NCBI GenBank assembly: GCA_027488815.1
Contig: JAIYAX010000012.1
Coordinates: 62,001 to 126,000, forward strand
Source of the DNA: Cytophagaceae bacterium
GTDB lineage: Bacteria > Bacteroidota > Bacteroidia > Cytophagales > JAIYAX01
Reading direction: 5' to 3'
Length of the DNA: 64,000 bases
The notes beneath the pieces are model-generated. The model was given only the letters and a program-made list of their open reading frames with translations. It was not told the origin of the DNA and ran no database searches. This document shows positions 1 through 64,000 of this stretch, one piece after another. Made by a program: the position numbers and the translations under genes. Every line of letters starts with the position of its first letter. The stretch's first letter is position 1.

Positions 1-507
1 TTCGGCAGTTTCACCCATAGAGTAGGGATGATGCAGTTTGGAAAGTGCCGGGTTGACAAATCTCCAGCCAATGGTTGTGTCGTAAATGGGGGCCGTTCTG
101 GCAAAAGCACTTTCTGCTTTGGCCATCACAAATGGAGCTCTGGTCATTGACTCAACTCCACCGGCGATGAACACCTCACCCATTCCGGCAGCAATACTTT
201 TGGTCGCATCCATGATGGCTTGCAGACCTGAAGCACATAGTCGGTTAACGGTGACACCACCTGCCGTAATGGGAACCCCTGCCAGCAGCAAAGCCATCCG
301 GGCAACATCACGGTTGTCTTCACCGGCCTGGTTGGCTGCTCCAAAAATAACGTCTTCTATGGCCTCTGAGGGTAGTTGTGGCAGGCGACTTAGCAATTCA
401 CGAATCACATGAGCGGCGAGGTCGTCCGGTCGGACAGCCGAGAGGCTTCCGCCAAATTTGCCTACAGGAGTTCGGAGTATATCAACCAGATAAGCTTGCG
501 TTTGCAT
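1..507 (-). CDS. Acetyl-CoA C-acyltransferase (thiolase), 5' part only
   Basis: The first 169 codons of a thiolase, running off the left edge of the window. The protein begins MQTQAYLVDILRTPVGKFGG. Thiolases cleave or form 3-oxoacyl-CoA with CoA. Visible are the N-terminal RTP-G-GG motif, the EDNRDVARMALLLAG segment that is close to 3-oxoadipyl-CoA thiolases (PcaF-like), and the nucleophile loop NRLCASGLQA with Cys91. The ATG at 505-507 is the only good start. It is divergent from the DUF4293 gene, with about 64 bp between them. The substrate (acetoacetyl-CoA, beta-oxidation or oxoadipyl-CoA) cannot be fixed from this half, and the catalytic His and second Cys lie outside the window. Confidence 0.93.
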   Translation of the reverse strand, partial: MQTQAYLVDILRTPVGKFGGSLSAVRPDDLAAHVIRELLSRLPQLPSEAIEDVIFGAANQAGEDNRDVARMALLLAGVPITAGGVTVNRLCASGLQAIMDATKSIAAGMGEVFIAGGVESMTRAPFVMAKAESAFARTAPIYDTTIGWRFVNPALSKLHHPYSMGETAE

Positions 508-571
508 ACGAAAGGTAGATTGAGAGCAGCACAGGTTTTCTGCTATTTTTGCGCAAGATAGCGAAAGCCCT

Positions 572-1039
572 ATGATCCAACGACCACAAACTCTACTCCT
601 GGCAGGCTCGATTGTTCTCTTGCTGGTGTCTTTGTTTCTTCCCTTTTGGCAGCTCAACTACAGCACCGGTTCGATTACGTTATTGAATGCCTGGCAACTG
701 GTGACTTCTGATGAACAGGGGATTATGGATCAGCGAGAGGTTTTTTATATTGGACTTTGTTTTATTGGCTCGATGGCCCTCTCCGGCTTTTCGATCTCTC
801 AGTTTAAGGATCGGCTGATGCAGATGAAGCTGGGATCATTGAACTCGCTACTCATAGCTTCTGGGTTGGGAATCAGCATGTACTGGGTTTATCTCACTGA
901 GCAGCAGGGTTCAGGATTACGTGGAGAATTTATGGTGGGCTTTTACCTCCCACTAGGGGCCATGTTACTCAACATCATTTCCAACCGATTGATCCGCAGA
1001 GACCAGCTGGTGGTTAAAAGCTCTGACCGGATCAGGTAA
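572..1039 (+). CDS. DUF4293 family four-helix membrane protein
   Basis: A 155-aa protein with four hydrophobic segments (about residues 8-28, 55-75, 88-108 and 119-138) and a basic C-terminus. The start MIQRPQTLLLAGSIVLLLVS fits DUF4293, a Bacteroidota family whose members usually begin MIQR-QT and have about 140-150 residues. Function unknown; inner membrane location inferred from the helices. It converges on nuoD, leaving only 14 bp between stop codons. It has no relation to complex I that I know of, although members are often near transcription/translation genes. Confidence 0.85.
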   Translation: MIQRPQTLLLAGSIVLLLVSLFLPFWQLNYSTGSITLLNAWQLVTSDEQGIMDQREVFYIGLCFIGSMALSGFSISQFKDRLMQMKLGSLNSLLIASGLGISMYWVYLTEQQGSGLRGEFMVGFYLPLGAMLLNIISNRLIRRDQLVVKSSDRIR

Positions 1040-1053
1040 GAAGTTGCAATTGC

Positions 1054-2274
1054 CTATCGGTCAACCTCGCCCATGACAAAGTCGAGCGAACCGACAATGG
1101 CCACCAAATCAGCCACTAAAGCACCTTTGGCCAAAGTGGAAAGCACAGAAAGGTTACTGAAGCTGCAACCTCTTGCTTTGCAACGAAAAGGGATATCCGA
1201 TTTGCCATCAGCCACAAAATAGTATCCCAGTTCCCCTTTAGGATTTTCAGCCCTTACATAAAGTTCCTGGGCTTTAGGCCTGATCTTTTTAGGTAACATG
1301 GCCTGAGGGTCAAAATCTCTGGTTCGGGCATAAGGGCCCATAAGGGCATCAAGGCATTGATCGATGATCCGGGCACTTTGAAAGCATTCTGCTGCCCGCA
1401 CATAATTCCGGTCCCAGCAATCTCCCGGGCTACCCTTTAGTCCTTTGCCAATGGGGATTTCAAACTCAAGCTCAGGGTAGATGGAGTATCCATCCACTTT
1501 TCTGAGGTCATAACGCAATCCACTGGCTCGAAGCATAGGTCCGGTCACACCAAAATCAATGGCCGTGCTAAGAGGCAAGTGCCCAACTCCGGCAGTGCGT
1601 TCTACAAAAATGGTGTTGTTGATGAGTAGGTCATCCAATTCTTTGAGCTTGGGCAGCAGGTAACGAATAAACGAGCGGCATTTTTCCTCAAAGCCTGGAG
1701 GAAGATCATAGAACAAGCCACCGATCCAAATGTAGTTGTAAAGCAATCGGGCACCGCTCAGCCACTCCAGCATACGCAGAATATGCTCCCGGTCACGCAT
1801 CATCCAAAGGAAAGGCGTGAAGGCGCCGATATCCATTGCATAAGTGCCTACGGCGATAAAGTGGTTGGCCAGCCGGTTGAGTTCAGCCACCAGCACCCTG
1901 ATGTATTCTATGCGCTTTGGCAAAGTTCCCTCGATTCCTATCATTCGCTCGACACCCATCACAAAGGCATGTTCGCTGTTCATTGCAGACACATAATCCA
2001 TGCGATCCACATAGGGAATGATTTGGTTGTAAGGCAATGCCTCTGCGTGCTTTTCGAAGCAGCGGTGCAAAAAACCCAGATGTGGGACCAGATCGACCAC
2101 CTGCTCACCTTCAAGCAATACCTCCAGCCTTAAAACTCCATGAGTCGACGGATGCTGAGGCCCGATGTTGATCACCATTTGATCGGAACCGATCGCTCCT
2201 GCCGGATACTTTCCCGGAGAGGAGTTTTGCAAATGTGCAGGGTTGTACTGGTATTGTATGGCGTCGGTCGGCAT
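1054..2274 (-). CDS. nuoD: NADH-quinone oxidoreductase subunit D (49-kDa type)
   Basis: 406 aa, peripheral arm subunit of complex I that helps form the quinone site next to cluster N2. The N-terminal signature GPQHPSTHGVLRLEV is present, as are the YVDRMDYVSAMNSEHAF segment and the invariant C-terminus ending DFVMGEVDR. Start chosen at the ATG at 2272-2274, two bases after the nuoC stop; a longer reading frame exists but would overlap nuoC. Last gene of a nuoA-B-C-D run. NuoC and NuoD are separate here, not fused as in enterobacteria. The next downstream gene is DUF4293 on the opposite strand, so nuoE onward is not adjacent. Confidence 0.96.
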   Translation of the reverse strand: MPTDAIQYQYNPAHLQNSSPGKYPAGAIGSDQMVINIGPQHPSTHGVLRLEVLLEGEQVVDLVPHLGFLHRCFEKHAEALPYNQIIPYVDRMDYVSAMNSEHAFVMGVERMIGIEGTLPKRIEYIRVLVAELNRLANHFIAVGTYAMDIGAFTPFLWMMRDREHILRMLEWLSGARLLYNYIWIGGLFYDLPPGFEEKCRSFIRYLLPKLKELDDLLINNTIFVERTAGVGHLPLSTAIDFGVTGPMLRASGLRYDLRKVDGYSIYPELEFEIPIGKGLKGSPGDCWDRNYVRAAECFQSARIIDQCLDALMGPYARTRDFDPQAMLPKKIRPKAQELYVRAENPKGELGYYFVADGKSDIPFRCKARGCSFSNLSVLSTLAKGALVADLVAIVGSLDFVMGEVDR

Positions 2275-2276
2275 GG

Positions 2277-2780
2277 CTAATAGATCACTTTGATACCATG
2301 ATATTGCTCCTGTTCCCGGTAATCTTTGCGCAAGGGGAAGCCAATCCAATCAGCAGGGAGCAGTATACGCCGCAGGTCAGGATGGTTTTCAAAACGAATT
2401 CCCAGCAAGTCATAAGCCTCTCGCTCATGCCAATCAGCCGCCCTCCAGATGCCGGAAAGACTTGGGATAGCCTCGGTTTCTTCCTGAGGGTCAGCAGGAC
2501 GGGCAAGACGAACTTTCAATGCCAATTGATGAGCGTAGGGAATGCTGCTCAAATGAACGACCACTTCCATTAAACCACTTTCCGGCCCCAGATCTACCCC
2601 ACTCAAGCAAGCCAGCTGATCGAAGTACAGCCCTTCGCTATGCTTAAGGGCCTGGCAAACAGCCAGGTAGTGCTCCTTGGGCACCTTAAGGGTAAATGGA
2701 TTAGTATCCGGCACGTCTTCCAGCAAGCCTTGAACCTTGCATAGCTCTTCCAAGCGAAGTTTTATTTCGGCACCCGTCAT
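2277..2780 (-). CDS. nuoC: NADH-quinone oxidoreductase subunit C (30-kDa type)
   Basis: 167 aa, peripheral arm subunit of complex I. The family hallmark is near the C-terminus: [20 protein letters not shown] followed by RRILLP-DW-G-PLRKDY, the classic 30-kDa subunit signature. The start is the ATG at 2778-2780, which overlaps the nuoB stop (ATGA), so translational coupling is likely. The open frame extends upstream into nuoB, but that part reads as out-of-frame nuoB and has no homology. Length fits unfused NuoC. Confidence 0.95.
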
Positions 2781-3304
2781 TTGCTTTCCGTCGAAGCCTC
2801 TTGAAGTTTTCGAATTGCCAGTGGCCCTTTCAGGCTTTCTGAGCGTATTTTCTCCTGTAGTTTCATAAAGCCACCGATGAGCGCCTCCGGCCTTGGAGGG
2901 CATCCCGGCACATAAACATCCACCGGTATGATGCGATCTACCCCTTTCACGACATGGTAGCCATGTTCCCAATAGGGCCCACCACAATTGGAGCAAGAGC
3001 CCATGGAAATGACATATCGGGGCTCCGCCATTTGCTCATACAATCTTCTGACACGGTCTGCCATTTTAAAGGTCACGGTGCCGGCCACGATCATCACATC
3101 CGACTGACGGGGTGAGCCTCGTGGGAAGACTCCAAAACGGTCAAGGTCATACCCTGAGGCATAGGTACTCATCATTTCGATGGCGCAGCAGGCCAGACCA
3201 AAACCCATAGGCCAAAGGGAAGACAGCCTGGCCCAGTTCAGAAGGTCTTCTGTGGAGGTGAGCACGATACCACCGTGTTCGAATTTTTTATCCAGAAGCC
3301 CCAT
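2777..3304 (-). CDS. nuoB: NADH-quinone oxidoreductase subunit B
   Basis: 175 aa, carries the terminal iron-sulfur cluster N2 of complex I. The cysteine pattern is complete: adjacent Cys pair in [20 protein letters not shown], Cys in [11 protein letters not shown] and Cys in [10 protein letters not shown]. Sits between nuoA (2 bp gap) and nuoC (4-nt overlap). The C-terminal tail after residue about 150 is longer than the core and rich in Lys/Glu. Confidence 0.97.
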
Positions 3305-3306
3305 GA

Positions 3307-3774
3307 CTAGCGGTATTTAGAGTTGATGTCTTCATACAAATGCCCGGGCACAGGGCTTTTGGAAGGGGGGTTGGCTGCAACCGTTTTATTCCAACGCAGC
3401 AAACCACTTTTCCAGGCATAAAGCAATCCCAAAGCCAGCATTCCGATGAACAAAAACATTTCCGCCAGCACCACCCAGCCCCATGCAGTTGAGGCTTTGA
3501 GCAAATCAGGCTGTGCAAACACCAACGCCCAGGGAAATAGAAACAATAATTCCACCTCAAAAAGCACAAAGAGCATGGCAATCAAAAAAAATCGGATGTT
3601 AAACCGGCCCCAGGCATTGCCTACAGGCTCTTCCCCACATTCATAAGTGCTTAATTTCTCCTCATTGGGCCTGTGTGGCCGAATGAGTTTGGCTACCAAA
3701 AGGCCGATCAGAACCAATGCAGCCCCTGCCAACAAAAAGGCAAAGGCATATAGGAAAGGATTGTTTTGGCTCAT
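3307..3774 (-). CDS. nuoA: NADH-quinone oxidoreductase subunit A
   Basis: 155 aa, small membrane subunit of complex I. Three transmembrane helices (about residues 8-30, 65-88 and 98-120) with the conserved loop [14 protein letters not shown] and [19 protein letters not shown]. Start taken at ATG 3772-3774; a TTG nine bases further upstream would add three residues. A TAGTTTTG box lies only 6 bp before the ATG, implying a very short leader if used. First gene of nuoABCD. Confidence 0.95.
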
Positions 3775-3780
3775 TAAAAT

Positions 3781-3788
3781 CAAAACTA
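3781..3788 (-). promoter_or_regulatory. Possible -7 box of the nuoABCD promoter
   Basis: Reads TAGTTTTG on the minus strand, an exact TAnnTTTG match for the primary sigma factor of Bacteroidota. No clear TTG/TTTG -33 element is seen at the usual distance, so this is tentative. A start this close to the ATG would give a nearly leaderless mRNA. Confidence 0.4.
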
Positions 3789-3985
3789 CAATTTAATCCG
3801 CTTTGTTGTAGGGTCGTCAGGAAGGCCTGTTGCTTTGAATTGGTGTTAGTTCATTTGACTGAGCTAAGACTGATCTGAAGGAATGCTCTCAAATTGCTGG
3901 AATTCAGTCCTAAACCCTACATGTCAGCCCGGCTTGTGGCTCATGCCCATTTTTAAACCTAAACTTCTGATTGCTACTTTTAAGC

Positions 3986-4687
3986 ATGGAGGTACACCCA
4001 GATAGCGTTTCAGCACTGGAAACAGAACGCTTGCAGATTGCTAAACTGTTGTCACATGATTTCAGAAGTCCACTTACCCAGATTTTGGGTCTGGTTCAGC
4101 TCATGCAGCTAGATCGGGATCCTGAAAACTCCCTGCAATACCTACAGAAAGTTCAAAATGCAGCCGACTCGTTGGACATGCACCTGATCAACTTAAGGGA
4201 TTATTTGCGGCTGGAACGAAGGCTTTCAGAGCTTTCAACGAATACCCTTACTTCAGTTAAAATCCTTCCGCTTCTTCAACGATGGATGAAGAGGTACGAG
4301 CGAAATCTGGAGGCGAAGCAAATCAAATTGAAATGGTTGACGATCGAAGACCTGGAGCTGCATGCCTTTCCTGACCTTATCGATGATATTTGCAGACTCT
4401 TGATCCATAATGCCGTGAAATTCACTCCCATAGGCGGTCAGATCGAGGTTAGGGTTGAGTTACCCGGCCGTATTTTGATTGAAAATGATCTGATGGAAGG
4501 CAAAATCCCTGAACTAAGTAGGATCCGACAGGCCTTTTTTCCGGCGCACAGCATGGGCTCCTCCGGTGAGCCGGGCATAGGTTTGGGCCTCTTCCTTGCG
4601 GATGCTATGGCGGAAGGCATCGGGGCAAAATTGTCGCTGGACATTGGGAATGGCCGATTTCGGGCATATCTCGAATTTCGGGTCTAA
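3986..4687 (+). CDS. Small cytoplasmic sensor histidine kinase (HisKA + HATPase only)
   Basis: 233 aa. A HisKA dimerisation helix with the H-box around SHDFRSPL (His24) starts almost at the N-terminus; the HATPase part has the N-box around HNAVKF (141-146) and the second glycine box GIGLGLFLA (197-205). No sensor domain, membrane helix or receiver is present, so the input must come from a partner. The usual DxGxG first glycine box is not recognisable (sequence IENDLMEGKI at about 165-174), which may weaken ATP binding. Start: ATG at 3986; a TTG 15 bases earlier is possible. No response regulator is adjacent, making it an orphan kinase. A TACTTTTA sequence close to the start is a weak promoter candidate. 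Confidence 0.85.
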   Translation: MEVHPDSVSALETERLQIAKLLSHDFRSPLTQILGLVQLMQLDRDPENSLQYLQKVQNAADSLDMHLINLRDYLRLERRLSELSTNTLTSVKILPLLQRWMKRYERNLEAKQIKLKWLTIEDLELHAFPDLIDDICRLLIHNAVKFTPIGGQIEVRVELPGRILIENDLMEGKIPELSRIRQAFFPAHSMGSSGEPGIGLGLFLADAMAEGIGAKLSLDIGNGRFRAYLEFRV

Positions 4688-4715
4688 GGTTGAGGGGCTG
4701 TTGATGGGAAAAAGC

Positions 4716-4723
4716 TAATTTTG
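4716..4723 (+). promoter_or_regulatory. Possible -7 box for the AsmA-like gene
   Basis: TAATTTTG matches TAnnTTTG and lies 29 bp before the ATG at 4753. A TTG at 4690-4692 is 23 bp upstream, a little far for the -33 element. Plausible, not proven. Confidence 0.45.
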
Positions 4724-4752
4724 TCACTGTTCCTAAATCGCTACCCATTCTC

Positions 4753-7719
4753 ATGAAAAAAGCCCTGTACATCTTAGCCGGAGTACTTGCTCTGTTGCTG
4801 TTGACCATGCTGGTTGTGCCTATCATTTTTAAAGATGACATCCGCAAAGCCGTCGATCAGGAATTGGATCAGGCAGTAAACGCAAAAATTTATTACAACC
4901 CGGATAAGTTCGGTCTATCCTTTTTTAAACAGTTTCCAAACCTGACCCTCAGCCTGGGAGAATTTGGTGTGGCAGGCGTAGGTGCATTTGAAGGAGATAC
5001 CCTTATTGATGTACGATCTTTTGACCTGACTATCAATCTGGCCAGCCTGTTCGGAGATCAGATCACCATTAGATCCATTACCCTGGACAAACCCTCTATA
5101 GAATTGTTGGTCCTTGCCGATGGGAAAGCAAACTGGGACATCGCCAAGCCAGACAGTACCACTACTGAAGATACTTCATCAGCACCTTCTTCTTTTTCGC
5201 TTAAAGTGCAGCGCTGGGAAATCAAAGATGCCCGAATCGTTTACAGCGACCTGCAGGGAGACATGCTGGCTCAAATTGAAAACCTCAACCATACTGGCAG
5301 CGGAGACCTAAGCGCCACCGTTTATGATCTGAAGACCTACACCCTGATCAAAGGCTTTACCTACGAAATGGCAGACACAAGGTACCTCAACAGAGCAGAG
5401 CTGGAAGCCGACCTTACCATGAACATTGACATGGACAAATCGGCCTATACATTCAAAGACAACCAGGTACGGCTGAATGATTTCAAGATGGGGTTTGAAG
5501 GTTCATTTGCCATGCCTGCTGACGGCTCTATGCAAATGGATTTGAAATTTGCAGCCAAAGAGACCGCTTTCAAAAACATACTTTCTCTGGTGCCGGGGGT
5601 TTTTATGGAAGGATTTGAAAAGATCAAGACATCCGGCAGCCTTGCCTTCGATGGCTGGGCCAAAGGAACCTATAAAGACAGCACCCAGATGCCCGGTTTT
5701 TTGCTGAATTTAAAAGTAACCGATGGGATGTTTCAATACCCTGATTTACCAGCTCCGGTCAGCAATATACAGATCGACCTGAGTACCGGTACAGAGAACG
5801 GTGACCTGCAAAAACTGACCTTGGATCTCCGTAAAGGGCATCTGGAGATGGGTAGCAACCCCATCGATATGAGCCTGAGCACGGAAGGCCTCATGCCGGT
5901 AACGGTAAATGGAAAGGTAAATGCCAAAGTCAATCTTGCCGAAGCATTAAAGGTGTTTCCGGTAGAAGGATTGAGCATGAAAGGAAATCTCGACTTAGCG
6001 GCAGAGGCACATGGTACCTACTCAGAAACCAGCATGCCTGCCTTGACCGCTGCTATCAACCTGAGCAATGGGTATGTGAAATCAGCAGACTTCCCTGCTC
6101 CTCTGGAAGATCTTCGTATGGTGGCCAAGGCAGGCAACCCTACCGGACAAAATGCTGACTTCAGAGCGACAGTTGAAGACTTTGGAATGAAGCTGGAGGG
6201 TGAAGAAATCAAAGCCAGACTTACATTCGAAAACCTGGACGACTATACCTGGGACCTGATGCTAAAAGGTGCAGCCGATCTGGAGAAAATGACTAAAATA
6301 TTTCCACTGGAAGGCATGAGCCTGAAAGGTAGGGTTCTTGCTGATATTCAGACTTCTGGCAAGATGTCAGATCTTAATGCAGGTAAGTACGAAAAGTTGC
6401 CAACCAGTGGTACCATGTCGGCTACGGGGTTTGAATTCCTGAGTGCTGACCTGCCCCAGGGATTCGGGATCACCAAAGCAAGTATGGTGTTCAATCCTAA
6501 AGAGATCAGCCTCACTGATTTCCAGGGTAGGTTGGGAAAAAGCGACCTGACGCTGAGTGGCAGCATGAGCAATTACATGGGATTTGCCCTCAGGGAGAAC
6601 GAAGTACTCAAAGGCAACCTGAATTTTTATTCCAGAAAGTTTGATGTCAACGAATGGATGGTAGAGGACAGCAGCGCCAGCAGCACAGCCGCAGAAGACA
6701 CTATGCCCATGACCGTGGTGGAGATCCCAAAAACCATCGATTTTGTATTGCAAGCCAAGATTGACCAGGTCGTATACAGCAATATGGACATCAGTAACCT
6801 GACTGGAAAGATCATCGTGAAAGATGGGACCCTGAGGCTGGAGAACAACAGATGCAATGCCCTTGGAGGCACACTGGCCATGAACGGACTGTATGATACC
6901 CGCAACATGGCAAAGCCTAATTATGATTTTGACCTGAAGATGGACCAGGTTGCCATCGCTAAAATGTATGAAAGTTTCAGCACGGTGAAAGCACTTGCGC
7001 CCATCGCCAAAGGCATGCAAGGCAATATCACCACTGACTTTAAAATCAAAGGTGACCTCGATAGCCATATGATGCCCGTGATGAGCACCCTGAGTGGAGG
7101 AGGATTGCTCAACGTGAAACAAGCAGCGATTAAAGATGTGAAACTGCTCAACAATCTGGCCGATGTGACGAAGATGAATAACTTGAGAGAAGTTTCCTTG
7201 GCCGATGTGCTGATGATGGCCGAAATCAGGGATGGCCGTGTTCATTTGAAACCCTTTGACCTCAAGGCAGGCACCACAACAGCACGTATCTCCGGAAGTA
7301 GTGGCCTTGATCAAACGCTGGACTTTGACATTCTGCTTCCGGGAGTGGCTACCGGCGCAGCTGGGCAAGCCGTAAACACCGCACTTTCAGGCTTTCTGGG
7401 AGGCCAGAAACTGGTAAGTGACAAAGTGGATATCACCCTTAAGGCCATTGGCCCCTTTAGCAACCCTAAGGTGACGATTGCCAATATAAAACCTGTGGGA
7501 GGAGCAGGAGCCAATCAGGTGGTAAATGACCAGATCAACAAAGCCAAAGCGGAGGCAGAGGCCCGCATCAGGCAGGAGCAGGAGCGCCTCAAGCGGGAAG
7601 CAGAGGACAAAGTGAGACAAGAGCAGGAGCGATTGAAGAGGGAAGCGGAGGAGCGCCTGAGAAAAGAGGCCGAAAACGCCAAGAAGAAGTTGAAAGACAA
7701 GTTTGGGATACCGAGGTAG
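4753..7719 (+). CDS. Large AsmA-family membrane-anchored protein
   Basis: 988 aa. One N-terminal transmembrane helix (residues about 4-26), then a long repetitive beta-rich region of the AsmA/TamB-like type in which sets of 'functional layer' beta strands follow each other (recurring PALTAAINLSNGYVKSADFP-like and VEGLSMKG units). These proteins sit in the inner membrane with the bulk in the periplasm and are linked to lipid transport or outer-membrane assembly; that role is known for relatives, inferred here. The last 70 residues are a highly charged coiled coil built from repeated RQEQERLKREAE units and ending KDKFGIPR. Clear full length. Monocistronic, with a possible promoter at 4716. Confidence 0.85.
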   Translation: MKKALYILAGVLALLLLTMLVVPIIFKDDIRKAVDQELDQAVNAKIYYNPDKFGLSFFKQFPNLTLSLGEFGVAGVGAFEGDTLIDVRSFDLTINLASLFGDQITIRSITLDKPSIELLVLADGKANWDIAKPDSTTTEDTSSAPSSFSLKVQRWEIKDARIVYSDLQGDMLAQIENLNHTGSGDLSATVYDLKTYTLIKGFTYEMADTRYLNRAELEADLTMNIDMDKSAYTFKDNQVRLNDFKMGFEGSFAMPADGSMQMDLKFAAKETAFKNILSLVPGVFMEGFEKIKTSGSLAFDGWAKGTYKDSTQMPGFLLNLKVTDGMFQYPDLPAPVSNIQIDLSTGTENGDLQKLTLDLRKGHLEMGSNPIDMSLSTEGLMPVTVNGKVNAKVNLAEALKVFPVEGLSMKGNLDLAAEAHGTYSETSMPALTAAINLSNGYVKSADFPAPLEDLRMVAKAGNPTGQNADFRATVEDFGMKLEGEEIKARLTFENLDDYTWDLMLKGAADLEKMTKIFPLEGMSLKGRVLADIQTSGKMSDLNAGKYEKLPTSGTMSATGFEFLSADLPQGFGITKASMVFNPKEISLTDFQGRLGKSDLTLSGSMSNYMGFALRENEVLKGNLNFYSRKFDVNEWMVEDSSASSTAAEDTMPMTVVEIPKTIDFVLQAKIDQVVYSNMDISNLTGKIIVKDGTLRLENNRCNALGGTLAMNGLYDTRNMAKPNYDFDLKMDQVAIAKMYESFSTVKALAPIAKGMQGNITTDFKIKGDLDSHMMPVMSTLSGGGLLNVKQAAIKDVKLLNNLADVTKMNNLREVSLADVLMMAEIRDGRVHLKPFDLKAGTTTARISGSSGLDQTLDFDILLPGVATGAAGQAVNTALSGFLGGQKLVSDKVDITLKAIGPFSNPKVTIANIKPVGGAGANQVVNDQINKAKAEAEARIRQEQERLKREAEDKVRQEQERLKREAEERLRKEAENAKKKLKDKFGIPR
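7540..7665 (+). repeat. In-gene imperfect tandem repeat coding for the coiled-coil tail
   Basis: About two to three units of roughly 48 bases inside the 3' end of the AsmA-like gene; each unit carries a core like caggagcgcctcaagcggga and gives the peptide RQEQERLKREAE. The copies differ at third positions, so the repeat is old enough to have drifted but is still visible at DNA level. Confidence 0.7.
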
Positions 7720-8421
7720 GGCTTTTTCAATAGCAAAGAATCAACAGCTCCTCTTAACTGAGCAAGAGTTCTGCTACTCATAAATGCCTTTCGAATAGGC
7801 TTTTGGTCTCAATCTCCGCTCCGAGAGGAAGTATCGCAGGACATTGAAAGGTATTTCTGGATTTAGATTTCGAATATCTGCAGCGGTAAACTATACCCTC
7901 GTGGTTTAATCAAAAATAAAAAACACCTGTTTTTACTCTCGTTCTTCCAAGGACGAACTGATCGTGTACTCTTGCAAGTTTAACCCATTTAAAGACAGAG
8001 AAGATAAGTTAACAGCAATCGATAGGGTTAGAATATGTAAGCTCCGTATCAGGAAAACTCAGGGAAGAAAAACCACAAATTGCTTTACTGAGATATTGAG
8101 ACAGAAATTCAAAACCCAAAAGAAAACCCTAAAGCATCTTGAGATACTGTGGGGTTTTGCGTTAATAAAATACGTATTCTCTTTACAAAGCAGGTCTGCT
8201 GATCATGATCTCTCTTCAGTCGATCACTTGATTCTCAGTACCACTTAAGGTAATGTTAGTGTTACCTGAATTCGCAAATGAATTGAACCTTACTGGTGAA
8301 GACCTTAACGTTGTTAGCACCAACAGATCCAGATACAGCGGCTGACGTAAGAACGGTATTTGATATCGCTACAAAGGAATTTTTGGGCGGTATCCTTACA
8401 ACGAGGGCGACTGGGAGCTGT
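7720..8421. other. Intergenic, no intact gene; decayed sequence
   Basis: Seven hundred bases with only low-quality open frames. A plus-strand frame of 94 codons at 7964-8248 has no coding signature and contains an imperfect hairpin (about 8133-8168, AAAACCC paired with GGGTTTT around an inner AGCATCT/AGATACT stem). At about 8250-8420 a plus-strand frame looks partly protein-like (EFANELNLTGEDLNVV, later RYPYNEGDWELFTYS) but is broken by two TGA codons; it could be a degraded gene end. I cannot name a parent for it. Confidence 0.5.
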
Positions 8422-8577
8422 TCACTTACTCCTTCTAAATTCCTCCGACCTCTTTCTAAAATACTCAATCTCTTGTTCTGGAGTCATTCCTTTGATCGTC
8501 TTTGAAATTCGATCTCGCTCTTGTCGCATGTATTTTACTGCGTCAAATTTTTTGTTGGCATTAATTTCAGTTTTCAT
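8422..8577 (-). CDS. Small 51-aa protein, antitoxin-like
   Basis: A short ATG-started frame. The product begins MKTEINANKKFDAVKYMRQE and ends with a charged helix (EIEYFRKRSEEFRRSK). It is almost all polar and charged with predicted helices, and the pattern 'FDAVKYMRQERD-IS' followed by an E/K-rich helix resembles the small helical antitoxin partners of PIN-type toxins in Bacteroidota; this is recall of a pattern, not a proven homology. No toxin is recognisable next to it: sequence upstream and downstream is decayed. It may be a surviving half of a toxin-antitoxin pair. Confidence 0.55.
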   Translation of the reverse strand: MKTEINANKKFDAVKYMRQERDRISKTIKGMTPEQEIEYFRKRSEEFRRSK

Positions 8578-8738
8578 ATTTCCATCAATTCTTTTGGTGA
8601 TCTAATTTCAAGAGTGTGAAGTCCTTCTCGCTGGTTAACAGAATGATAACCTCTAATCCTTTTAAGGTTAACGATGTGTTCGCATGTTTTACTAAAGCAC
8701 TTCTTCCTCCAAAAAGCCAGAACCAACGTTTGAACCGT
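8578..8738 (-). pseudogene. Possible degraded coding remnant upstream of the 51-aa gene
   Basis: On the minus strand a short frame ending ...LEVIILLTSEKDFTLLKLDH just before the 51-aa gene looks protein-like but has no start and no family I can assign. It might be the 3' end of a gene whose 5' part was replaced by the TfoX-N gene. Low confidence. Confidence 0.25.
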
Positions 8739-9065
8739 TTATTTTTTCCTCTTTTTAGGTTTCGTTTCGGGCAAATTGTCCACTGTTATTCGTACCAGAT
8801 TGCTGAGCCATTGGCTGTCTTCCAGCTTGTCGTCAATCAAAAAACTGGGTTTTGCCCCATCATAGGGTGGTAATTCGGTTGGGTTTCCGATAAACTCCCG
8901 GCCTTTGGTTGTGGGTTTGATAAACAAATGGTTGTCGCAGATGAGCCCAAAAAGAATGCTGTCACAGTAAAGACCATATTCACCAAACATTTTTTTGGCA
9001 GAAATGGGCCCAACGTTTTGAATTTGCTCCAGCACGAAGTCAACATAGGTTTGCTTAGAGGCCAT
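8739..9065 (-). CDS. TfoX N-terminal domain family protein
   Basis: 108 aa, a stand-alone TfoX_N domain. Visible: KKMFGEYGLYCDSILFGLICDNHLFIK, the family core, and a strongly basic C-terminus (ETKPKKRKK). TfoX/Sxy is a competence regulator in gamma-proteobacteria, but single-domain TfoX_N proteins are widespread and their role is not settled. Start ATG at 9063-9065. Located at the edge of the AT-rich accessory region. No competence genes are nearby. Confidence 0.88.
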   Translation of the reverse strand: MASKQTYVDFVLEQIQNVGPISAKKMFGEYGLYCDSILFGLICDNHLFIKPTTKGREFIGNPTELPPYDGAKPSFLIDDKLEDSQWLSNLVRITVDNLPETKPKKRKK

Positions 9066-9187
9066 ATTGTTTAGTCGATATTGTCTTTTCCTGAAATCAC
9101 TTTACACAAATCTAAACTTTACGAAGTTCAGATGTATCAAAAAGGCTGCTGCGAAAAGGCCATATTGAAGAAGACAGATTTGGCTTA

Positions 9188-9276
9188 GATTAGAATGGTA
9201 TTTGGGGTTGCTGAATGGGAATTTCTTGGATAGCTTCGGTGCAAGCGGCGAGGATAAGAGTTGGAGGGTGTGCTTG
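9188..9276. repeat. Dispersed repeat, copy A
   Basis: About 88 bases, similar over the whole length to 9619-9708 in the same orientation; the best shared blocks are gaatttcttgg, ggtgcaagcggcgaggat and agggtgtgcttg. Identity by eye is about three quarters. On the minus strand it lies downstream of the DUF1016 fragment. Both copies can be read open in two frames, but flanking frames differ, so it is more likely a noncoding repeat unit. Confidence 0.75.
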
Positions 9277-9301
9277 TCAGGTGAGGACATCTGCCGAAGT
9301 G

Positions 9302-9460
9302 TTAGGTTCGTTTTTGTTCAGAATCACGCCTTGAAAGCAAACGATAATGCGTCCAACTCAATTCGGTACGCAATGCGTTCCAAATCGGTAAGGCCTGATA
9401 AAAAGCCCTCACGTTGTTAAGGTTGCGCTCATCAAAACCTTTTCCGAAGTTAGATTTGAC
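9302..9460 (-). pseudogene. Fragment of a DUF1016 (YhcG-like) nuclease-family protein
   Basis: A 52-codon frame without a start codon. It contains FGKGFDERNLNNVRAFYQAL followed by PIWNALRTELSWTHYRLLS, which fits the N-terminal domain of DUF1016/YhcG proteins (typical pattern GKGFS--NL--MR-FY ... LSWSHY--LL). These proteins have a C-terminal PD-(D/E)xK nuclease domain and are common in defence islands, often next to restriction-modification genes. Here everything after the LSWTHY motif and before GKGF is lost, with a TAG just upstream. Clear remnant, not functional. Confidence 0.75.
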
Positions 9461-9618
9461 CTAAAACCTACGTATATACATGAAATTCAGCAGGCTAAAA
9501 GCTAATTTCGGCGCTGTAGAAATGCCTTAAAAAAACGCATCTTTATACTTTTGATTGGCCTAAAAAACGGGGGAGTTTACAAAGGGACAAGGGCAGGCGC
9601 TGGAAAGGAGGGATTGCT
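9461..9618. other. Short gap between DUF1016 fragment and repeat copy B
   Basis: No gene or promoter that I can support. It contains tggcctaaaaaacggggg and a small inverted pair around gctaatttcggcgc. Probably decayed sequence. Confidence 0.4.
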
Positions 9619-9708
9619 TTGGTTGGAACGGTGTTTGGCTTGTTGCAGGGGAATTTCTTGGGCGGCATTGGTGCAAGCGGCGAGGATGAGAGTGAGAGGG
9701 TGTGCTTG
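9619..9708. repeat. Dispersed repeat, copy B
   Basis: Second copy of the repeat at 9188-9276, same orientation, about 430 bp away. On the minus strand it begins immediately after the stop codon of the 119-aa gene at 9711, the same relative position (just after a coding end) as copy A. That suggests a unit which travels with, or is inserted at, gene 3' ends. Confidence 0.75.
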
Positions 9709-9710
9709 GA

Positions 9711-10070
9711 TTACAAAAACTTACTAACCACGTCTGTGACATAAATATCAGCCAGCTTACAAGCTTGCGTTACCTGCTGCCAAGAAAAATAGTAAATGTT
9801 TGTAGGACCATTTTTTTGCTCAAAGTATAGATATTTTTTAGCAATTGCTCTATATTTTGGCCTAATCAATACAGCTGGGTGATGCCCCTTTCCTTGCAAA
9901 CGATATAGTAGTGCATCAATACCATCCTTTTCCTTTATTTGCTTGCAGGCATTTTCAAATTTCTCAACATCTTTCATATTCTGAAGGCAAATATCAATAT
10001 AAAAAAATAAGACATCAATTTTATTGAGTTTTTCAAATTCACCTTTTCTATCTAACCTAAATGCGCTCAA
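9711..10070 (-). CDS. Uncharacterised 119-aa protein, possibly 5'-truncated
   Basis: The frame opens with TTG at 10068-10070; an open, protein-like stretch (IIRKSIRNARHYLRKLSAFR) continues upstream to a TGA without any ATG, so the start is uncertain or the gene lost its 5' end. The product is mixed alpha/beta with a YRAIAKKYLYFEQKNGPTNIYYFSWQQV core and no membrane helix or signal peptide. I do not recognise the family. AT-rich like the restriction genes upstream. It ends directly at repeat copy B. Confidence 0.5.
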   Translation of the reverse strand: MSAFRLDRKGEFEKLNKIDVLFFYIDICLQNMKDVEKFENACKQIKEKDGIDALLYRLQGKGHHPAVLIRPKYRAIAKKYLYFEQKNGPTNIYYFSWQQVTQACKLADIYVTDVVSKFL

Positions 10071-10369
10071 CTTTCGGAGATAATGCCTAGCATTTCTAAT
10101 GGATTTTCTGATAATTGTATGTTTTCAAAATGGTCATTTGCCAGATAAAGATGTTAAGGATCTGCATTATAAAAGCTGGGAAATGATCTACAGAAGATAA
10201 ACCAAGCAACAGAAATAGATTCAAACTGCTATTTCAGATTTAATGCTGCCCGGCAAAGTCTATGTTCAAGAAGGTAGAGGTAGCTTACTATGGTGGTGTT
10301 TGGTGTCGTACCATCCGACTTTCTCGGTCGTCCCCATTGCAAACGAGGGCGAACGAGTAATTCATTTTA
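10071..10369. other. Noncoding tail downstream of the restriction-modification gene
   Basis: On the minus strand the first 100 bases after the R-M stop are GC-richer than the gene and form consecutive small hairpins (CCGA gaaag TCGG; TGGT acgac ACCA). A phrase cgttcgccctcgtttgcaat is of a kind I associate with Bacteroidota intergenic repeats, but I cannot confirm copies. The rest shows no gene; a plus-strand end-of-gene-like frame (DVKDLHYKSWEMIYRR) at about 10150-10199 has no start. Confidence 0.45.
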
Positions 10370-13300
10370 TCAAATAAGTTTGTATTTATCCAATTGATTA
10401 ATGAGTTCTACAGAGTTTAGTGAAACGGTAATGACTTTGCTTATAAGTTTTAATATTTCATCGTTGTCGGTTTCATAGTCTTTGTACTGGTCAACAATCC
10501 ATTCAAGTGGCGAACGGCCATTTACCTTGTATTCAAACACCTGGGGTGGTACAAAAAACTCTAAATACTTGTTATAAGTTAATACAGTCCCGCTAATTTT
10601 CATGTGGGTTATGTTGTAATTGACTTTAGCCCTTTTGGCATTCAGCAGTTTAAGCGTTTCTTTGGACGGCTTTATTTTGTATTCATCGGCTTGCTGGTAA
10701 TTAATATGTATTTCTGCAAGCTGGCGGCCTATTTCAGATATTTCGGCAAAATGTTGTTTTAAAAAAGGCACACGGGGGCTGCTCGTTTTTAAGAATTGGT
10801 CGTAACGGGAGCGGAATGTTTTATGATGGTTGATGCCATAAACATAATAGAAAACTTGTTGGGGAGTGATTTCAGAAATGCCGGTTTCGGTTTTGAAATA
10901 CTTTAAAGCCCAAGCGGTAATGTTGCTCTCTGTACAGGTTTCTTTCTGTTTGTTTAAATAAACGTTTATTAGCGGGAATACCTGTGTTTTTTCAATAGTA
11001 TCAAAATTTGGCAGGTCATTGGTAATTAATGTTGAAACTTTTTTGCTTCCTAACCCATTTAAAAGAAGAAATGAATTATTTGTTTGTTTAAGAAGATGAA
11101 ATAAGGATGGTCGGTCAACAAAAGTTTTATCAAAATAAAGAGTTCTTTTTAGGAATGGCCTAAATAATGAACTTTCACATTTATTTTCATCATATTTCGC
11201 CTTCTTTAATGACTTTAACTTGTTCTTTAACCCATCACTCCATTTCAATTTTTCATCATCAATTCTTACAAAATTGTCTATAATATTATTGCTAAATTTT
11301 ACAATTTTATTTTCTAAAATATATTTTTCCAAGCGTTCAACTTCTTCATTAAAAAAGTCAATAGTTAATGTCATTTTGGGTTCTATATCATATTTTGTAT
11401 AACCATAAACCCATTCATTTCTTGCAGTGTTAATTCCGGGATATTTAGCTTTAAAAATGAATTCGTCATTGTCTAAATTTTCAGAATATAGTTCAATAAA
11501 TTTATCGTATTCTTTAGAAATTTCAACGGACGCTTTGTCGAAAACGAAATTGTTGGATTCGTTAATAACACCTTCTGACCAATCTAATTCGGACAGTTCG
11601 GTATTTTCTTTTGTATATTCGTCAATAACATCTTCTTTGTCCCATCGAGTTATGTATTCATCGAGGTTGTGATAAAATATTTTGTGTTCGGTATATTCGC
11701 TGTTCCTGATTAGGAAAGTTATACCAACCCCAACTTTAATACCAAATACATTATGTTTGGAGCCGCTTAACTTTGGATTGAGATAAACATCGCCGCCAAG
11801 GTCGAAATGATAAACATGGTGAAATTCGTTAAGTAGGTGTTCCCTCATGCCATCGAATTGAATATCGGACATGAAAGAATTGTTGGAAATAAAGCAAATA
11901 ATCCCGTTGTGTTTGTCGAGGCGGTCTGATGCCCAACGAAAGAATTTTACATAAGGGTCGTAAAGCTTGTTTTTTAATTGTGCATTGGAGCTAAAAGCGT
12001 AGGTTTCGGCTATACGTTTGTCAACAATGGGGTTTTTCGTGTTCTTATTGTTTTGGTTTTCGTTTTCCTGAGAGGCATTATATGGCGGATTGCCAATAAT
12101 TACGAAAAGATCTTTGCTAAGTTCGTGTTTTGCTCTTGCGCTATTGACCTCGTTAAAAAAGAAATCGAGTTGTTGCTGCGCTTGATTACGTGCCGGATCT
12201 TCAATAAGTTCTAGGGTATCGGTAAAAACAATATTTTCAAAAGGCTCGTAAGTGCCAATTGTATCAAAATAATATTGTTCAATGTTAGCCGATGCAATAT
12301 AGTAAGGCAAAAGCATTATTTCGTTGCAAAAGAGTTCATTTTTATATTTATGGTGAAGCAGGGCAGGGTCGATATTTCGAAGGATTTCCATTACGAAATT
12401 GCCAGTGCCCGTGCACGGGTCAATAATATTCACGCCCTGTGATGAAAGGGACTTGCCAAATTCATTTTGCAATAATGAGTTTGTAAATTTGACCATAAAC
12501 CGCACAATTGATTGCGGTGTATAAACAATTCCGTTTTTGTCTGCGTTTTTAACAGAATATGATTGAAAAAAGGCTTCGTATATCTTGTTCAGGAAAGCTT
12601 GTTTTTCGCTTAAATCATCGAATTTGGCTGCTTCCTCTTCAATTGCTATATAATATGGGTCGATTGCTTTGAAGAATTTGGCTTTATTGAATGACTTTTT
12701 GGTAAGCACATCAACCAATTTTTCGAGTTGCGCTGCTATTACGTTCTTTTGTATAAATTCGGGATTATCGAATACTTTACGGAATATCCTTTCTGTTAGG
12801 AGATGCTGAATAAGCATGTCCTCAATTTCTTCTATTTTAATGTCATTATGAAATGAGCTTTTACAAACTTCAAGAAAATTATTCAGGGCTATGGTAAACT
12901 CTTCACTTTTCTGCTTTGCTTCTAAAATAATTGTCTTGAAATCTGCGGCTAAATGGCTAATATTTTCTTTGAACTTTTGAACTGCTATGCGGAACTGTTC
13001 ATATATTGGTTCATTATAATTGAAGAAAATAAGAAGCAGTTCTATTAATTCATTTTCATTTTTAAGGTTATACCTGCCATGCTCTGAGTTGTCCTGATAC
13101 AAAACAGCATACTCGGTATCTTCAAATATTGTGTTTGAGCGGGGGTATCCCTTTTTGAGTTTTTTATAGATTTCTTCATCGAGGTCATCTGAAGTATCTT
13201 TAGCCTCCCAATATCCAATAACACGAAAGTAATCGTCCTTAATTATGCCGTCAGGTATTATTTTTCCTTTCTTTGCCACACTCTCACTTGTTTTAACAAG

Positions 13301-13453
13301 TGTGAGGTCTAAATCTAGAGCTATATTATGGAGCAAGTCTTTGAATGCTTGTTCAGTTGTGCTTTCGTTATACGCCTGCTGATACTTGAATTTTTCAAGC
13401 GCTTTATAATAACGATGCGTATATTTCTTGACTAAATCTCTGGCTAATTTCAT
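10370..13453 (-). CDS. Fused restriction-modification protein (type IIG/ISP-like, no helicase)
   Basis: 1027 aa in one chain. N-terminal nuclease-like segment: Pro67-Asp68 ... Glu83-Ala-Lys85 in a GYWEAKD context, the PD-(D/E)xK arrangement of type IIG and ISP enzymes. Helical linker to about residue 300. Adenine methyltransferase: SAM-binding DPCTGTGNFVME at about 345-356 and catalytic NPPY at about 455-458. The C-terminal ~400 residues should be the target recognition part. It would methylate an adenine in its site and cut DNA lacking the mark. There is no SF2 helicase between nuclease and methylase, which sets it apart from LlaGI-type ISP proteins. AT-rich compared with core genes. A TACATTTG box at 13471-13478 may drive it. 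Confidence 0.85.
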   Translation of the reverse strand: MKLARDLVKKYTHRYYKALEKFKYQQAYNESTTEQAFKDLLHNIALDLDLTLVKTSESVAKKGKIIPDGIIKDDYFRVIGYWEAKDTSDDLDEEIYKKLKKGYPRSNTIFEDTEYAVLYQDNSEHGRYNLKNENELIELLLIFFNYNEPIYEQFRIAVQKFKENISHLAADFKTIILEAKQKSEEFTIALNNFLEVCKSSFHNDIKIEEIEDMLIQHLLTERIFRKVFDNPEFIQKNVIAAQLEKLVDVLTKKSFNKAKFFKAIDPYYIAIEEEAAKFDDLSEKQAFLNKIYEAFFQSYSVKNADKNGIVYTPQSIVRFMVKFTNSLLQNEFGKSLSSQGVNIIDPCTGTGNFVMEILRNIDPALLHHKYKNELFCNEIMLLPYYIASANIEQYYFDTIGTYEPFENIVFTDTLELIEDPARNQAQQQLDFFFNEVNSARAKHELSKDLFVIIGNPPYNASQENENQNNKNTKNPIVDKRIAETYAFSSNAQLKNKLYDPYVKFFRWASDRLDKHNGIICFISNNSFMSDIQFDGMREHLLNEFHHVYHFDLGGDVYLNPKLSGSKHNVFGIKVGVGITFLIRNSEYTEHKIFYHNLDEYITRWDKEDVIDEYTKENTELSELDWSEGVINESNNFVFDKASVEISKEYDKFIELYSENLDNDEFIFKAKYPGINTARNEWVYGYTKYDIEPKMTLTIDFFNEEVERLEKYILENKIVKFSNNIIDNFVRIDDEKLKWSDGLKNKLKSLKKAKYDENKCESSLFRPFLKRTLYFDKTFVDRPSLFHLLKQTNNSFLLLNGLGSKKVSTLITNDLPNFDTIEKTQVFPLINVYLNKQKETCTESNITAWALKYFKTETGISEITPQQVFYYVYGINHHKTFRSRYDQFLKTSSPRVPFLKQHFAEISEIGRQLAEIHINYQQADEYKIKPSKETLKLLNAKRAKVNYNITHMKISGTVLTYNKYLEFFVPPQVFEYKVNGRSPLEWIVDQYKDYETDNDEILKLISKVITVSLNSVELINQLDKYKLI

Positions 13454-13796
13454 TAACTCAATATTTTGTCCAAATGTACCGAAATTATCAAAATAGCATT
13501 GGCGTGGAGGAGAAAAAACAAATGTATGGACGGAGGGAAGGCAGTGGGACGATAGGCCATACTCTCTTTTTTTAGGTGTGTGGGTTGTTCATATTATTTC
13601 TTTGATTTCACTAAACTGTAAATTGTCCTAGAAGCTCATTTTTAAGCTAACAGGTAAAGTTTTTGGGCTTGGATAAGGTGGCGAATTTCATCACAAATGT
13701 TGATGTGTAGAACCAAACTTTGTTTAACCACAAATATGTCTGCGCAGCACTTAACCGCTACTTTTGCGAAACCCATGTTGTATGCCTTTTTTCTCT
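13454..13796. other. Intergenic between the R-M and GmrSD-like genes, hairpin-rich tail
   Basis: 343 bases without a gene. On the minus strand it starts right after the GmrSD-like stop with ggcatacaacatgggtttcg and continues about 170 bases with gcggttaagtgctgcgcaga, a kind of GC-richer tail I associate with accessory genes in this phylum. The part near the R-M gene holds its promoter candidate. No integron attC core sites could be matched. Confidence 0.45.
13471..13478 (-). promoter_or_regulatory. Possible -7 box for the restriction-modification gene
   Basis: TACATTTG on the minus strand, 17 bp before the ATG at 13451-13453. A good -33 partner at the usual 19-21 bp is not evident. Confidence 0.4.
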
Positions 13797-15701
13797 TTAT
13801 GCCGTCCATATTTTTCGGATTTGCTCATACAGATACTGACTTCTCTTTTGAATTTGTTCTTCGTCCCAAATTGGTTTGTCTTGAAAGTAAGTATTCAATA
13901 GAACTGTCGATTGAAGTCCTATTACTTGCTTTTTAATATCGAATGAAGAGTTACTAACACTTGGATTTAACGAACTTGTCAAAATTGTCAAATTGCCTAT
14001 TGTATGCAGCATTTTGTTTCTGTTTTCAATTTTGTGATACTTACCGTCTTTATCAGTTTCGGTCATTACAGCGTGAACCGAAATTTTAAAATCGTCCTCT
14101 GAGATTGTTTCGCCATCTAATGGCCAAAATTCAAACCAAGTTTGTGGTAATAAATGCTCTATTGTCAAGCCTGAATTTAGGAATATAACTTGCTCTTGTC
14201 TGTTCCCACGGATAGATTGCTCAATCTCTAAAAGAATATTTGAAATGCTCCTTGTTTTGTTTTTTTCCTCTCTATATAATGGTCGTTCAAGAAGTTTTTC
14301 CAAAAGAATATTGTCTGTGGGCCAAAGATTTGTTTCTGATGTTTTTGCATTCAATAGTTCTTTGAAAGAATCGGCATCTTTATTCTTGGTCAAATATTTC
14401 AGATATTCCAAAAATACATTATTATAATTCTTGGTGGTTAAACCACACAAAAATCTCCTTGTAATGTATGAATCCAAACAAGAATAAATTTTGATTTTAT
14501 TGTCAGAGGTAATTTCAGAATCGCCCTCAATGTATAGAATAAGAGGATAGAGAGTTGAAATACTCATATCTATAAGCCTCGATGCTAAACGGTCGAAAGG
14601 TGTATTTCCTTCTGGTTTAGCAAGTCTTTTGAAAATCTTGCTATATTTATTAAGTTCTTCTAATTCTTGTTCAACATTTTGAAAGTTTGATTGATTAATT
14701 ACAAATAGTTTGTAGAAATAAAACACTTGATCATATCTAATTTCTGTTTGTAGTTTTAATGTTAAGTAGTCAATAACGAAAAACTGCAAGTTGCTTTCAA
14801 AATATCTTCCTCGGCTTGTCTTCTCATGCCATTTGAATTTTGATTCAGGGTCGTCAAACTCGTCCCAATACTTTTCATATATCTTGTCAAGATTTTCTTG
14901 ATTACTATTTGCCCTCATAAAAATATAATTTCTAATGAGGTCTGTTTCTGTTAGGGAGGCTCCACGACCATTCATTGTCTCAAAAATCATTTGAGGGTCG
15001 TCATTTTGTGTCAAGCCGATTTCAACGAATTGAAAATCCCTTTTCAATACCCATAGAAATTGAGTTATTAGTTCTGTTAAATCGCCATCATTTTCTAAAA
15101 TTAAATTATCCAATTGGTCATAGAAAAATAAATATGCCCCTAAAAGTTTATTTCTGTTTTTAGCAACTTGTCTATATGTTTTGTGTCCAATTCCATACTC
15201 GGATAATACAGGTTGAACAAGTAGTTCGTCCACTTTTTTATAAGTGTTGGAAATAATAGTATTAAATATTTCCTTATTGAATTTAGTTGGCTCTAGCTTA
15301 AACTTTTGTAATTCATATTCTTTGTCTCCAAATGATTTTTCATTAAAGAGGAATTTGTCTAATTCCTTTATGAGGTTTTCATCATTGAGGTGTTTTCTAC
15401 AAACTTCTCGAAAGGCTGCGATAAAAATTTGAAATGTTGTTAGGCGTTGCTGACCATCAATAACGCTGTATGAGGAAAGGGTGCTTGTTGTTGTGTTTTC
15501 GTGAAAAAGAACAATTGACCCTGTGTAATGAGGATGAATTTTCTTTTTACTTTGTCGTTCGTTGTATTTGTTTAAAAAGTCCTCCCATAAAGGCATTAGC
15601 TGGTCTTGTTCATTCCAAACATAATGTCTTTGAAAAACTGGTATTCTAAACCTAATTTGCTTATTGAAAAGTTCTTCTAAAATGGGTTTTGATAAGTTCA
15701 T
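13797..15701 (-). CDS. GmrSD-like DUF262/DUF1524 protein (type IV restriction-like)
   Basis: 634 aa. N-terminal DUF262 (GmrS-like): RIPVFQRHYVWNEQDQL at 19-35 and the signature VIDGQQRLTTF with DGQQR at 82-86, involved in nucleotide hydrolysis/sensing. C-terminal DUF1524 (GmrD-like HNH nuclease): LTIEHLLPQTW near 512-522 (catalytic His about 515) and HTIGNLTIL near 565. Fused DUF262-DUF1524 proteins cut modified phage DNA, for example glucosylated hydroxymethylcytosine (GmrSD) or act with phosphorothioate marks (SspE). The substrate here cannot be told. It lies just upstream of the R-M gene on the same strand but 343 bp away, so probably an independent unit. Strongly AT-rich. Confidence 0.88.
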   Translation of the reverse strand: MNLSKPILEELFNKQIRFRIPVFQRHYVWNEQDQLMPLWEDFLNKYNERQSKKKIHPHYTGSIVLFHENTTTSTLSSYSVIDGQQRLTTFQIFIAAFREVCRKHLNDENLIKELDKFLFNEKSFGDKEYELQKFKLEPTKFNKEIFNTIISNTYKKVDELLVQPVLSEYGIGHKTYRQVAKNRNKLLGAYLFFYDQLDNLILENDGDLTELITQFLWVLKRDFQFVEIGLTQNDDPQMIFETMNGRGASLTETDLIRNYIFMRANSNQENLDKIYEKYWDEFDDPESKFKWHEKTSRGRYFESNLQFFVIDYLTLKLQTEIRYDQVFYFYKLFVINQSNFQNVEQELEELNKYSKIFKRLAKPEGNTPFDRLASRLIDMSISTLYPLILYIEGDSEITSDNKIKIYSCLDSYITRRFLCGLTTKNYNNVFLEYLKYLTKNKDADSFKELLNAKTSETNLWPTDNILLEKLLERPLYREEKNKTRSISNILLEIEQSIRGNRQEQVIFLNSGLTIEHLLPQTWFEFWPLDGETISEDDFKISVHAVMTETDKDGKYHKIENRNKMLHTIGNLTILTSSLNPSVSNSSFDIKKQVIGLQSTVLLNTYFQDKPIWDEEQIQKRSQYLYEQIRKIWTA

Positions 15702-15722
15702 ATTTTATCTTTTTGTTGAATG

Positions 15723-16013
15723 TTAATTGTTTGCACGTTCTAGAATGGCATATGACTCGTTTACATGTATCACTCCATGCTGCCTAGCCATCCATATCAG
15801 CTGTACAGGCCTCATGAATGCCTCTTTTCCAGGCTCCTTATTTTGATCCATCAACCCTTCAAAAGGCCTTCCTCTTGTTAAGTTAATGTATGCGTGTACA
15901 GTTGGCAAATCGTCCATTTTAAGGGCTAATATAGAAGATTTGTCTTTTTTCCTAAGCTGATCGGAAAAATATTTTATTTGACTCCTTCGGGTTCTGGCGC
16001 AAATCCGGGCCAT
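15723..16013 (-). CDS. Uncharacterised small protein
   Basis: From ATG 16011-16013 the product is 96 aa, beginning MARICARTRRSQIKYFSDQL; a later ATG (MDDLPTVHAYINL) would give about 65 aa. The second half (RGRPFEGLMDQNKEPGKEAF, then RPVQLIWMARQHGVIHVNES) looks protein-like and helical but I cannot assign it to a family. It is 21 bp upstream of the GmrSD-like gene on the same strand, so it could be the first gene of that transcript and a defence accessory. Could also be a truncated gene. Confidence 0.45.
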   Translation of the reverse strand: MARICARTRRSQIKYFSDQLRKKDKSSILALKMDDLPTVHAYINLTRGRPFEGLMDQNKEPGKEAFMRPVQLIWMARQHGVIHVNESYAILERANN

Positions 16014-16042
16014 CAGCACACCCACCCAAGTCCTTTTCTTGC

Positions 16043-16050
16043 TAGTTTTG
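16043..16050 (+). promoter_or_regulatory. Possible -7 box for the M42 peptidase operon
   Basis: TAGTTTTG, 44 bp before the ATG at 16095. No obvious -33 element. It marks the switch from AT-rich accessory sequence to GC-richer core genes. Confidence 0.4.
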
Positions 16051-16094
16051 CAAACCGCTGCGTATTCTTTCAAAAACCCCCTTGCTCAACCCCT

Positions 16095-17207
16095 ATGGCC
16101 AAAAAGACCAAAGCTCCTGAGGCAGAAAGCCTGCTCACCCAAGACTCCCATCGTTTTCTGCATACCTACCTCAACAACGCCTCTCCGACCGGTTTCGAAA
16201 GCTCCGGGCAAGAGCTTTGGCTTGACTACATCAAGCCTTTTGTCGATACCACCTTCACCGATACCTACGGCACTGCGGTAGGGGTGATCAACCCCAAGTC
16301 CAGCTACAAAGTGGTGATCGAGGCCCATGCCGATGAGATTTCTTGGTTCGTGAGCTACATCACCGAAGATGGCTACCTCTACCTGAAGCGCAACGGTGGC
16401 TCCGACCACATGATTGCTCCCAGCAAAAGGGTCAATATTTTTACCAAGAAGGGCATCGTAAAAGCGGTCTTCGGCTGGCCTGCCATCCACGTGCGTGATA
16501 CAGCCAAGGAAGAAACGCCTTCTCTAAAGAACATTTTCCTTGATTGTGGCGCCAAAAACAAAGAGGAACTTCATGAAATGGGCGTTCATGTGGGTTGCGT
16601 AGCGGTCTTTGAAGATGAACTTATTACCCTGAACAACCGCTACTTTGTAGGCCGTGCGCTGGACAACCGTATCGGGGGTTTTATGATCGCTGAGGTGGCC
16701 CGACTGCTGAAAGCCAGGGGAAAAAAGCTACCCTTTGGACTGTACATCGTCAATGCTGTTCAGGAAGAGATCGGGCTTCGTGGGGCAGAGATGATTTCCC
16801 GGCGCATCAACCCTGACCTGGCCATCATCACCGACGTGACGCATGACACCCAGTCACCCATGTACGATAAAAAAACCAATGGCGACATCGCCTGCGGCAA
16901 AGGCCCGGTGCTCACCTATGGCCCGGCGGTGCACAACAAGGTGCTGGACCTAATCATCGATGTGGCGGAGAAGAGCAAGATCCCCTTCCAGCGGCAAACG
17001 GTTTCAAGATCAACCGGAACCGATACCGATAGCTTCGCTTATTCAGCCGAGGGTGTAGCCTCTGCTCTCATCTCCCTGCCGCTCAAGTACATGCACACCA
17101 CCGTAGAGACGGTGCAGATCACTGACGTGGAGCAGGTCATCAGCCTGATGCTGGAAACCTTGCTTCAGGTGAAGGAAGGGCAGAAGTTCAGCTATTTTAA
17201 ATCCTGA
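16095..17207 (+). CDS. M42 family metallo-aminopeptidase
   Basis: 370 aa, cytoplasmic dinuclear metal peptidase of the M42 (TET/FrvX/PepA-glutamyl) family. Metal and catalytic residues are visible: His in EAHADEIS, bridging Asp in RALDNRIGG, catalytic Glu pair in VQEEIGLRGA, Asp in ITDVTHD and the last His in KYMHTTVET. Start at ATG 16095 (MAKKTKAPEAES); the open frame further upstream is not conserved. Five bases before the BtuF-like gene, so the three genes 16095-19503 probably form one operon. Confidence 0.93.
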   Translation: MAKKTKAPEAESLLTQDSHRFLHTYLNNASPTGFESSGQELWLDYIKPFVDTTFTDTYGTAVGVINPKSSYKVVIEAHADEISWFVSYITEDGYLYLKRNGGSDHMIAPSKRVNIFTKKGIVKAVFGWPAIHVRDTAKEETPSLKNIFLDCGAKNKEELHEMGVHVGCVAVFEDELITLNNRYFVGRALDNRIGGFMIAEVARLLKARGKKLPFGLYIVNAVQEEIGLRGAEMISRRINPDLAIITDVTHDTQSPMYDKKTNGDIACGKGPVLTYGPAVHNKVLDLIIDVAEKSKIPFQRQTVSRSTGTDTDSFAYSAEGVASALISLPLKYMHTTVETVQITDVEQVISLMLETLLQVKEGQKFSYFKS

Positions 17208-17212
17208 GCATC

Positions 17213-18010
17213 ATGCCCATCTATGTCGACCAGATGGGCAATAGGCTGGAGCTGAAAAAAGCCCCTCAGAGAATTATATCCCTGGTTCCCTCACAGACCG
17301 AGCTATTGCTTGATCTGGGTTTGGAAGATCGGATTTTGGGGCGTACCCGCTTTTGCATACACCCGAAAGACAAAGTAGCCGGGATCACCAAAATAGGAGG
17401 CACCAAGACCGCTGACCCTTCCCGAGTGGCAGCCCTGCAACCCGACCTTATCATTGGCAACAAAGAGGAGAACGAGCAGAGCAACATCGAAGCACTCAGC
17501 CGTATCGCTCCGGTATGGATGAGTGACATCCGGAACCTGAACGAGGCCTTGCAGATGATAACCATGTTAGGTCAGGTGTTACAAGTGGAGCAAGCTGCTC
17601 ATGATCTGGCGAACAGAATTACTCATCGATTTGAAAAGTTAGAGAGCGATCAGACCCAACCCGTATCTGCCCTGTATCTGATTTGGTACCAACCCTGGAT
17701 GGCAGCCGGACAGGGCACCTTTATCGACTCCATGCTTCCCTATGCCGGTTTCCAAAACGTACTTCAGAGGGATCGATACCCGATTCTAACAGCAGAGGAA
17801 CTGGGCAGATTAAAACCCGAAACCGTCTTGCTGAGCTCAGAGCCTTTCCCATTCCGAAGCAAGCATGTGGAGGAATTACAAAAGCTGCTTCCTGAAAGTC
17901 GTATCTTGCTCGTAGACGGGGAGTGTTTCTCCTGGTATGGGAGCCGTTTGCTTTTGGCAGCAGATTATTTTGAATACCTGAAAAAGGAGCAGCAAGGCAT
18001 CGTTTTATGA
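17213..18010 (+). CDS. BtuF-like helical-backbone metal/cobalamin-binding protein without signal peptide
   Basis: 265 aa, periplasmic-binding-protein fold of the BtuF/FepB class: QRIISLVPSQTELLLDLGLE, then PDLIIGNKEENEQSNIEAL, the central helix, and the GTFIDSMLPYAGFQNV segment typical of cobalamin/iron-complex binding proteins. It starts directly with MPIYVDQMGNRLELKKAPQR: no signal peptide or lipobox, so it is predicted to be cytoplasmic. Such leaderless relatives exist and their ligand is unknown. Overlaps the next gene by ATGA. No ABC permease or ATPase partner nearby. Confidence 0.85.
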   Translation: MPIYVDQMGNRLELKKAPQRIISLVPSQTELLLDLGLEDRILGRTRFCIHPKDKVAGITKIGGTKTADPSRVAALQPDLIIGNKEENEQSNIEALSRIAPVWMSDIRNLNEALQMITMLGQVLQVEQAAHDLANRITHRFEKLESDQTQPVSALYLIWYQPWMAAGQGTFIDSMLPYAGFQNVLQRDRYPILTAEELGRLKPETVLLSSEPFPFRSKHVEELQKLLPESRILLVDGECFSWYGSRLLLAADYFEYLKKEQQGIVL

Positions 18011-19503
18011 GCCACAAAAAGGTTTTTTCCATCGATACCATCCGGGAGCTTGATCGACTCACCTTGCAGGAAACCGGCATTTCAGACTGGCAATTGATGG
18101 AGCAGGCGGCGAACGCTTTTGTCAACGTGGTCAAAAAACGATTTCCCTCAGGTCTATTTCATGTGTACTGCGGCCCGGGTAACAATGGGGGAGATGGCCT
18201 TGCGATTGCCAGACTGTTGAAAGGTTTGGGCAATGAGGTAAGGGTGTATGTGCTCGATCTTCCCGGACAAAGTAACTCCTCTTGCTTCCTCCAGAACCTG
18301 GAGCTTCTGCCTTCTGCCATTCCCTTGCAAAGGGCTGAGGCATTTGAGGCTGCCCCAAACGGAATGATCATAGATGCCTTTTTAGGTTCCGGTGTCAACC
18401 GCAGGCCGGAAGGAGGCTTGCTGAAAACCATTCAGTCCATCAATCAGTCGGCTGCAACCGTGATTTCCGTGGATATTCCTTCCGGAATTCATGGAGATGG
18501 CGCTCTTCCAGCAGAGGGTGCTGCCATAAGGGCCGATTTCACGATCACTTTTGAATCTGCCAAAGCGGTTTTTTTCCTTCCGGAGTTCGATGAGTACTTA
18601 GGAGAATGCATCACTGTTCCGATTGGGCTATCGGCCGGGGCGATGGCTACATTGCCGGCCTATGCAGAGCTGCTTAGCCAGCAGGGCATCAAAGAATGGC
18701 TCCCCCAACGCCATCGATGGGACCATAAGGGTCGCTTTGGCCATGTACTGCTGGTGGCAGGCAGCATAGGCAAGATGGGTGCAGCAACTCTGGCAGCGAG
18801 AGCTGTGATGATGGCAGGAGCTGGAAAATGCACCTGCTATGTCCCTAAGGCGGGCCTGACGGTGATTCAAACTACAGTTCCCGAGGCCATGGCAATACCT
18901 TCCACCTCTAAAAAGGAGGTGGAAGGGCTTTTTGACAGCTCCTGGGCGGATGTAATCGCCATTGGACCCGGCATAGGGCAAGGCAACGGAGCAGAGAAGG
19001 CCCTTAAAAAAGCCTTGCTTGAAAAAGACAACCCCATGGTGATTGATGCCGATGGCCTGAACCTGCTTGGCAGGCAGAGCGCAAGCTTTCAGGCCCGGGT
19101 GCCGATGGTGCTTACCCCTCATCCCGGAGAGGCGGACAGGCTGTTCGGGCCATCTTTGACGGGGGCAGAGCGGCTGCGTAGAGCAAGAGATTTTGCAAGC
19201 GAAAAAGGAGCGGTAGTCGTACTCAAAGGTGGAAAAACAGCCATTTGCTGTCCTGAGGGCGCCCTTTACTTTTGTGATCTGGGCAATCCGGGCATGGCAA
19301 CAGCAGGCTCAGGAGATGTGCTCACCGGGGTCATCGCCGCTCTGCTTGCACAGGGTTTGACCGCTGAGAAAGCGGCTGCAGCAGGGGTTTTTCTGCACGC
19401 TCTGGCAGGTGATTTGGCTGCCTCCGCCAAAGGGCAACACTCATTAATCGCCTCTGATATTTTGCAGTTCCTGCCAAATGCTTTTTTGAAAATCCTCAGC
19501 TAA
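18007..19503 (+). CDS. nnr: Bifunctional NAD(P)H-hydrate epimerase / ADP-dependent dehydratase
   Basis: 498 aa. YjeF_N epimerase domain (1 to about 215; YCGPGNNGGDGLAIARLL at about 55-72, SVDIPSGIHGD) fused to the ADP-dependent (S)-NAD(P)H-hydrate dehydratase (about 225-498; LTPHPGEADRL, VLKGGKTAI, and NPGMATAGSGDVLTGVIAAL). Repairs hydrated NADH/NADPH in the cytoplasm. ATG overlaps the stop of the BtuF-like gene. Confidence 0.95.
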   Translation: MSHKKVFSIDTIRELDRLTLQETGISDWQLMEQAANAFVNVVKKRFPSGLFHVYCGPGNNGGDGLAIARLLKGLGNEVRVYVLDLPGQSNSSCFLQNLELLPSAIPLQRAEAFEAAPNGMIIDAFLGSGVNRRPEGGLLKTIQSINQSAATVISVDIPSGIHGDGALPAEGAAIRADFTITFESAKAVFFLPEFDEYLGECITVPIGLSAGAMATLPAYAELLSQQGIKEWLPQRHRWDHKGRFGHVLLVAGSIGKMGAATLAARAVMMAGAGKCTCYVPKAGLTVIQTTVPEAMAIPSTSKKEVEGLFDSSWADVIAIGPGIGQGNGAEKALKKALLEKDNPMVIDADGLNLLGRQSASFQARVPMVLTPHPGEADRLFGPSLTGAERLRRARDFASEKGAVVVLKGGKTAICCPEGALYFCDLGNPGMATAGSGDVLTGVIAALLAQGLTAEKAAAAGVFLHALAGDLAASAKGQHSLIASDILQFLPNAFLKILS

Positions 19504-19517
19504 AGAAGGAATATCCC

Positions 19518-19525
19518 TACCTTTG
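19518..19525 (+). promoter_or_regulatory. Possible -7 box for the MarC gene
   Basis: TACCTTTG, 12 bp before ATG 19538; a matching -33 is not clear (nearest TTTG is 29 bp upstream). Confidence 0.4.
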
Positions 19526-19537
19526 CGGTTCTGTTGT

Positions 19538-20167
19538 ATGGAGCAATTGCTGGGCACATTTACCGTTCTTTTTTCGATAGTTAATCCTTTCAGTGCGATG
19601 CCTGTGTTTGTGGCTCTCACGGAGAGCTATTCTCCTGAACAGCGCAGCGAACAGGCCTTAAAAGCCTGCCTCTACATGACAGGTATTCTGGTGGTTTTCT
19701 TCTTCGCAGGCAATTTTATTCTGAATTTTTTTAACCTGCGAATTGAAGATATACGCATCGCAGGAGGGCTCTTGATCATGAAGTCCGGCCTTTCCTTACT
19801 GAATATCGACGCCCACAAAGGCAAACCCATTTCAAAAAAGGTTAAAATGGAAGGAATGCAAAAAGAAGACATCTCCTTCACACCATTGGCCATGCCGCTT
19901 CTCTCCGGCCCCGGAGCGATAGCCGTATGCATCGGTTTTTATGGAAAAACGGTCGAAATCTTCGATTATGTCAGCGTCATCATTGCTATTGTTACGGTCA
20001 GCTTTATTTCATTCCTTATTCTCAAATCCTCTTTTCGCTTAACACAACTTCTGGGCAAGGGAGGGATGGCTGCCCTTACCCGCATGATGGGTTTCATTAC
20101 CTTGAGCATCGGTGTAAGCTTTGTGTTGAACGGTATTTTGGCCCTGGCCGAACGATTATTTCCCTGA
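19538..20167 (+). CDS. MarC family integral membrane protein
   Basis: 209 aa with about six transmembrane helices; IVNPFSAMPVFVALT near the N-terminus and PLAMPLLSGPGAIAVCIGFYG in the middle are the two MarC/UPF0056 signatures. Function unsettled; the old multiple-antibiotic-resistance link of MarC is not supported. Start ATG 19538; five extra upstream codons from a TTG are less likely. Stop is 3 bp before the propeller kinase gene. Confidence 0.93.
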   Translation: MEQLLGTFTVLFSIVNPFSAMPVFVALTESYSPEQRSEQALKACLYMTGILVVFFFAGNFILNFFNLRIEDIRIAGGLLIMKSGLSLLNIDAHKGKPISKKVKMEGMQKEDISFTPLAMPLLSGPGAIAVCIGFYGKTVEIFDYVSVIIAIVTVSFISFLILKSSFRLTQLLGKGGMAALTRMMGFITLSIGVSFVLNGILALAERLFP

Positions 20168-20170
20168 GCC

Positions 20171-23100
20171 ATGCGTGGTAGTGTTGCTGTTCTTCTCATC
20201 GCCCTTGTTTTTTTAACACCTGCCCGGGTTCTTGCGCAGAAGAGTAAGCTGCCATTTTTTAATCATCCGGTGAATGTCAAGCTTTCACAGCATACCATCA
20301 ATGATTTGTTTCAGGATAGCTATGGCTACCTATGGCTCGCCACACAGGATGGCCTCAACAGGTACAATGGCTACGAAGTCAGTATTTTCAGGTATCAGAT
20401 CAACGATCCGAACAGTCTCTCGGAGAATTTTACGCTCTGTCTTGCCGAGGACAGCAAACGAAACATTTGGGTAGGCACCATCAAGGGTTTGAACATCTGG
20501 AACCGATCCACTCAAAAGATACATCGGGTATTCCTGGATACCACCAACAAGGAAAACCAGCCGGTAAGCTCGATTTTGAAAGTGGACTCTTTGCAAATGG
20601 CGGTCATTTCCGGAGGGAATTTGTTTGTGCTTTCGGCTGCTGAAGCACTTAGGTCCAGGCAGTTATCCAATCCAAGGCTCCGGGGAATCGGAAGCAAAGG
20701 CTGGGTTGATTCAGGAAAATGGATCTGGCATACCCAAGACTCTGAGTTGCGGATGAGCGACATCAAAACCGGTAAAACCATACGTGCGGTGCCCTTTGCC
20801 CAACAGGTTCGGGATTTTTTCCTCACGATCGACCAAGTCTTGTGGATTGCTACAGACTCAGGTTTGTATTTTCTCGGACCGGGAATGACACGTACTCAGG
20901 CTTTCCCTGCCACGCACAGGGCTTTTTCCGGGCTCAGAACATTTGCGCTCGGCGAGAACGATTACGAACTCTGGGTAGGCGGTGAGCAAGGCATCAATAT
21001 TCTTCAAAAGAAAAACAATGGCTGGTTTCATCTCCGGTCCCTCACACATGATCCACTGGATGCAGAGAGTATCCCGGTAAGTCAGGTGTTCTCTCTGATG
21101 AAAGACCAAACGGGCATGACCTGGGTTGGAACTTCTCACGATGGCGTTTTTACCCGAAAAATGGGAGGGACCTTGTTTAGTGTTTTCCAACACAAACACA
21201 GTGATGAACCTTCTCTAAGCAGCCATATCAATTGGTCGATCAGTCAGACCAGAAGCGGTAAATACCTGATTGGTTCTGCCAATGGTCTCAATATTTGCGA
21301 TTTTAATACCAGCACAGGAGTACTTGCCGAAAACCGCTTTCTGAGCTTCAAAAACCATTTGCAAGCGCCTCTTTCGGTATTTCAGGTCTTTGAACTGCCT
21401 ACAGCAGAGCTTATGATCGGTACCAATGCAGGTTTGTTCCTCTGCAATCCTGAAAACGGAGAATACCAGTCCTACACCTACCAATCCAAACCCGTGCATC
21501 TGAAAATCATGCACCTCAGCTCCGACTCAGATGGTAGAATATGGTGCGCTACCTCTCAGGGAGCTTATCTGAGCCGTCCGGGAAGTTTGGAACTAATTAA
21601 CCCGGCACTTGAATTACCAAAATTCAATATACCTGACCTAGGCTATATGAGCAGGGTTTTTCAGGACAAACAAGGCAGGATTTGGCTGGGTAGCCTGCAA
21701 GGATTTTGGGCGATAGATCCGAAGAGCGGGGAAGTATTGCTTTCACTGAAGGACTTCCTTGATCAACCGGAAACACATCAGCGACAGGTTTCGGCCTTCG
21801 CACAGGACAGCCTGGGAAGAATTTGGTTTTCCACTTTTGGAGCAGGGATTTTTTGCATGAATGAAAAGTTTAAAACATTGACTTCCTATTCAGAAGCCAA
21901 TGGTTTATCCAATAACGTGGTTTATTCTCTGCTGGAAGACGATGAACATTTCTTCTGGCTCACCACCAACAGGGGCCTGATGAGGTTTAACCCCTACACA
22001 GCTGCCTTGGTGACCTACCATCAGGAAGACGGCTTACCGATTGAAGAATTTAACCAGAATGGTTTTTACAAAGACCGGAACGGATACCTCTTTTTCTCCA
22101 GCACTGCCGGTTTAGTGATGAAGAATCAGGAAAACAAGGGGGCCTATAATTCCCCAACCCCTATAGTCCTGACCAGCATTGATATCAACTACAAATCGAT
22201 GGACTCAAACCATCCCTCCCGCAAAGGACTGCCTTTTGAGGAGCTAAGCAAGATCGATCTCAATTATGCAGACCGTGTGGTGGCTTTTGAGTTTTCAGCA
22301 CTTGATTTCCGCAATTCCGACAGGATCAGCTATGCCTATATGTTGGAGGGATTCAACAAGAACTGGGTAAAAGTGCCTGCTGAGCGCAGGTATGTGACCT
22401 ACTCCAGTTTGCCATCAGGTACCTATGTGCTCAAGGTAAAAGCAGCTGTTGAGAAGGAGCAGTGGAACAGCAAAGTTCTGAGTCTGGTCATTCAGGTACA
22501 TCCACCTTTCTGGGCGACCTGGTGGTTTATGGGTGGAGTTGCTGTGATTCTGCTGGGTATCGGAATGGGAAGCATCTACCTTTTCTCCAGGCAACGGCTC
22601 ATCAGGAAAAATCAGGAATTGAGCGTGTTACGGCAGGTGCAGGAAGAACGGGAGCGAATCTCGAGGGATTTGCATGACCATGTAGGAGCGCAGATCACGT
22701 ATATGATTACCAAGCTGGATCATTTGCAGTTCAAGGTTCCTCAGGCGCAGGAGTTACCCCATCGACTTGAAGTGATTAGTTCCCAAGCCCGTTCTACCAT
22801 GCAATTGCTCAGAGAAACCATTTGGGCCATCAGAAAAGAACAAGTAAGCCTGCTGGAGTTCACACAAAAGCTGAAGGAATACATGAGCCAGATGTTTACC
22901 GGCATTGACCACATGACCTATGAGTTGCAGTCACAGGAGCCCTTACCGGAAAGAACCCTGAAGCCCATCAAGGCCCTCAACACATTTAGAATCATCCAGG
23001 AGGCGGTGACCAACTCAACAAAATATTCCGGAGGAACCTGGGTGAAAATACAGATTTCAGAAAATCTGGGTGAGCTGATGGTAGAGATTGCTGACAACGG

Positions 23101-23245
23101 CTGTGGTTTTTCAGAAGTAAACGATGACCCTACCGGTTTTCATAACGGTTTGGAAAACATGCGCTTCAGGGCAGAAGAGATGGGCGGAAGACTGGAGTTC
23201 TTTAACAATCAGGGTGCACATGTTCGTCTGACGGTTGAAGTGTGA
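20171..23245 (+). CDS. Two-component-propeller sensor histidine kinase (HisKA_3)
   Basis: 1024 aa. Signal peptide (1-24, ends VLAQ), then two seven-bladed 'regulator propeller' domains to about residue 685 with recurring DSxGxxW/GxxxGLNxW units, a Y_Y_Y domain (about 690-765), one transmembrane helix (about 783-805), HisKA_3 with ERERISRDLHDHVGAQ (His835) and HATPase with EAVTNSTKYS N-box near 942 and DNGCGFSEV. Large periplasmic sensor for polysaccharide or other surface signals, with NarL-type output. The expected partner is the regulator at 25869, now 2.6 kb away because another gene lies between. Confidence 0.93.
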   Translation: MRGSVAVLLIALVFLTPARVLAQKSKLPFFNHPVNVKLSQHTINDLFQDSYGYLWLATQDGLNRYNGYEVSIFRYQINDPNSLSENFTLCLAEDSKRNIWVGTIKGLNIWNRSTQKIHRVFLDTTNKENQPVSSILKVDSLQMAVISGGNLFVLSAAEALRSRQLSNPRLRGIGSKGWVDSGKWIWHTQDSELRMSDIKTGKTIRAVPFAQQVRDFFLTIDQVLWIATDSGLYFLGPGMTRTQAFPATHRAFSGLRTFALGENDYELWVGGEQGINILQKKNNGWFHLRSLTHDPLDAESIPVSQVFSLMKDQTGMTWVGTSHDGVFTRKMGGTLFSVFQHKHSDEPSLSSHINWSISQTRSGKYLIGSANGLNICDFNTSTGVLAENRFLSFKNHLQAPLSVFQVFELPTAELMIGTNAGLFLCNPENGEYQSYTYQSKPVHLKIMHLSSDSDGRIWCATSQGAYLSRPGSLELINPALELPKFNIPDLGYMSRVFQDKQGRIWLGSLQGFWAIDPKSGEVLLSLKDFLDQPETHQRQVSAFAQDSLGRIWFSTFGAGIFCMNEKFKTLTSYSEANGLSNNVVYSLLEDDEHFFWLTTNRGLMRFNPYTAALVTYHQEDGLPIEEFNQNGFYKDRNGYLFFSSTAGLVMKNQENKGAYNSPTPIVLTSIDINYKSMDSNHPSRKGLPFEELSKIDLNYADRVVAFEFSALDFRNSDRISYAYMLEGFNKNWVKVPAERRYVTYSSLPSGTYVLKVKAAVEKEQWNSKVLSLVIQVHPPFWATWWFMGGVAVILLGIGMGSIYLFSRQRLIRKNQELSVLRQVQEERERISRDLHDHVGAQITYMITKLDHLQFKVPQAQELPHRLEVISSQARSTMQLLRETIWAIRKEQVSLLEFTQKLKEYMSQMFTGIDHMTYELQSQEPLPERTLKPIKALNTFRIIQEAVTNSTKYSGGTWVKIQISENLGELMVEIADNGCGFSEVNDDPTGFHNGLENMRFRAEEMGGRLEFFNNQGAHVRLTVEV

Positions 23246-23274
23246 CATTGTTACTTCCAATCCCGTTGAGACAA

Positions 23275-25527
23275 ATGACACGACAAACGATCATAATATT
23301 GACAGCGTTGCTCTCTGCTCTTAATATGCTCGCACAAAATTTACCTGAATCAACTGTAACTGGTTTAGTGTTTGACGAATCAACTGGAATGCCTTTGCCC
23401 TATGCTAACGTGTTGGTGAAAGGCAGTAGTATTGGAACAGTTACAAATTTCAAAGGAGAATTTAGAATCAGTATACCAACCAATTTCAAAAGTGACAGCT
23501 TGAAAATATCCTACATAGGTTACAAAACCAATTCAGTTGCTATATCAGAGCTTTCAACAGATAGTAAGATATTTCTAGTGGAGAGTGTAAATACCCTGAA
23601 CGAGGTGCAGATTACAGGACAATCTGCTCTGTCTATCATGAAATCTGCTATTAAGAAAATACCTACCAATTACTATAGCCAATCCTACAAGAGTAAGGGG
23701 TTCTACAGGATAACATCAAAGAAGGATGCAAAATATATGCATCTCTCGGAAGCCGTATTTGAACTCCATAATGCTAAAAAAGCAAGCCAGTTCAAACTCG
23801 CAAAAATGCGAGCAATAAAAGATGAAAGGGAATCGCATGGTTTAGATCTCGGACTGAAACCAAACGGAATAATTGAATTCGATATCATAAACCATTCGAC
23901 TGAGTTTGATTTTCTCCGTGAGAAAGGGTTAAAAGATTACGATGTTGATTTCGAGGAAAATATTACATACATGGATCAGGAGGTATTTGTGCTTTCCTTT
24001 GATCAAAAAGATGGAGTTAAGAAAGCTGGCTACAAGGGAAAGGTTTTTATCGACACAAAAACTTATGCAATAGTATATCTTGACTATGGATTTAGCCCAA
24101 AAAGCATTAAGTATCACAAATTTGGTGATGCTGCTCAGCGTGCCTTGATGAAGATTTTAGACATACACATTGAAATGCCTAAATCCGATTATAAGATTTC
24201 ATATAAAGGGATTGGCGGAAGATACTATCTAAATACAGTTTACAATGAGGCTGTATTAATATTTCAAAGCAGCAGGTATCACTATAACTTTCTGGCCGAT
24301 ACCCGTGTTGACTATATCGTAAATGATTTAGATGTTACTAATACCTTGCCCTTTGCTAATAAAGAGACGCTCGGCAACAGTAAATTAATAGAAGAACAAG
24401 ATTCCCCATATGATAAATCTTTCTGGGACGGTTATAATATTATTCTCCCAAACGTTGATTTTACTTCTATTGCTAAAAGCATTGAGTCTAACAATACAGC
24501 TAACGATACTCAAAGAGAGATTGAAGACAAATTGCCGAAGTACCCAAAGGATAAAGCAAGTAGGGTTGACTCTATCCTATCTTTCTATAATCGAAAGGGA
24601 CTGTTCAATGGGAATGCTTTGATAGAGTACGAGGGAAAGACTATTCTTCAAAAAAGCTATAATAATAGGCTCACAGAAAATCAGTTGAAAACCCAGTTTA
24701 GGATAGGCTCCGTAGGTAAGACATTCACTTCGATGTTAATATTAATGTTAGAAAAAGACGGGCTTCTTAAACTTACAGATTCAGTGAAAGAGTATTTGCC
24801 CACTTATAGACATAGAAACATTACTATTGAGCAGTTGCTAACTCATCAATCAGGTTTGCCTGATTATCTAGCTAAGAATGAATATGTGATTCGTCTTTTT
24901 GAAAAGGAATTTTCAGTAGGAGAATTAGTTGAACAATTTTGCAGCGACTCTCTGGAATTTGATTCAGGGAGTAAATTCCAATATTCCAATTCAGGCTATG
25001 TTGTCCTAAGTCTTATTGTCGAAAAAGTGTCAGGGAAATCCTTTGGAGAGGTATTGAAAGAAAGAATATTTCAACCCTTGCAAATGAACGATACCTATTT
25101 TGGGACCTCAGTTGATACTGCGAACCTTGCTACAGGATACATGTACGGACAGCCTGAGCCAAAGTACTATCCACAGAATGTAAGTGGTGCAGGTGGAATA
25201 ACTTCAACATTGGAGGATATGATAAAATGGAGCCACAGTATTGAAGAGGAAACGCTTCTTCCAAAAGAGAAATTGGATTTACTATTTGTTCCAAGAGCTA
25301 GTTACTCGGATTGGGATGCCGACTATGGATACGGTTGGATGTTAGATAAGTATAAGTTCAAGACTTCAAAAAATAATGTTATCCGCTACCATCCAGGCAC
25401 TGATTTTGGCTTTTATTCGATGTTTTTAAAACAACATGAGAAAAAGATCACGCTAATTCTGCTCAATAATACTGGCGATTTTCCCCGATTTGAAATTTCC
25501 GACTTGATCTTAAATACACTTGACTAA
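23275..25527 (+). CDS. CarboxypepD_reg_2 protein fused to a serine beta-lactamase-type hydrolase
   Basis: 750 aa from ATG 23275. Signal peptide MTRQTIIILTALLSALNMLA; CarboxypepD_reg_2 domain at about 25-110 (GLVFDESTGMPLPYANVLVK); a central region (about 120-410) as found in outer-membrane DUF5686-like proteins (FYRITSKKDAKYMHLSE); and a C-terminal class C beta-lactamase/DD-peptidase-like domain with Ser479-x-x-Lys482 in GSVGKTF, Tyr570-Ser-Asn572, and His706-Pro-Gly708. All three catalytic motifs are present, so it should be an active serine hydrolase; substrate unknown. Visibly AT-richer than both neighbours and inserted between a kinase and its regulator, which points to acquisition. Confidence 0.82.
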   Translation: MTRQTIIILTALLSALNMLAQNLPESTVTGLVFDESTGMPLPYANVLVKGSSIGTVTNFKGEFRISIPTNFKSDSLKISYIGYKTNSVAISELSTDSKIFLVESVNTLNEVQITGQSALSIMKSAIKKIPTNYYSQSYKSKGFYRITSKKDAKYMHLSEAVFELHNAKKASQFKLAKMRAIKDERESHGLDLGLKPNGIIEFDIINHSTEFDFLREKGLKDYDVDFEENITYMDQEVFVLSFDQKDGVKKAGYKGKVFIDTKTYAIVYLDYGFSPKSIKYHKFGDAAQRALMKILDIHIEMPKSDYKISYKGIGGRYYLNTVYNEAVLIFQSSRYHYNFLADTRVDYIVNDLDVTNTLPFANKETLGNSKLIEEQDSPYDKSFWDGYNIILPNVDFTSIAKSIESNNTANDTQREIEDKLPKYPKDKASRVDSILSFYNRKGLFNGNALIEYEGKTILQKSYNNRLTENQLKTQFRIGSVGKTFTSMLILMLEKDGLLKLTDSVKEYLPTYRHRNITIEQLLTHQSGLPDYLAKNEYVIRLFEKEFSVGELVEQFCSDSLEFDSGSKFQYSNSGYVVLSLIVEKVSGKSFGEVLKERIFQPLQMNDTYFGTSVDTANLATGYMYGQPEPKYYPQNVSGAGGITSTLEDMIKWSHSIEEETLLPKEKLDLLFVPRASYSDWDADYGYGWMLDKYKFKTSKNNVIRYHPGTDFGFYSMFLKQHEKKITLILLNNTGDFPRFEISDLILNTLD

Positions 25528-25868
25528 CGTACAATTTAAAGATAGTGAGGCATAGTTGGCACGTGGCGGTAACAAAATGTTTGCGCAAGGGTGGGGTAAT
25601 GTGCAGGCTCAAAGTGTTGTCTTCGTTCAACGTTTTGTCACGTTCACAGATTCGTTTTCAAAAGCCCACCACTGCACAATCTGCAAACCAATAAGGTCAT
25701 GAGGCAAAACTATTTTCCCAATACAATGCCACACCAATCTGTTCGTTGTACTGACCGGTGAATGATTAAACAACTCAATGTCAGACAGACATCTTTTCCT
25801 AAAAAATGGACTGGAAATAATGCAAATGCCGTATAGCCTGGATACTTTATTTTTATTTGCTTAGGGCC
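25528..25868. other. Intergenic tail after the beta-lactamase fusion gene
   Basis: 340 bases, no gene. The first ~160 bases begin with ctaacgtacaatt at the stop codon and contain gcacgtggcggtaacaaaat and the partly inverted pair gtttgcgcaag / ctgcaaac. It has the look of the GC-richer tails found after the other accessory genes. The last part must carry the promoter of the response regulator, but no exact TAnnTTTG box was found. Confidence 0.4.
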
Positions 25869-26543
25869 ATGCAGATCTCAATTGCTTTAGTCGAAGACAA
25901 TCCTTCTCTGACACAGGTGATATCGGAGACGTTGGGCCTTTTTGACGAGCTAAAACTGGTGTTTACAGCCAGCAACGGACGAAATGCCTTGCAAAAACTG
26001 GAAGGACTGCGGGAATTGCCTCAGGTGATTTTAATGGATATCGAGATGCCGGTAATGGATGGAATCCGAACCACAGCAGAGCTTACAAAAAAGTACCCTG
26101 AGATCAAGGTGGTCATGCTTTCGGTATTTGATCAGGATGATAAGATTTTTCAATCTATACTGGCCGGGGCTACAGGCTATTTGTTAAAAGACGAGAAACC
26201 CGGCAGGCTCATGCAGGCCATTGAAGATGCCATCACCGGAGGGGCTCCCATGTCGGCACAGATCGCAGGCAGGGCATTGCAGATGCTTCGTAAAAACATG
26301 AGCCCTGTACTGCCAGGAGCAGAGGAGGTATCCATGCCAAGAAGTGGAGTTGATCTTACCCGACGGGAATGGGAAATTCTTGAAGACCTTTCGAACGGGT
26401 TAAGTTATCAGCAGATAGCAGATAAACTGGTCATCAGCCCCAAGACCGTTCGTAAGCATATTGAAAACATTTACGAAAAACTACGGGTACACAACAAGGT
26501 AGAGGCCACTCAGTTAGCCATTAAAAACCGCTGGTTTCAATAG
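25869..26543 (+). CDS. NarL/FixJ family response regulator
   Basis: 224 aa. Receiver domain with acidic pair Glu9-Asp10, phosphoacceptor Asp57 (VILMDIEMPVMDG) and Lys in GYLLKDE; LuxR-type HTH at about 158-222 (LTRREWEILEDLSNGLSYQQ, then KTVRKHIENIYEKL). Natural partner of the HisKA_3 kinase at 20171. Start ATG 25869 in place of an upstream TTG because it gives the standard receiver N-terminus. Confidence 0.95.
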   Translation: MQISIALVEDNPSLTQVISETLGLFDELKLVFTASNGRNALQKLEGLRELPQVILMDIEMPVMDGIRTTAELTKKYPEIKVVMLSVFDQDDKIFQSILAGATGYLLKDEKPGRLMQAIEDAITGGAPMSAQIAGRALQMLRKNMSPVLPGAEEVSMPRSGVDLTRREWEILEDLSNGLSYQQIADKLVISPKTVRKHIENIYEKLRVHNKVEATQLAIKNRWFQ

Positions 26544-26546
26544 CTA

Positions 26547-26969
26547 TCAGCTCATTTTTATCCTTACTTCTTCCGGAAGGCCGCTTACTTTTCTTCGACT
26601 GTAATCAAAACAAATGATACCCGTCTTTGCCCAGGCCACAGCTCTGTTTCCTGATTGGGTGCTCAGGCGGTAATACAGATCGAAGCCTACCCTGCTGAGA
26701 TCATAGGGCTCAATTTCAGCTAAAATCACATCCCCGTAAAAGGCTTCTCCTTTGTAAAGTATGGCACTATCGGCCATGATGGTCCCGACCCCGCCCAGAT
26801 CCATTTCAGAATAGCCCATGCTTTTAAAATACTGCAACCGGCACTCATGCATCATTCCAAGTATGGCATCATTACCGACATGACCACCATAATTCACGTC
26901 AGAGATTCTTACCGGGATCAGAGTTTGAAACCGAAAGTCGGGAGGCATCTTGAGATCTATTCTGGGCAT
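26547..26969 (-). CDS. Acyl-CoA thioesterase, 4HBT hotdog family
   Basis: 140 aa. Hotdog fold thioesterase: VRISDVNYGGHVGNDAILGM (active-site Asp in SDVNYGGHVGN), and a typical FDLYYRLSTQSGNRAVAWAKTG C-terminal strand set. Hydrolyses an acyl-CoA; substrate open. Converges with the response regulator, 3 bp apart. Confidence 0.9.
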   Translation of the reverse strand: MPRIDLKMPPDFRFQTLIPVRISDVNYGGHVGNDAILGMMHECRLQYFKSMGYSEMDLGGVGTIMADSAILYKGEAFYGDVILAEIEPYDLSRVGFDLYYRLSTQSGNRAVAWAKTGIICFDYSRRKVSGLPEEVRIKMS

Positions 26970-27116
26970 AGGCTCTGAATTTTTCAGGCAATTTGGGCAT
27001 GTATTCGGGCATCATGACTTTTGTCACCGATCAACAGCATACTAATTGCTAATTTAGCCTATAAATTCAGCCCGGGTGGGCAGAATTCTGAGAAATATAA
27101 AGCCTTTTTATAGACC

Positions 27117-28502
27117 ATGTTTGTAAAGCAATTGTACACCGGCTGCCTTGCAGAAGCCGCATACTACATCGAATCAGAGGGAGAAGCAGCTGTCATCGAC
27201 CCTATTCGTGAAACAGAACCTTATGTAGATTTGGCTGCCTCAAGGGGAGCAAAGATAAAATACATTTTTGAGACGCATTTTCATGCGGACTTTGTCTCCG
27301 GCCACCTTGATTTGGCAAAGAAAACAGGAGCCACCATCGTTTATGGACCAACGGCAGTCGCCTCCTTTGAAGCTCACATTGCCTCTGACTCTGAGACATT
27401 CAGTCTTGGTAAAATTCAGATCAAAGCCCTTCACACTCCCGGACATACCCCTGAAAGTACCTGCTACATCTTGATCAATGAGCAAGGCAAGGAAGAAGCC
27501 ATTTTCACAGGCGATACCCTCTTTGTTGGCGATGTAGGTCGTCCGGATCTTTTAGATGGAGTGATCATTTCAAAAGAAGAGCAAGTAGCTGCACTCTATG
27601 AGACCGTTACCCAAAAGATCATGACTCTGCCCGATGATATGATCGTTTATCCCGGACATGGACCCGGCTCTATGTGCGGAAAAAGTATTGGAAACGAAAA
27701 ACAATCAACCATAGGTCAGGAAAAGAGGACTAACTATGCCCTTCAGCCGATGAGTAAGTCTGAGTTTGCGGAGATAGTGCTTAAAGATCAGTTGCCTGCT
27801 CCCAATTACTTCGTAAAAAATGCCATCATCAACCGCAAAGGATATGATAGTATTGATGAAGTGATGGACCGAAACGTGAAAGAACTTAGTCCTTCAGAAT
27901 TGAAAAAGGAAGTAGAGGCTGGGGCTTTGGTGTTGGATGCACGAAATGGAAATGAATTTGAAAAAGGCTTCATCAAAGGATCCATTAATGTTGGACTTGA
28001 TGGAAGTTTTGCCGTATGGGTAGGAACATTGATCGACATTCAGCAGCGGATAGTTGTGATTACACCCAAAGGCAGGGAGAGGGAAACCATTCTCAGGTTA
28101 GCAAGGGTAGGTTTTGAGCAAGTGGCAGGTTATTTCCCTGCCGATCGGTCAGCATGGGAGTCAGCTGGGCTTATCACCGATACGCTGAATTCGATCACCC
28201 CTGAGCAGTTTGCAGGCAGCCTTGAAGAACGTGAAGTCCTCGATGTCCGCAGAACAGATGAGTTCCGCAGGCAACATGTGAAGGATGCTTCCAACTTTCC
28301 CTTGCGAAGCTTACCTGCTGACTTTACTGAGCTCAATCCTTCAAAAGACTACACGATCCATTGTGCCGGCGGTTACCGTTCTGTAATTGCAGCATCCCTG
28401 CTCAAAGCCAAAGGTTTTAAGTCTGTAACCAATGTGTATGGAGGATTTGATGCGATCAAGAAAACTCATGCACCCACCCTTTCGGAAGAACTGACTGCCT
28501 GA
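27117..28502 (+). CDS. MBL-fold hydrolase with two rhodanese domains (persulfide dioxygenase-like)
   Basis: 461 aa. Metallo-beta-lactamase domain (1-240): THFHADFVSGH at 53-63, HTPGHTPES near 108-116, FTGDTLFVGDVGRPDLL and YPGHGPGSMCGK give the metal ligands of the glyoxalase II/ETHE1 type. First rhodanese (about 260-350) has TPKGRERE in the active loop and no Cys, so is probably inactive; second (about 365-455) has HCAGGYRS with Cys near 415. Likely sulfur/persulfide metabolism in the cytoplasm. Followed 57 bp later by a small DUF6132 membrane gene. Confidence 0.92.
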   Translation: MFVKQLYTGCLAEAAYYIESEGEAAVIDPIRETEPYVDLAASRGAKIKYIFETHFHADFVSGHLDLAKKTGATIVYGPTAVASFEAHIASDSETFSLGKIQIKALHTPGHTPESTCYILINEQGKEEAIFTGDTLFVGDVGRPDLLDGVIISKEEQVAALYETVTQKIMTLPDDMIVYPGHGPGSMCGKSIGNEKQSTIGQEKRTNYALQPMSKSEFAEIVLKDQLPAPNYFVKNAIINRKGYDSIDEVMDRNVKELSPSELKKEVEAGALVLDARNGNEFEKGFIKGSINVGLDGSFAVWVGTLIDIQQRIVVITPKGRERETILRLARVGFEQVAGYFPADRSAWESAGLITDTLNSITPEQFAGSLEEREVLDVRRTDEFRRQHVKDASNFPLRSLPADFTELNPSKDYTIHCAGGYRSVIAASLLKAKGFKSVTNVYGGFDAIKKTHAPTLSEELTA

Positions 28503-28558
28503 TTTAGGTACAGGGGCAGCTAGTAGTACTGCTCCTGAACACTAAACCCAACACTTCT

Positions 28559-28753
28559 ATGCTCAAATACCTGAATTTAAGAAATACTGCAGGCATTACC
28601 CTTGGAGCGATAGCCGGCTTCAGCTATTGGTATTTTGTTGGATGTAAATCCGGAAGTTGCCTTATTACCTCCGTATGGTATCATAGCGCTCTTTATGGGG
28701 CAATTATGGGTTACCTTTTGGTCTCAAGCTTTGCTAAGGACAATAAGTCCTGA
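28559..28753 (+). CDS. DUF6132-like small membrane protein
   Basis: 64 aa, two hydrophobic segments around a conserved YFVGCKSGSCLITS motif with two cysteines, which is the DUF6132 pattern. Such genes are often beside rhodanese and sulfur-metabolism genes, as here; a role in handling sulfane sulfur or thiol transport is inference. A weak hairpin (28512-28538) lies between it and the MBL-rhodanese gene. Confidence 0.8.
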   Translation: MLKYLNLRNTAGITLGAIAGFSYWYFVGCKSGSCLITSVWYHSALYGAIMGYLLVSSFAKDNKS

Positions 28754-28850
28754 AGCAAACAGAGCCTGTTGCATTCTATACTTTTAATGCCTCATTTCCA
28801 TTGGTATTCATCGCCCATTTGGTTTTATTTGTGCAAACAAATCAATTCTC

Positions 28851-29858
28851 ATGAGCAGCAGAATGTTACCCCTAATCGAAGGATTTTCGGCGCAACTAAG
28901 CCACGCCCTTAAGATCGGGGAGGCCGCCAAGACGACGGGTCACCATCACCCTATCCACAATGTGGCCATTGCCGGCCTTGGAGGCTCAGGCATAGGAGCT
29001 AACTGGGTGGAGTCTATTGTAAAAGAGCATCTGCAAGTGCCCTATACGGTCACTAAAGATTATGACATACCGGCCTTTGTCGGTCCAAACACCCTGTTTA
29101 TCGGCTGCTCTTTTTCAGGTAATACAGAGGAGACCCTTGAGAGTCTCGAAAAAGCATTGAAATCAGGAGCTAAAGTCGCTTGCGTCACCTCTGGAGGTAA
29201 AATGCTTGAGCTGGCTCAGAAGCATCAACTTGATCATATCATTATCCCAGGCGAAAGCCAATGCCCAAGAGCCAACATCGGCTATTCATTTATCCAGCTT
29301 TTATACCTGCTTCGTTCGTACAACCTGTTCAATCTTGCATTTGAATATGATGTTCAGGAAGCGATAGGCCTCCTCCATCAGGAGCAGGAGAACATTCATG
29401 AAGAAGCCAAAAGAATAGCGGCCATCTTCAAGGGAAGGCTGCCCATCTTATATGCAGACTCCCGTTTTACACCTTTGATCGTCCGGATTCAGCAGCAGAT
29501 CAATGAAAATGGAAAGCAACTTTGCCATGTAGCCGCTTTCCCGGAGATGAACCACAATGAACTTGTAGGTTTCAAATACCCGGGAGACCTTCTTCAGAAT
29601 AGTGCAGTGTTCTTTTTCAGATCCAGCTACAACAACCCTCGTGTAGGCCTTCGCTGGGACCTTTGTGAAGGGATTTTCAAGCGTTATTGCCCACAGGTCC
29701 ATGTTACTGAAGCTTTGGGTAAAGGGTTTATCACTCAGATGCTGTACTGGAACAACCTTTTCGACTGGGTTTCATATTATTTGGCTGAGCTTAACGGAGA
29801 AGATCCTTTTACCATTGAAGTGATCAATTACCTGAAGGGAGCACTGGCCAAAAATTAA
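28851..29858 (+). CDS. Bifunctional phosphoglucose/phosphomannose isomerase, SIS type
   Basis: 335 aa, PGI/PMI family with two SIS domains: AIAGLGGSGIGANWVE at about 44-59, GCSFSGNTEETLESL at about 86-100, and the C-terminal phosphoglucose-isomerase-like region (PEMNHNELVGF near 230). Interconverts glucose-6-P, fructose-6-P and mannose-6-P and thus feeds sugar nucleotide synthesis. Starts the run 28851-31723. Confidence 0.88.
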   Translation: MSSRMLPLIEGFSAQLSHALKIGEAAKTTGHHHPIHNVAIAGLGGSGIGANWVESIVKEHLQVPYTVTKDYDIPAFVGPNTLFIGCSFSGNTEETLESLEKALKSGAKVACVTSGGKMLELAQKHQLDHIIIPGESQCPRANIGYSFIQLLYLLRSYNLFNLAFEYDVQEAIGLLHQEQENIHEEAKRIAAIFKGRLPILYADSRFTPLIVRIQQQINENGKQLCHVAAFPEMNHNELVGFKYPGDLLQNSAVFFFRSSYNNPRVGLRWDLCEGIFKRYCPQVHVTEALGKGFITQMLYWNNLFDWVSYYLAELNGEDPFTIEVINYLKGALAKN

Positions 29859-29875
29859 GCGCCTGAACAGGTCGT

Positions 29876-30598
29876 ATGAAAAGAAGTGTTGCCCTTGCCA
29901 ATCTGGGGATGATCAGCTACAGGGATGGCTGGGAAATCCAGGAGCATTTCTTTAATGAAACCATTCATAAAAAGCTTTTAAACAGGGACAGAGAATCATC
30001 TGGTCAGCTGCATGAACCCACTCAGGATCACCTCCTGATGTGCGAACACCCACATGTGTACTCACTTGGCAAGAGTGGCAAAGAGGAACATTTACTTCTC
30101 AATCCTGAGCAACTAAAATCGGTTCAGGCTGAGTTTGTTAAAACCAACCGTGGTGGCGATATCACGTATCATGGTCCGGGACAACTGGTCGTCTATCCTA
30201 TTCTTGACCTTGACCACTATTTCACCGATATCCATAGGTACATGCGGGAGCTTGAGGAGGTGGTCATTCGTTGCCTGGCAGATTTTGGAATTACAGCCGG
30301 GCGTATCAAAGGACTTACCGGCGTATGGCTAGGTGATGAAGATGACCCCAATGCCAGAAAAATATGTGCAATGGGGGTGAAAGCAAGTCGCTGGGTAACC
30401 ATGCATGGCCTGGCACTCAATGTCAATACCGATTTGGACTATTTTCGATACATCGTCCCTTGTGGCATAGAGGACAAAGCAGTAACTTCGATTAGTAGAG
30501 AAACCGGACAGTTAATTCCTATGGATAAAGTGGTAAGCAGCTTCCTGAAGCACTTTTCAGAGCGATTTGACTGTATATTTACCAAACAAGAGGAATGA
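29876..30598 (+). CDS. lipB: Octanoyl-[ACP]:protein N-octanoyltransferase
   Basis: 240 aa. Transfers octanoyl from ACP to lipoyl domains. RGGDITYHGPGQLVVYPILD, then KICAMGVKASRWVTMHGLAL with the catalytic Lys in GVKASR, and IVPCGIEDKAVTS with the acyl-Cys. Seventeen bases after the PGI/PMI gene and overlapping the next gene by ATGA. lipA is not in the window. Confidence 0.96.
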   Translation: MKRSVALANLGMISYRDGWEIQEHFFNETIHKKLLNRDRESSGQLHEPTQDHLLMCEHPHVYSLGKSGKEEHLLLNPEQLKSVQAEFVKTNRGGDITYHGPGQLVVYPILDLDHYFTDIHRYMRELEEVVIRCLADFGITAGRIKGLTGVWLGDEDDPNARKICAMGVKASRWVTMHGLALNVNTDLDYFRYIVPCGIEDKAVTSISRETGQLIPMDKVVSSFLKHFSERFDCIFTKQEE

Positions 30599-30999
30599 AG
30601 AAAGATATTGATTTCAGACCTGTAGAAGGGGTTGCCGTGATAGTGGCACGTACCCTCGCTCCTGAAGGCCACTATGAGTGGAATGTACATTTACTCAACA
30701 AAAATCCCTTTCTGATCCATAACGTCCTCGTCACCTCCAAGGGGTATGGGATGCTTAATGATGAGCCTAAAAAGACAAGTGTGCTACGCCATCATTTTGA
30801 TGAAATCCCTGCCGGGGGAACAGCTTTGGTAGAGCCTATCGACCCTGCGGTGTTTCCCTTGGTCAATGAGTATTGGGTAAGCTACTACATAGGCATGCAG
30901 ATCTATGACAAAAAGTTCATCTTTATGCCGGATACCATAATTGAAGCAAATCTGATGCAGATACCTAATACCAAAATGGAGGGCATCCTTCATGAATAA
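30595..30999 (+). CDS. Conserved protein of unknown function coupled to lipB
   Basis: 134 aa, soluble, all-beta/mixed composition (VEGVAVIVARTLAPEGHYEW, NVHLLNKNPFLIHNVLVTSK). No signal peptide or catalytic motif seen; I do not know a function. Start ATG overlaps the lipB stop and its own stop overlaps the exonuclease start by 8 nt, so it is translated in a tightly coupled lipB-unknown-exonuclease set. Confidence 0.85.
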   Translation: MKKDIDFRPVEGVAVIVARTLAPEGHYEWNVHLLNKNPFLIHNVLVTSKGYGMLNDEPKKTSVLRHHFDEIPAGGTALVEPIDPAVFPLVNEYWVSYYIGMQIYDKKFIFMPDTIIEANLMQIPNTKMEGILHE

Positions 31000-31723
31000 G
31001 GCCACTCTGAGCGCCCTGCGCCATATTTTGTTCATTGATATTGAAACTGTAGGAGTTGCACAGGATTATCAATCTCTACCGGAACGGCTCAAGGCTCATT
31101 GGGACTATAAAGCAGGCTTCCTTCGCAAGGATGAAAAGTCTGCTGAAGAACTCTTTAATGAAAGAGGAGGAATTTATGCCGAGTTTGGAAAAATTGTCTG
31201 TATTGGAATGGGCTACATTGCTTCTTCTGACAAAGGTCCTTTGCCCCAGCTGCGCATAAAAACCCTCTTCGGTGATCAGGAGACGGAGCTGCTTCAGCTT
31301 TTTGCAGATACGCTTGTAGATAAATTCAGCGACCCCAGATTGACCCTCTGCGCACACAACGGTAAGGAGTTTGACTTTCCGTACCTCTGCCGACGTATGA
31401 TAGTGAATGGAGTAAAACTGCCTCCGGTATTGCAGATTGCAGGTAAAAAGCCCTGGGAAATTCCACATATAGATACACTGGAGCTATGGAAGTTTGGAGA
31501 CTACAAACACTATACTTCACTTGATTTGCTTGCAGCATTGATGGGGATTGATACCAGTAAGAACGATCTGAGTGGCGACAAAGTCAACCAGACGTATTAC
31601 CAGGACAATGACCTGCCCAGAATTGCGAAGTACTGCGCCCAGGATGTTGCCGTTTTAGCCCAGCTTTACCTCTGCCTTAGCCAGTCAGGCTCTCCGACCG
31701 ATTTGGAAATCATTTACACCTGA
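30992..31723 (+). CDS. Predicted 3'-5' exonuclease, PolB-like (DEDDy)
   Basis: 243 aa RNase H-fold nuclease. Exo I FIDIETVG (Asp16, Glu18), Exo II in LCAHNGKEFDFPYLCRRM, Exo III YCAQDVAVL with the Tyr-x3-Asp pattern; HTLELWKF-type middle as HIDTLELWKFGDYKHYTSLD. It resembles the exonuclease part of family B polymerases but has no polymerase domain. Cytoplasmic; role in DNA or RNA end trimming is unknown. Confidence 0.88.
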   Translation: MNKATLSALRHILFIDIETVGVAQDYQSLPERLKAHWDYKAGFLRKDEKSAEELFNERGGIYAEFGKIVCIGMGYIASSDKGPLPQLRIKTLFGDQETELLQLFADTLVDKFSDPRLTLCAHNGKEFDFPYLCRRMIVNGVKLPPVLQIAGKKPWEIPHIDTLELWKFGDYKHYTSLDLLAALMGIDTSKNDLSGDKVNQTYYQDNDLPRIAKYCAQDVAVLAQLYLCLSQSGSPTDLEIIYT

Positions 31724-31771
31724 GCCATTGAACAAATTCCGTAACTTGACCACACAATATAGCCTTTGCAA

Positions 31772-33586
31772 ATGAAGGAAAATGAAGTGATCCTGCATGT
31801 CCGCTCTTTGCAGACCCATTTTAAGAATGAAACTGGGGTAACTAAAGCCGTTGAGCAGGTGAGTTTTAAACTAAAGAAGGGAGAAACCTTAGGCATCGTA
31901 GGCGAATCCGGTTCAGGCAAATCAGTCACTTCACTTTCGCTGATGCGACTGATTAAAAACCCTCCCGGCAGGATCGTTGGCGGAGAAATACTGTTTAATT
32001 CTCAAAGCATGGGGCAGGTCGATGTGGTGAAGTTGAACGACAAAGAACTTCGCAACCTACGGGGTAATGAGATATCCATGATTTTTCAGGAGCCCATGAC
32101 CTCGCTCAATCCGGTGTATACCTGTGGCTTTCAGGTGATGGAAGTCCTCATGCTTCACAAAAAGATTGGAACGAAGGAAGCCCAGGCTCTTACCATTGAG
32201 CTGTTTAAAAAGGTAAAACTTCCCAGGCCGGAAGCCATTTTCAAGAGCTACCCACACCAGATTTCAGGAGGGCAAAAACAGCGTGTCATGATTGCCATGG
32301 CGATAGCCTGCAAGCCGCAGGTGCTCATAGCCGATGAACCTACTACTGCTCTCGACGTAACCGTTCAGGCTACCATCTTGGATCTGCTCAGGCAGTTGAG
32401 AGATGAAAATGAAATGTCCATCATTTTCATTACCCACGATTTGGGGGTGATCGCTGAAATCGCTGATCGAGTGATGGTGATGTACCATGGGCAGGTAGTT
32501 GAAGAAGGCCCTGTTTTTGACATATTTGATAATCCACAGCACCCTTATACCAAAGGCTTGCTGTCCTGCCGGCCTCGCCTTGACCTCAGACTTAAAGTGC
32601 TTCCTGTGGTATCGGATTTCATGGAGGTAGACTCAGACGGTAATGTGGCAGAACGTAAAGGAGTTGGAAAATACGCTTCTATTACAGATGCTATCATTCA
32701 GAATTACATCACCAAGGAAGAAATCGATGCCCGAAACAAAGCCTATGAGCAGAATGAGGTGATTCTGGAAGTTAAAAATCTAAAAACTTATTTCCCGTCC
32801 AAACGAAACCTGTTTGGCAAAGTAAAAGACTACGTAAGAGCAGTGGATGATGTCTCCTTCAAAGTACACTATGGGGAGACCATCGGTCTGGTAGGAGAAA
32901 GTGGTTGCGGCAAAACTACTCTGGGGAGGTCAATTTTACACCTTACTCAGCCCACCTCAGGTGAGATCTACTTCCATGGCAAGGACATAAATACCTACAC
33001 CCGTGAGGAGTTGCGTAGTTTGAGGCGTGACTTACAGATCATCTTTCAAGACCCATACTCTTCACTCAATCCCCGCATGACCGTAGGTGAGGCCATCGTT
33101 GAGCCAATGACTGTTCATGGTGTGTTGGATTCATTCAAGGAGCGCAAAGAGATGGCCATTGAGCTTCTAGAGAAAGTAAACCTGAAAGCAATGCACTTCA
33201 ACAGGTACCCGCATGAGTTTTCAGGTGGGCAGCGGCAACGTATCTGTATTGCTCGTGCTTTGGCATTGCACCCCAGCTTTATTATATGCGATGAGTCTGT
33301 TTCTGCATTGGACGTATCCGTGCAGGCACAAGTGCTGAATCTGCTCAACAAACTCAAGGAAGAGTTTCAGTTTACTTCTATTTTTATCTCACACGACCTC
33401 TCGGTTGTCAAGTTTATCTCTGATCGTATCATTGTCATGAGCAATGGGCAGATTGTTGAGTCAGGCTATTCAGATGAGTTATATGAAAATCCTCAGCAAG
33501 AGTATACCCGCCGTTTAATTGATTCAATACCCAAGGGAAGACTTGAAGATATCAAAGCCGCACAGTTAAAAAGAGCGTTAATCTGA
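31772..33586 (+). CDS. ABC transporter with two fused ATP-binding domains (oligopeptide/DppD-DppF type)
   Basis: 604 aa. NBD1: Walker [10 protein letters not shown], signature [14 protein letters not shown], Walker B LIADEPT, then the oligopeptide C-terminal element [15 protein letters not shown]2: Walker [10 protein letters not shown], signature [14 protein letters not shown], Walker [13 protein letters not shown]. The domain pair matches DppD+DppF/YejF and powers peptide or related uptake. No permease or binding protein is nearby. Start ATG 31772; two more codons from a TTG are possible. Stop overlaps rnr (TGATG). Confidence 0.92.
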
Positions 33587-35772
33587 TGCCCCGCTCTGAC
33601 AGAAAGAACCGTGCAGCAGCCAGGCAGCCTCAGGTTATAGAAGTACTTGATTTTTTTCAGTTTTACGGACGTAAGGCCTTCCGTCTCAAGCAAATCAGCA
33701 AAGAGCTGGGAATGAATACCCCGGCAGAAAGGCAATGGCTGCTGGAAACACTTGAAGGACTGGTAGCGGCCGGAAAGATTGCATTTAAGTTTCCCGATCA
33801 GTTTTCAGGTTTATCAAAAGAGTCAAAAGCCTCAGAACAGGGTCAGAAGAGAAATGTGCTGACCGGGAAGGTTGACTTTGTAAATCCAAAATATGCCTTC
33901 GTAGTGGTGGAAGCCGGAAAGGTAGAAGTGAAAGTCAGTGAGAGCCAATTAAATGGTGCATTGCATGATGACACTGTGGAAGTTGAAGTAGGCAAGCAGA
34001 ACAGGGGTGGCCGGCACCCGGAAGGTAGGGTAACGGCTGTGTTGCAAAGAAGCAGAGATACTTTTGTTGGAAGGGTTGAAATTTCCGCTCGGTATGCTTT
34101 CGTAGTTCCCGATTTCCGCAAGATGTTCTACGACATTTTTGTGCCTCCTCATGAGTTGAATGGCGCAAAACATGGAGAGAAAGTAGTAGTGAGACTCACC
34201 AGCTTTCCGGAGCGGAACAAGAAGCCGGAAGGGAAAATCGAACGTGTTTTGGGGATGTCAGGAGAGCATCAAACGGAAATGCATTCCATCATGGCAGAAT
34301 TTGGATTACCCTTTGAGTTTCCAAAAGACGTTGAAAATGAAGCTGAGCGTATTCCTGACCAGATTGCTGAAAAAGAACTTGCTTCCAGAAGGGATTTCAG
34401 AAAAATCACAACGTTTACCATTGACCCTGACAACGCCAAAGATTTTGACGATGCCTTATCGATACGGATGCTTGATAATGGCATGACAGAAGTAGGAGTT
34501 CATATTGCCGATGTAACACATTATGTGAGAGAAGGCACCCTGCTTGAACGGGAGGCTCAAAACAGAGCTACCAGTGTATATCTTGTCGACCGTACCATAC
34601 CCATGTTGCCAGAAAAACTCAGCAACAACCTTTGCTCTTTGGTACCTCATCAGGATCGTTTGACCATGTCAGCGGTATTTGTTTTGAACCAGGAGGGAGA
34701 AATCCTGGAGGAATGGTTTGGGAAAACAGTCATTCATTCGGCCCACCGATTTACATACGAGGAGGCGCAGGAAGTAATCGAAGGCAAATCAGAGCTTTAC
34801 AAAAAGGAAATTCATTTACTAAACCATCTTGCTCTCAAGCTGCGGCAGCGTCGGTTTGCCGAAGGGGCCATTACTTTCGAAACCATAGAGCTTAAATTCA
34901 AACTTGCAGACGATGGAACACCTTTGGGGATGTTTCCAAAAGAACGCAAGGACGCACATAAGTTGATTGAGGATTTTATGTTGCTCGCCAATAAGCGGGT
35001 GGCAGAATATGTCCACAACACCCGCAAAGGAAAACAGGAGCCTGCAATGGTTTACCGGGTTCACGAGTCTCCTGATCCTGAAAAAGTGAGAAATTTTGCA
35101 GGAATTGCCGCCCGATTTGGCTATCCGATGAAACTGGATGCCGGAAAATTGGCTCTTGCCTTTAATAAACTGGTGGATAGTCTTGAAGGCAAGGAGGAGC
35201 AAAACGTTTTACAAAGCATGGCCATTCGTACCATGGCAAAAGCACGATATGGTACGGAGCCTTTAGGCCACTTTGGCCTGGCTTTCCCGTTTTACACGCA
35301 TTTTACTTCTCCTATCCGCAGGTATCCTGATATGATGGCACACCGCCTGCTGATGCATTATTTGAAAGGAGGCTCCTCCACCGATAAAGAAGAGTTGGAT
35401 CAGCAGTGCAAGCATAGCTCAGAGCGGGAAAAGAGAGCAAGTGATGCAGAGCGGGCATCCATCAAGTACAAGCAAGTAGAATACATTCGCAACTACGGCA
35501 AGAAAGTGTTTGAAGGGATTGTGTCGGGTATGACCGATTACGGAATCTTTGTGGAGATGACGGAAACACGTTGTGAAGGCATGGTAAGGGTTTCGGATCT
35601 TATGGATGACTACTATGAGTTCGATGAGAAGAATTTCAGGATGGTGAGTAAGCGAAATAAGAAACATATAAACCTTGGGCAAAAGGTAATGGTTAAAGTG
35701 AAGGGTACGGATCTTGACCGCCGAACCATTGACCTCACCCTACTCAACCCACGTGAAGCCGATGACTTCTGA
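33586..35772 (+). CDS. rnr: Ribonuclease R
   Basis: 728 aa, processive 3'-5' exoribonuclease. Winged-helix N-terminus (about 15-75), cold-shock OB domains (about 85-250), RNB catalytic domain (about 270-600) with TFTIDPDNAKDFDDALSI carrying the metal-binding aspartates, and C-terminal S1 domain (about 640-722; FEGIVSGMTDYGIFVEM). Full length. Overlaps the prenyl synthase start by 11 nt. Confidence 0.96.
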   Translation: MPRSDRKNRAAARQPQVIEVLDFFQFYGRKAFRLKQISKELGMNTPAERQWLLETLEGLVAAGKIAFKFPDQFSGLSKESKASEQGQKRNVLTGKVDFVNPKYAFVVVEAGKVEVKVSESQLNGALHDDTVEVEVGKQNRGGRHPEGRVTAVLQRSRDTFVGRVEISARYAFVVPDFRKMFYDIFVPPHELNGAKHGEKVVVRLTSFPERNKKPEGKIERVLGMSGEHQTEMHSIMAEFGLPFEFPKDVENEAERIPDQIAEKELASRRDFRKITTFTIDPDNAKDFDDALSIRMLDNGMTEVGVHIADVTHYVREGTLLEREAQNRATSVYLVDRTIPMLPEKLSNNLCSLVPHQDRLTMSAVFVLNQEGEILEEWFGKTVIHSAHRFTYEEAQEVIEGKSELYKKEIHLLNHLALKLRQRRFAEGAITFETIELKFKLADDGTPLGMFPKERKDAHKLIEDFMLLANKRVAEYVHNTRKGKQEPAMVYRVHESPDPEKVRNFAGIAARFGYPMKLDAGKLALAFNKLVDSLEGKEEQNVLQSMAIRTMAKARYGTEPLGHFGLAFPFYTHFTSPIRRYPDMMAHRLLMHYLKGGSSTDKEELDQQCKHSSEREKRASDAERASIKYKQVEYIRNYGKKVFEGIVSGMTDYGIFVEMTETRCEGMVRVSDLMDDYYEFDEKNFRMVSKRNKKHINLGQKVMVKVKGTDLDRRTIDLTLLNPREADDF

Positions 35773-36730
35773 TTACCTCAGCAAGCTCAATGCTTTTTTA
35801 GATCAACACTCGTATGGCTCCAGACCTCCGGAGCTTTATGAACCTATTTATTACACCATGTCCATGGGAGGTAAGCGAATGCGGCCTTTGCTGTGTCTGC
35901 TGGCCTACAGCCTCTATCGGGACAATTATGAAAAAGCTCTGCCTGCAGCCGCTGCAGTAGAGGTCTTTCACAATTTCACTCTTTTGCATGACGATATCAT
36001 GGACCAGGCTCCACTGCGTAGGGGCAAGCCCACGGTTCATGAGCGTTGGAGCACACCAGTGGCCATCCTTTCAGGTGATGTGATGATGGTGAAGGCATAC
36101 GATTTATTGCTCGACCTTGACCACAGGCATCCTGTCCCATTGATCAGAAAGTTCAATGTCACGGCAGCCGAGGTATGTGAAGGCCAACAGATCGATATGA
36201 ATTTTGAACAAAGGGCAACGGTATCTGTAGAAGAATACCTTGACATGATCAAGCTCAAAACAGCCGTCTTACTGGGCTACAGCCTATGGTCAGGTGCTTT
36301 TTTGGCAGGTGCTTCTCATCGTGACTGCGACACACTGTATGACCTGGGAGTGGCCATGGGAATTGGATTTCAATTAACCGATGATCTGCTGGATGTTTTC
36401 GCAGATCAGGCCAAGTTTGGCAAACAGGTAGGTGGTGATATTATTTCCAACAAGAAAACTTATCTCCTGATACGTGCTCTTGAAGATGCTTCGGAGGCTC
36501 AAAAGAAGAATATGCAGTCTTGGCTGGAGCAGAAAGAATTTGATAAGGCTGTGAAAGTGGAGGCAGTTACCCAGATCTATAAAGAATTGGGAATTGAAGA
36601 AAAAACCCGATCGCTGATCTCCTCTTATTTTGACAAAGCATTTAACCTTGCTTCTCATTTACAAGTTAACTCGGAGACTTCTCTGGTTCTTCGAAACTAT
36701 ATGGAGGAACTGATCGGTAGAGACCATTGA
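35762..36730 (+). CDS. Polyprenyl diphosphate synthase
   Basis: 322 aa, trans-isoprenyl diphosphate synthase. First Asp-rich motif LLHDDIMDQAPLRRG (DDIMD at 77-81), second QLTDDLLDVF (near 205), GGKRMRP at 36-42, QQIDMNF. Makes a geranylgeranyl, octaprenyl or longer chain; length cannot be set with certainty, although bulky residues before the first motif (FTLLHDD) are consistent with C20 or shorter-chain control. Start ATG 35762 within the end of rnr. May serve carotenoid or quinone synthesis. Confidence 0.92.
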   Translation: MTSDYLSKLNAFLDQHSYGSRPPELYEPIYYTMSMGGKRMRPLLCLLAYSLYRDNYEKALPAAAAVEVFHNFTLLHDDIMDQAPLRRGKPTVHERWSTPVAILSGDVMMVKAYDLLLDLDHRHPVPLIRKFNVTAAEVCEGQQIDMNFEQRATVSVEEYLDMIKLKTAVLLGYSLWSGAFLAGASHRDCDTLYDLGVAMGIGFQLTDDLLDVFADQAKFGKQVGGDIISNKKTYLLIRALEDASEAQKKNMQSWLEQKEFDKAVKVEAVTQIYKELGIEEKTRSLISSYFDKAFNLASHLQVNSETSLVLRNYMEELIGRDH

Positions 36731-37356
36731 CCATAACCGTCGCCATTATCCTCTTCACCATTGCTCTCAGCTTTCTGGCCTGGAGGGATGAATCCTTGTT
36801 GCATAAGCTTACTCATTATCCTTTTGAAGTAAAGCGGAAAAACCAATACTACCGTTTGCTAAGTTCAGGCTTTGTGCATGCCAATTATATGCACTTGGCA
36901 TTCAATATGTTGACCTTGTATTTTTTTGGAGATTTAGTGGCCTACTATTTAGGTCAGGGGCAAACCTATGGGGGAGCTTTTCTCTTCCTGGGTCTATATC
37001 TGGGTGGTATTGTCGTTTCAGATTTACCTACACTATTACGCCACAGGGATCATGCTTCTTATCACAGCCTGGGAGCATCTGGGGGAGTTTCTTCAGTGGT
37101 TTTTAGCTTTATAGCTTTTGAGCCTACACAGAATCTTTGCCTTTTTTTTATTCTATGCCTTCCCGGCTTTGTTCTGGGAATTCTCTATCTGATCTATAGT
37201 TGGTATATGGCAAAAAAACCATCAGACCATATCAACCATGAGGCTCACCTGTACGGGGCTTTGTTTGGTGTTCTTTATACCGTGTACTTTTATCCGGAGC
37301 TTATCTCAACATTTTTTCTGAGATTAAGCCGTCTCGATTTATTGTTTATTAACTAA
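36727..37356 (+). CDS. Rhomboid family intramembrane serine protease
   Basis: 209 aa, six or more helices. Catalytic Ser118 in SLGASGG, catalytic His174 in HEAHLYGALFG, and the H56-x3-N60 oxyanion motif in HLAFNML. Start is a TTG that overlaps the prenyl synthase stop (TTGA); no ATG fits the first helix. Last gene of the ABC-rnr-prenyl synthase-rhomboid run. Substrates unknown. Confidence 0.9.
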   Translation: MTITVAIILFTIALSFLAWRDESLLHKLTHYPFEVKRKNQYYRLLSSGFVHANYMHLAFNMLTLYFFGDLVAYYLGQGQTYGGAFLFLGLYLGGIVVSDLPTLLRHRDHASYHSLGASGGVSSVVFSFIAFEPTQNLCLFFILCLPGFVLGILYLIYSWYMAKKPSDHINHEAHLYGALFGVLYTVYFYPELISTFFLRLSRLDLLFIN

Positions 37357-37391
37357 ACGAGAGGATTTTAACTTTTAACTATTAGGCCCTT

Positions 37392-37703
37392 TTAGCCTAA
37401 TAATTCAAGTAAAGTCCGAAAAGCAACGACTGAGTCTCCGTACCTATCTTTCGTTTTTTGCTGCAGGTCAGGCGCAAATTGATTCTGATAAGTTTGATAG
37501 GCTTTACTGTCCGGTGCCAGGTATTGAATAGCAAAAGTGACCCCATTTTCCTGATCAGCACCTATAAGTTTCAGCATCCGGTATTCTTCAAAGCAACCAG
37601 TAGCCAACACTTCCGGAATATGTTCGTAACGCATCCAATCAAGCCATTCAGCCTGAATACGCTCATCCACCGAAACGGTCACATTGTAGAGTAGTTTGTT
37701 CAA
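37392..37703 (-). CDS. DUF4286 family protein
   Basis: 103 aa: LLYNVTVSVDERIQAEWLDW, then MRYEHIPEVLATGCFEEYRM, the DUF4286 core. Small ferredoxin-like alpha/beta protein, function unknown. The start appears to be TTG at 37701-37703, as the only earlier option in frame that keeps the family N-terminus. Its stop lies inside an ATTAGGC/GCCTAAT hairpin at 37381-37400. Confidence 0.82.
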   Translation of the reverse strand: MNKLLYNVTVSVDERIQAEWLDWMRYEHIPEVLATGCFEEYRMLKLIGADQENGVTFAIQYLAPDSKAYQTYQNQFAPDLQQKTKDRYGDSVVAFRTLLELLG

Positions 37704-37751
37704 AGCAAATTTCAGAATTAGATAGCCCTCATACGCTCTATTTTCAGGCTG

Positions 37752-40259
37752 CTATTTCAGCACATTTACCCAGCCGGAGTAAGTGCTTCCGTCTGATTCG
37801 TTTTTGGCCTGATAGTAATAAACACCTGCTTCTACATCATCAGCCTTCCAGTCGTCTTTGTAGCTAGGAGAGCTATATACCAATCTTCCCCAGCGGTTAT
37901 TGATTCTGACTGAAATCACTGCATCAAGGTCAAGACCACGAAGGTAGAGAACATCATTTTTGCCGTCACCATTAGAGGTAAGAACGTTGTTGGGAACAAA
38001 TGGCTTAATCGACAAAACATCAGTTCTTATTTCAGTACAAGTATCGCCAGGATCAGTGCCTTTTACCTGGAAGGTCACCAGGCTAATGCGATAATCACCC
38101 GGCTCACGAACTTCAAAATTCTCAATATCACGCTCTCTGATGATGGTGTCTCTGCGGCTGGCACCGGTGAACTGTATTCTCCAATAGTTCTGAATAGGGT
38201 CTAATGGAGTCATGTTTCTGATGAAATCAAGCTTGAACGGCAAGGGTAAGTCTGCAGCCTCTTTTAACGTGATTGGGGTACCCTGTAGAAGTTCATCAGT
38301 TTTCAGCAACACATCATATTCAGGCTTCATCTCTTCGTACATGCGTAGCCTTACGCCAAAGTTTTTCACGCAGGTGCCTCTTCTGATACCTCCTGTGAAA
38401 ATGTAAGTACCTCTTCCTGGCACTACAAATCTTGGCCTGAAGGTAGGTTCGTCAAATACAAGCGAGTCAAGCGGTCTGCTGAAGAAGAGACTATCACCTA
38501 AGGAATTGGTAAGGTTCAACTGCAGCACTTCAGCAAAACAAAGTGACGTATCCACATTAGACACAATTGGCGGAGGGGCAACTACAAGTAAAAAGGAATC
38601 AAACCTCACGCAGCCCAGCGGGTAGGTAACCCTTACGGAATAATACCGGGTACTGTCTGCGGTTACACTTATGGTCTGTTGTGTAAGTACCGAACTGATT
38701 GTAGGGTGTGACTTCCATAAGTATTGCAAGGGTACGCTGCCACCACCTGCGGTAAGGGCTAATACATCACCCGGGCAAACGGAGGGAACATTAGGAATAA
38801 TCGGTTGATACACAAATACCGTGATCGTATCGGAGCCTCGACAACCTGTCAATGAGTCAAAGACCGTAAGACGATAGGTAGTGGTGACTGGTGGATAGGC
38901 ATTTGGGGTTAAGCAGTTGGTACAACTCAATCCAATTGGAGGCGTCCAGAGGATCGAGTCAGAAGCCAGGAAAGGAGTGGGGTTAATCAATGCACTGTCT
39001 GAACCACATACATCTACATCACTAGTGGTTTCGTACTCAAACTCCTCCCTGATTTGTAGGATAATGGTGTCTCCTCGTGGGTTATTGCTGGCTGTGTCAT
39101 CACATGGAGTGTATACACGCAAGATCATGGTCTCCAAAGGATCACTTACAGTATCAAGAAGTGGAACCACAGTTAAAACAGCAGAGTCCTGATTACCCGG
39201 GATGATAATGAAATTTTTGATAGGCTGGCCGGCGGTATCGGTGTAATCAATGCCATTAGCAGCGGTTCCGTCAATTTCCCAAAACACTTTCAGATCAGCA
39301 GTATCAGGCCTAAGTCTTTTAAATACAAATTCTCCGGGATTACAACCTTCAATGGAATAATCGAAGCGATCAAAGCTTGAGCGTGCGTCGATGTCAGCAT
39401 TGAGTGCCTGAAAGCTTCCATTTTCAAGGATCACAAACGAGTCCAGCACGCTGTCGGTAACATCAGCTATGGCAAGTTTAAGTGTGTAGGTTTGGCACTT
39501 AACTACTGGGATAACCGCATCAAGTTTAACTGTAAAGCCATCATAGCCGATATTTAGGGTTCCGGGAGTACAGCCCCCTTGATTAAAGTTAGCAATGAAA
39601 AAAGCTTGGTTTGCCGGACAAGCGCCTCCACAACCTCCATTGGTCACATTGGTGATAGCTACTGGTATGGTGGTGTTTGGAACCCTGGCTATATTTTGAA
39701 AAACATAATTACCCCCGTTTGGATTAGGTCCTGAAACAAAAAAGCCAAAAACATCATTGAAGTTTGAGCAAGAGAAGTTAGGATACTCTTCTGATCCGAA
39801 TACGTAACTGAATTTGATGGTATCTCCAAAGGGTACGAAGTTAAACTGGATCACGCACACATCATTTACTGAACCGGTGGCTATGGCAGCAAGTTGTGGG
39901 TCAGAAGGGCCTGCAGGATTTGGAGTACCTGTTTGTCCGATGGCTCCATTTGGCCCAGGAGCCACGTTTACGTTTCCGGAAGTCATGATCAGACCCCTTC
40001 TGATACCTGTTACAGGAATTACCGCATTGTCTCTGAAGGAACCGTAGGCCTGGTTGTTCTGACCAATATTTGAAGTGATATTAGAAATCGTCACTCCCGG
40101 ACCTACCAACCGACGAATCAATGTATCCAGCGGCAGAGTAGTGGGATTTACAGGTGCAGTGATGATCTGCGCAATCGACTGACCTTGAAATAAGGAAACA
40201 ATTAAGCAAAGGGCGAATAAGACATACCGTAAGTGAAGAACTGATATAGATTTTTTCAT
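37752..40259 (-). CDS. T9SS-secreted adhesin-like protein (choice-of-anchor L, CHU_C tail)
   Basis: 835 aa. Signal peptide (1-31, ending SIAQ), choice-of-anchor L domain (about 40-290: GSVNDVCVIQFNFVPFGDTI, FSYVFGSEEYPNF), a Calx-beta-like segment (about 300-410), PKD-like or SprB-type beta repeats (about 430-590) and a gliding-motility-associated C-terminal domain ending WKADDVEAGVYYYQAKNES. That last domain is the type B sorting signal for the type IX system, so the protein should be on the surface or released. Function inferred as adhesion or matrix. A paired promoter lies upstream. Monocistronic, divergent from the carotenoid gene. Confidence 0.9.
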   Translation of the reverse strand: MKKSISVLHLRYVLFALCLIVSLFQGQSIAQIITAPVNPTTLPLDTLIRRLVGPGVTISNITSNIGQNNQAYGSFRDNAVIPVTGIRRGLIMTSGNVNVAPGPNGAIGQTGTPNPAGPSDPQLAAIATGSVNDVCVIQFNFVPFGDTIKFSYVFGSEEYPNFSCSNFNDVFGFFVSGPNPNGGNYVFQNIARVPNTTIPVAITNVTNGGCGGACPANQAFFIANFNQGGCTPGTLNIGYDGFTVKLDAVIPVVKCQTYTLKLAIADVTDSVLDSFVILENGSFQALNADIDARSSFDRFDYSIEGCNPGEFVFKRLRPDTADLKVFWEIDGTAANGIDYTDTAGQPIKNFIIIPGNQDSAVLTVVPLLDTVSDPLETMILRVYTPCDDTASNNPRGDTIILQIREEFEYETTSDVDVCGSDSALINPTPFLASDSILWTPPIGLSCTNCLTPNAYPPVTTTYRLTVFDSLTGCRGSDTITVFVYQPIIPNVPSVCPGDVLALTAGGGSVPLQYLWKSHPTISSVLTQQTISVTADSTRYYSVRVTYPLGCVRFDSFLLVVAPPPIVSNVDTSLCFAEVLQLNLTNSLGDSLFFSRPLDSLVFDEPTFRPRFVVPGRGTYIFTGGIRRGTCVKNFGVRLRMYEEMKPEYDVLLKTDELLQGTPITLKEAADLPLPFKLDFIRNMTPLDPIQNYWRIQFTGASRRDTIIRERDIENFEVREPGDYRISLVTFQVKGTDPGDTCTEIRTDVLSIKPFVPNNVLTSNGDGKNDVLYLRGLDLDAVISVRINNRWGRLVYSSPSYKDDWKADDVEAGVYYYQAKNESDGSTYSGWVNVLK

Positions 40260-40293
40260 GCCGAAAAGTTTTGATAGGTAGCGGAAAAACAAA

Positions 40294-40325
40294 CAAAAAT
40301 AAGGCAGATACCCTACAACTACAAA
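40294..40325 (-). promoter_or_regulatory. Promoter of the T9SS adhesin-like gene
   Basis: On the minus strand -7 TATTTTTG (40294-40301) and -33 TTTTG ending at 40322, with about 20 bp between, the normal Bacteroidota spacing. The ATG is 34 bp downstream of the -7 box. Confidence 0.6.
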
Positions 40326-40365
40326 ATATAATTGCAAACTTCATTTTATTGTCCTGCCTCAAAAA

Positions 40366-40373
40366 TATATTTG
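40366..40373 (+). promoter_or_regulatory. -7 box before the carotenoid gene
   Basis: TATATTTG, 4 bp before the GTG start at 40378. A TTG at 40349-40351 is only 14 bp upstream, shorter than normal, so -33 assignment is doubtful; an activator may be involved. Confidence 0.45.
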
Positions 40374-40377
40374 CAGT

Positions 40378-41055
40378 GTGGATGCCTCCTTCCTGCGCCG
40401 CAATAGGCTCAAAACACCTGTTCTGATCTTTCTTGTGCTGGTTCATGTAGCAGGAGCGTTAGGGCTATGGCACCCTGATAGCAGAGCTATCTTTCAACTT
40501 TTAGTTCCTTTCAGTTTATTGCTCAGCCTAGGTCTGGTTCTGATATTTCACACAGAATGGAACTCTGCTTTTTTTCTCTTTTTGATACTTACCTATTTGC
40601 TAGGCTTCCTGGTTGAGTGGGCAGGAGTAAGTACAGGGGTCATTTTTGGTTCTTATCACTATGACCATGCCTTAGGGTTTAAATATGCTGAGGTTCCTTT
40701 GGTAATTGGAATCAATTGGGTTTTGTTGATTTATTGTTCAGGAGTAATTGGAGGGCTCTTTCGGAGCAATACGGTTCGCAGTTTTATCGGAGCGTTGCTG
40801 ATGGTGTGCATCGATTTTTTGATCGAACCTGTTGCCATGAAGTATGGCTTTTGGTCCTGGAAGAATGATGCCGTGCCGTTGCAGAACTACCTGGCCTGGT
40901 TTGTTTTTTCATTCGTTTTGCTTCAGATCTTCTTCAGGCTAAAGTTTCGGAAAATCAATCTCATAGCCCCGTTAGTTTACTTTTTGCAACTTCTGTTTTT
41001 CACGATGCTTTTTTTACTCAGTTGGTTTTTTCCTGAACCGGGCTCTCTATTTTAG
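40378..41055 (+). CDS. Carotenoid biosynthesis protein (DUF422, CruF-like)
   Basis: 225 aa with seven hydrophobic helices; FLVEWAGVSTGVIFGSYHYD and MVCIDFLIEPVAMKYGFWSW are the DUF422 signatures shared with the 2'-hydroxylase (1',2'-hydratase) CruF and with C50 carotenoid hydratases. It probably adds water to the end of an acyclic carotene in the membrane. GTG start at 40378 gives a normal N-terminus. The next gene, 46 bp downstream on the same strand, is a MerR-B12 regulator. Confidence 0.88.
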   Translation: MDASFLRRNRLKTPVLIFLVLVHVAGALGLWHPDSRAIFQLLVPFSLLLSLGLVLIFHTEWNSAFFLFLILTYLLGFLVEWAGVSTGVIFGSYHYDHALGFKYAEVPLVIGINWVLLIYCSGVIGGLFRSNTVRSFIGALLMVCIDFLIEPVAMKYGFWSWKNDAVPLQNYLAWFVFSFVLLQIFFRLKFRKINLIAPLVYFLQLLFFTMLFLLSWFFPEPGSLF

Positions 41056-41101
41056 TTTAAACATTTAGGCCCCGGCATTGTTACGTTCTGGTAGAAGCAG
41101 G

Positions 41102-41980
41102 ATGGGAAAGTTTTCAATCAAAGATCTTGAGCAGCTTACTGGCATTAAGGCTCATACACTGCGCATTTGGGAGCAGAGGTATAATTTTATTAAGCCTCAA
41201 CGCACTGAGACCAATATCAGGCATTATTGTGATGAGGACCTTAAGCTCATACTCAATATCTCTCTGTTAAAAGACAGAGGATACAAAATATCCAAACTTG
41301 CCGACATGAGCCCAGTAGATCTCATGGCCGAAGTAGCTCAGGTGACTGAGAAGGTTTTGGAGTTTCCGGATCAGATCAGTGCGCTTACCCTGGCCATGAT
41401 TGACATCGATGAAGATCGGTTTGAGCGCATCATGTCAAACAACATTTTGAGGCATGGATTTGAAAAGACCATGGTCAACATTATTTACCCCTTCCTCAAT
41501 CGGGTAGGAATCCTTTGGCAGACAGGTAGCATCAATCCTGCCCAGGAACATTTTATAACTAACCTCATCCGCCAGAAAATCATTGTGGCCATTGATGGCT
41601 TTACAGGCAAAAGGAAGGACGATGCAAGGAAGTTTTTACTGTTCCTGCCCGAAGGTGAGCTTCATGAAATCAGCCTGCTCTTTGCCTGGTACCTGGCAAA
41701 AAGTGCCGGACACAAAGTGGTTTATCTGGGTCAGAGTTTGCCTTTTGTTGACCTTCAGGAAGTCTACAAAACCCATGAGCCCGAGTTTATTTTTACAATA
41801 CTTACCTATGTGCCTGAGGAAAGCACTCAGGCCTATATGGATAAACTTTCGGGTACTTTCCCCAACTGCAATATTTTGATCACCGGCTATCAGGTAGTGG
41901 GCAATGAATTCAGGAGCAATGCCAATGTTCGCATTCTTCAAAACTTCAATGATTTCATTAACTTATTAAAAACGGTATAA
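41102..41980 (+). CDS. MerR-family regulator with cobalamin-binding domain (CarH/LitR-like)
   Basis: 292 aa. MerR HTH (1-70: TLRIWEQRYNFIKPQRTETN), a helical-bundle B12-binding-2 domain (about 88-165) and a Rossmann B12-binding domain (about 176-290). Trp139-x9-Glu149-His150, the capping motif of CarH photoreceptors, is kept; the lower-ligand motif reads Glu186-x-His188-x-x-Ser191, so the His is kept while the usual Gly is Ser. CarH relatives repress carotenoid genes in the dark and are released by light-driven AdoCbl loss. Here it directly follows a carotenoid gene. Binding of AdoCbl and light sensing are inference. Confidence 0.88.
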   Translation: MGKFSIKDLEQLTGIKAHTLRIWEQRYNFIKPQRTETNIRHYCDEDLKLILNISLLKDRGYKISKLADMSPVDLMAEVAQVTEKVLEFPDQISALTLAMIDIDEDRFERIMSNNILRHGFEKTMVNIIYPFLNRVGILWQTGSINPAQEHFITNLIRQKIIVAIDGFTGKRKDDARKFLLFLPEGELHEISLLFAWYLAKSAGHKVVYLGQSLPFVDLQEVYKTHEPEFIFTILTYVPEESTQAYMDKLSGTFPNCNILITGYQVVGNEFRSNANVRILQNFNDFINLLKTV

Positions 41981-42000
41981 AAAAAGCCCTTTCGGGCTAA
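41975..42000 (-). terminator. Terminator downstream of raiA
   Basis: Minus strand: AGCCC, loop GAAA, GGGCT, then a run of Ts, an intrinsic terminator 8 bp after the raiA stop. The hairpin also lies just after the MerR stop but has no T run on the plus strand. Confidence 0.8.
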
Positions 42001-42003
42001 AAT

Positions 42004-42315
42004 TCAGACAACTTTCCTTTTTTCCAGTTGTTTTTCCTTGAATTTTTTGAGCTGTCTTTGCAAGCCTTCGATCGCCAGATCCGTAGCTGACTCAAAGGTT
42101 CGTCCTTGTTCTTTGACAAATAAAGAGCTACCCGGAATGTTTAGTTTGATCTCAACAATCTTATTCTCCATATGTTCATCCTTGTCCAGTCGTAAAAAAA
42201 CTTCCCCATCAATGATTCGGTCGAAGTAGGTGTCAAGTTTGGTTGATTTCTTTTTAATGAAATCCAGCAGCTTTTGGTCAGCGTCGAAATGAATGGACTG
42301 CATGTGAAGTTTCAT
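42004..42315 (-). CDS. raiA: Ribosome hibernation factor, short HPF/RaiA type
   Basis: 103 aa, sigma-54 modulation/HPF fold (MQSIHFDADQKLLDFIKKKS, ATDLAIEGLQRQLKKFKEKQ). Short form without the C-terminal dimerisation domain. Silences ribosomes in stationary phase. ATG at 42313-42315. Third gene of rpsU-xerC-raiA, 37 bp after the recombinase. Confidence 0.93.
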   Translation of the reverse strand: MKLHMQSIHFDADQKLLDFIKKKSTKLDTYFDRIIDGEVFLRLDKDEHMENKIVEIKLNIPGSSLFVKEQGRTFESATDLAIEGLQRQLKKFKEKQLEKRKVV

Positions 42316-42352
42316 GGTCAATCGTGGGTTTAAAGGTTAAACAATAGGAAAA

Positions 42353-43231
42353 CTAAGATTTTGGGTGCGCTTGCTCGTATACTTTTTTGAGTTTTTCAAT
42401 CGAATTGTGTGTGTAAACCTGAGTTGCTGCCAGGCTACTATGCCCCAACAGTTCCTTGATCGCCTGTAGTTCCGCTCCATTGTCAAGCAGGTGTGTGGCA
42501 AACGTATGGCGTAGGATGTGTGGGCTTTTTTGGGTCATCCCGGGGATGTCTTTTAAAAAAAGCCTGACTTTGCGCTGTACAAACATAGGGTAACAAGGCT
42601 TAAGCTGATCAGTAAGCAGCAGGGACTTTTCTGTAGGTTCTGCAAGCTTATTTCTTTCCTGCAAATACTTTTCCAAAAGGCGTATCAATGAAGGGTAAAG
42701 AGGAATTAGCCTTTCCTTTCGGCCTTTACCCATTACTTTGATTTGCTTACGGTACGTATCGAAGTCGTTTTTCTGTATACTGATTAATTCAGCACGGCGA
42801 ATGCCTGTGCCATACAGTAGCTCTAAAATCAGCCGATCCCTCAAACCTGAAAAGGTTTGGTCTGCAGCCAAAGCCTCAATAGCAGTATCAATATCTGCTT
42901 TAGGGGCAAAAGTGGGAAGCTTTTTTTCAAACTTTGGCTTTTTAAGTCCGGCAGCCGGATTGACTTGCAGCTCACCCCGGCTCATCAGAAAACGATAATA
43001 ACTGCGGACAGCAGCTAACTTCCGGTGAATGCTTCTGGGACTTAAGCCCTCGTCCATCTGCTTGATGATCCATGAGCGTAGCATAGCTGAGCGAGCTTCC
43101 TTAAGGTCGCTTAACTCGTACTGGGTTAACAGGTACTCAGAGAATTGCTCCAGGTCCTTGGAATAGGACTTAAGGGTGTGCGGAGAGAACCGCTTTTCGT
43201 ATTGTAAATAGGTAAAAAAAATTCCTAACAT
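42353..43231 (-). CDS. Tyrosine recombinase XerC/XerD family
   Basis: 292 aa. SAM-like N-terminal core-binding domain (1-95) and catalytic domain with Arg145 (GTGIRRAEL), Lys169 (VMGKGRKERLIPL), His238-x-x-Arg241 (PHILRHTFATHLL), His264 and Tyr273 (QVYTHNS). Complete active site; chromosome dimer resolution at dif is the expected role. Xer genes next to rpsU and raiA are usual in the phylum, so this is a core gene, not a mobile integrase. Confidence 0.93.
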   Translation of the reverse strand: MLGIFFTYLQYEKRFSPHTLKSYSKDLEQFSEYLLTQYELSDLKEARSAMLRSWIIKQMDEGLSPRSIHRKLAAVRSYYRFLMSRGELQVNPAAGLKKPKFEKKLPTFAPKADIDTAIEALAADQTFSGLRDRLILELLYGTGIRRAELISIQKNDFDTYRKQIKVMGKGRKERLIPLYPSLIRLLEKYLQERNKLAEPTEKSLLLTDQLKPCYPMFVQRKVRLFLKDIPGMTQKSPHILRHTFATHLLDNGAELQAIKELLGHSSLAATQVYTHNSIEKLKKVYEQAHPKS

Positions 43232-43282
43232 GGACTTGACGAGAAGTCCAAGTTAGGAATAAATATGAAATCTTAAGATTTT

Positions 43283-43477
43283 TTAGGCTTCCGTATTTTC
43301 AGCCATTTGCTGGCGATAAACCGCACGTAGGCGAGTAGAGCGCAGGCTGATGGATTTCTTTTCGAAATGAGACCTTCTTCTCAATTCCCTTACTACTCCG
43401 GTCTTTTCAAACTTCTTCTTGAAGCGCTTAAGGGCTTTGTCAATGGACTCGTTTTCTTTGATGCTAACGATGATCAT
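43283..43477 (-). CDS. rpsU: 30S ribosomal protein S21
   Basis: 64 aa, basic: MIIVSIKENESIDKALKRFK, then KKFEKTGVVRELRRRSHFEK. Binds the 3' domain of 16S rRNA. First gene of rpsU-xerC-raiA; 51 bp before the recombinase. Strong paired promoter immediately upstream. Confidence 0.97.
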   Translation of the reverse strand: MIIVSIKENESIDKALKRFKKKFEKTGVVRELRRRSHFEKKSISLRSTRLRAVYRQQMAENTEA

Positions 43478-43500
43478 CGGTTGGATAAAATTTAGGACTG

Positions 43501-43531
43501 CAAAGGTAATGAAATAATCGGCTGCTCCAAA
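43501..43531 (-). promoter_or_regulatory. Promoter of rpsU-xerC-raiA
   Basis: Minus strand -33 TTTG (43528-43531), 19 bp spacer, -7 TACCTTTG (43501-43508); about 23 bp from -7 to the rpsU ATG. The best promoter match in the window. Confidence 0.75.
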
Positions 43532-43532
43532 C

Positions 43533-44696
43533 TTATTTGAGAATGGCCCTGGAGATCACTAGTTTTTGAATTTCAGAAGTTCCTTCACCAATGGTGCAAA
43601 GCTTTGAGTCACGGTAATACTTTTCGGCCGGATAGTCTTTTGTATACCCATAGCCTCCAAAAATCTGAACCGCTTCAGTAGATACTTTTACGGCTACCTC
43701 ACTAGCAAAGTACTTCGCCATAGCTGACTCTTTGTTGACATTAATGCCCTTATTCTTGAGGTCTGCTGCCTGATAGGTAAGTAAGGAGGCAGCTTCTATC
43801 TGAGTGGCCATATCAGCAAGCTTGAAGGATATCGCCTGAAACTGGCTGATAGGTTGATTAAACTGATGTCTCTCTTTTGAATAGTGTTTAGCAGCTTCAT
43901 AGGCTCCAATGGCAATCCCAAGTGAAAGAGCAGCGATGCTTATTCTACCACCGTCCAGTACTTTGAGTGACTGAACAAAGCCGTCACCTACCTTACCCAT
44001 GACTTGACTTTGATGAACTTTACAATCTTCAAAAATCAGTTCTGTAGTCTCAGAGGCTCTCATGCCTAATTTATTTTCCTTCCGGCCTGCCTTAAAACCG
44101 GCTGTTCCTTTTTCTATGATGAAAGCAGTCATTCCATGCGAGTCACCTGGCTCTCCTGTTCGGGCGATCACCACTGCGACATGTCCAGACTTGCCATGAG
44201 TGATAAAATTCTTAGCCCCATTCAGGATAAAATAGTCTCCTTCTTTAACGGCAACCGTTTTCATGTTTCCGGCATCAGAGCCTGTATTGGGCTCAGTCAG
44301 GCCCCAGGCTCCTATCCATTCTCCTGCAGCTAATTTGGGAAGGAATTGCTGCTTTTGAGCCTCGCTCCCAAACTGTAGGATATGGCCGGTGCACAAAGAG
44401 TTATGTGCTGCCATAGAAAGTCCGATGGATCCGCAAACTTTGGCGAGCTCTACAATTGCCGTAACATACTCCAGATAGCCAAATCCTGCCCCTCCATATT
44501 GCTCTGGCACAAGAACACCCATTAGCCCTAGCTTACCCATTTCATGAAAAACATGGATTGGGAATTCTTGGCTTTCATCCCAGGTCATTACGTTTGGCGC
44601 AATGTGTTTTTGGGCAAAGTCCTTTACCATTTGGGCGACCATCTTTTGGCTTTCTGTCGTTTCAAAAGACAATCCGTTTTGCAGTGTTTCGGTCAT
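43533..44696 (-). CDS. Acyl-CoA dehydrogenase (short/medium-chain type)
   Basis: 387 aa FAD enzyme for the first step of beta-oxidation. N-terminal helices, [20 protein letters not shown] (FAD loop), and C-terminal [20 protein letters not shown] followed by GEGTSEIQ, whose Glu is the catalytic base in butyryl-CoA dehydrogenases. ATG at 44694-44696 (MTETLQNG); the open frame further upstream is not conserved. Monocistronic between rpsU and an outer-membrane gene. Confidence 0.94.
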
Positions 44697-44781
44697 ACTT
44701 GAATAAATTAGGAAAACATAGGAGTAGTATGCAGGGGTAAAATTAAGAACAATTTTGACTAGGGCTTGTTCCCTCCTCTGA

Positions 44782-45555
44782 TCAGAAATAGTAAAAATCG
44801 CTATCCCTGTTAGCATAAACCGGGAAAAACCAGCCGAATTTGAAGGTAAGCATACCGTCTAAGCGTTGTTTGCTGTCTTTCAACCCGGTATCAAAATTGA
44901 TCTCCCGCTGACTTCTGGTGATGGCTTGTGCCGCCTCCACTGAAAGGAAGAAATTGATCTTTCTATTTTCATCCTGATAGATATAACCTATCATCTGAGT
45001 AAGCATTGGCCCTAAAGTAAAGCGGTCATATCCTTTCAGATAATCACCTGACAACTGATCTATTGAACGGCTGTCATCAATAATTCTGATCCTGTGAGTA
45101 AGCGTACCCACGCCCAGACTTAGCATTAATCCTGAACCAAAATCAGCTCTCAATATTTTGATGGGGATTACCTTCCCAAACCGTAAGATAGGCAGCTTGC
45201 TGCCCCGCATCTGTATACGATACTGCGCCCTGAAGCCATTGTTTCCCGTAATAAAGCCATCGTCATTGATGAATTGGTCCAACATATTGGTCTCCTTCAC
45301 ATTGGGTCCAAAATAATAGTGGCTCTCAAGCCCAAAGATCCAGTTGCCTGGGCTCTTGTACCAAACACCTCCACCCACCTCAGTACCCATCCCAAATCGG
45401 GAAGCAAGATCCATTTTAGGATAAGAAATGCCAAAATTTGCCATAAAAATCCACGCTCTAAGGCCTTGGTTTTGTTTTTGTATGTTTTGAGCAGCTGTGC
45501 CAAAAGGCAAAGTGACAAGCACAAAAAGGCAAAAGACTAAGATGAACTTCTTCAT
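44782..45555 (-). CDS. Putative outer-membrane beta-barrel protein
   Basis: 257 aa. Signal peptide [20 protein letters not shown] ending AAQ, then alternating amphipathic strands with aromatic ends and a C-terminal SDFYYF, all typical of small Bacteroidota barrels. No named family recognised. Probably outer membrane. Confidence 0.75.
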
Positions 45556-45612
45556 GATCGTGGTAAAGTTAATCAGTTCACCCTACTACAAGGTATGGGT
45601 TGGCCTTTTTTC

Positions 45613-45644
45613 TTGGGAACAATGGGCTGAAAAGTCTAATTTTG
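45613..45644 (+). promoter_or_regulatory. Promoter of the nucleotide-sugar operon
   Basis: -33 TTG (45613-45615), 21 bp, -7 TAATTTTG (45637-45644), 43 bp before the first ATG. Exact -7 consensus. Confidence 0.65.
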
Positions 45645-45687
45645 GCCACTTTTTAAGTTTTCGAAAGCATATTTATCGATTGACATT

Positions 45688-47004
45688 ATGAAAATTGCGG
45701 TAGTAGGTACAGGCTATGTAGGTCTGGTTACGGGGACATGTTTTGCTGAGGTAGGTATTGATGTGGTTTGTGTTGACGTCAACACCACTAAAATTGAAAA
45801 CCTCAGAAAAGGCATTATGCCCATTTATGAGCCTGGCTTGGAAGAAATGGTCCAGAGAAATTATGAAAAGAAAAGACTGGATTTTTCCACTGACCTCGCT
45901 TCAGCAATCAAGGACTGTGATGTTGCATTTATTGCAGTAGGCACACCTCCGGGTGAGGATGGCAGCGCCGACCTCAAGTATGTCATCGAAGTTGCAAGAC
46001 AAATCGGTCGCACCATGAATGACTATGGGGTGGTTGTTACAAAAAGCACGGTGCCTGTTGGTACTGCGGCAAAAGTAAGGGCTGCCGTAAAGGAGGAATT
46101 ACAGAAAAGAGGAGTTGATATTCCCTTTGATGTCGCTTCAAACCCTGAGTTTCTAAAAGAGGGCGCTGCTATTGAAGACTTTTTAAAGCCGGACAGAATT
46201 GTGATTGGTATCGACTCTGGCAGAGCAGAAGAGATCATGCGCAAATTGTATAAACCCTTTCTGCTTAATGGGCATCCCATCATTTTTATGGATATTCCAT
46301 CAGCTGAAATGACCAAGTATGCAGCCAATGCAATGCTGGCTACAAAGATCAGCTTCATGAATGATGTCGCAAATCTCTGCGAGATCATGGGTGCTGATGT
46401 CAATATGGTTAGAAAAGGAATTGGCTCTGACAATAGGATTGGGCCAAAGTTCATCTACCCAGGGGTAGGCTATGGAGGAAGTTGTTTTCCCAAAGATGTG
46501 AAAGCATTGATCAAAACAGCTCAGGAGAATGGATACAAAATGAGGGTGCTCCAGGCGGTTGAAGAAGTCAACGAAAGCCAAAAGGAGGTGCTATTCAATA
46601 AAATCAATACCTATTTCAAAGGCCACTTAAAAGGCAAAACGATTGCACTCTGGGGCCTCTCCTTCAAGCCAAAAACGGACGACATGCGTGAGGCACCTTC
46701 TCTTGTACTCATCCGCCAATTGCTTGAGCAAGGGGTCACTGTAAAAGCCTATGACCCTGTTGCCATGCCTGAAGCCCGGCATAGTCTGAATGATACCATC
46801 ACCTATAGCAAAGATCCTTATGATACCCTGATTGATGCAGACGGACTTTGTTTAGTCACAGAGTGGCCAGAATTCAGATTACCAAATTTTGAAGTGGTAA
46901 GTCGTTTACTAAAAAATAAGGTCATTTTCGACGGAAGAAATATTTACGATGCTACAGAACTTAGATTGCTGGGCTTCGATTACTTTGGAATCGGTATTCA
47001 ATAA
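45688..47004 (+). CDS. ugd: UDP-glucose 6-dehydrogenase
   Basis: 438 aa. NAD-binding GTGYVGLVTGTCFAEVG, catalytic Cys in GVGYGGSCFPKDVKALI, and the C-terminal UDP-binding domain (ALWGLSFKPKTDDMREAPS). Oxidises UDP-glucose to UDP-glucuronate in two steps. First gene of a seven-gene operon (45688-53214). Its product is the substrate of the next enzyme. Confidence 0.95.
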   Translation: MKIAVVGTGYVGLVTGTCFAEVGIDVVCVDVNTTKIENLRKGIMPIYEPGLEEMVQRNYEKKRLDFSTDLASAIKDCDVAFIAVGTPPGEDGSADLKYVIEVARQIGRTMNDYGVVVTKSTVPVGTAAKVRAAVKEELQKRGVDIPFDVASNPEFLKEGAAIEDFLKPDRIVIGIDSGRAEEIMRKLYKPFLLNGHPIIFMDIPSAEMTKYAANAMLATKISFMNDVANLCEIMGADVNMVRKGIGSDNRIGPKFIYPGVGYGGSCFPKDVKALIKTAQENGYKMRVLQAVEEVNESQKEVLFNKINTYFKGHLKGKTIALWGLSFKPKTDDMREAPSLVLIRQLLEQGVTVKAYDPVAMPEARHSLNDTITYSKDPYDTLIDADGLCLVTEWPEFRLPNFEVVSRLLKNKVIFDGRNIYDATELRLLGFDYFGIGIQ

Positions 47005-47016
47005 GCGATTTACATC

Positions 47017-47967
47017 ATGACAAAGAAAACAGTTCTGATCACCGGTGGAGCAGGCTTCCTGGGTTCCCACCTTAGCGACCGTATGATCACCGAAGGGTAC
47101 CGGGTGATCGCAATGGATAATCTGATCACAGGGAATATCAAAAACATCGAACATCTGATGAAACTTAAAGATTTTGAGTTTTACCATCATGATGTCTCCA
47201 AGTTTATACATGTGCCTGGTGAACTTCATTACATCCTGCATTTTGCCTCACCGGCAAGCCCAATAGACTATTTGAGAATTCCCATTCAAACCCTTAAAGT
47301 AGGCTCACTGGGAACACACAACTGCCTTGGGCTTGCTAAAGCAAAAGGAGCGAGAATACTTGTAGCCTCTACTTCTGAAGTGTATGGCGATCCTTTGGTG
47401 CATCCACAAAACGAAGATTATTGGGGAAACGTGAACCCCGTAGGGCCAAGAGGGGTATACGATGAGGCTAAGCGCTTTCAGGAAGCAATCACAATGGCTT
47501 ATCACACTTTTCATGGATTGGAGACCCGGATTGTAAGAATATTCAACACATATGGCCCACGAATGCGACTGGATGATGGCCGTGTGCTTCCGGCATTTAT
47601 TGGCCAAGCCATCAGAGGAGAGGATTTGACCGTTTTTGGTGATGGCACTCAGACAAGGTCATTTTGCTACGTCTCCGATCTGATCGAAGGTATCTACAGA
47701 CTCTTGCTTTCAGATTATGCCTACCCAGTCAATATTGGCAATCCAGATGAAATCACTATCAACCAGTTTGGGGAGGAAATACTGAAACTCACGGGAGTTC
47801 AGCAGAAACTCATTCATAAACCATTGCCAAAAGACGACCCCAAACAAAGACAACCAGACATTACCAAGGCTCGTCAATTATTGGGCTGGGAGCCGAAAAT
47901 CAATCGTGCTGAAGGGCTGAAAATAACCTATGAGTATTTTAAAAACTTATTAAACCAATCTTCTTAA
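47017..47967 (+). CDS. UDP-glucuronate decarboxylase (UDP-xylose synthase)
   Basis: 316 aa extended [13 protein letters not shown] at 10-19, catalytic STSEVYGDP and Tyr-x3-Lys in YDEAKRFQE, plus [20 protein letters not shown] and [17 protein letters not shown], the UXS pattern. Converts UDP-GlcUA to UDP-xylose. Twelve bases after ugd, so both steps are coupled. Confidence 0.93.
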
Positions 47968-47977
47968 CCTGACAAAA

Positions 47978-49267
47978 ATGGTTCAACAGATTTTAGCCAA
48001 AGAATATCCCCTAGCAGTCATAGGTCTTGGCTATGTAGGTCTACCTATTGCCCTTGAATTTGCCCGAAAAGTGAAGGTCATTGGGTTTGACATTAATGAA
48101 AAGCGGGTGGAAATGATGAAGAACAACATCGACCCCAGTGGCGAGCTTTCTTCTGAGGATTTTTTGGGTTGTGATATACAGTTTACCGCAAAGATAGAGG
48201 ACCTCAAAGCAGCCCGGTTCTTCATAGTCGCTGTACCAACCCCTATTGATAGTCATACTCAGCCGGATCTTAAGCCTTTATTGGGTGCAACGCATACCGT
48301 TGGTCAGGTGCTGAAAAAAGGAGATTACGTAGTTTATGAGTCCACAGTATACCCAGGATGTACAGAAGAAGATTGTATTCCTATTCTTGAGCAGAGATCA
48401 GGGCTTAAGTTTCAGCAGGATTTTAAAGTCGGATATTCACCGGAGCGTATCAACCCAGGTGATAAGGAGCACACTTTGACAAAGATCACCAAAGTTGTTT
48501 CGGGTTGCAGCCCAGAATCACTTGATCAGATCGCCAAAGTATATGAGATCGTGATTCGTGCAGGGGTGTATCAGGCATCGTCCATCAAAGTGGCTGAGGC
48601 CGCAAAAATCATTGAAAACACCCAGCGTGACCTCAATATTGCGCTGATGAATGAGCTCTCGATGATTTTTGACAGGATGAAAATCAATACGTACGAAGTA
48701 CTTGAAGCTGCCGGTACCAAATGGAATTTCCTGAAATTCAGCCCGGGCCTGGTAGGAGGCCATTGCATTGGAGTAGATCCATATTATCTCACTTACAAAG
48801 CCAAAGAACTGGATTATGATCCCAGAGTGATTCTAAGCGGGCGCTTTATTAATGACAGTATGGGGGCTTATGTTGCCCGAAAGACAGTTCAAATGATGGC
48901 CAAACAGGGCAAGGATATTTCTAAGTCAAGGGTTCTTGTTATGGGGGCTACTTTCAAGGAAAACGTCGAGGACATACGGAATTCAAAAGTGGCTGATGTC
49001 ATCAACGAGTTTAAATCATTTAGCGTTTCGGTTGATGTGGTGGATCCTTTCGCTTCTTCTGACGAGCTCAATCACGAATATGGCTTTAGCCTTGAGGATC
49101 AGCCCAAGGGACTTTATGATGGAGTAGTTGTGGCAGTAAGCCATACGCCATATGCAAATATGACAGAGCAGGAGTTTCAAAAGCTATGTCAACATGATGC
49201 TGTATTGGTAGACATCAAAGGCATATTCAGAAACAAGATCAAGCAACTCAATTATTGGAGTCTTTAA
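47978..49267 (+). CDS. UDP-N-acetylhexosamine 6-dehydrogenase (TviB/WbpO-like)
   Basis: 429 aa nucleotide-sugar dehydrogenase distinct from Ugd: VIGLGYVGLPIALEFARK, SPERINPGDKEHTLTKITKV, and catalytic Cys in GLVGGHCIGVDPYYLTYKA. The group oxidises UDP-GlcNAc or UDP-GalNAc to uronates, as TviB and WbpO do. The WbpP-type epimerase three genes on fits the same pathway. Stop shares one base with the galE start. Confidence 0.9.
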   Translation: MVQQILAKEYPLAVIGLGYVGLPIALEFARKVKVIGFDINEKRVEMMKNNIDPSGELSSEDFLGCDIQFTAKIEDLKAARFFIVAVPTPIDSHTQPDLKPLLGATHTVGQVLKKGDYVVYESTVYPGCTEEDCIPILEQRSGLKFQQDFKVGYSPERINPGDKEHTLTKITKVVSGCSPESLDQIAKVYEIVIRAGVYQASSIKVAEAAKIIENTQRDLNIALMNELSMIFDRMKINTYEVLEAAGTKWNFLKFSPGLVGGHCIGVDPYYLTYKAKELDYDPRVILSGRFINDSMGAYVARKTVQMMAKQGKDISKSRVLVMGATFKENVEDIRNSKVADVINEFKSFSVSVDVVDPFASSDELNHEYGFSLEDQPKGLYDGVVVAVSHTPYANMTEQEFQKLCQHDAVLVDIKGIFRNKIKQLNYWSL

Positions 49268-50292
49268 TGCCAAAAGGAAAAGTGCTCATCACCGGAGGAG
49301 CAGGATATATCGGAGCTCATACCGCAGTTGCTTTGTTTGAAGCTGGTTATGAACCTCTTGTTTTAGATAATTTTTCCAATACCCTCCCTTCCGCTATAGA
49401 TGCCATCAGGCAACTGACTTTTGATGGCTTAAAGGTGTATGAGACGGACTGCTGTGATTATCAGGCACTTGAGGAAGTTTACCTGAATGAGAAACCTGTT
49501 GGAGTGATTCATTTTGCTGCCTTCAAAGCAGTTGGTGAGTCGGTTAGGCTACCATTAAAGTATTACAAAAACAATCTGATGTCTCTGGCAAATGTGCTTG
49601 AGCTTTCAGTGAAGCACAGCATAAAGAATCTGGTTTTTTCATCCTCTTGCACGGTTTATGGTCAACCTGAGCATTTGCCTGTTCATGAAGGGAGCCCAAT
49701 CCTTCCTGCAGAATCACCCTATGGAAACACCAAACAAATTGGAGAAGAAATGGTACGTGATGCTGTTCAAAGCGGAGCACCTCTGGCAGCCATCTCGCTT
49801 CGTTATTTCAATCCTGTTGGCGCACACCCAAGTTCTAAACTAGGCGAGCTGCCACTGGGCACACCTAATAACCTGGTTCCTTTCATCACTCAAACTGTAG
49901 CAGGCTGGAGGGATCAATTGACCGTATTTGGGGATGACTATCCTACCCCTGATGGAACCTGCATCAGAGATTATATACACGTTTGCGACCTTGCCGAGGC
50001 GCATGTGGCAGCGATCAAAACACTCGAAAAAGCAGAAGATAGCTATTCAGGAGTTGATTATATCAATATTGGAACAGGTAGAGGGCACTCAGTTCTTGAA
50101 GTCATTCATGCTTTTGAAGACACCACCGGTCATAAACTTAACTATCAAATTGGTCCAAGAAGACCGGGTGATGTTACGGCTGTCTTTGCGGACACGACAA
50201 AAAGCAAAAAAGCACTGGGCTGGAGTCCAAAGTACAGCATGGAAGAAGCTTTGGTTCATGCCTGGAATTGGCAAAAGACTTTGAAAAAATGA
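49267..50292 (+). CDS. galE: UDP-glucose 4-epimerase
   Basis: 341 aa. GGAGYIGAHTAVALFEAGYE, Ser-Ser-Cys-Thr-Val-Tyr loop, Tyr-x3-Lys in SPYGNTKQIGEE, RYFNPVGAHPSSKLGELP and PTPDGTCIRDYIHVCDLA: all GalE hallmarks. Supplies UDP-galactose. ATG at 49267 overlaps the previous stop; its stop overlaps rfbB (ATGA). Confidence 0.95.
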   Translation: MPKGKVLITGGAGYIGAHTAVALFEAGYEPLVLDNFSNTLPSAIDAIRQLTFDGLKVYETDCCDYQALEEVYLNEKPVGVIHFAAFKAVGESVRLPLKYYKNNLMSLANVLELSVKHSIKNLVFSSSCTVYGQPEHLPVHEGSPILPAESPYGNTKQIGEEMVRDAVQSGAPLAAISLRYFNPVGAHPSSKLGELPLGTPNNLVPFITQTVAGWRDQLTVFGDDYPTPDGTCIRDYIHVCDLAEAHVAAIKTLEKAEDSYSGVDYINIGTGRGHSVLEVIHAFEDTTGHKLNYQIGPRRPGDVTAVFADTTKSKKALGWSPKYSMEEALVHAWNWQKTLKK

Positions 50293-51344
50293 AGCATACA
50301 GTTTTAATTACCGGAGGAGCAGGTTTCATAGGCTCTCATGTCGTGCGATTGTTCGTCAGGAAGTACCCGGATTATCATATCATTAATCTGGACAATCTGA
50401 CTTACGCCGGCAATCTTGCCAACCTCACTGACATCGAGGCAGAACCCAACTATACCTTTTTAAAAGCAGATATCACAAACGCTTCCCAAATGGAAGAACT
50501 GATGCTCAAGCATCGGCCAAATGGGGTTATTCATCTGGCTGCAGAAAGCCATGTAGACCGCTCGATCACTAACCCTATGGAGTTTATTATGACTAATGTA
50601 GTAGGAACGGTGAACCTGCTGAATGCCGCACGTAAGGCATGGTCAGGGGTATTTGATCAGCATCGTTTTTATCATGTGTCCACGGATGAAGTATATGGAT
50701 CCTTGCATGATGGCGGTTTTTTTACAGAAGAAACCCCTTATGATCCTCAGTCTCCATACTCAGCCTCCAAAGCTTCAAGTGATCATTTTGTGAGGGCTTA
50801 CGGCAACACCTATGGATTGGATTATGTGATTTCGAATTGCTCTAACAATTATGGGCCAAATCAGTTTCCTGAAAAGCTGATTCCACTTTTCATCCACAAT
50901 ATAAGGCAAAACAAACCGCTACCCGTTTATGGTAAGGGGGAAAATGTAAGGGACTGGCTTTATGTCATCGATCATGCAGCTGCAATTGATGTGGTATACC
51001 ACAATGGGAAAAACAGGGAAACCTATAACATAGGTGGGTTTAATGAGTGGAAGAACATCGACCTGATTCACCTTCTTTGCCAAGTAATGGATCAGAAGTT
51101 AGGCAGGAGTAAAGGAGAATCTGCTGGGTTAATAACCTACGTGAAAGACCGGGCTGGGCATGATCTGCGCTATGCTATAGATGCTAATAAAATAATGAAT
51201 GAGTTGGGATGGAAGCCTTCACTTCAGTTTGAAGAGGGGATTGTCCGGACTGTTGACTGGTATTTGCAGAACGAAGTATGGCTGCAACAAGTGACTTCCG
51301 GAGCCTACCAGCAGTACTATGAAGAACATTATGGAAACCGATAG
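50289..51344 (+). CDS. rfbB: dTDP-glucose 4,6-dehydratase
   Basis: 351 aa. [48 protein letters not shown] with the Thr-Asp-Glu triad, Tyr-x3-Lys in SPYSASKASSDHF, and NCSNNYGPNQFPEKLIPLFI. Gives dTDP-4-keto-6-deoxyglucose. ATG at 50289 overlaps the galE stop. rfbC and rfbD are not in the window. Confidence 0.96.
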   Translation: MKHTVLITGGAGFIGSHVVRLFVRKYPDYHIINLDNLTYAGNLANLTDIEAEPNYTFLKADITNASQMEELMLKHRPNGVIHLAAESHVDRSITNPMEFIMTNVVGTVNLLNAARKAWSGVFDQHRFYHVSTDEVYGSLHDGGFFTEETPYDPQSPYSASKASSDHFVRAYGNTYGLDYVISNCSNNYGPNQFPEKLIPLFIHNIRQNKPLPVYGKGENVRDWLYVIDHAAAIDVVYHNGKNRETYNIGGFNEWKNIDLIHLLCQVMDQKLGRSKGESAGLITYVKDRAGHDLRYAIDANKIMNELGWKPSLQFEEGIVRTVDWYLQNEVWLQQVTSGAYQQYYEEHYGNR

Positions 51345-51350
51345 AAAGCT

Positions 51351-52346
51351 ATGATGCAGAAATTTCATTCGGAACCCCTCAATCAATATCGATTTTTAGT
51401 CACCGGTGGTGCCGGCTTTATTGGCTCACACCTGGTTGAATATCTGCTTCAGCATGGAGCTAAAGAAGTGGTGGTGCTGGACAATCTTGCTACCGGTTTT
51501 AAGAAAAACATCACCCTTTTCAATTCTTATCCTTCATTGAATTTTGTTGATGGAGATATCCGGGATGCATCCACCTGCCAAAAGGTGTGTGAAGGAATAG
51601 ACTTTGTGCTTCATCAGGCCGCTCTTGGCTCGGTTCCCCGGAGCATCAATGATCCTCAGACGACCAATGAGGTAAACATCAGCGGTTTTTTAAATATGCT
51701 GGTAGCTGCAAGAGATCAAAAAGTAAAGCGATTTGTTTACGCAGCCTCTTCTTCAACTTATGGAGATAGCATGGAACTGCCCAAAAGGGAGGAGGTAATT
51801 GGTAAGCCACTTTCACCTTATGCCATTACGAAGTATGTGAATGAACTTTATGCAGGTGTTTTTGCATCTACTTATGGTACAAATTGCATAGGATTACGCT
51901 ACTTTAATGTATTTGGACCCAGGCAGGACCCAAAAGGGGCTTATGCTGCCGTGATCCCTCTGTTTATTCAGTCTTTAATTGAAAACAGAAGCCCATTTAT
52001 AAATGGTGATGGACTTCAGACCAGGGATTTTACTTATATCGAAAATGCCGTTCAGGCTAACATAAAGGCTGTTTTTGCAAGACCGGAAGCCAATAGCAAA
52101 GTATATAACGTCGCTGTTGGGGACAGAACAAGCTTAAAGTCCATGTTTGAAACATTGCAGAAAGTCTCTGGAAAACAGGTTCCGGCTATTCACAGGGAGG
52201 GAAGAGCAGGAGACATCAAAGACAGCCTGGCAGATATAACTCTTGCAGCCCAAATGCTAGGCTATGAACCCGGAGTTCGTATCGGGGAGGGCTTAAAAAG
52301 AACATTTGAATGGTTTTTTGATCAACAGCAATTTATAAAGGCCTAA
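51351..52346 (+). CDS. UDP-N-acetylglucosamine C4 epimerase-like (WbpP/TviC family)
   Basis: 331 aa extended [23 protein letters not shown], the WbpP-typical [36 protein letters not shown], Tyr-x3-Lys in [13 protein letters not shown], and [20 protein letters not shown]. With the dehydrogenase at 47978 it could yield UDP-GalNAc and UDP-GalNAcA. Six bases after rfbB. Confidence 0.9.
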
Positions 52347-52350
52347 GAAC

Positions 52351-53214
52351 ATGAAAGGAATAATCTTGGCCGGTGGTTCCGGCACCCGTTTACATCCGCT
52401 TACTTTGGCAGTAAGCAAACAACTGATGCCGGTATATGATAAGCCGATGATTTATTACCCTTTGTCGATCCTCATGATCGCTGGCATCAAAGAGATTTTG
52501 ATCATCTCCACCCCGCATGACCTACCCCACTTCAGAAAGCTGCTGGGCGATGGCAAGAATCTGGGGTGTTCCTTTTCTTATGCGGAACAGGCTGTCCCTA
52601 ATGGCCTTGCACAGGCTTTTGTTATTGGAGAAGATTTCATAGGGAAGGATAAAGTAGCCTTAATTCTGGGGGATAACATTTTTTATGGCTCAGGACTTAG
52701 CAAACTGTTACAGTCAAATGTTGATCCTGATGGGGGGGTGGTATTTGCCTACCATGTCAATGACCCTGAGCGCTATGGGGTTGTGGAATTTGATCAGGAG
52801 AACCGTGTACTGTCAATTGAGGAAAAACCCTCATCGCCAAAGTCAAATTATGCAGTGCCCGGGCTTTACTTTTACGATCAGGAGGTTGTATCAATCGCCA
52901 AGGCCTTGAAGCCGAGTGCAAGGGGAGAGTACGAAATCACAGATGTTAACAAGGAATATCTGCACAGAGGTAAACTGAAGGTGGGTGTTTTAAACAGGGG
53001 AACTGCCTGGCTTGATACCGGTACTTTTGCTTCCCTTATGCAAGCAGCCAATTTTGTTCAGGTAATTGAAGAGCGTCAGGGTTTGAAAATTGGCTGCATT
53101 GAAGAGGTGGCCTACCGCATGAATTTTATCGATGCGAAACAACTCAAAACTCTTGCTGATCCCTTAATGAAAAGCGGCTACGGCGATTACCTGATGAAAC
53201 TGATTAAGAGCTGA
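52351..53214 (+). CDS. rfbA: Glucose-1-phosphate thymidylyltransferase
   Basis: 287 aa. [43 protein letters not shown] and [20 protein letters not shown] define RmlA. Makes dTDP-glucose for rfbB. Last gene of the operon; its stop overlaps the convergent SDR gene by 11 bp, and no terminator is seen between them. Confidence 0.96.
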
Positions 53215-53872
53215 GTGGAGTAAGATCTTCGTTCTCAAGCACATGAAAGCCTTCTTTTGGCTCTATTGATGCCTTTACCATAGCACGTGCTACCCGCTCC
53301 GCCTCGATGGGACGGTATCGTTTCCAGGAACCAATTAAAAAAAAGTTAAACAAGGGCATAATCCCTTGAGCCAGCCATTCACCAAACCTGAACTCAGCCC
53401 TTTTGCCAAGCAGGAGAGAGGGTCTGATTACATATCTGGCAGGAATTTGAACCGATCGCAGCCATTCCTCTGCAAGGCCTTTGGTTCTTAGGTAATAGTT
53501 TGGTGATCTAGGGTTTGCACCTAGAGAAGAAATCATAAGAATTGCCTTAGCCTTTTTCTCTTCCGCTGCTTTTGAAATGAGTGCAGGCAAGTCAAGGTCT
53601 ACCCATTCAAAAGCTTTTTTACTTCCAGCCTTTTTTTGAGTGGTTCCTAATGCAATAAAGACTGCGCTTTTTTCTGGAATCAGGTCCAGTAATTCTTTTT
53701 TGAGTAACTCAACCCGCTCAGGAGCCGGATCCCAAAGCACAACTTTCCCCTGCGGAGCGTCAATCGGTTTTCTCAAAACGAGAATGACCTCGTCGTACCC
53801 TGCCTCTCTTAACTTGACAGGCAGCAGCGAACCGACGAGGCCACTTGATCCAAATACTATGGCTTTACTCAC
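53204..53872 (-). CDS. NAD(P)-binding SDR-like oxidoreductase (HTATIP2/YbjT-type)
   Basis: 222 aa, atypical SDR: nucleotide motif [59 protein letters not shown] (Tyr-x3-Lys), [13 protein letters not shown]. Substrate unknown. GTG start at 53870-53872 overlaps the stop of the upstream gene (GTGA), so the two are coupled. Confidence 0.87.
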
Positions 53873-54582
53873 ATGAGGCGAGTTCTCGGCGCAGGGGTAG
53901 AGAACGCAATAAGCTCCTGCTCAAGCTGTTTCCAAAGTATATTATAGTCTACTATTTCAAGCCATGGATAATTCTCACGCTCGATAGGGTACTTTTCAAT
54001 GTCCTTCATGTAAAGCTTGCCTGTACGTATCGCTTTTTTACCGCTAAACTTGTACTGAACAAACGAACAGAAAATACGCATGAATAACCAAGAACGGCTG
54101 TTTGATACCCTCCTCATGTGGTTAAGCATATAGCGCTCTATGGTTGGGTAGCGCTCTTTCATCTCCATGGTACGCTTGTAACGTGTCAGGTAGAAATACT
54201 GAATGATGCTGAAGCCAAGGTGCTCAGATTCATTGGTGTATAGGTATTCTACTTTGTGGTTGATGAGCTTGTTCAAAAGCATGCTGTCCACACTTTCAGG
54301 CTCTACAATGCCCAAATAGGCTCTGTAATACAGCCATTTGTCTTTGTAAGTGTAGTCCAGAGCATTGAATGTCGGCTGAGCATATACCAGACTGAGGGTT
54401 TTTTTTACGTCTTCGTAATTTCCTTTTCTCATCTGGATATGAAACTTCAGTTCCTGGCAATCATACCATTCAGTCGTGCCTTCGGCAAAGGCACTGATCA
54501 TTTTGCTTAACTGGGCATCTACTGATTTCCAGTCAGTGGATTTGAATTTTTCAATCAAATCTTCAAGTGATGTTTTACGCAT
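53869..54582 (-). CDS. Conserved protein of unknown function, helical
   Basis: 237 aa, soluble and helix-rich with many aromatic and basic residues (MRKTSLEDLIEKFKSTDWKS, YTYKDKWLYYRAYLGI, EMKERYPTIERYMLNHMRRV). A TPR-like helical-hairpin solenoid is possible but no motif is clear. No signal peptide. Translationally coupled with the SDR downstream. I do not know the family. Confidence 0.75.
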   Translation of the reverse strand: MRKTSLEDLIEKFKSTDWKSVDAQLSKMISAFAEGTTEWYDCQELKFHIQMRKGNYEDVKKTLSLVYAQPTFNALDYTYKDKWLYYRAYLGIVEPESVDSMLLNKLINHKVEYLYTNESEHLGFSIIQYFYLTRYKRTMEMKERYPTIERYMLNHMRRVSNSRSWLFMRIFCSFVQYKFSGKKAIRTGKLYMKDIEKYPIERENYPWLEIVDYNILWKQLEQELIAFSTPAPRTRLM

Positions 54583-54897
54583 TCTTAGTAGGTTGTTAAA
54601 GTGGTTAATGCTGAGCGATTAGGCCTTGCCCAGGATAATAGTCCTTTCAAACAGCAAAGTTAAAAGATCGACGGATAGAAGTAATCCCTTTAAAGCCACT
54701 TATTTTGGAAATAAAGAAATTTACCTTAGAAAATAAGCAAACAGGAATAAATACTGTTGCAAAAAATGATCAATTTGATTTCGAAAGACAATTATCAATG
54801 CAAGTATAACAAAATTCAAATCAAGTCAAGATTCAATTTGTCTGACTGGCAGGGAAAGGCAAAAAAAAACTCCCTTGTGGGAGTTGAATTTTTAGAC
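54583..54897. other. Intergenic, AT-rich, no gene seen
   Basis: 315 bases between the unknown gene (upstream side) and the end of rplS. A run of As and Ts from about 54700 to 54840 and the rplS terminator at its end. A 47-codon plus-strand frame crosses the terminator and is rejected. No clear promoter box for the minus-strand gene was found. Confidence 0.5.
54860..54888 (-). terminator. Intrinsic terminator of rplS
   Basis: Minus strand: AACTCCC, loop ACAA, GGGAGTT, then eight or more Ts. Ten bases downstream of the rplS stop. Confidence 0.88.
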
Positions 54898-55260
54898 TTA
54901 TGCTGATTTCTTTTCTTTGATTCTGGCAGCTTTTCCTGCTTTTCCTCTCAGGTAGAATAGTCTGGCTCTTCTTACCGAACCACGGCGAAGCAGCTCAATT
55001 TTCTCTATATTGGGTGACAGCAAGGGGAAAATACGCTCCACGCCTACACCATTGGATACTTTTCTTACGGTAAAGGTCTCACCATTGCTGCTGTTGTTTC
55101 TACGCTGGATCACAGTACCCTGGAACAACTGGATACGCTCTTTATTTCCTTCACGTATTTTTACATGAACGTTTACGGTATCACCTGCATTGAACTCAGG
55201 GAATGATGCTCGTTTGTCACCGTTAAGGGTGTTCTCAACTTCTTTTATGATCGGGTTCAT
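54898..55260 (-). CDS. rplS: 50S ribosomal protein L19
   Basis: 120 aa. [20 protein letters not shown], then [20 protein letters not shown] and [26 protein letters not shown] are L19. ATG at 55258-55260 preferred over an upstream TTG. Own promoter 26 bp upstream and own terminator; physically next to trmD but separable from it. Confidence 0.97.
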
Positions 55261-55285
55261 ATCCGCTAATTCCAAAAATGGAGTG

Positions 55286-55314
55286 CAAATATAGCCTTTT
55301 TTCTGATCCGCAAA
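55286..55314 (-). promoter_or_regulatory. Promoter of rplS
   Basis: Minus strand -33 TTTG (55311-55314), 17 bp, -7 TATATTTG (55286-55293), in the 67-bp gap between trmD and rplS. Suggests rplS can be transcribed independently of rpsP-rimM-trmD. Confidence 0.6.
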
Positions 55315-55327
55315 CTCGATTCAAAAT

Positions 55328-56020
55328 TTATTCTTGGCTCCATTTTGCAAAAAGATCAGGCCTTAGATTTTTTGTTTTCTGCAGACTTTGCTCCATCCTC
55401 CAATGCTCTATACTTTTCTCATTGCCGGAGAGCAATACTTCCGGAACAAACCAACCCTTAAATTCAGCAGGCCTGGTGTAGACAGGAGGAGCAAGTAGGC
55501 CATCCTGAAATGTATCTGTGAGTGCTGAGGTCTCATCATTGAGTACTCCGGGCAAGAGCCTCACGATTGCATCGGTAAGAACAGATGCTGCGAGTTCACC
55601 TCCTGAAAGCACATAATCTCCGATACTGATTTCAAGGCTTACCAAGTGATCCCTGATGCGCTGGTCTATTCCTTTGTAATGTCCACAAATCAGCATCAGG
55701 TTGCCTTTTAAAGACAATCGGTTTGCCATGGATTGATCAAGGCGATTTCCGTCCGGACTGAGATAGATAATCTCATCATAAGACCTTTCTTGCTTTAGGT
55801 GCTCGACACAACGGTAAAGAGGTTCCGGCATCATGACCATGCCTGCACCACCCCCAAAAGCATAATCATCTGTCTGTCTGTGCTTGCCATCTGCATAATC
55901 CCTCAGTTGATGAACCTGAATTTTGACAAGTTCCTTCTCCTGAGCCCTTTTCATAATGGAATACTGCAATGGGCTGTGCAACAGCTCAGGCAAGCAGGTG
56001 ATGATATCAATCCGCATCAT
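55328..56020 (-). CDS. trmD: tRNA (guanine-N1)-methyltransferase
   Basis: 230 aa SPOUT enzyme methylating G37 of t[51 protein letters not shown] and [14 protein letters not shown] form the SAM-binding trefoil knot. Starts ATGATG; overlaps rimM by 14 nt. Confidence 0.97.
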
Positions 56021-56558
56021 CCGGAGTGGAATCTAGAGTAAAGGCCTGCATATAACCCTCAGGGAGATCTATCTGAATCTGAGCCTCATTAACATGAAAA
56101 GCCTTTACAAATTGCTCAATCATCGGAACCAGCAGTTCTGATCCATCCGTTGAAATGACCAGAAGATCGTGCGCAGGATTTTCTTCTACTCCTGTCACTT
56201 TCCCCAAAAGCCCCAAATGCTTGTCGATCACCTGGTAACCTTGAATGGAGTAGTAGTAAGGTACTTTCCCTTTTTTGGCTGGCAAATCTTCTTGCCTTAT
56301 CCAGACCTTTGCTCCTACCCAGGTAAGTGCCTCTTTCATAGAGTTTAGGTCTTCCAACAGAATTTGCGGGCTACCCGGATTGCCGGAAATATGGCCAATA
56401 AAAAATGGAACCCGGCTTCCACCAAGTTCCATTTGCAATGATTTTACTTTTTTTTGGAGCTTAAAGTCAGGGTACAAAGGTCTAAGAACCAATTCCCCTT
56501 TCAATCCATGAGTTTTTGCGACGGTACCAAACAAGAGCCATTCGGCTTCAGCACCCAT
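56007..56558 (-). CDS. rimM: 16S rRNA processing protein RimM
   Basis: 183 aa. [20 protein letters not shown] (N-terminal RimM barrel) and a PRC-barrel C-terminal half ([32 protein letters not shown]). Helps mature the 30S head and binds S19. Nine bases after rpsP. Confidence 0.95.
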
Positions 56559-56567
56559 GGCGGTGAT

Positions 56568-57125
56568 TTAAGCTTCTGTCGATTCTGCTGCTTCAGCTGA
56601 AGGAGTCTCCGTAGCTTCTGTAGCGGCATCCTCAGCAACAGGGGCCTCAGCCTCAGCGACCACCGGAACTTCACGCTTTTTACGGATGGCTTCTGCACGA
56701 GCCTCTTTAATTTTACTTTCAGCCTCAAAACGAGCTTTAGCGTCATCAGCCTTTTTCTTCGACAGCATATCAACCTTACCGGTGATCTTGCTGTTTTTGT
56801 TGCCTTGCCACTCTTCAAACTTCTTATCAGCCTGCTCCTGGGTAATGGCTCCTTTAGCTACGCCGATTTGAAGATGCTTTTTCAACAATATACCTCTGTA
56901 GGAGAGCATTGCCCTTACAGTATCTGTAGGTTGTGCACCATTCATTACCCATTCAAATGCCTTATCCTCAGCCATTTCGATGGTTGCAGGGTTGGTGTTT
57001 GGGTTATAAACCCCAATTTTCTCAATGAAGCGACCATCTCTGGGAGCTCTTGCATCAGCTACCACTATATCAAATAGGGCCAGCTTTTTACGCCCTCTGC
57101 GGGCCAATCTGATTTTTACTGCCAT
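56568..57125 (-). CDS. rpsP: 30S ribosomal protein S16 with long C-terminal tail
   Basis: 185 aa, about twice the 80-90 aa of ordinary S16. S16 core at 1-85 ([41 protein letters not shown]), then a Lys/Glu-rich helical stretch and an Ala/Glu-rich tail ([20 protein letters not shown]). Such tails are usual in Bacteroidota. Start ATG at 57123-57125. Heads rpsP-rimM-trmD. Confidence 0.96.
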
Positions 57126-57174
57126 TTTTTGTTTTTCTAGCTTCCTCTCGGAACCCGTCCAGAGAAATGAGGTG

Positions 57175-57203
57175 CAAAGATAATGCTTACTTCTAAACTG
57201 CAA
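57175..57203 (-). promoter_or_regulatory. Promoter of rpsP-rimM-trmD
   Basis: Minus strand -33 TTG (57201-57203), 18 bp, -7 TATCTTTG (57175-57182), leaving a leader of about 45 bases before rpsP. Confidence 0.65.
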
Positions 57204-57235
57204 GGGCATAAACTTGAAAAAATTCCAAGCTTTCA

Positions 57236-57262
57236 TTTGCCTTTACAGAAGTGATACTTTTG
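57236..57262 (+). promoter_or_regulatory. Possible promoter of rdgB-udk-trkA
   Basis: -7 TACTTTTG (57255-57262) 4 bp before the ATG, TTTG at 57236-57239, spacing 15 bp, somewhat short. It would yield a leaderless or nearly leaderless mRNA. Confidence 0.45.
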
Positions 57263-57266
57263 ATAC

Positions 57267-57860
57267 ATGAAGCAACACTATTCCCTTTGTCTGGCAAGCA
57301 ATAATGAGCATAAACGTCGAGAAATCAGCCAAATGTTGCCTTCAAACTTTAGCTTATTGACCCTAAAAGAAGCAGGCTGGTCCGGAATACTGCGTGAAGA
57401 CCATGATACTTACGAAGGCAATGCCACTCAAAAAGCTATAACGGTCGCTGAGGCTCTCAGGATCAATTGCCTCTCTGATGACAGTGGATTGTCGGTGGAG
57501 GCTTTGGACGGAGCACCAGGAGTATTTTCTGCAAGATATGCCGGTTTGCACGCAACAGATCAACAAAACTTAGATAAACTCATTGAAGCCATGAAAAGTA
57601 TCCAGGACAGAAGGGCTAAGTATGTCGCTGTCTTGTGTTTGGTTTGGGAAGGTAAACCCTATCTGTTCAAGGGAGAGGTCACAGGACTGCTTGCCCTTGA
57701 ACCAAGGGGCACCGAGGGTTTTGGCTATGATCCCTTGTTTATTCCGGATGGCTTTTCGTCTACTTTTGCAGAAATGAGCCCCTCACAAAAGAATAGCTTA
57801 AGTCACCGTAGTAAGGCATTGGTGGAATTGGTCCGGTTTTTAGAAAATACGTTTTCATGA
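57267..57860 (+). CDS. rdgB: dITP/XTP pyrophosphatase (RdgB/HAM1)
   Basis: 197 aa. LASNNEHKRREISQML, SDDSGLSVEALDGAPGVFSA and GTEGFGYDPLFIPDG-STFAEM are the Ham1 signatures. Removes non-canonical purine NTPs in the cytoplasm. Overlaps udk by ATGA. Confidence 0.96.
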   Translation: MKQHYSLCLASNNEHKRREISQMLPSNFSLLTLKEAGWSGILREDHDTYEGNATQKAITVAEALRINCLSDDSGLSVEALDGAPGVFSARYAGLHATDQQNLDKLIEAMKSIQDRRAKYVAVLCLVWEGKPYLFKGEVTGLLALEPRGTEGFGYDPLFIPDGFSSTFAEMSPSQKNSLSHRSKALVELVRFLENTFS

Positions 57861-58495
57861 TAAAACCTTTTGTGATAGGGGTCACAGGAGGCAGTGGCTC
57901 AGGTAAAACCCGGTTTCTTAACGAAATGACCAAACAATTCAGCCAGGAGCAGGTATGTCTTATTTCTCAGGATAACTATTACAAAGACCGTCAAGATCAA
58001 CCGGTTGATTCCAAAGGGGTTATTAATTTTGATACAGAGCATTCACTAGATCATGAACAGTTTGCTGCTGATCTCCTGTCTTTGATTGAAGGTAAGTCAG
58101 TCAGACGGAAGGAATATACTTTTAACAACCCAAAACATCAGGCCAGGGAGCTACTTTTTACACCTGCTCCTGTCATCATAGCCGAAGGCCTCTTTATATT
58201 TTATGAACGCAAACTTTTGCCCTTGATTGATCTCAAGGTTTTTATTGAAGTCAAATCACACATACGACTTAGTCGGCGAATCAAAAGAGATGCATTGGAA
58301 CGGGGATATGATTTGGACGATGTCCTTTATCGATATGAAAGCCACCATGCCCCAGCTTATGAGCGACTCATCGAGCCCTTGAAAGAAGAAGCTGACCTCA
58401 TTGTGCCGAACAATACCCACTTTGCAAATGCTGCAGAGGTTTTAAGTACCTTTATCCGCCAACAAATAGTAGCCAGACAAAATCAATCGTCGTGA
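57857..58495 (+). CDS. udk: Uridine kinase
   Basis: 212 aa. P-loop GGSGSGKT at 11-18, SQDNYYKDRQDQ, NFDTEHSLDHEQF, IIAEGLFIFY, RRIKRDALERGYD. Phosphorylates uridine/cytidine in pyrimidine salvage. Second in rdgB-udk-trkA. Confidence 0.94.
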   Translation: MIKPFVIGVTGGSGSGKTRFLNEMTKQFSQEQVCLISQDNYYKDRQDQPVDSKGVINFDTEHSLDHEQFAADLLSLIEGKSVRRKEYTFNNPKHQARELLFTPAPVIIAEGLFIFYERKLLPLIDLKVFIEVKSHIRLSRRIKRDALERGYDLDDVLYRYESHHAPAYERLIEPLKEEADLIVPNNTHFANAAEVLSTFIRQQIVARQNQSS

Positions 58496-59184
58496 ATAAT
58501 AAGTATGCAGTCATAGGAATGGGTCAATTTGGTACTTCAATCGCCAGAGCCCTTGCCAGAAGAGGTGCTGAAGTTTTAGCCATAGATATCTCAGAAGATA
58601 ATATCGACCAGATCAAAGATGAGGTGGCCTATTCAGTCTGCATGGACTCAACCGATCTGCGTGCCCTCAAAGCACAAAACATTGAAGATATGGACGCTGT
58701 GGTAGTTGCTATCGGTGAAGATTTTGAAGCTCTTCTTCTGACTACCGTGCAGCTAATGCAGTTGCAGATCAAAAGGCTGATCGCCAGAGCAGCGGGAATG
58801 CAGCAAAGACGTATTCTCGAGCAACTTGGGGTTAAAGAAATCCTTTCTCCGGAAGACGAAGTGGGTAAAACAGTAGCTGAAATGCTCCTGCATCCCAATA
58901 TGAAGACCTTTTTGCCCTTGCCTGATGATTACGAGATCGTTGAAATAAATACCCCTGCAAGAGTAGCCAACAAAAGTCTTGGAGATGTCAAACTTAGAGA
59001 AAAATACAACCTTAATCTCATCACCATCAAACGAAAGTACGATGAGGAGAAAAATGGCCGCATCATGGAGGTTGAGCATATCATAGGAGTGCCGAAAGGC
59101 GACACCATATTATACGAAACCGATATCATGATTTTATTGGGCAAGGTGCAGGATGTTGACCGTTTTGTTCAAATCAATTCCTAG
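58492..59184 (+). CDS. TrkA/KtrA-type potassium channel regulatory subunit
   Basis: 230 aa. RCK_N Rossmann domain (GMGQFGTSIARALARRGAEV, then Asp in LAIDIS binding the ribose) and RCK_C at about 140-225. Controls a Trk/Ktr K+ transporter by nucleotide binding. GTG start overlaps the udk stop (GTGA). No TrkH/KtrB membrane partner in the window. Confidence 0.92.
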   Translation: MNNKYAVIGMGQFGTSIARALARRGAEVLAIDISEDNIDQIKDEVAYSVCMDSTDLRALKAQNIEDMDAVVVAIGEDFEALLLTTVQLMQLQIKRLIARAAGMQQRRILEQLGVKEILSPEDEVGKTVAEMLLHPNMKTFLPLPDDYEIVEINTPARVANKSLGDVKLREKYNLNLITIKRKYDEEKNGRIMEVEHIIGVPKGDTILYETDIMILLGKVQDVDRFVQINS

Positions 59185-59192
59185 GTCAGGGG

Positions 59193-59224
59193 TTTTGCTG
59201 ATGAAGCAATAATCCTTAGTTTTG
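59193..59224 (+). promoter_or_regulatory. Promoter of the small secreted-protein gene
   Basis: -33 TTTTG (59193-59197), 19 bp, -7 TAGTTTTG (59217-59224), 8 bp before ATG 59233; near-consensus with a short leader. Confidence 0.65.
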
Positions 59225-59232
59225 CGGCCCTA

Positions 59233-59568
59233 ATGAAAGCACTCATTATACTTTGTTCCTTTTTCTGGATGGTGACCTATACCTCCCGACCTATGATTTC
59301 CGCCGGTATGGAGCACAGATCAGAAAAGCAAATTGCGCAAGATGATGAGCATAACGACGGGCAGGAAGGCGAGACCGTCTACACGGAGGCGAACCTGATG
59401 GCACTGGTGCCAGGCCCAGGTCCGGTTATTCATGTGATTTTCCAGGTTCTTTTTATAGCTGTTCCTTCTCCTGAAGTGAGGGTGCCTGAGCAAACAGGGA
59501 CCCCATTGATGATCAGTACCTGGCTGCAAGTCATGTTCTGCAAGATTAGCCCGGCAAAAGCACCCTAG
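59233..59568 (+). CDS. Small secreted or membrane protein of unknown function
   Basis: 111 aa. An N-terminal signal-peptide-like helix (MKALIILCSFFWMVTYTSRP), then a short acidic stretch rich in Glu/Asp/His (HRSEKQIAQDDEHNDGQEGE) and a hydrophobic C-terminal half ending VMFCKISPAKAP. No family recognised. A near-consensus promoter just upstream supports that it is a real gene. Lies between trkA and secDF. Confidence 0.6.
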   Translation: MKALIILCSFFWMVTYTSRPMISAGMEHRSEKQIAQDDEHNDGQEGETVYTEANLMALVPGPGPVIHVIFQVLFIAVPSPEVRVPEQTGTPLMISTWLQVMFCKISPAKAP

Positions 59569-59648
59569 TCTGTAACCTCAGACACTTTAAGGCCCTTTTG
59601 TGGCCTTCTCTTTTTGAATTATTCCATTTTATTAATCCAACATCCAAA

Positions 59649-62600
59649 ATGAAAAATAAAGGCTTTGTGGTGGGCCTCGCCGCCATTATTACACTTCTGT
59701 GTATTTATTTCATCTCCTTCACCTGGGTATCACGCTCCATAGAAGAAGATGCTACCCTCCGGACAACAAATCCTGATGGAACCATTAATTACGATGCACG
59801 TCAGCGAATCATTGACTCGCTATGGAACGAACCGGTGTACAACATCGGGATCGCAGAGTACACCCTCAAAGAAGTAAAAGACTATGAGCTAAAGTTGGGT
59901 CTTGACCTTCAGGGTGGAATGCATGTCACTCTGGAAGTTTCCCCGGTCGATATCCTGAGAGTGATGTCAAACAACAGTACCGATTCAAGTTTTACCAAAG
60001 CCATAGCTTATGCCAATGAGGCACAGAAAAACTCTGATAAGCCATACACAGAGCTGTTTTACGATGGCTTTAAAAAGGAGAACCCTAATGGAAAACTGAG
60101 CCGTATTTTTTCGAATACCGCTAACAAGGGGCGTATAGATTTTAATACGACCAACGAAGAGGTAATGAAAGTATTGAACGCTGAGGTTGAGGGTGCTATC
60201 GAGCGATCCTTCAACATTCTCAGAAGCCGTATTGACCGGTTTGGAGTAACCCAACCCAATATTCAACGCCTCCAGGGCACCGGTCGAATTCAAATTGAGC
60301 TTCCCGGTGTGGACAATCCTGAGCGTGTACGAAAACTGCTCTCCGGAATAGCCAAGCTGGAATTTTGGGAGGTATATGATAATCAGGAAATGGTGCCTGT
60401 GCTTCAGGCAGCTAATGATGCACTTTATGAAGCTGAAGAAGCAGCTCGTAAACTCAATCCGGTAGCATCAAAAGCCGACACTGCCGGCACTGATCCTTTT
60501 GAAGACAATGCCGCAGTTGCTGAGAACGATCCATTCGGAACCAGCACAGTGCCGGATACATCAGCTACCCCTGTTGCTGCATCAAGCGATGATCCTTTTG
60601 GTACAGATACCTCGGCCACTGCAAAATCAGACACTTCAGCTTCTGATAGCCTGGGTTCGGGAAAAGTTTCCACTCTGTTTAGCCTTCTTCGCTCACAAAA
60701 CGAACTGATTTATGAGGTCAAAGATACAGCAGCAGTTGGTAAGGCACTTGCTCATCCAGCGCTAAAAGGAATAGTACCTGCCAACATGAAATTTTTGTGG
60801 GCAGTGAAGCCATTTACAGGTGATGATGGACGAGGCGAATTTTTACAGCTGTTTGCGATCCGAAAAACCAGAGATGGGAAGGCTCCTTTGGGCGGCGACG
60901 TGATCAATGATGCACGCCAGGACATCGACCAAAATGGAAGGGGCTATGAAATCAGCATGCAAATGAATGCCGCCGGAGCTAAGCGATGGAAAAAAATGAC
61001 CGGTGAAAACATTGGTAAGCGTATCGCTATTGTGCTTGACAATTTTGTTTACTCAGCTCCTACAGTACAAGGAGAGATCCCCAATGGTAACTCTTCGATC
61101 ACAGGAAGTTTTACCCTTGAAGAGGCAAAAGACTTGGCCAATATCCTGAAAGCCGGTAAGCTTCCAGCGCCTACACGTATTGTTGAAGAGGCCATAGTTG
61201 GCCCATCATTGGGTAAAGAGGCAATTCAACAAGGACTTACCTCGATCCTGTTTGGTTTGTTGATCGTCTTGATCTTTATGTTGTTCTATTACAACACGTC
61301 AGGTGGCGTCGCTAACCTTGTGCTTCTGATTAACGTGTTTTTCATCATGGGTATTTTGGCTCAGCTAAACGCCGCCCTTACACTCCCCGGTATCGCAGGT
61401 ATCGTATTGACCATCGGTATGTCGGTGGATGCTAACGTGTTGATTTTCGAACGTGTACGAGAAGAGATAAAGTTGGGTAAATCAATGGTCGAAGCCATCA
61501 GATTGGGTTATGTGAAAGCTTATTCTTCCATTGTTGACTCAAACGTTACCACGTTCCTAACCGGCCTAATACTTTTCGTATTTGGTTCCGGCCCTGTTAA
61601 AGGATTTGCCACCACCCTGATGGTGGGTATCGCCTGCTCCATGTTTACCGCTGTGTTTATCAGCAGGGTGATCATTGAAGCGATTATGAAGTGGAAGAAA
61701 GATAAACCAGTGTCATTTGATACGCCTATTTCAAGACATCTCTTCACAGGTGCGAATTATGACATCATTGGAAACAGAAAGTGGGCATATCTCTTTTCAG
61801 GAGCCATCATTGTGGTAGGTTTTTCACTTTTGATTTTCCAGGGAGGCCTTAATCTTGGGGTTGACTTTAAAGGAGGTAGATCATACGTGGTACGATTTGA
61901 CAAAACGGTGATCGCCTCTGATATACGTACCGCCGTTGCGGATGACTTCCAAAATAAAGGTACAGAGACTAAAACATTTGGGGCCAGCAATCAGGTGAAA
62001 GTAACGACTTCATATCTGATCGATGATGAGAGTAATGAGGCAGATGATAAAGTAAAGGCAGCTCTTATCAAGGGATTAGAACCATTCAAAGACTCTAATC
62101 CTCAGATACTGAGCTCTACTAAAGTGGGAGCAACGATTGCCGATGACATCAAGAACACCTCACGTACGGCGATCATTTTGTCCCTAATTGTTATCTTCCT
62201 ATACATTTTGGTGCGTTTCAGAAGCTGGCAGTTTGGACTGGGGGCCTTAGTGGCATTGGCTCACGATGTGCTTGTTGTTCTTTCGTTTATAGCCATCGCA
62301 AGGGCTATAGGTGTTGTATATGAAATTGACCAGGTATTTATCGCTGCAATGCTGACCGTAATAGGTTATTCCATCAATGATACGGTGGTGGTGTTTGACC
62401 GTATTCGGGAAAACTTCGCCGAATATTCCAGGCATGATACCAAGTGGACTCTAAACACAGCCATCAATACAACCTTTAGCCGTACAGTAATCACTTCACT
62501 GACCACTTTGCTGGTAGTTGTGGTATTGTTCTTTTTTGGTGGGGAGGTATTGGGTAACTTCTCGTTTTCCCTATTGATCGGAATTTTATTTGGTACGTAT

Positions 62601-62684
62601 TCGTCCATTTTCATTGCTTCACCTGTGGTATATGATACTTACCTGAGGTTGGAGAAACGTAAGGAGAAGACTCAAAAAAAATAG
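59649..62684 (+). CDS. secDF: Fused protein translocase SecDF
   Basis: 1011 aa, proton-driven accessory of the Sec channel. SecD half: helix at 7-28, LGLDLQGGMHVTLEVSPVDI, P1 head, then five helices including VLTIGMSVDANVLIFERVRE. SecF half from about 710: GLNLGVDFKGGRSYVV and TVIGYSINDTVVVFDRIREN. Between about 275 and 340, inside the periplasmic part, is a low-complexity insertion with three Asp-Pro-Phe motifs (about 282, 294 and 315) and many Thr/Ser/Ala/Asp. ATG at 59649. Monocistronic with a strong terminator. Confidence 0.95.
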   Translation: MKNKGFVVGLAAIITLLCIYFISFTWVSRSIEEDATLRTTNPDGTINYDARQRIIDSLWNEPVYNIGIAEYTLKEVKDYELKLGLDLQGGMHVTLEVSPVDILRVMSNNSTDSSFTKAIAYANEAQKNSDKPYTELFYDGFKKENPNGKLSRIFSNTANKGRIDFNTTNEEVMKVLNAEVEGAIERSFNILRSRIDRFGVTQPNIQRLQGTGRIQIELPGVDNPERVRKLLSGIAKLEFWEVYDNQEMVPVLQAANDALYEAEEAARKLNPVASKADTAGTDPFEDNAAVAENDPFGTSTVPDTSATPVAASSDDPFGTDTSATAKSDTSASDSLGSGKVSTLFSLLRSQNELIYEVKDTAAVGKALAHPALKGIVPANMKFLWAVKPFTGDDGRGEFLQLFAIRKTRDGKAPLGGDVINDARQDIDQNGRGYEISMQMNAAGAKRWKKMTGENIGKRIAIVLDNFVYSAPTVQGEIPNGNSSITGSFTLEEAKDLANILKAGKLPAPTRIVEEAIVGPSLGKEAIQQGLTSILFGLLIVLIFMLFYYNTSGGVANLVLLINVFFIMGILAQLNAALTLPGIAGIVLTIGMSVDANVLIFERVREEIKLGKSMVEAIRLGYVKAYSSIVDSNVTTFLTGLILFVFGSGPVKGFATTLMVGIACSMFTAVFISRVIIEAIMKWKKDKPVSFDTPISRHLFTGANYDIIGNRKWAYLFSGAIIVVGFSLLIFQGGLNLGVDFKGGRSYVVRFDKTVIASDIRTAVADDFQNKGTETKTFGASNQVKVTTSYLIDDESNEADDKVKAALIKGLEPFKDSNPQILSSTKVGATIADDIKNTSRTAIILSLIVIFLYILVRFRSWQFGLGALVALAHDVLVVLSFIAIARAIGVVYEIDQVFIAAMLTVIGYSINDTVVVFDRIRENFAEYSRHDTKWTLNTAINTTFSRTVITSLTTLLVVVVLFFFGGEVLGNFSFSLLIGILFGTYSSIFIASPVVYDTYLRLEKRKEKTQKK

Positions 62685-62706
62685 ATTAGAAAAGTAGATG
62701 AAGTGT

Positions 62707-62738
62707 AGTGCCGCCCGGAGGGCGGCACTGCTTATTTT
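62707..62738 (+). terminator. Intrinsic terminator of secDF
   Basis: Perfect 10-bp stem AGTGCCGCCC / GGGCGGCACT with a GGA loop, then gcttatttta. 22 bp after the secDF stop. Confidence 0.85.
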
Positions 62739-62976
62739 AGGCTTTGCGTTTTTCATCTGGAAACAATTTACAACTTGTCATAAATAAAATCAGCCCCGGA
62801 AGTACGGGGCCGATTTGCGTTGTAACCACTCCTGAGAGCGTTTTCACTTGTCCAGAAGGACTGTGGTGTGGCCTAGACACCACGAAACAAAGGTGGAACA
62901 ACCCAGTAGGGCTTGCAATAATTTGTTTTCCCGATTCTCGGATGAATTTTTCTGTCAAAGGATTAGGAAAAGGCAC
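62739..62976. ncRNA. Structured intergenic segment, possible small RNA
   Basis: 240 bases bounded by two terminators. Contains AAATCaGCCCCG / CGGGGCcGATTT (62787-62817) nested inside TTACAAC / GTTGTAA (about 62768-62824), and GTGGTGT / ACACCAC (about 62868-62884). On the minus strand the GC stem is followed by GATTTTATTTAT, terminator-like. Two opposing ~92-codon frames cross the palindromes and look like artefacts. A minus-strand sRNA is one reading; decayed sequence is another. Confidence 0.3.
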
Positions 62977-63011
62977 AAAAAAGGCCTTCAGATCATCTGA
63001 AGGCCTTTTTT
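62977..63011. terminator. Bidirectional terminator between secDF region and photolyase gene
   Basis: A perfect 35-base palindrome: AAAAAAGGCCTTCAGAT, single C, ATCTGAAGGCCTTTTTT. Terminates in both directions; the photolyase-related gene ends 37 bp to the right. Confidence 0.88.
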
Positions 63012-63047
63012 CCAATAATCGCTAAGGGCGTTTTCTACAAAACTGTG

Positions 63048-64000
63048 TTATAAACTTTCTGCATCAGAGCGGTATTCTGCCGCTTGAGCAAGAATACTCT
63101 TTTGCTCCTCAGCAGTGAACCTGTCCCAACTACGGTAACCCATGCCGATGCGTGGATTCTTCTCCAAAAGTGTCCTGTGCCGCTGGTGAAAATCCCAATA
63201 CAAGCTATTGAAAGGGCAGGCATCTTTTCCGGTTCTTTTCTTCACATCATAAGCACAGTCTTTACAGTAGTTGCTCATTTTGTGGATGTAATTCCCGCTG
63301 CTGACATAGGGTTTTGTACCTACTATTCCACCATCGGCATATTGACTCATCCCTCTGGTATTGGTGATCTCAACCCACTCGATCGCATCGATGTAGATAC
63401 CCAGGTACCACTGATCTACTTCATCAGGATGAACCCCTAGCAGCAAGGCAAAGTTACCTGTGACCATCAGTCGCTGGATATGGTGAGCCCAGGCCTTTTC
63501 GAGTGATTGGTGAATGGTATTTTGTAGGCAATTCATCTTTGTATTACCCGTCCAGTACCAGTTGGGTAACCTTGCTTTATGATTGAAAAAATTCATTTGA
63601 GCAAAGCCGGGCATTTGCTCCCAGTAGATTCCTCTCATGTACTCCCGCCAACCCAGTATTTGCCGGATGAATCCCTCAGCCTGAGGCAAAGTGATGTCCT
63701 CAGGGTTTGAATGGTACGCCTTTTCAACTGCCTTGATAACTTCGAGAGGCTGGAGCATCTTGGAATTCAAAGCCAGCGATAGCCTGCTATGGAAAAGCGT
63801 AAGCTCACTGGAATGCATTGCATCTTCATAAACACCAAATTTTGGAAGCAGATGCAGCACAAAAAAATCAAGCATTTTCACTGCCTCTTCCCGACAAAGT
63901 GGCCATTTAAAATGTTGAGCATCCGTTTTTCCAAAGTGTTTTATCTGATGTCTGTTGATTCGTTCCATGATCTCTCGAAGGTCGTGATCGAAAACAAGAG
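63048..64000 (-). CDS. Cryptochrome/photolyase-related protein (FeS-BCP/PhrB type), 3' part
   Basis: The C-terminal 317 codons of a gene whose start lies beyond the right edge; the frame stays open to base 64000. Contains the FAD-binding helical domain (LPQAEGFIRQILGWREYMRG, WAHHIQRLMVTGNFALLLGV) and the cysteine set YCKDCAYDVKKRTG-DACPFN near the C-terminus that holds a 4Fe-4S cluster in PhrB-type (6-4) photolyases (DPRP family, Pfam 04244). Probable role: light-driven repair of UV photoproducts. Full-length members have about 500 aa. Confidence 0.9.
   Translation of the reverse strand, partial: LVFDHDLREIMERINRHQIKHFGKTDAQHFKWPLCREEAVKMLDFFVLHLLPKFGVYEDAMHSSELTLFHSRLSLALNSKMLQPLEVIKAVEKAYHSNPEDITLPQAEGFIRQILGWREYMRGIYWEQMPGFAQMNFFNHKARLPNWYWTGNTKMNCLQNTIHQSLEKAWAHHIQRLMVTGNFALLLGVHPDEVDQWYLGIYIDAIEWVEITNTRGMSQYADGGIVGTKPYVSSGNYIHKMSNYCKDCAYDVKKRTGKDACPFNSLYWDFHQRHRTLLEKNPRIGMGYRSWDRFTAEEQKSILAQAAEYRSDAESL

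Follow-up and report, generated by a model that had tools for sequence, protein, structure and literature searches.

A probably acquired AT-rich patch holding a predicted DrdV-like Type IIG enzyme and a predicted GmrSD-family nuclease that look to work independently

Background

Two restriction proteins of different types lie side by side in a short AT-rich part of the window, by which we mean the whole 64,000-nucleotide stretch of DNA analysed (bases 62001–126000 of contig C20 in a source genome of 3.37 Mb in 30 contigs). Do these proteins form one defence system or two, did they arrive together with their neighbours as a single island, and do the small genes beside them belong to the defence? 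A sequence-only reading had described the region as a small defence island, visibly AT-richer than its flanks, in which a fused PD-ExK/adenine methylase and a DUF262-DUF1524 GmrSD-like protein were accompanied by a DUF1016 nuclease-family fragment, a TfoX-N gene and two unrecognised small genes that could include an undescribed accessory.

Results

Table 1. Features of the AT-rich patch, with positions in the window
Feature	Position	Strand	Evidence
AT-rich patch	7840–15980	.	Maximum-likelihood change points on GC; GC profile
59-aa open frame overlapping the VapC-like remnant	8425–8601	-	Position only
VapC-like (PIN) toxin, C-terminal remnant	8577–8738	-	Weak match to VapC of a Leptospira plasmid
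TfoX N-terminal-domain protein, 108 aa	8739–9065	-	PF04993, 1.5e-14
75-nt direct repeat, copy 1	9202–9276	+	Flanks DUF1016 remnant
DUF1016_N (YhcG-type) nuclease remnant, 52 aa	9305–9460	-	PF17761, 2e-11
75-nt direct repeat, copy 2 (83% identical)	9634–9708	+	Flanks DUF1016 remnant
g9711, orphan protein, 119 aa (open frame to 10124)	9711–10070	-	Codon-position GC
DrdV-like Type IIG restriction-modification enzyme (IIG), 1027 aa	10370–13453	-	Pfam, PADLOC, PDB match, motifs
GmrSD-family (DUF262-DUF1524) nuclease (GmrSD), 634 aa	13797–15701	-	Pfam, PADLOC, motifs
g15723, probable 3' end of a truncated gene	15723–15968	-	Coding-like composition here only

A Pfam and PADLOC profile search of the region's proteins matched Type IIG and mREase_IV models and no model for the orphan frames. 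The gene referred to as IIG (Table 1) encodes nuclease, coupler, adenine methylase and target-recognition domain in a single chain, with Pfam matches to Type_ISP_C (1.4e-69), ISP_coupler (2.8e-12) and N6_Mtase (4.1e-11) and matches to two PADLOC models of Type IIG (1.9e-162 and 4.7e-151). Both its nuclease motifs (PDG67 and EAKD83, in an aligned stretch PDG...WEAKD) and its adenine methylase motifs (DPCTGTG345 and NPPY455) are intact. The ISP enzymes LlaGI and LlaBIII could be aligned to it only from residue 178 onwards, because IIG has no helicase. The best solved relative, 7lo5/7lvv (1029 aa), matched over residues 7–994 (E = 4.3e-164); 7lo5, named an adenine methyltransferase in the structure table, is presumably DrdV. 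The gene is thus predicted to encode a DrdV-like enzyme of Type IIG, with restriction and modification in one chain, which agrees with the fused PD-ExK/adenine methylase of the sequence-only reading. In DrdV, a single chain consists of an N-terminal nuclease, a central methylase and a C-terminal recognition domain, and methylation and cutting are in kinetic competition (PMC10201449). The two proteins share this domain order and are of similar length (1027 vs 1029 aa), with a match spanning nearly the whole chain, while the recognition domain of IIG has diverged.

The GmrSD-like call was confirmed by two Pfam domains, both over the cut-off (GmrSD_N, 2e-36; GmrSD_C, 3.7e-23), and by the PADLOC model mREase_IV (9e-95 over residues 8–633), with the second-best model, Orf5, equally strong (1.1e-94). 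All motifs looked for were present (FQR23, DGQQR82, FETMN240, IEH514, ENRN559 and GNLT569), the last three supplying, in the H516/N560-562/N570 region, the H...N...N feature of the family, for which QR, DGQQR, FxxxN and H...N...N/H have been listed as characteristic (PMC11411939). Fused DUF262-DUF1524 domains, DGQQR and His-Me residues are common to this protein and the Type IV enzymes GmrSD and BrxU (PMC4619093, PMC8565348), whereas its match to a solved family member, the DUF262 protein 9jfl and the sole PDB match, is only distant (1.3e-10). The product is therefore read as a fused GmrSD-family protein and a predicted nuclease. SspE, also a DUF262-DUF1524 protein, senses phosphorothioates, so that members of the family are not all modified-cytosine nucleases (PMC10952713); because of this difference and the equally strong Orf5 model, we leave the choice of substrate wide. 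A search of the source genome for phosphorothioate modification genes, with DndC only, gave no match. The BREX neighbourhood typical of BrxU was also absent, with no BREX genes detected by Pfam or PADLOC at 7.7–16 kb; the single PglZ-domain match in the whole genome lies on another contig in a protein of 521 aa, the size of which suggests PorX.

Likelihood change-point scanning placed sharp edges at both ends of the patch, with a GC content of 0.357 inside and 0.50 in the rest of the 4–20 kb interval, which bears out the AT-richness noted earlier. According to the GC profile, the effect is strongest at 10–16 kb (GC 0.31–0.38), with 8–10 kb nearer 0.40. The profile also contains another AT-rich stretch, at 23000–25500 of the window (GC 0.35–0.40).

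Such composition could belong either to acquired DNA or to native DNA of odd composition. In keeping with the latter, the patch yielded no integrase, att repeat or target-site duplication, the region contained no tRNAs or RNA families, and no empty site was seen: the AsmA-like gene and the M42 gene that flank the patch do not lie together in relatives of the same order, being distant or on separate contigs, and in complete genomes (e.g. G004, G008, G036 and G045) they are hundreds of kb to Mb apart. Plasmid matches were all below 60% identity and viral contigs held no relatives. As for att or target duplications specifically, the two edges have no common word of 9 nt or more, the chance median being 8. 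Against native origin stand the abrupt change of GC at both ends, the presence of gene remnants within, and the affinities of GmrSD, which is nearer to proteins of other classes and phyla (78% identity in Ignavibacteriales) than core genes are to those of order relatives (best identity at most 74% for M42 and 48% for AsmA). On balance, native origin seems very unlikely to us, and the patch was probably acquired; horizontal movement is indicated by close GmrSD relatives (64–85% identity) spanning Bacteroidota, Ignavibacteriales and Verrucomicrobiota, together with the composition. Since third-position GC of the TfoX gene is core-like (0.50), the patch is probably composite. Hence the earlier description of a small defence island holds for the two restriction proteins, which are intact and differ in type, for the AT-rich and probably acquired DNA and for the remnants of other defence or toxin-antitoxin genes, but the island is probably not a single uniform acquisition.

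Insertion and decay look to have happened repeatedly in the left part of the patch. Both the TfoX-N gene and the DUF1016 fragment were recovered there, the latter covering only positions 57–109 of the 137 of its Pfam model and lying between two direct repeats that are nearly unique, with only four partial matches in the whole genome. The VapC-like remnant, with no start-to-stop gene of usual VapC length, weakly matched a plasmid-borne protein of Leptospira that is annotated as VapC (48.6% identity across 37 aa, E = 1e-3). By its position, the overlapping 59-aa frame is perhaps the remnant of the corresponding antitoxin; it had no match in Pfam, PHROGs or plasmids.

Two further small genes had been noted as unrecognised. 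Codon-position GC of g9711 (0.44/0.26/0.29) resembles that of its neighbours IIG (0.43/0.25/0.34) and GmrSD (0.40/0.27/0.29), and for this reason it is probably a real, co-acquired coding gene. The other open frame, 15723–16073 on the minus strand, ends 21 nt before GmrSD, and its upstream portion (15969–16073), which crosses the composition boundary or falls outside it and enters the M42 flank, does not look coding; for that reason g15723 is probably the end of a gene that the insertion boundary truncated. Both frames thus exist as described, except that the upstream extension of the second does not look like coding sequence. Neither gave a family match above cut-off in Pfam, PADLOC, NCBIfam or PHROGs or a credible relative in 395 genomes of the phylum, plasmids, phages and viral contigs, and neither was seen beside the inspected relatives of GmrSD or IIG. 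Predicted structures (mean pLDDT of 42.5 for g9711 and 39.1 for g15723) were too low in confidence for use. A weak phmmer match had suggested that g9711 is a fragment of the recognition domain of IIG, an idea that was rejected: the IIG profile gave 2.2 bits, and at least 12 of 2000 shuffles scored higher. Its weak genome matches (E between 6e-4 and 3e-3) were likewise set aside, being frames of at most 80 aa with stops or lying inside an unrelated 593-aa protein. The suggestion of an undescribed accessory was not borne out by these searches; that g9711, a full-length ancestor of g15723 or both would be an accessory or anti-restriction-escape protein that works together with GmrSD or IIG solely in this lineage strikes us as exceedingly improbable, and the lack of matches points to passengers or remnants.

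Scanning of genome contigs yielded 11 relatives of GmrSD at 64–85% identity. Type III systems adjoin the gene in six of these (L094, L097, L098, L099, L100 and L102), in clusters of type III Mod and Res, an HKD/SNF2 helicase and DUF4391, the Mod of L098 falling past the end of the available sequence. Type I-like genes, assigned from sequence, precede it in one relative (L101), and a PIN protein followed by a different Type IIG enzyme comes after it in another (L096). For the remaining three (L093, L095 and L103) there is no methylase gene in the available sequence, the GmrSD of L095 adjoining a lone HSDR_N nuclease.

The association of Mod/Res, GmrSD, HKD+SNF2 helicase (PADLOC C3a139) and DUF4391 recurs with varying gene order (L083/L097 in Marinoscillum, L094, L098, L099, L100 and L102) across Bacteroidota, Ignavibacteriales and Verrucomicrobiota, with ZorA2, ZorB2 and ZorE2-like genes additionally present in the Marinoscillum cluster (L097), and may be a defence system. 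Could the GmrSD of the window be a leftover of such a cluster, no longer working alone? The frequency of the type III setting among the relatives is compatible with this, more so as the tree groups the window protein with L093 (85%) and L094 (78%) with support of 96/97, so that one type III case falls within its own clade. The gene is nevertheless intact with all motifs, L093, L095, L096 and L101 stand outside such a cluster, and remnants of Mod, Res or helicase were not detected at 7.7–16 kb; we regard a leftover as unlikely.

The remaining alternative is a single coupled system made up of IIG and GmrSD, and perhaps also of g9711 or g15723, in which GmrSD acts on DNA or signals made by IIG. 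The genes are adjacent on the same strand, and 8 of the 11 GmrSD relatives adjoin some methylase-bearing restriction system, including the different Type IIG of L096; the partner varies, however, between type I, type III and other IIG, and a gap of 343 nt separates the two genes of the window, which is not a tight operon. In a survey of 390 genomes of the order (match threshold 1e-3), the matches listed included 89 genomes for GmrSD as query and 81 for IIG. Of the 26 matching both, at least one, the window's own, has the two on one contig and the other 25 were not so listed, a same-contig count that is a lower bound on adjacency, given draft assemblies and match lists of limited length. No GmrSD or g9711 neighbour was found beside the nine inspected IIG relatives (about 34–39% identity), several of them on short contigs, and standing alone is what would be expected of a self-sufficient enzyme. 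The pair was therefore not encountered again in either the order survey or the inspected relatives, and as far as these neighbourhoods show it is not a conserved unit. We consider a coupled system quite improbable; on gene-neighbourhood data, IIG and GmrSD look independently acquired and independently working.

A second defence cluster is located on the same contig (L082:5841–12092), about 14–20 kb upstream of the window start. It contains another DrdV-like Type IIG enzyme, 33.5% identical to that of the window, a PDC-S70 match and PDC-M12A/M12B genes with an AAA_21 ATPase.

Discussion

Domain content, motifs, intactness, adjacency and composition were all observed directly, and the account that we consider likely is that of a small acquired defence patch, the two working genes of which act independently on unmodified and modified DNA, the rest being passengers or remnants of earlier insertions. 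IIG would recognise a specific sequence, methylate an adenine there in host DNA and cut DNA that carries the sequence in unmodified form. GmrSD would sense modified bases through its DUF262 domain with nucleotide hydrolysis, cut DNA with its DUF1524 His-Me domain and so catch phages that escape IIG through DNA modification. Activity, target modification and complementarity are drawn here from the families to which the proteins belong, and the logic of one enzyme attacking unmodified and the other modified DNA, already put forward in the sequence-only reading, is consistent with family knowledge.

Our literature search, of limited reach, found no paper on a pair of IIG and GmrSD. Machnicka et al. 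(PMC4619093) showed that GmrSD homologues are enriched next to domains of type I and type III R-M systems, and complementary logic has been demonstrated experimentally for BREX with BrxU (PMC8565348) and for type I R-M with TgvAB in Vibrio cholerae (PMC11411939). The TgvAB cluster on VPI-2 likewise combines R-M with a GmrSD-family enzyme, so that unmodified and modified DNA are both attacked, but with a type I system and a two-protein TgvAB in place of IIG and a one-chain GmrSD. BREX with BrxU likewise places a Type IV enzyme in the same island as a modification-based defence, the partner being BREX and not a single-chain IIG. GmrSD beside R-M systems and the complementary logic are thus already published, and IIG as the partner is a minor variation. 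The window adds a further case of GmrSD-family nucleases adjoining R-M systems of varying type, here with a Type IIG enzyme of one chain as the partner. Among relatives the partner changes but the GmrSD subfamily remains much the same, which speaks for defences that are independent and additive and against a fixed complex.
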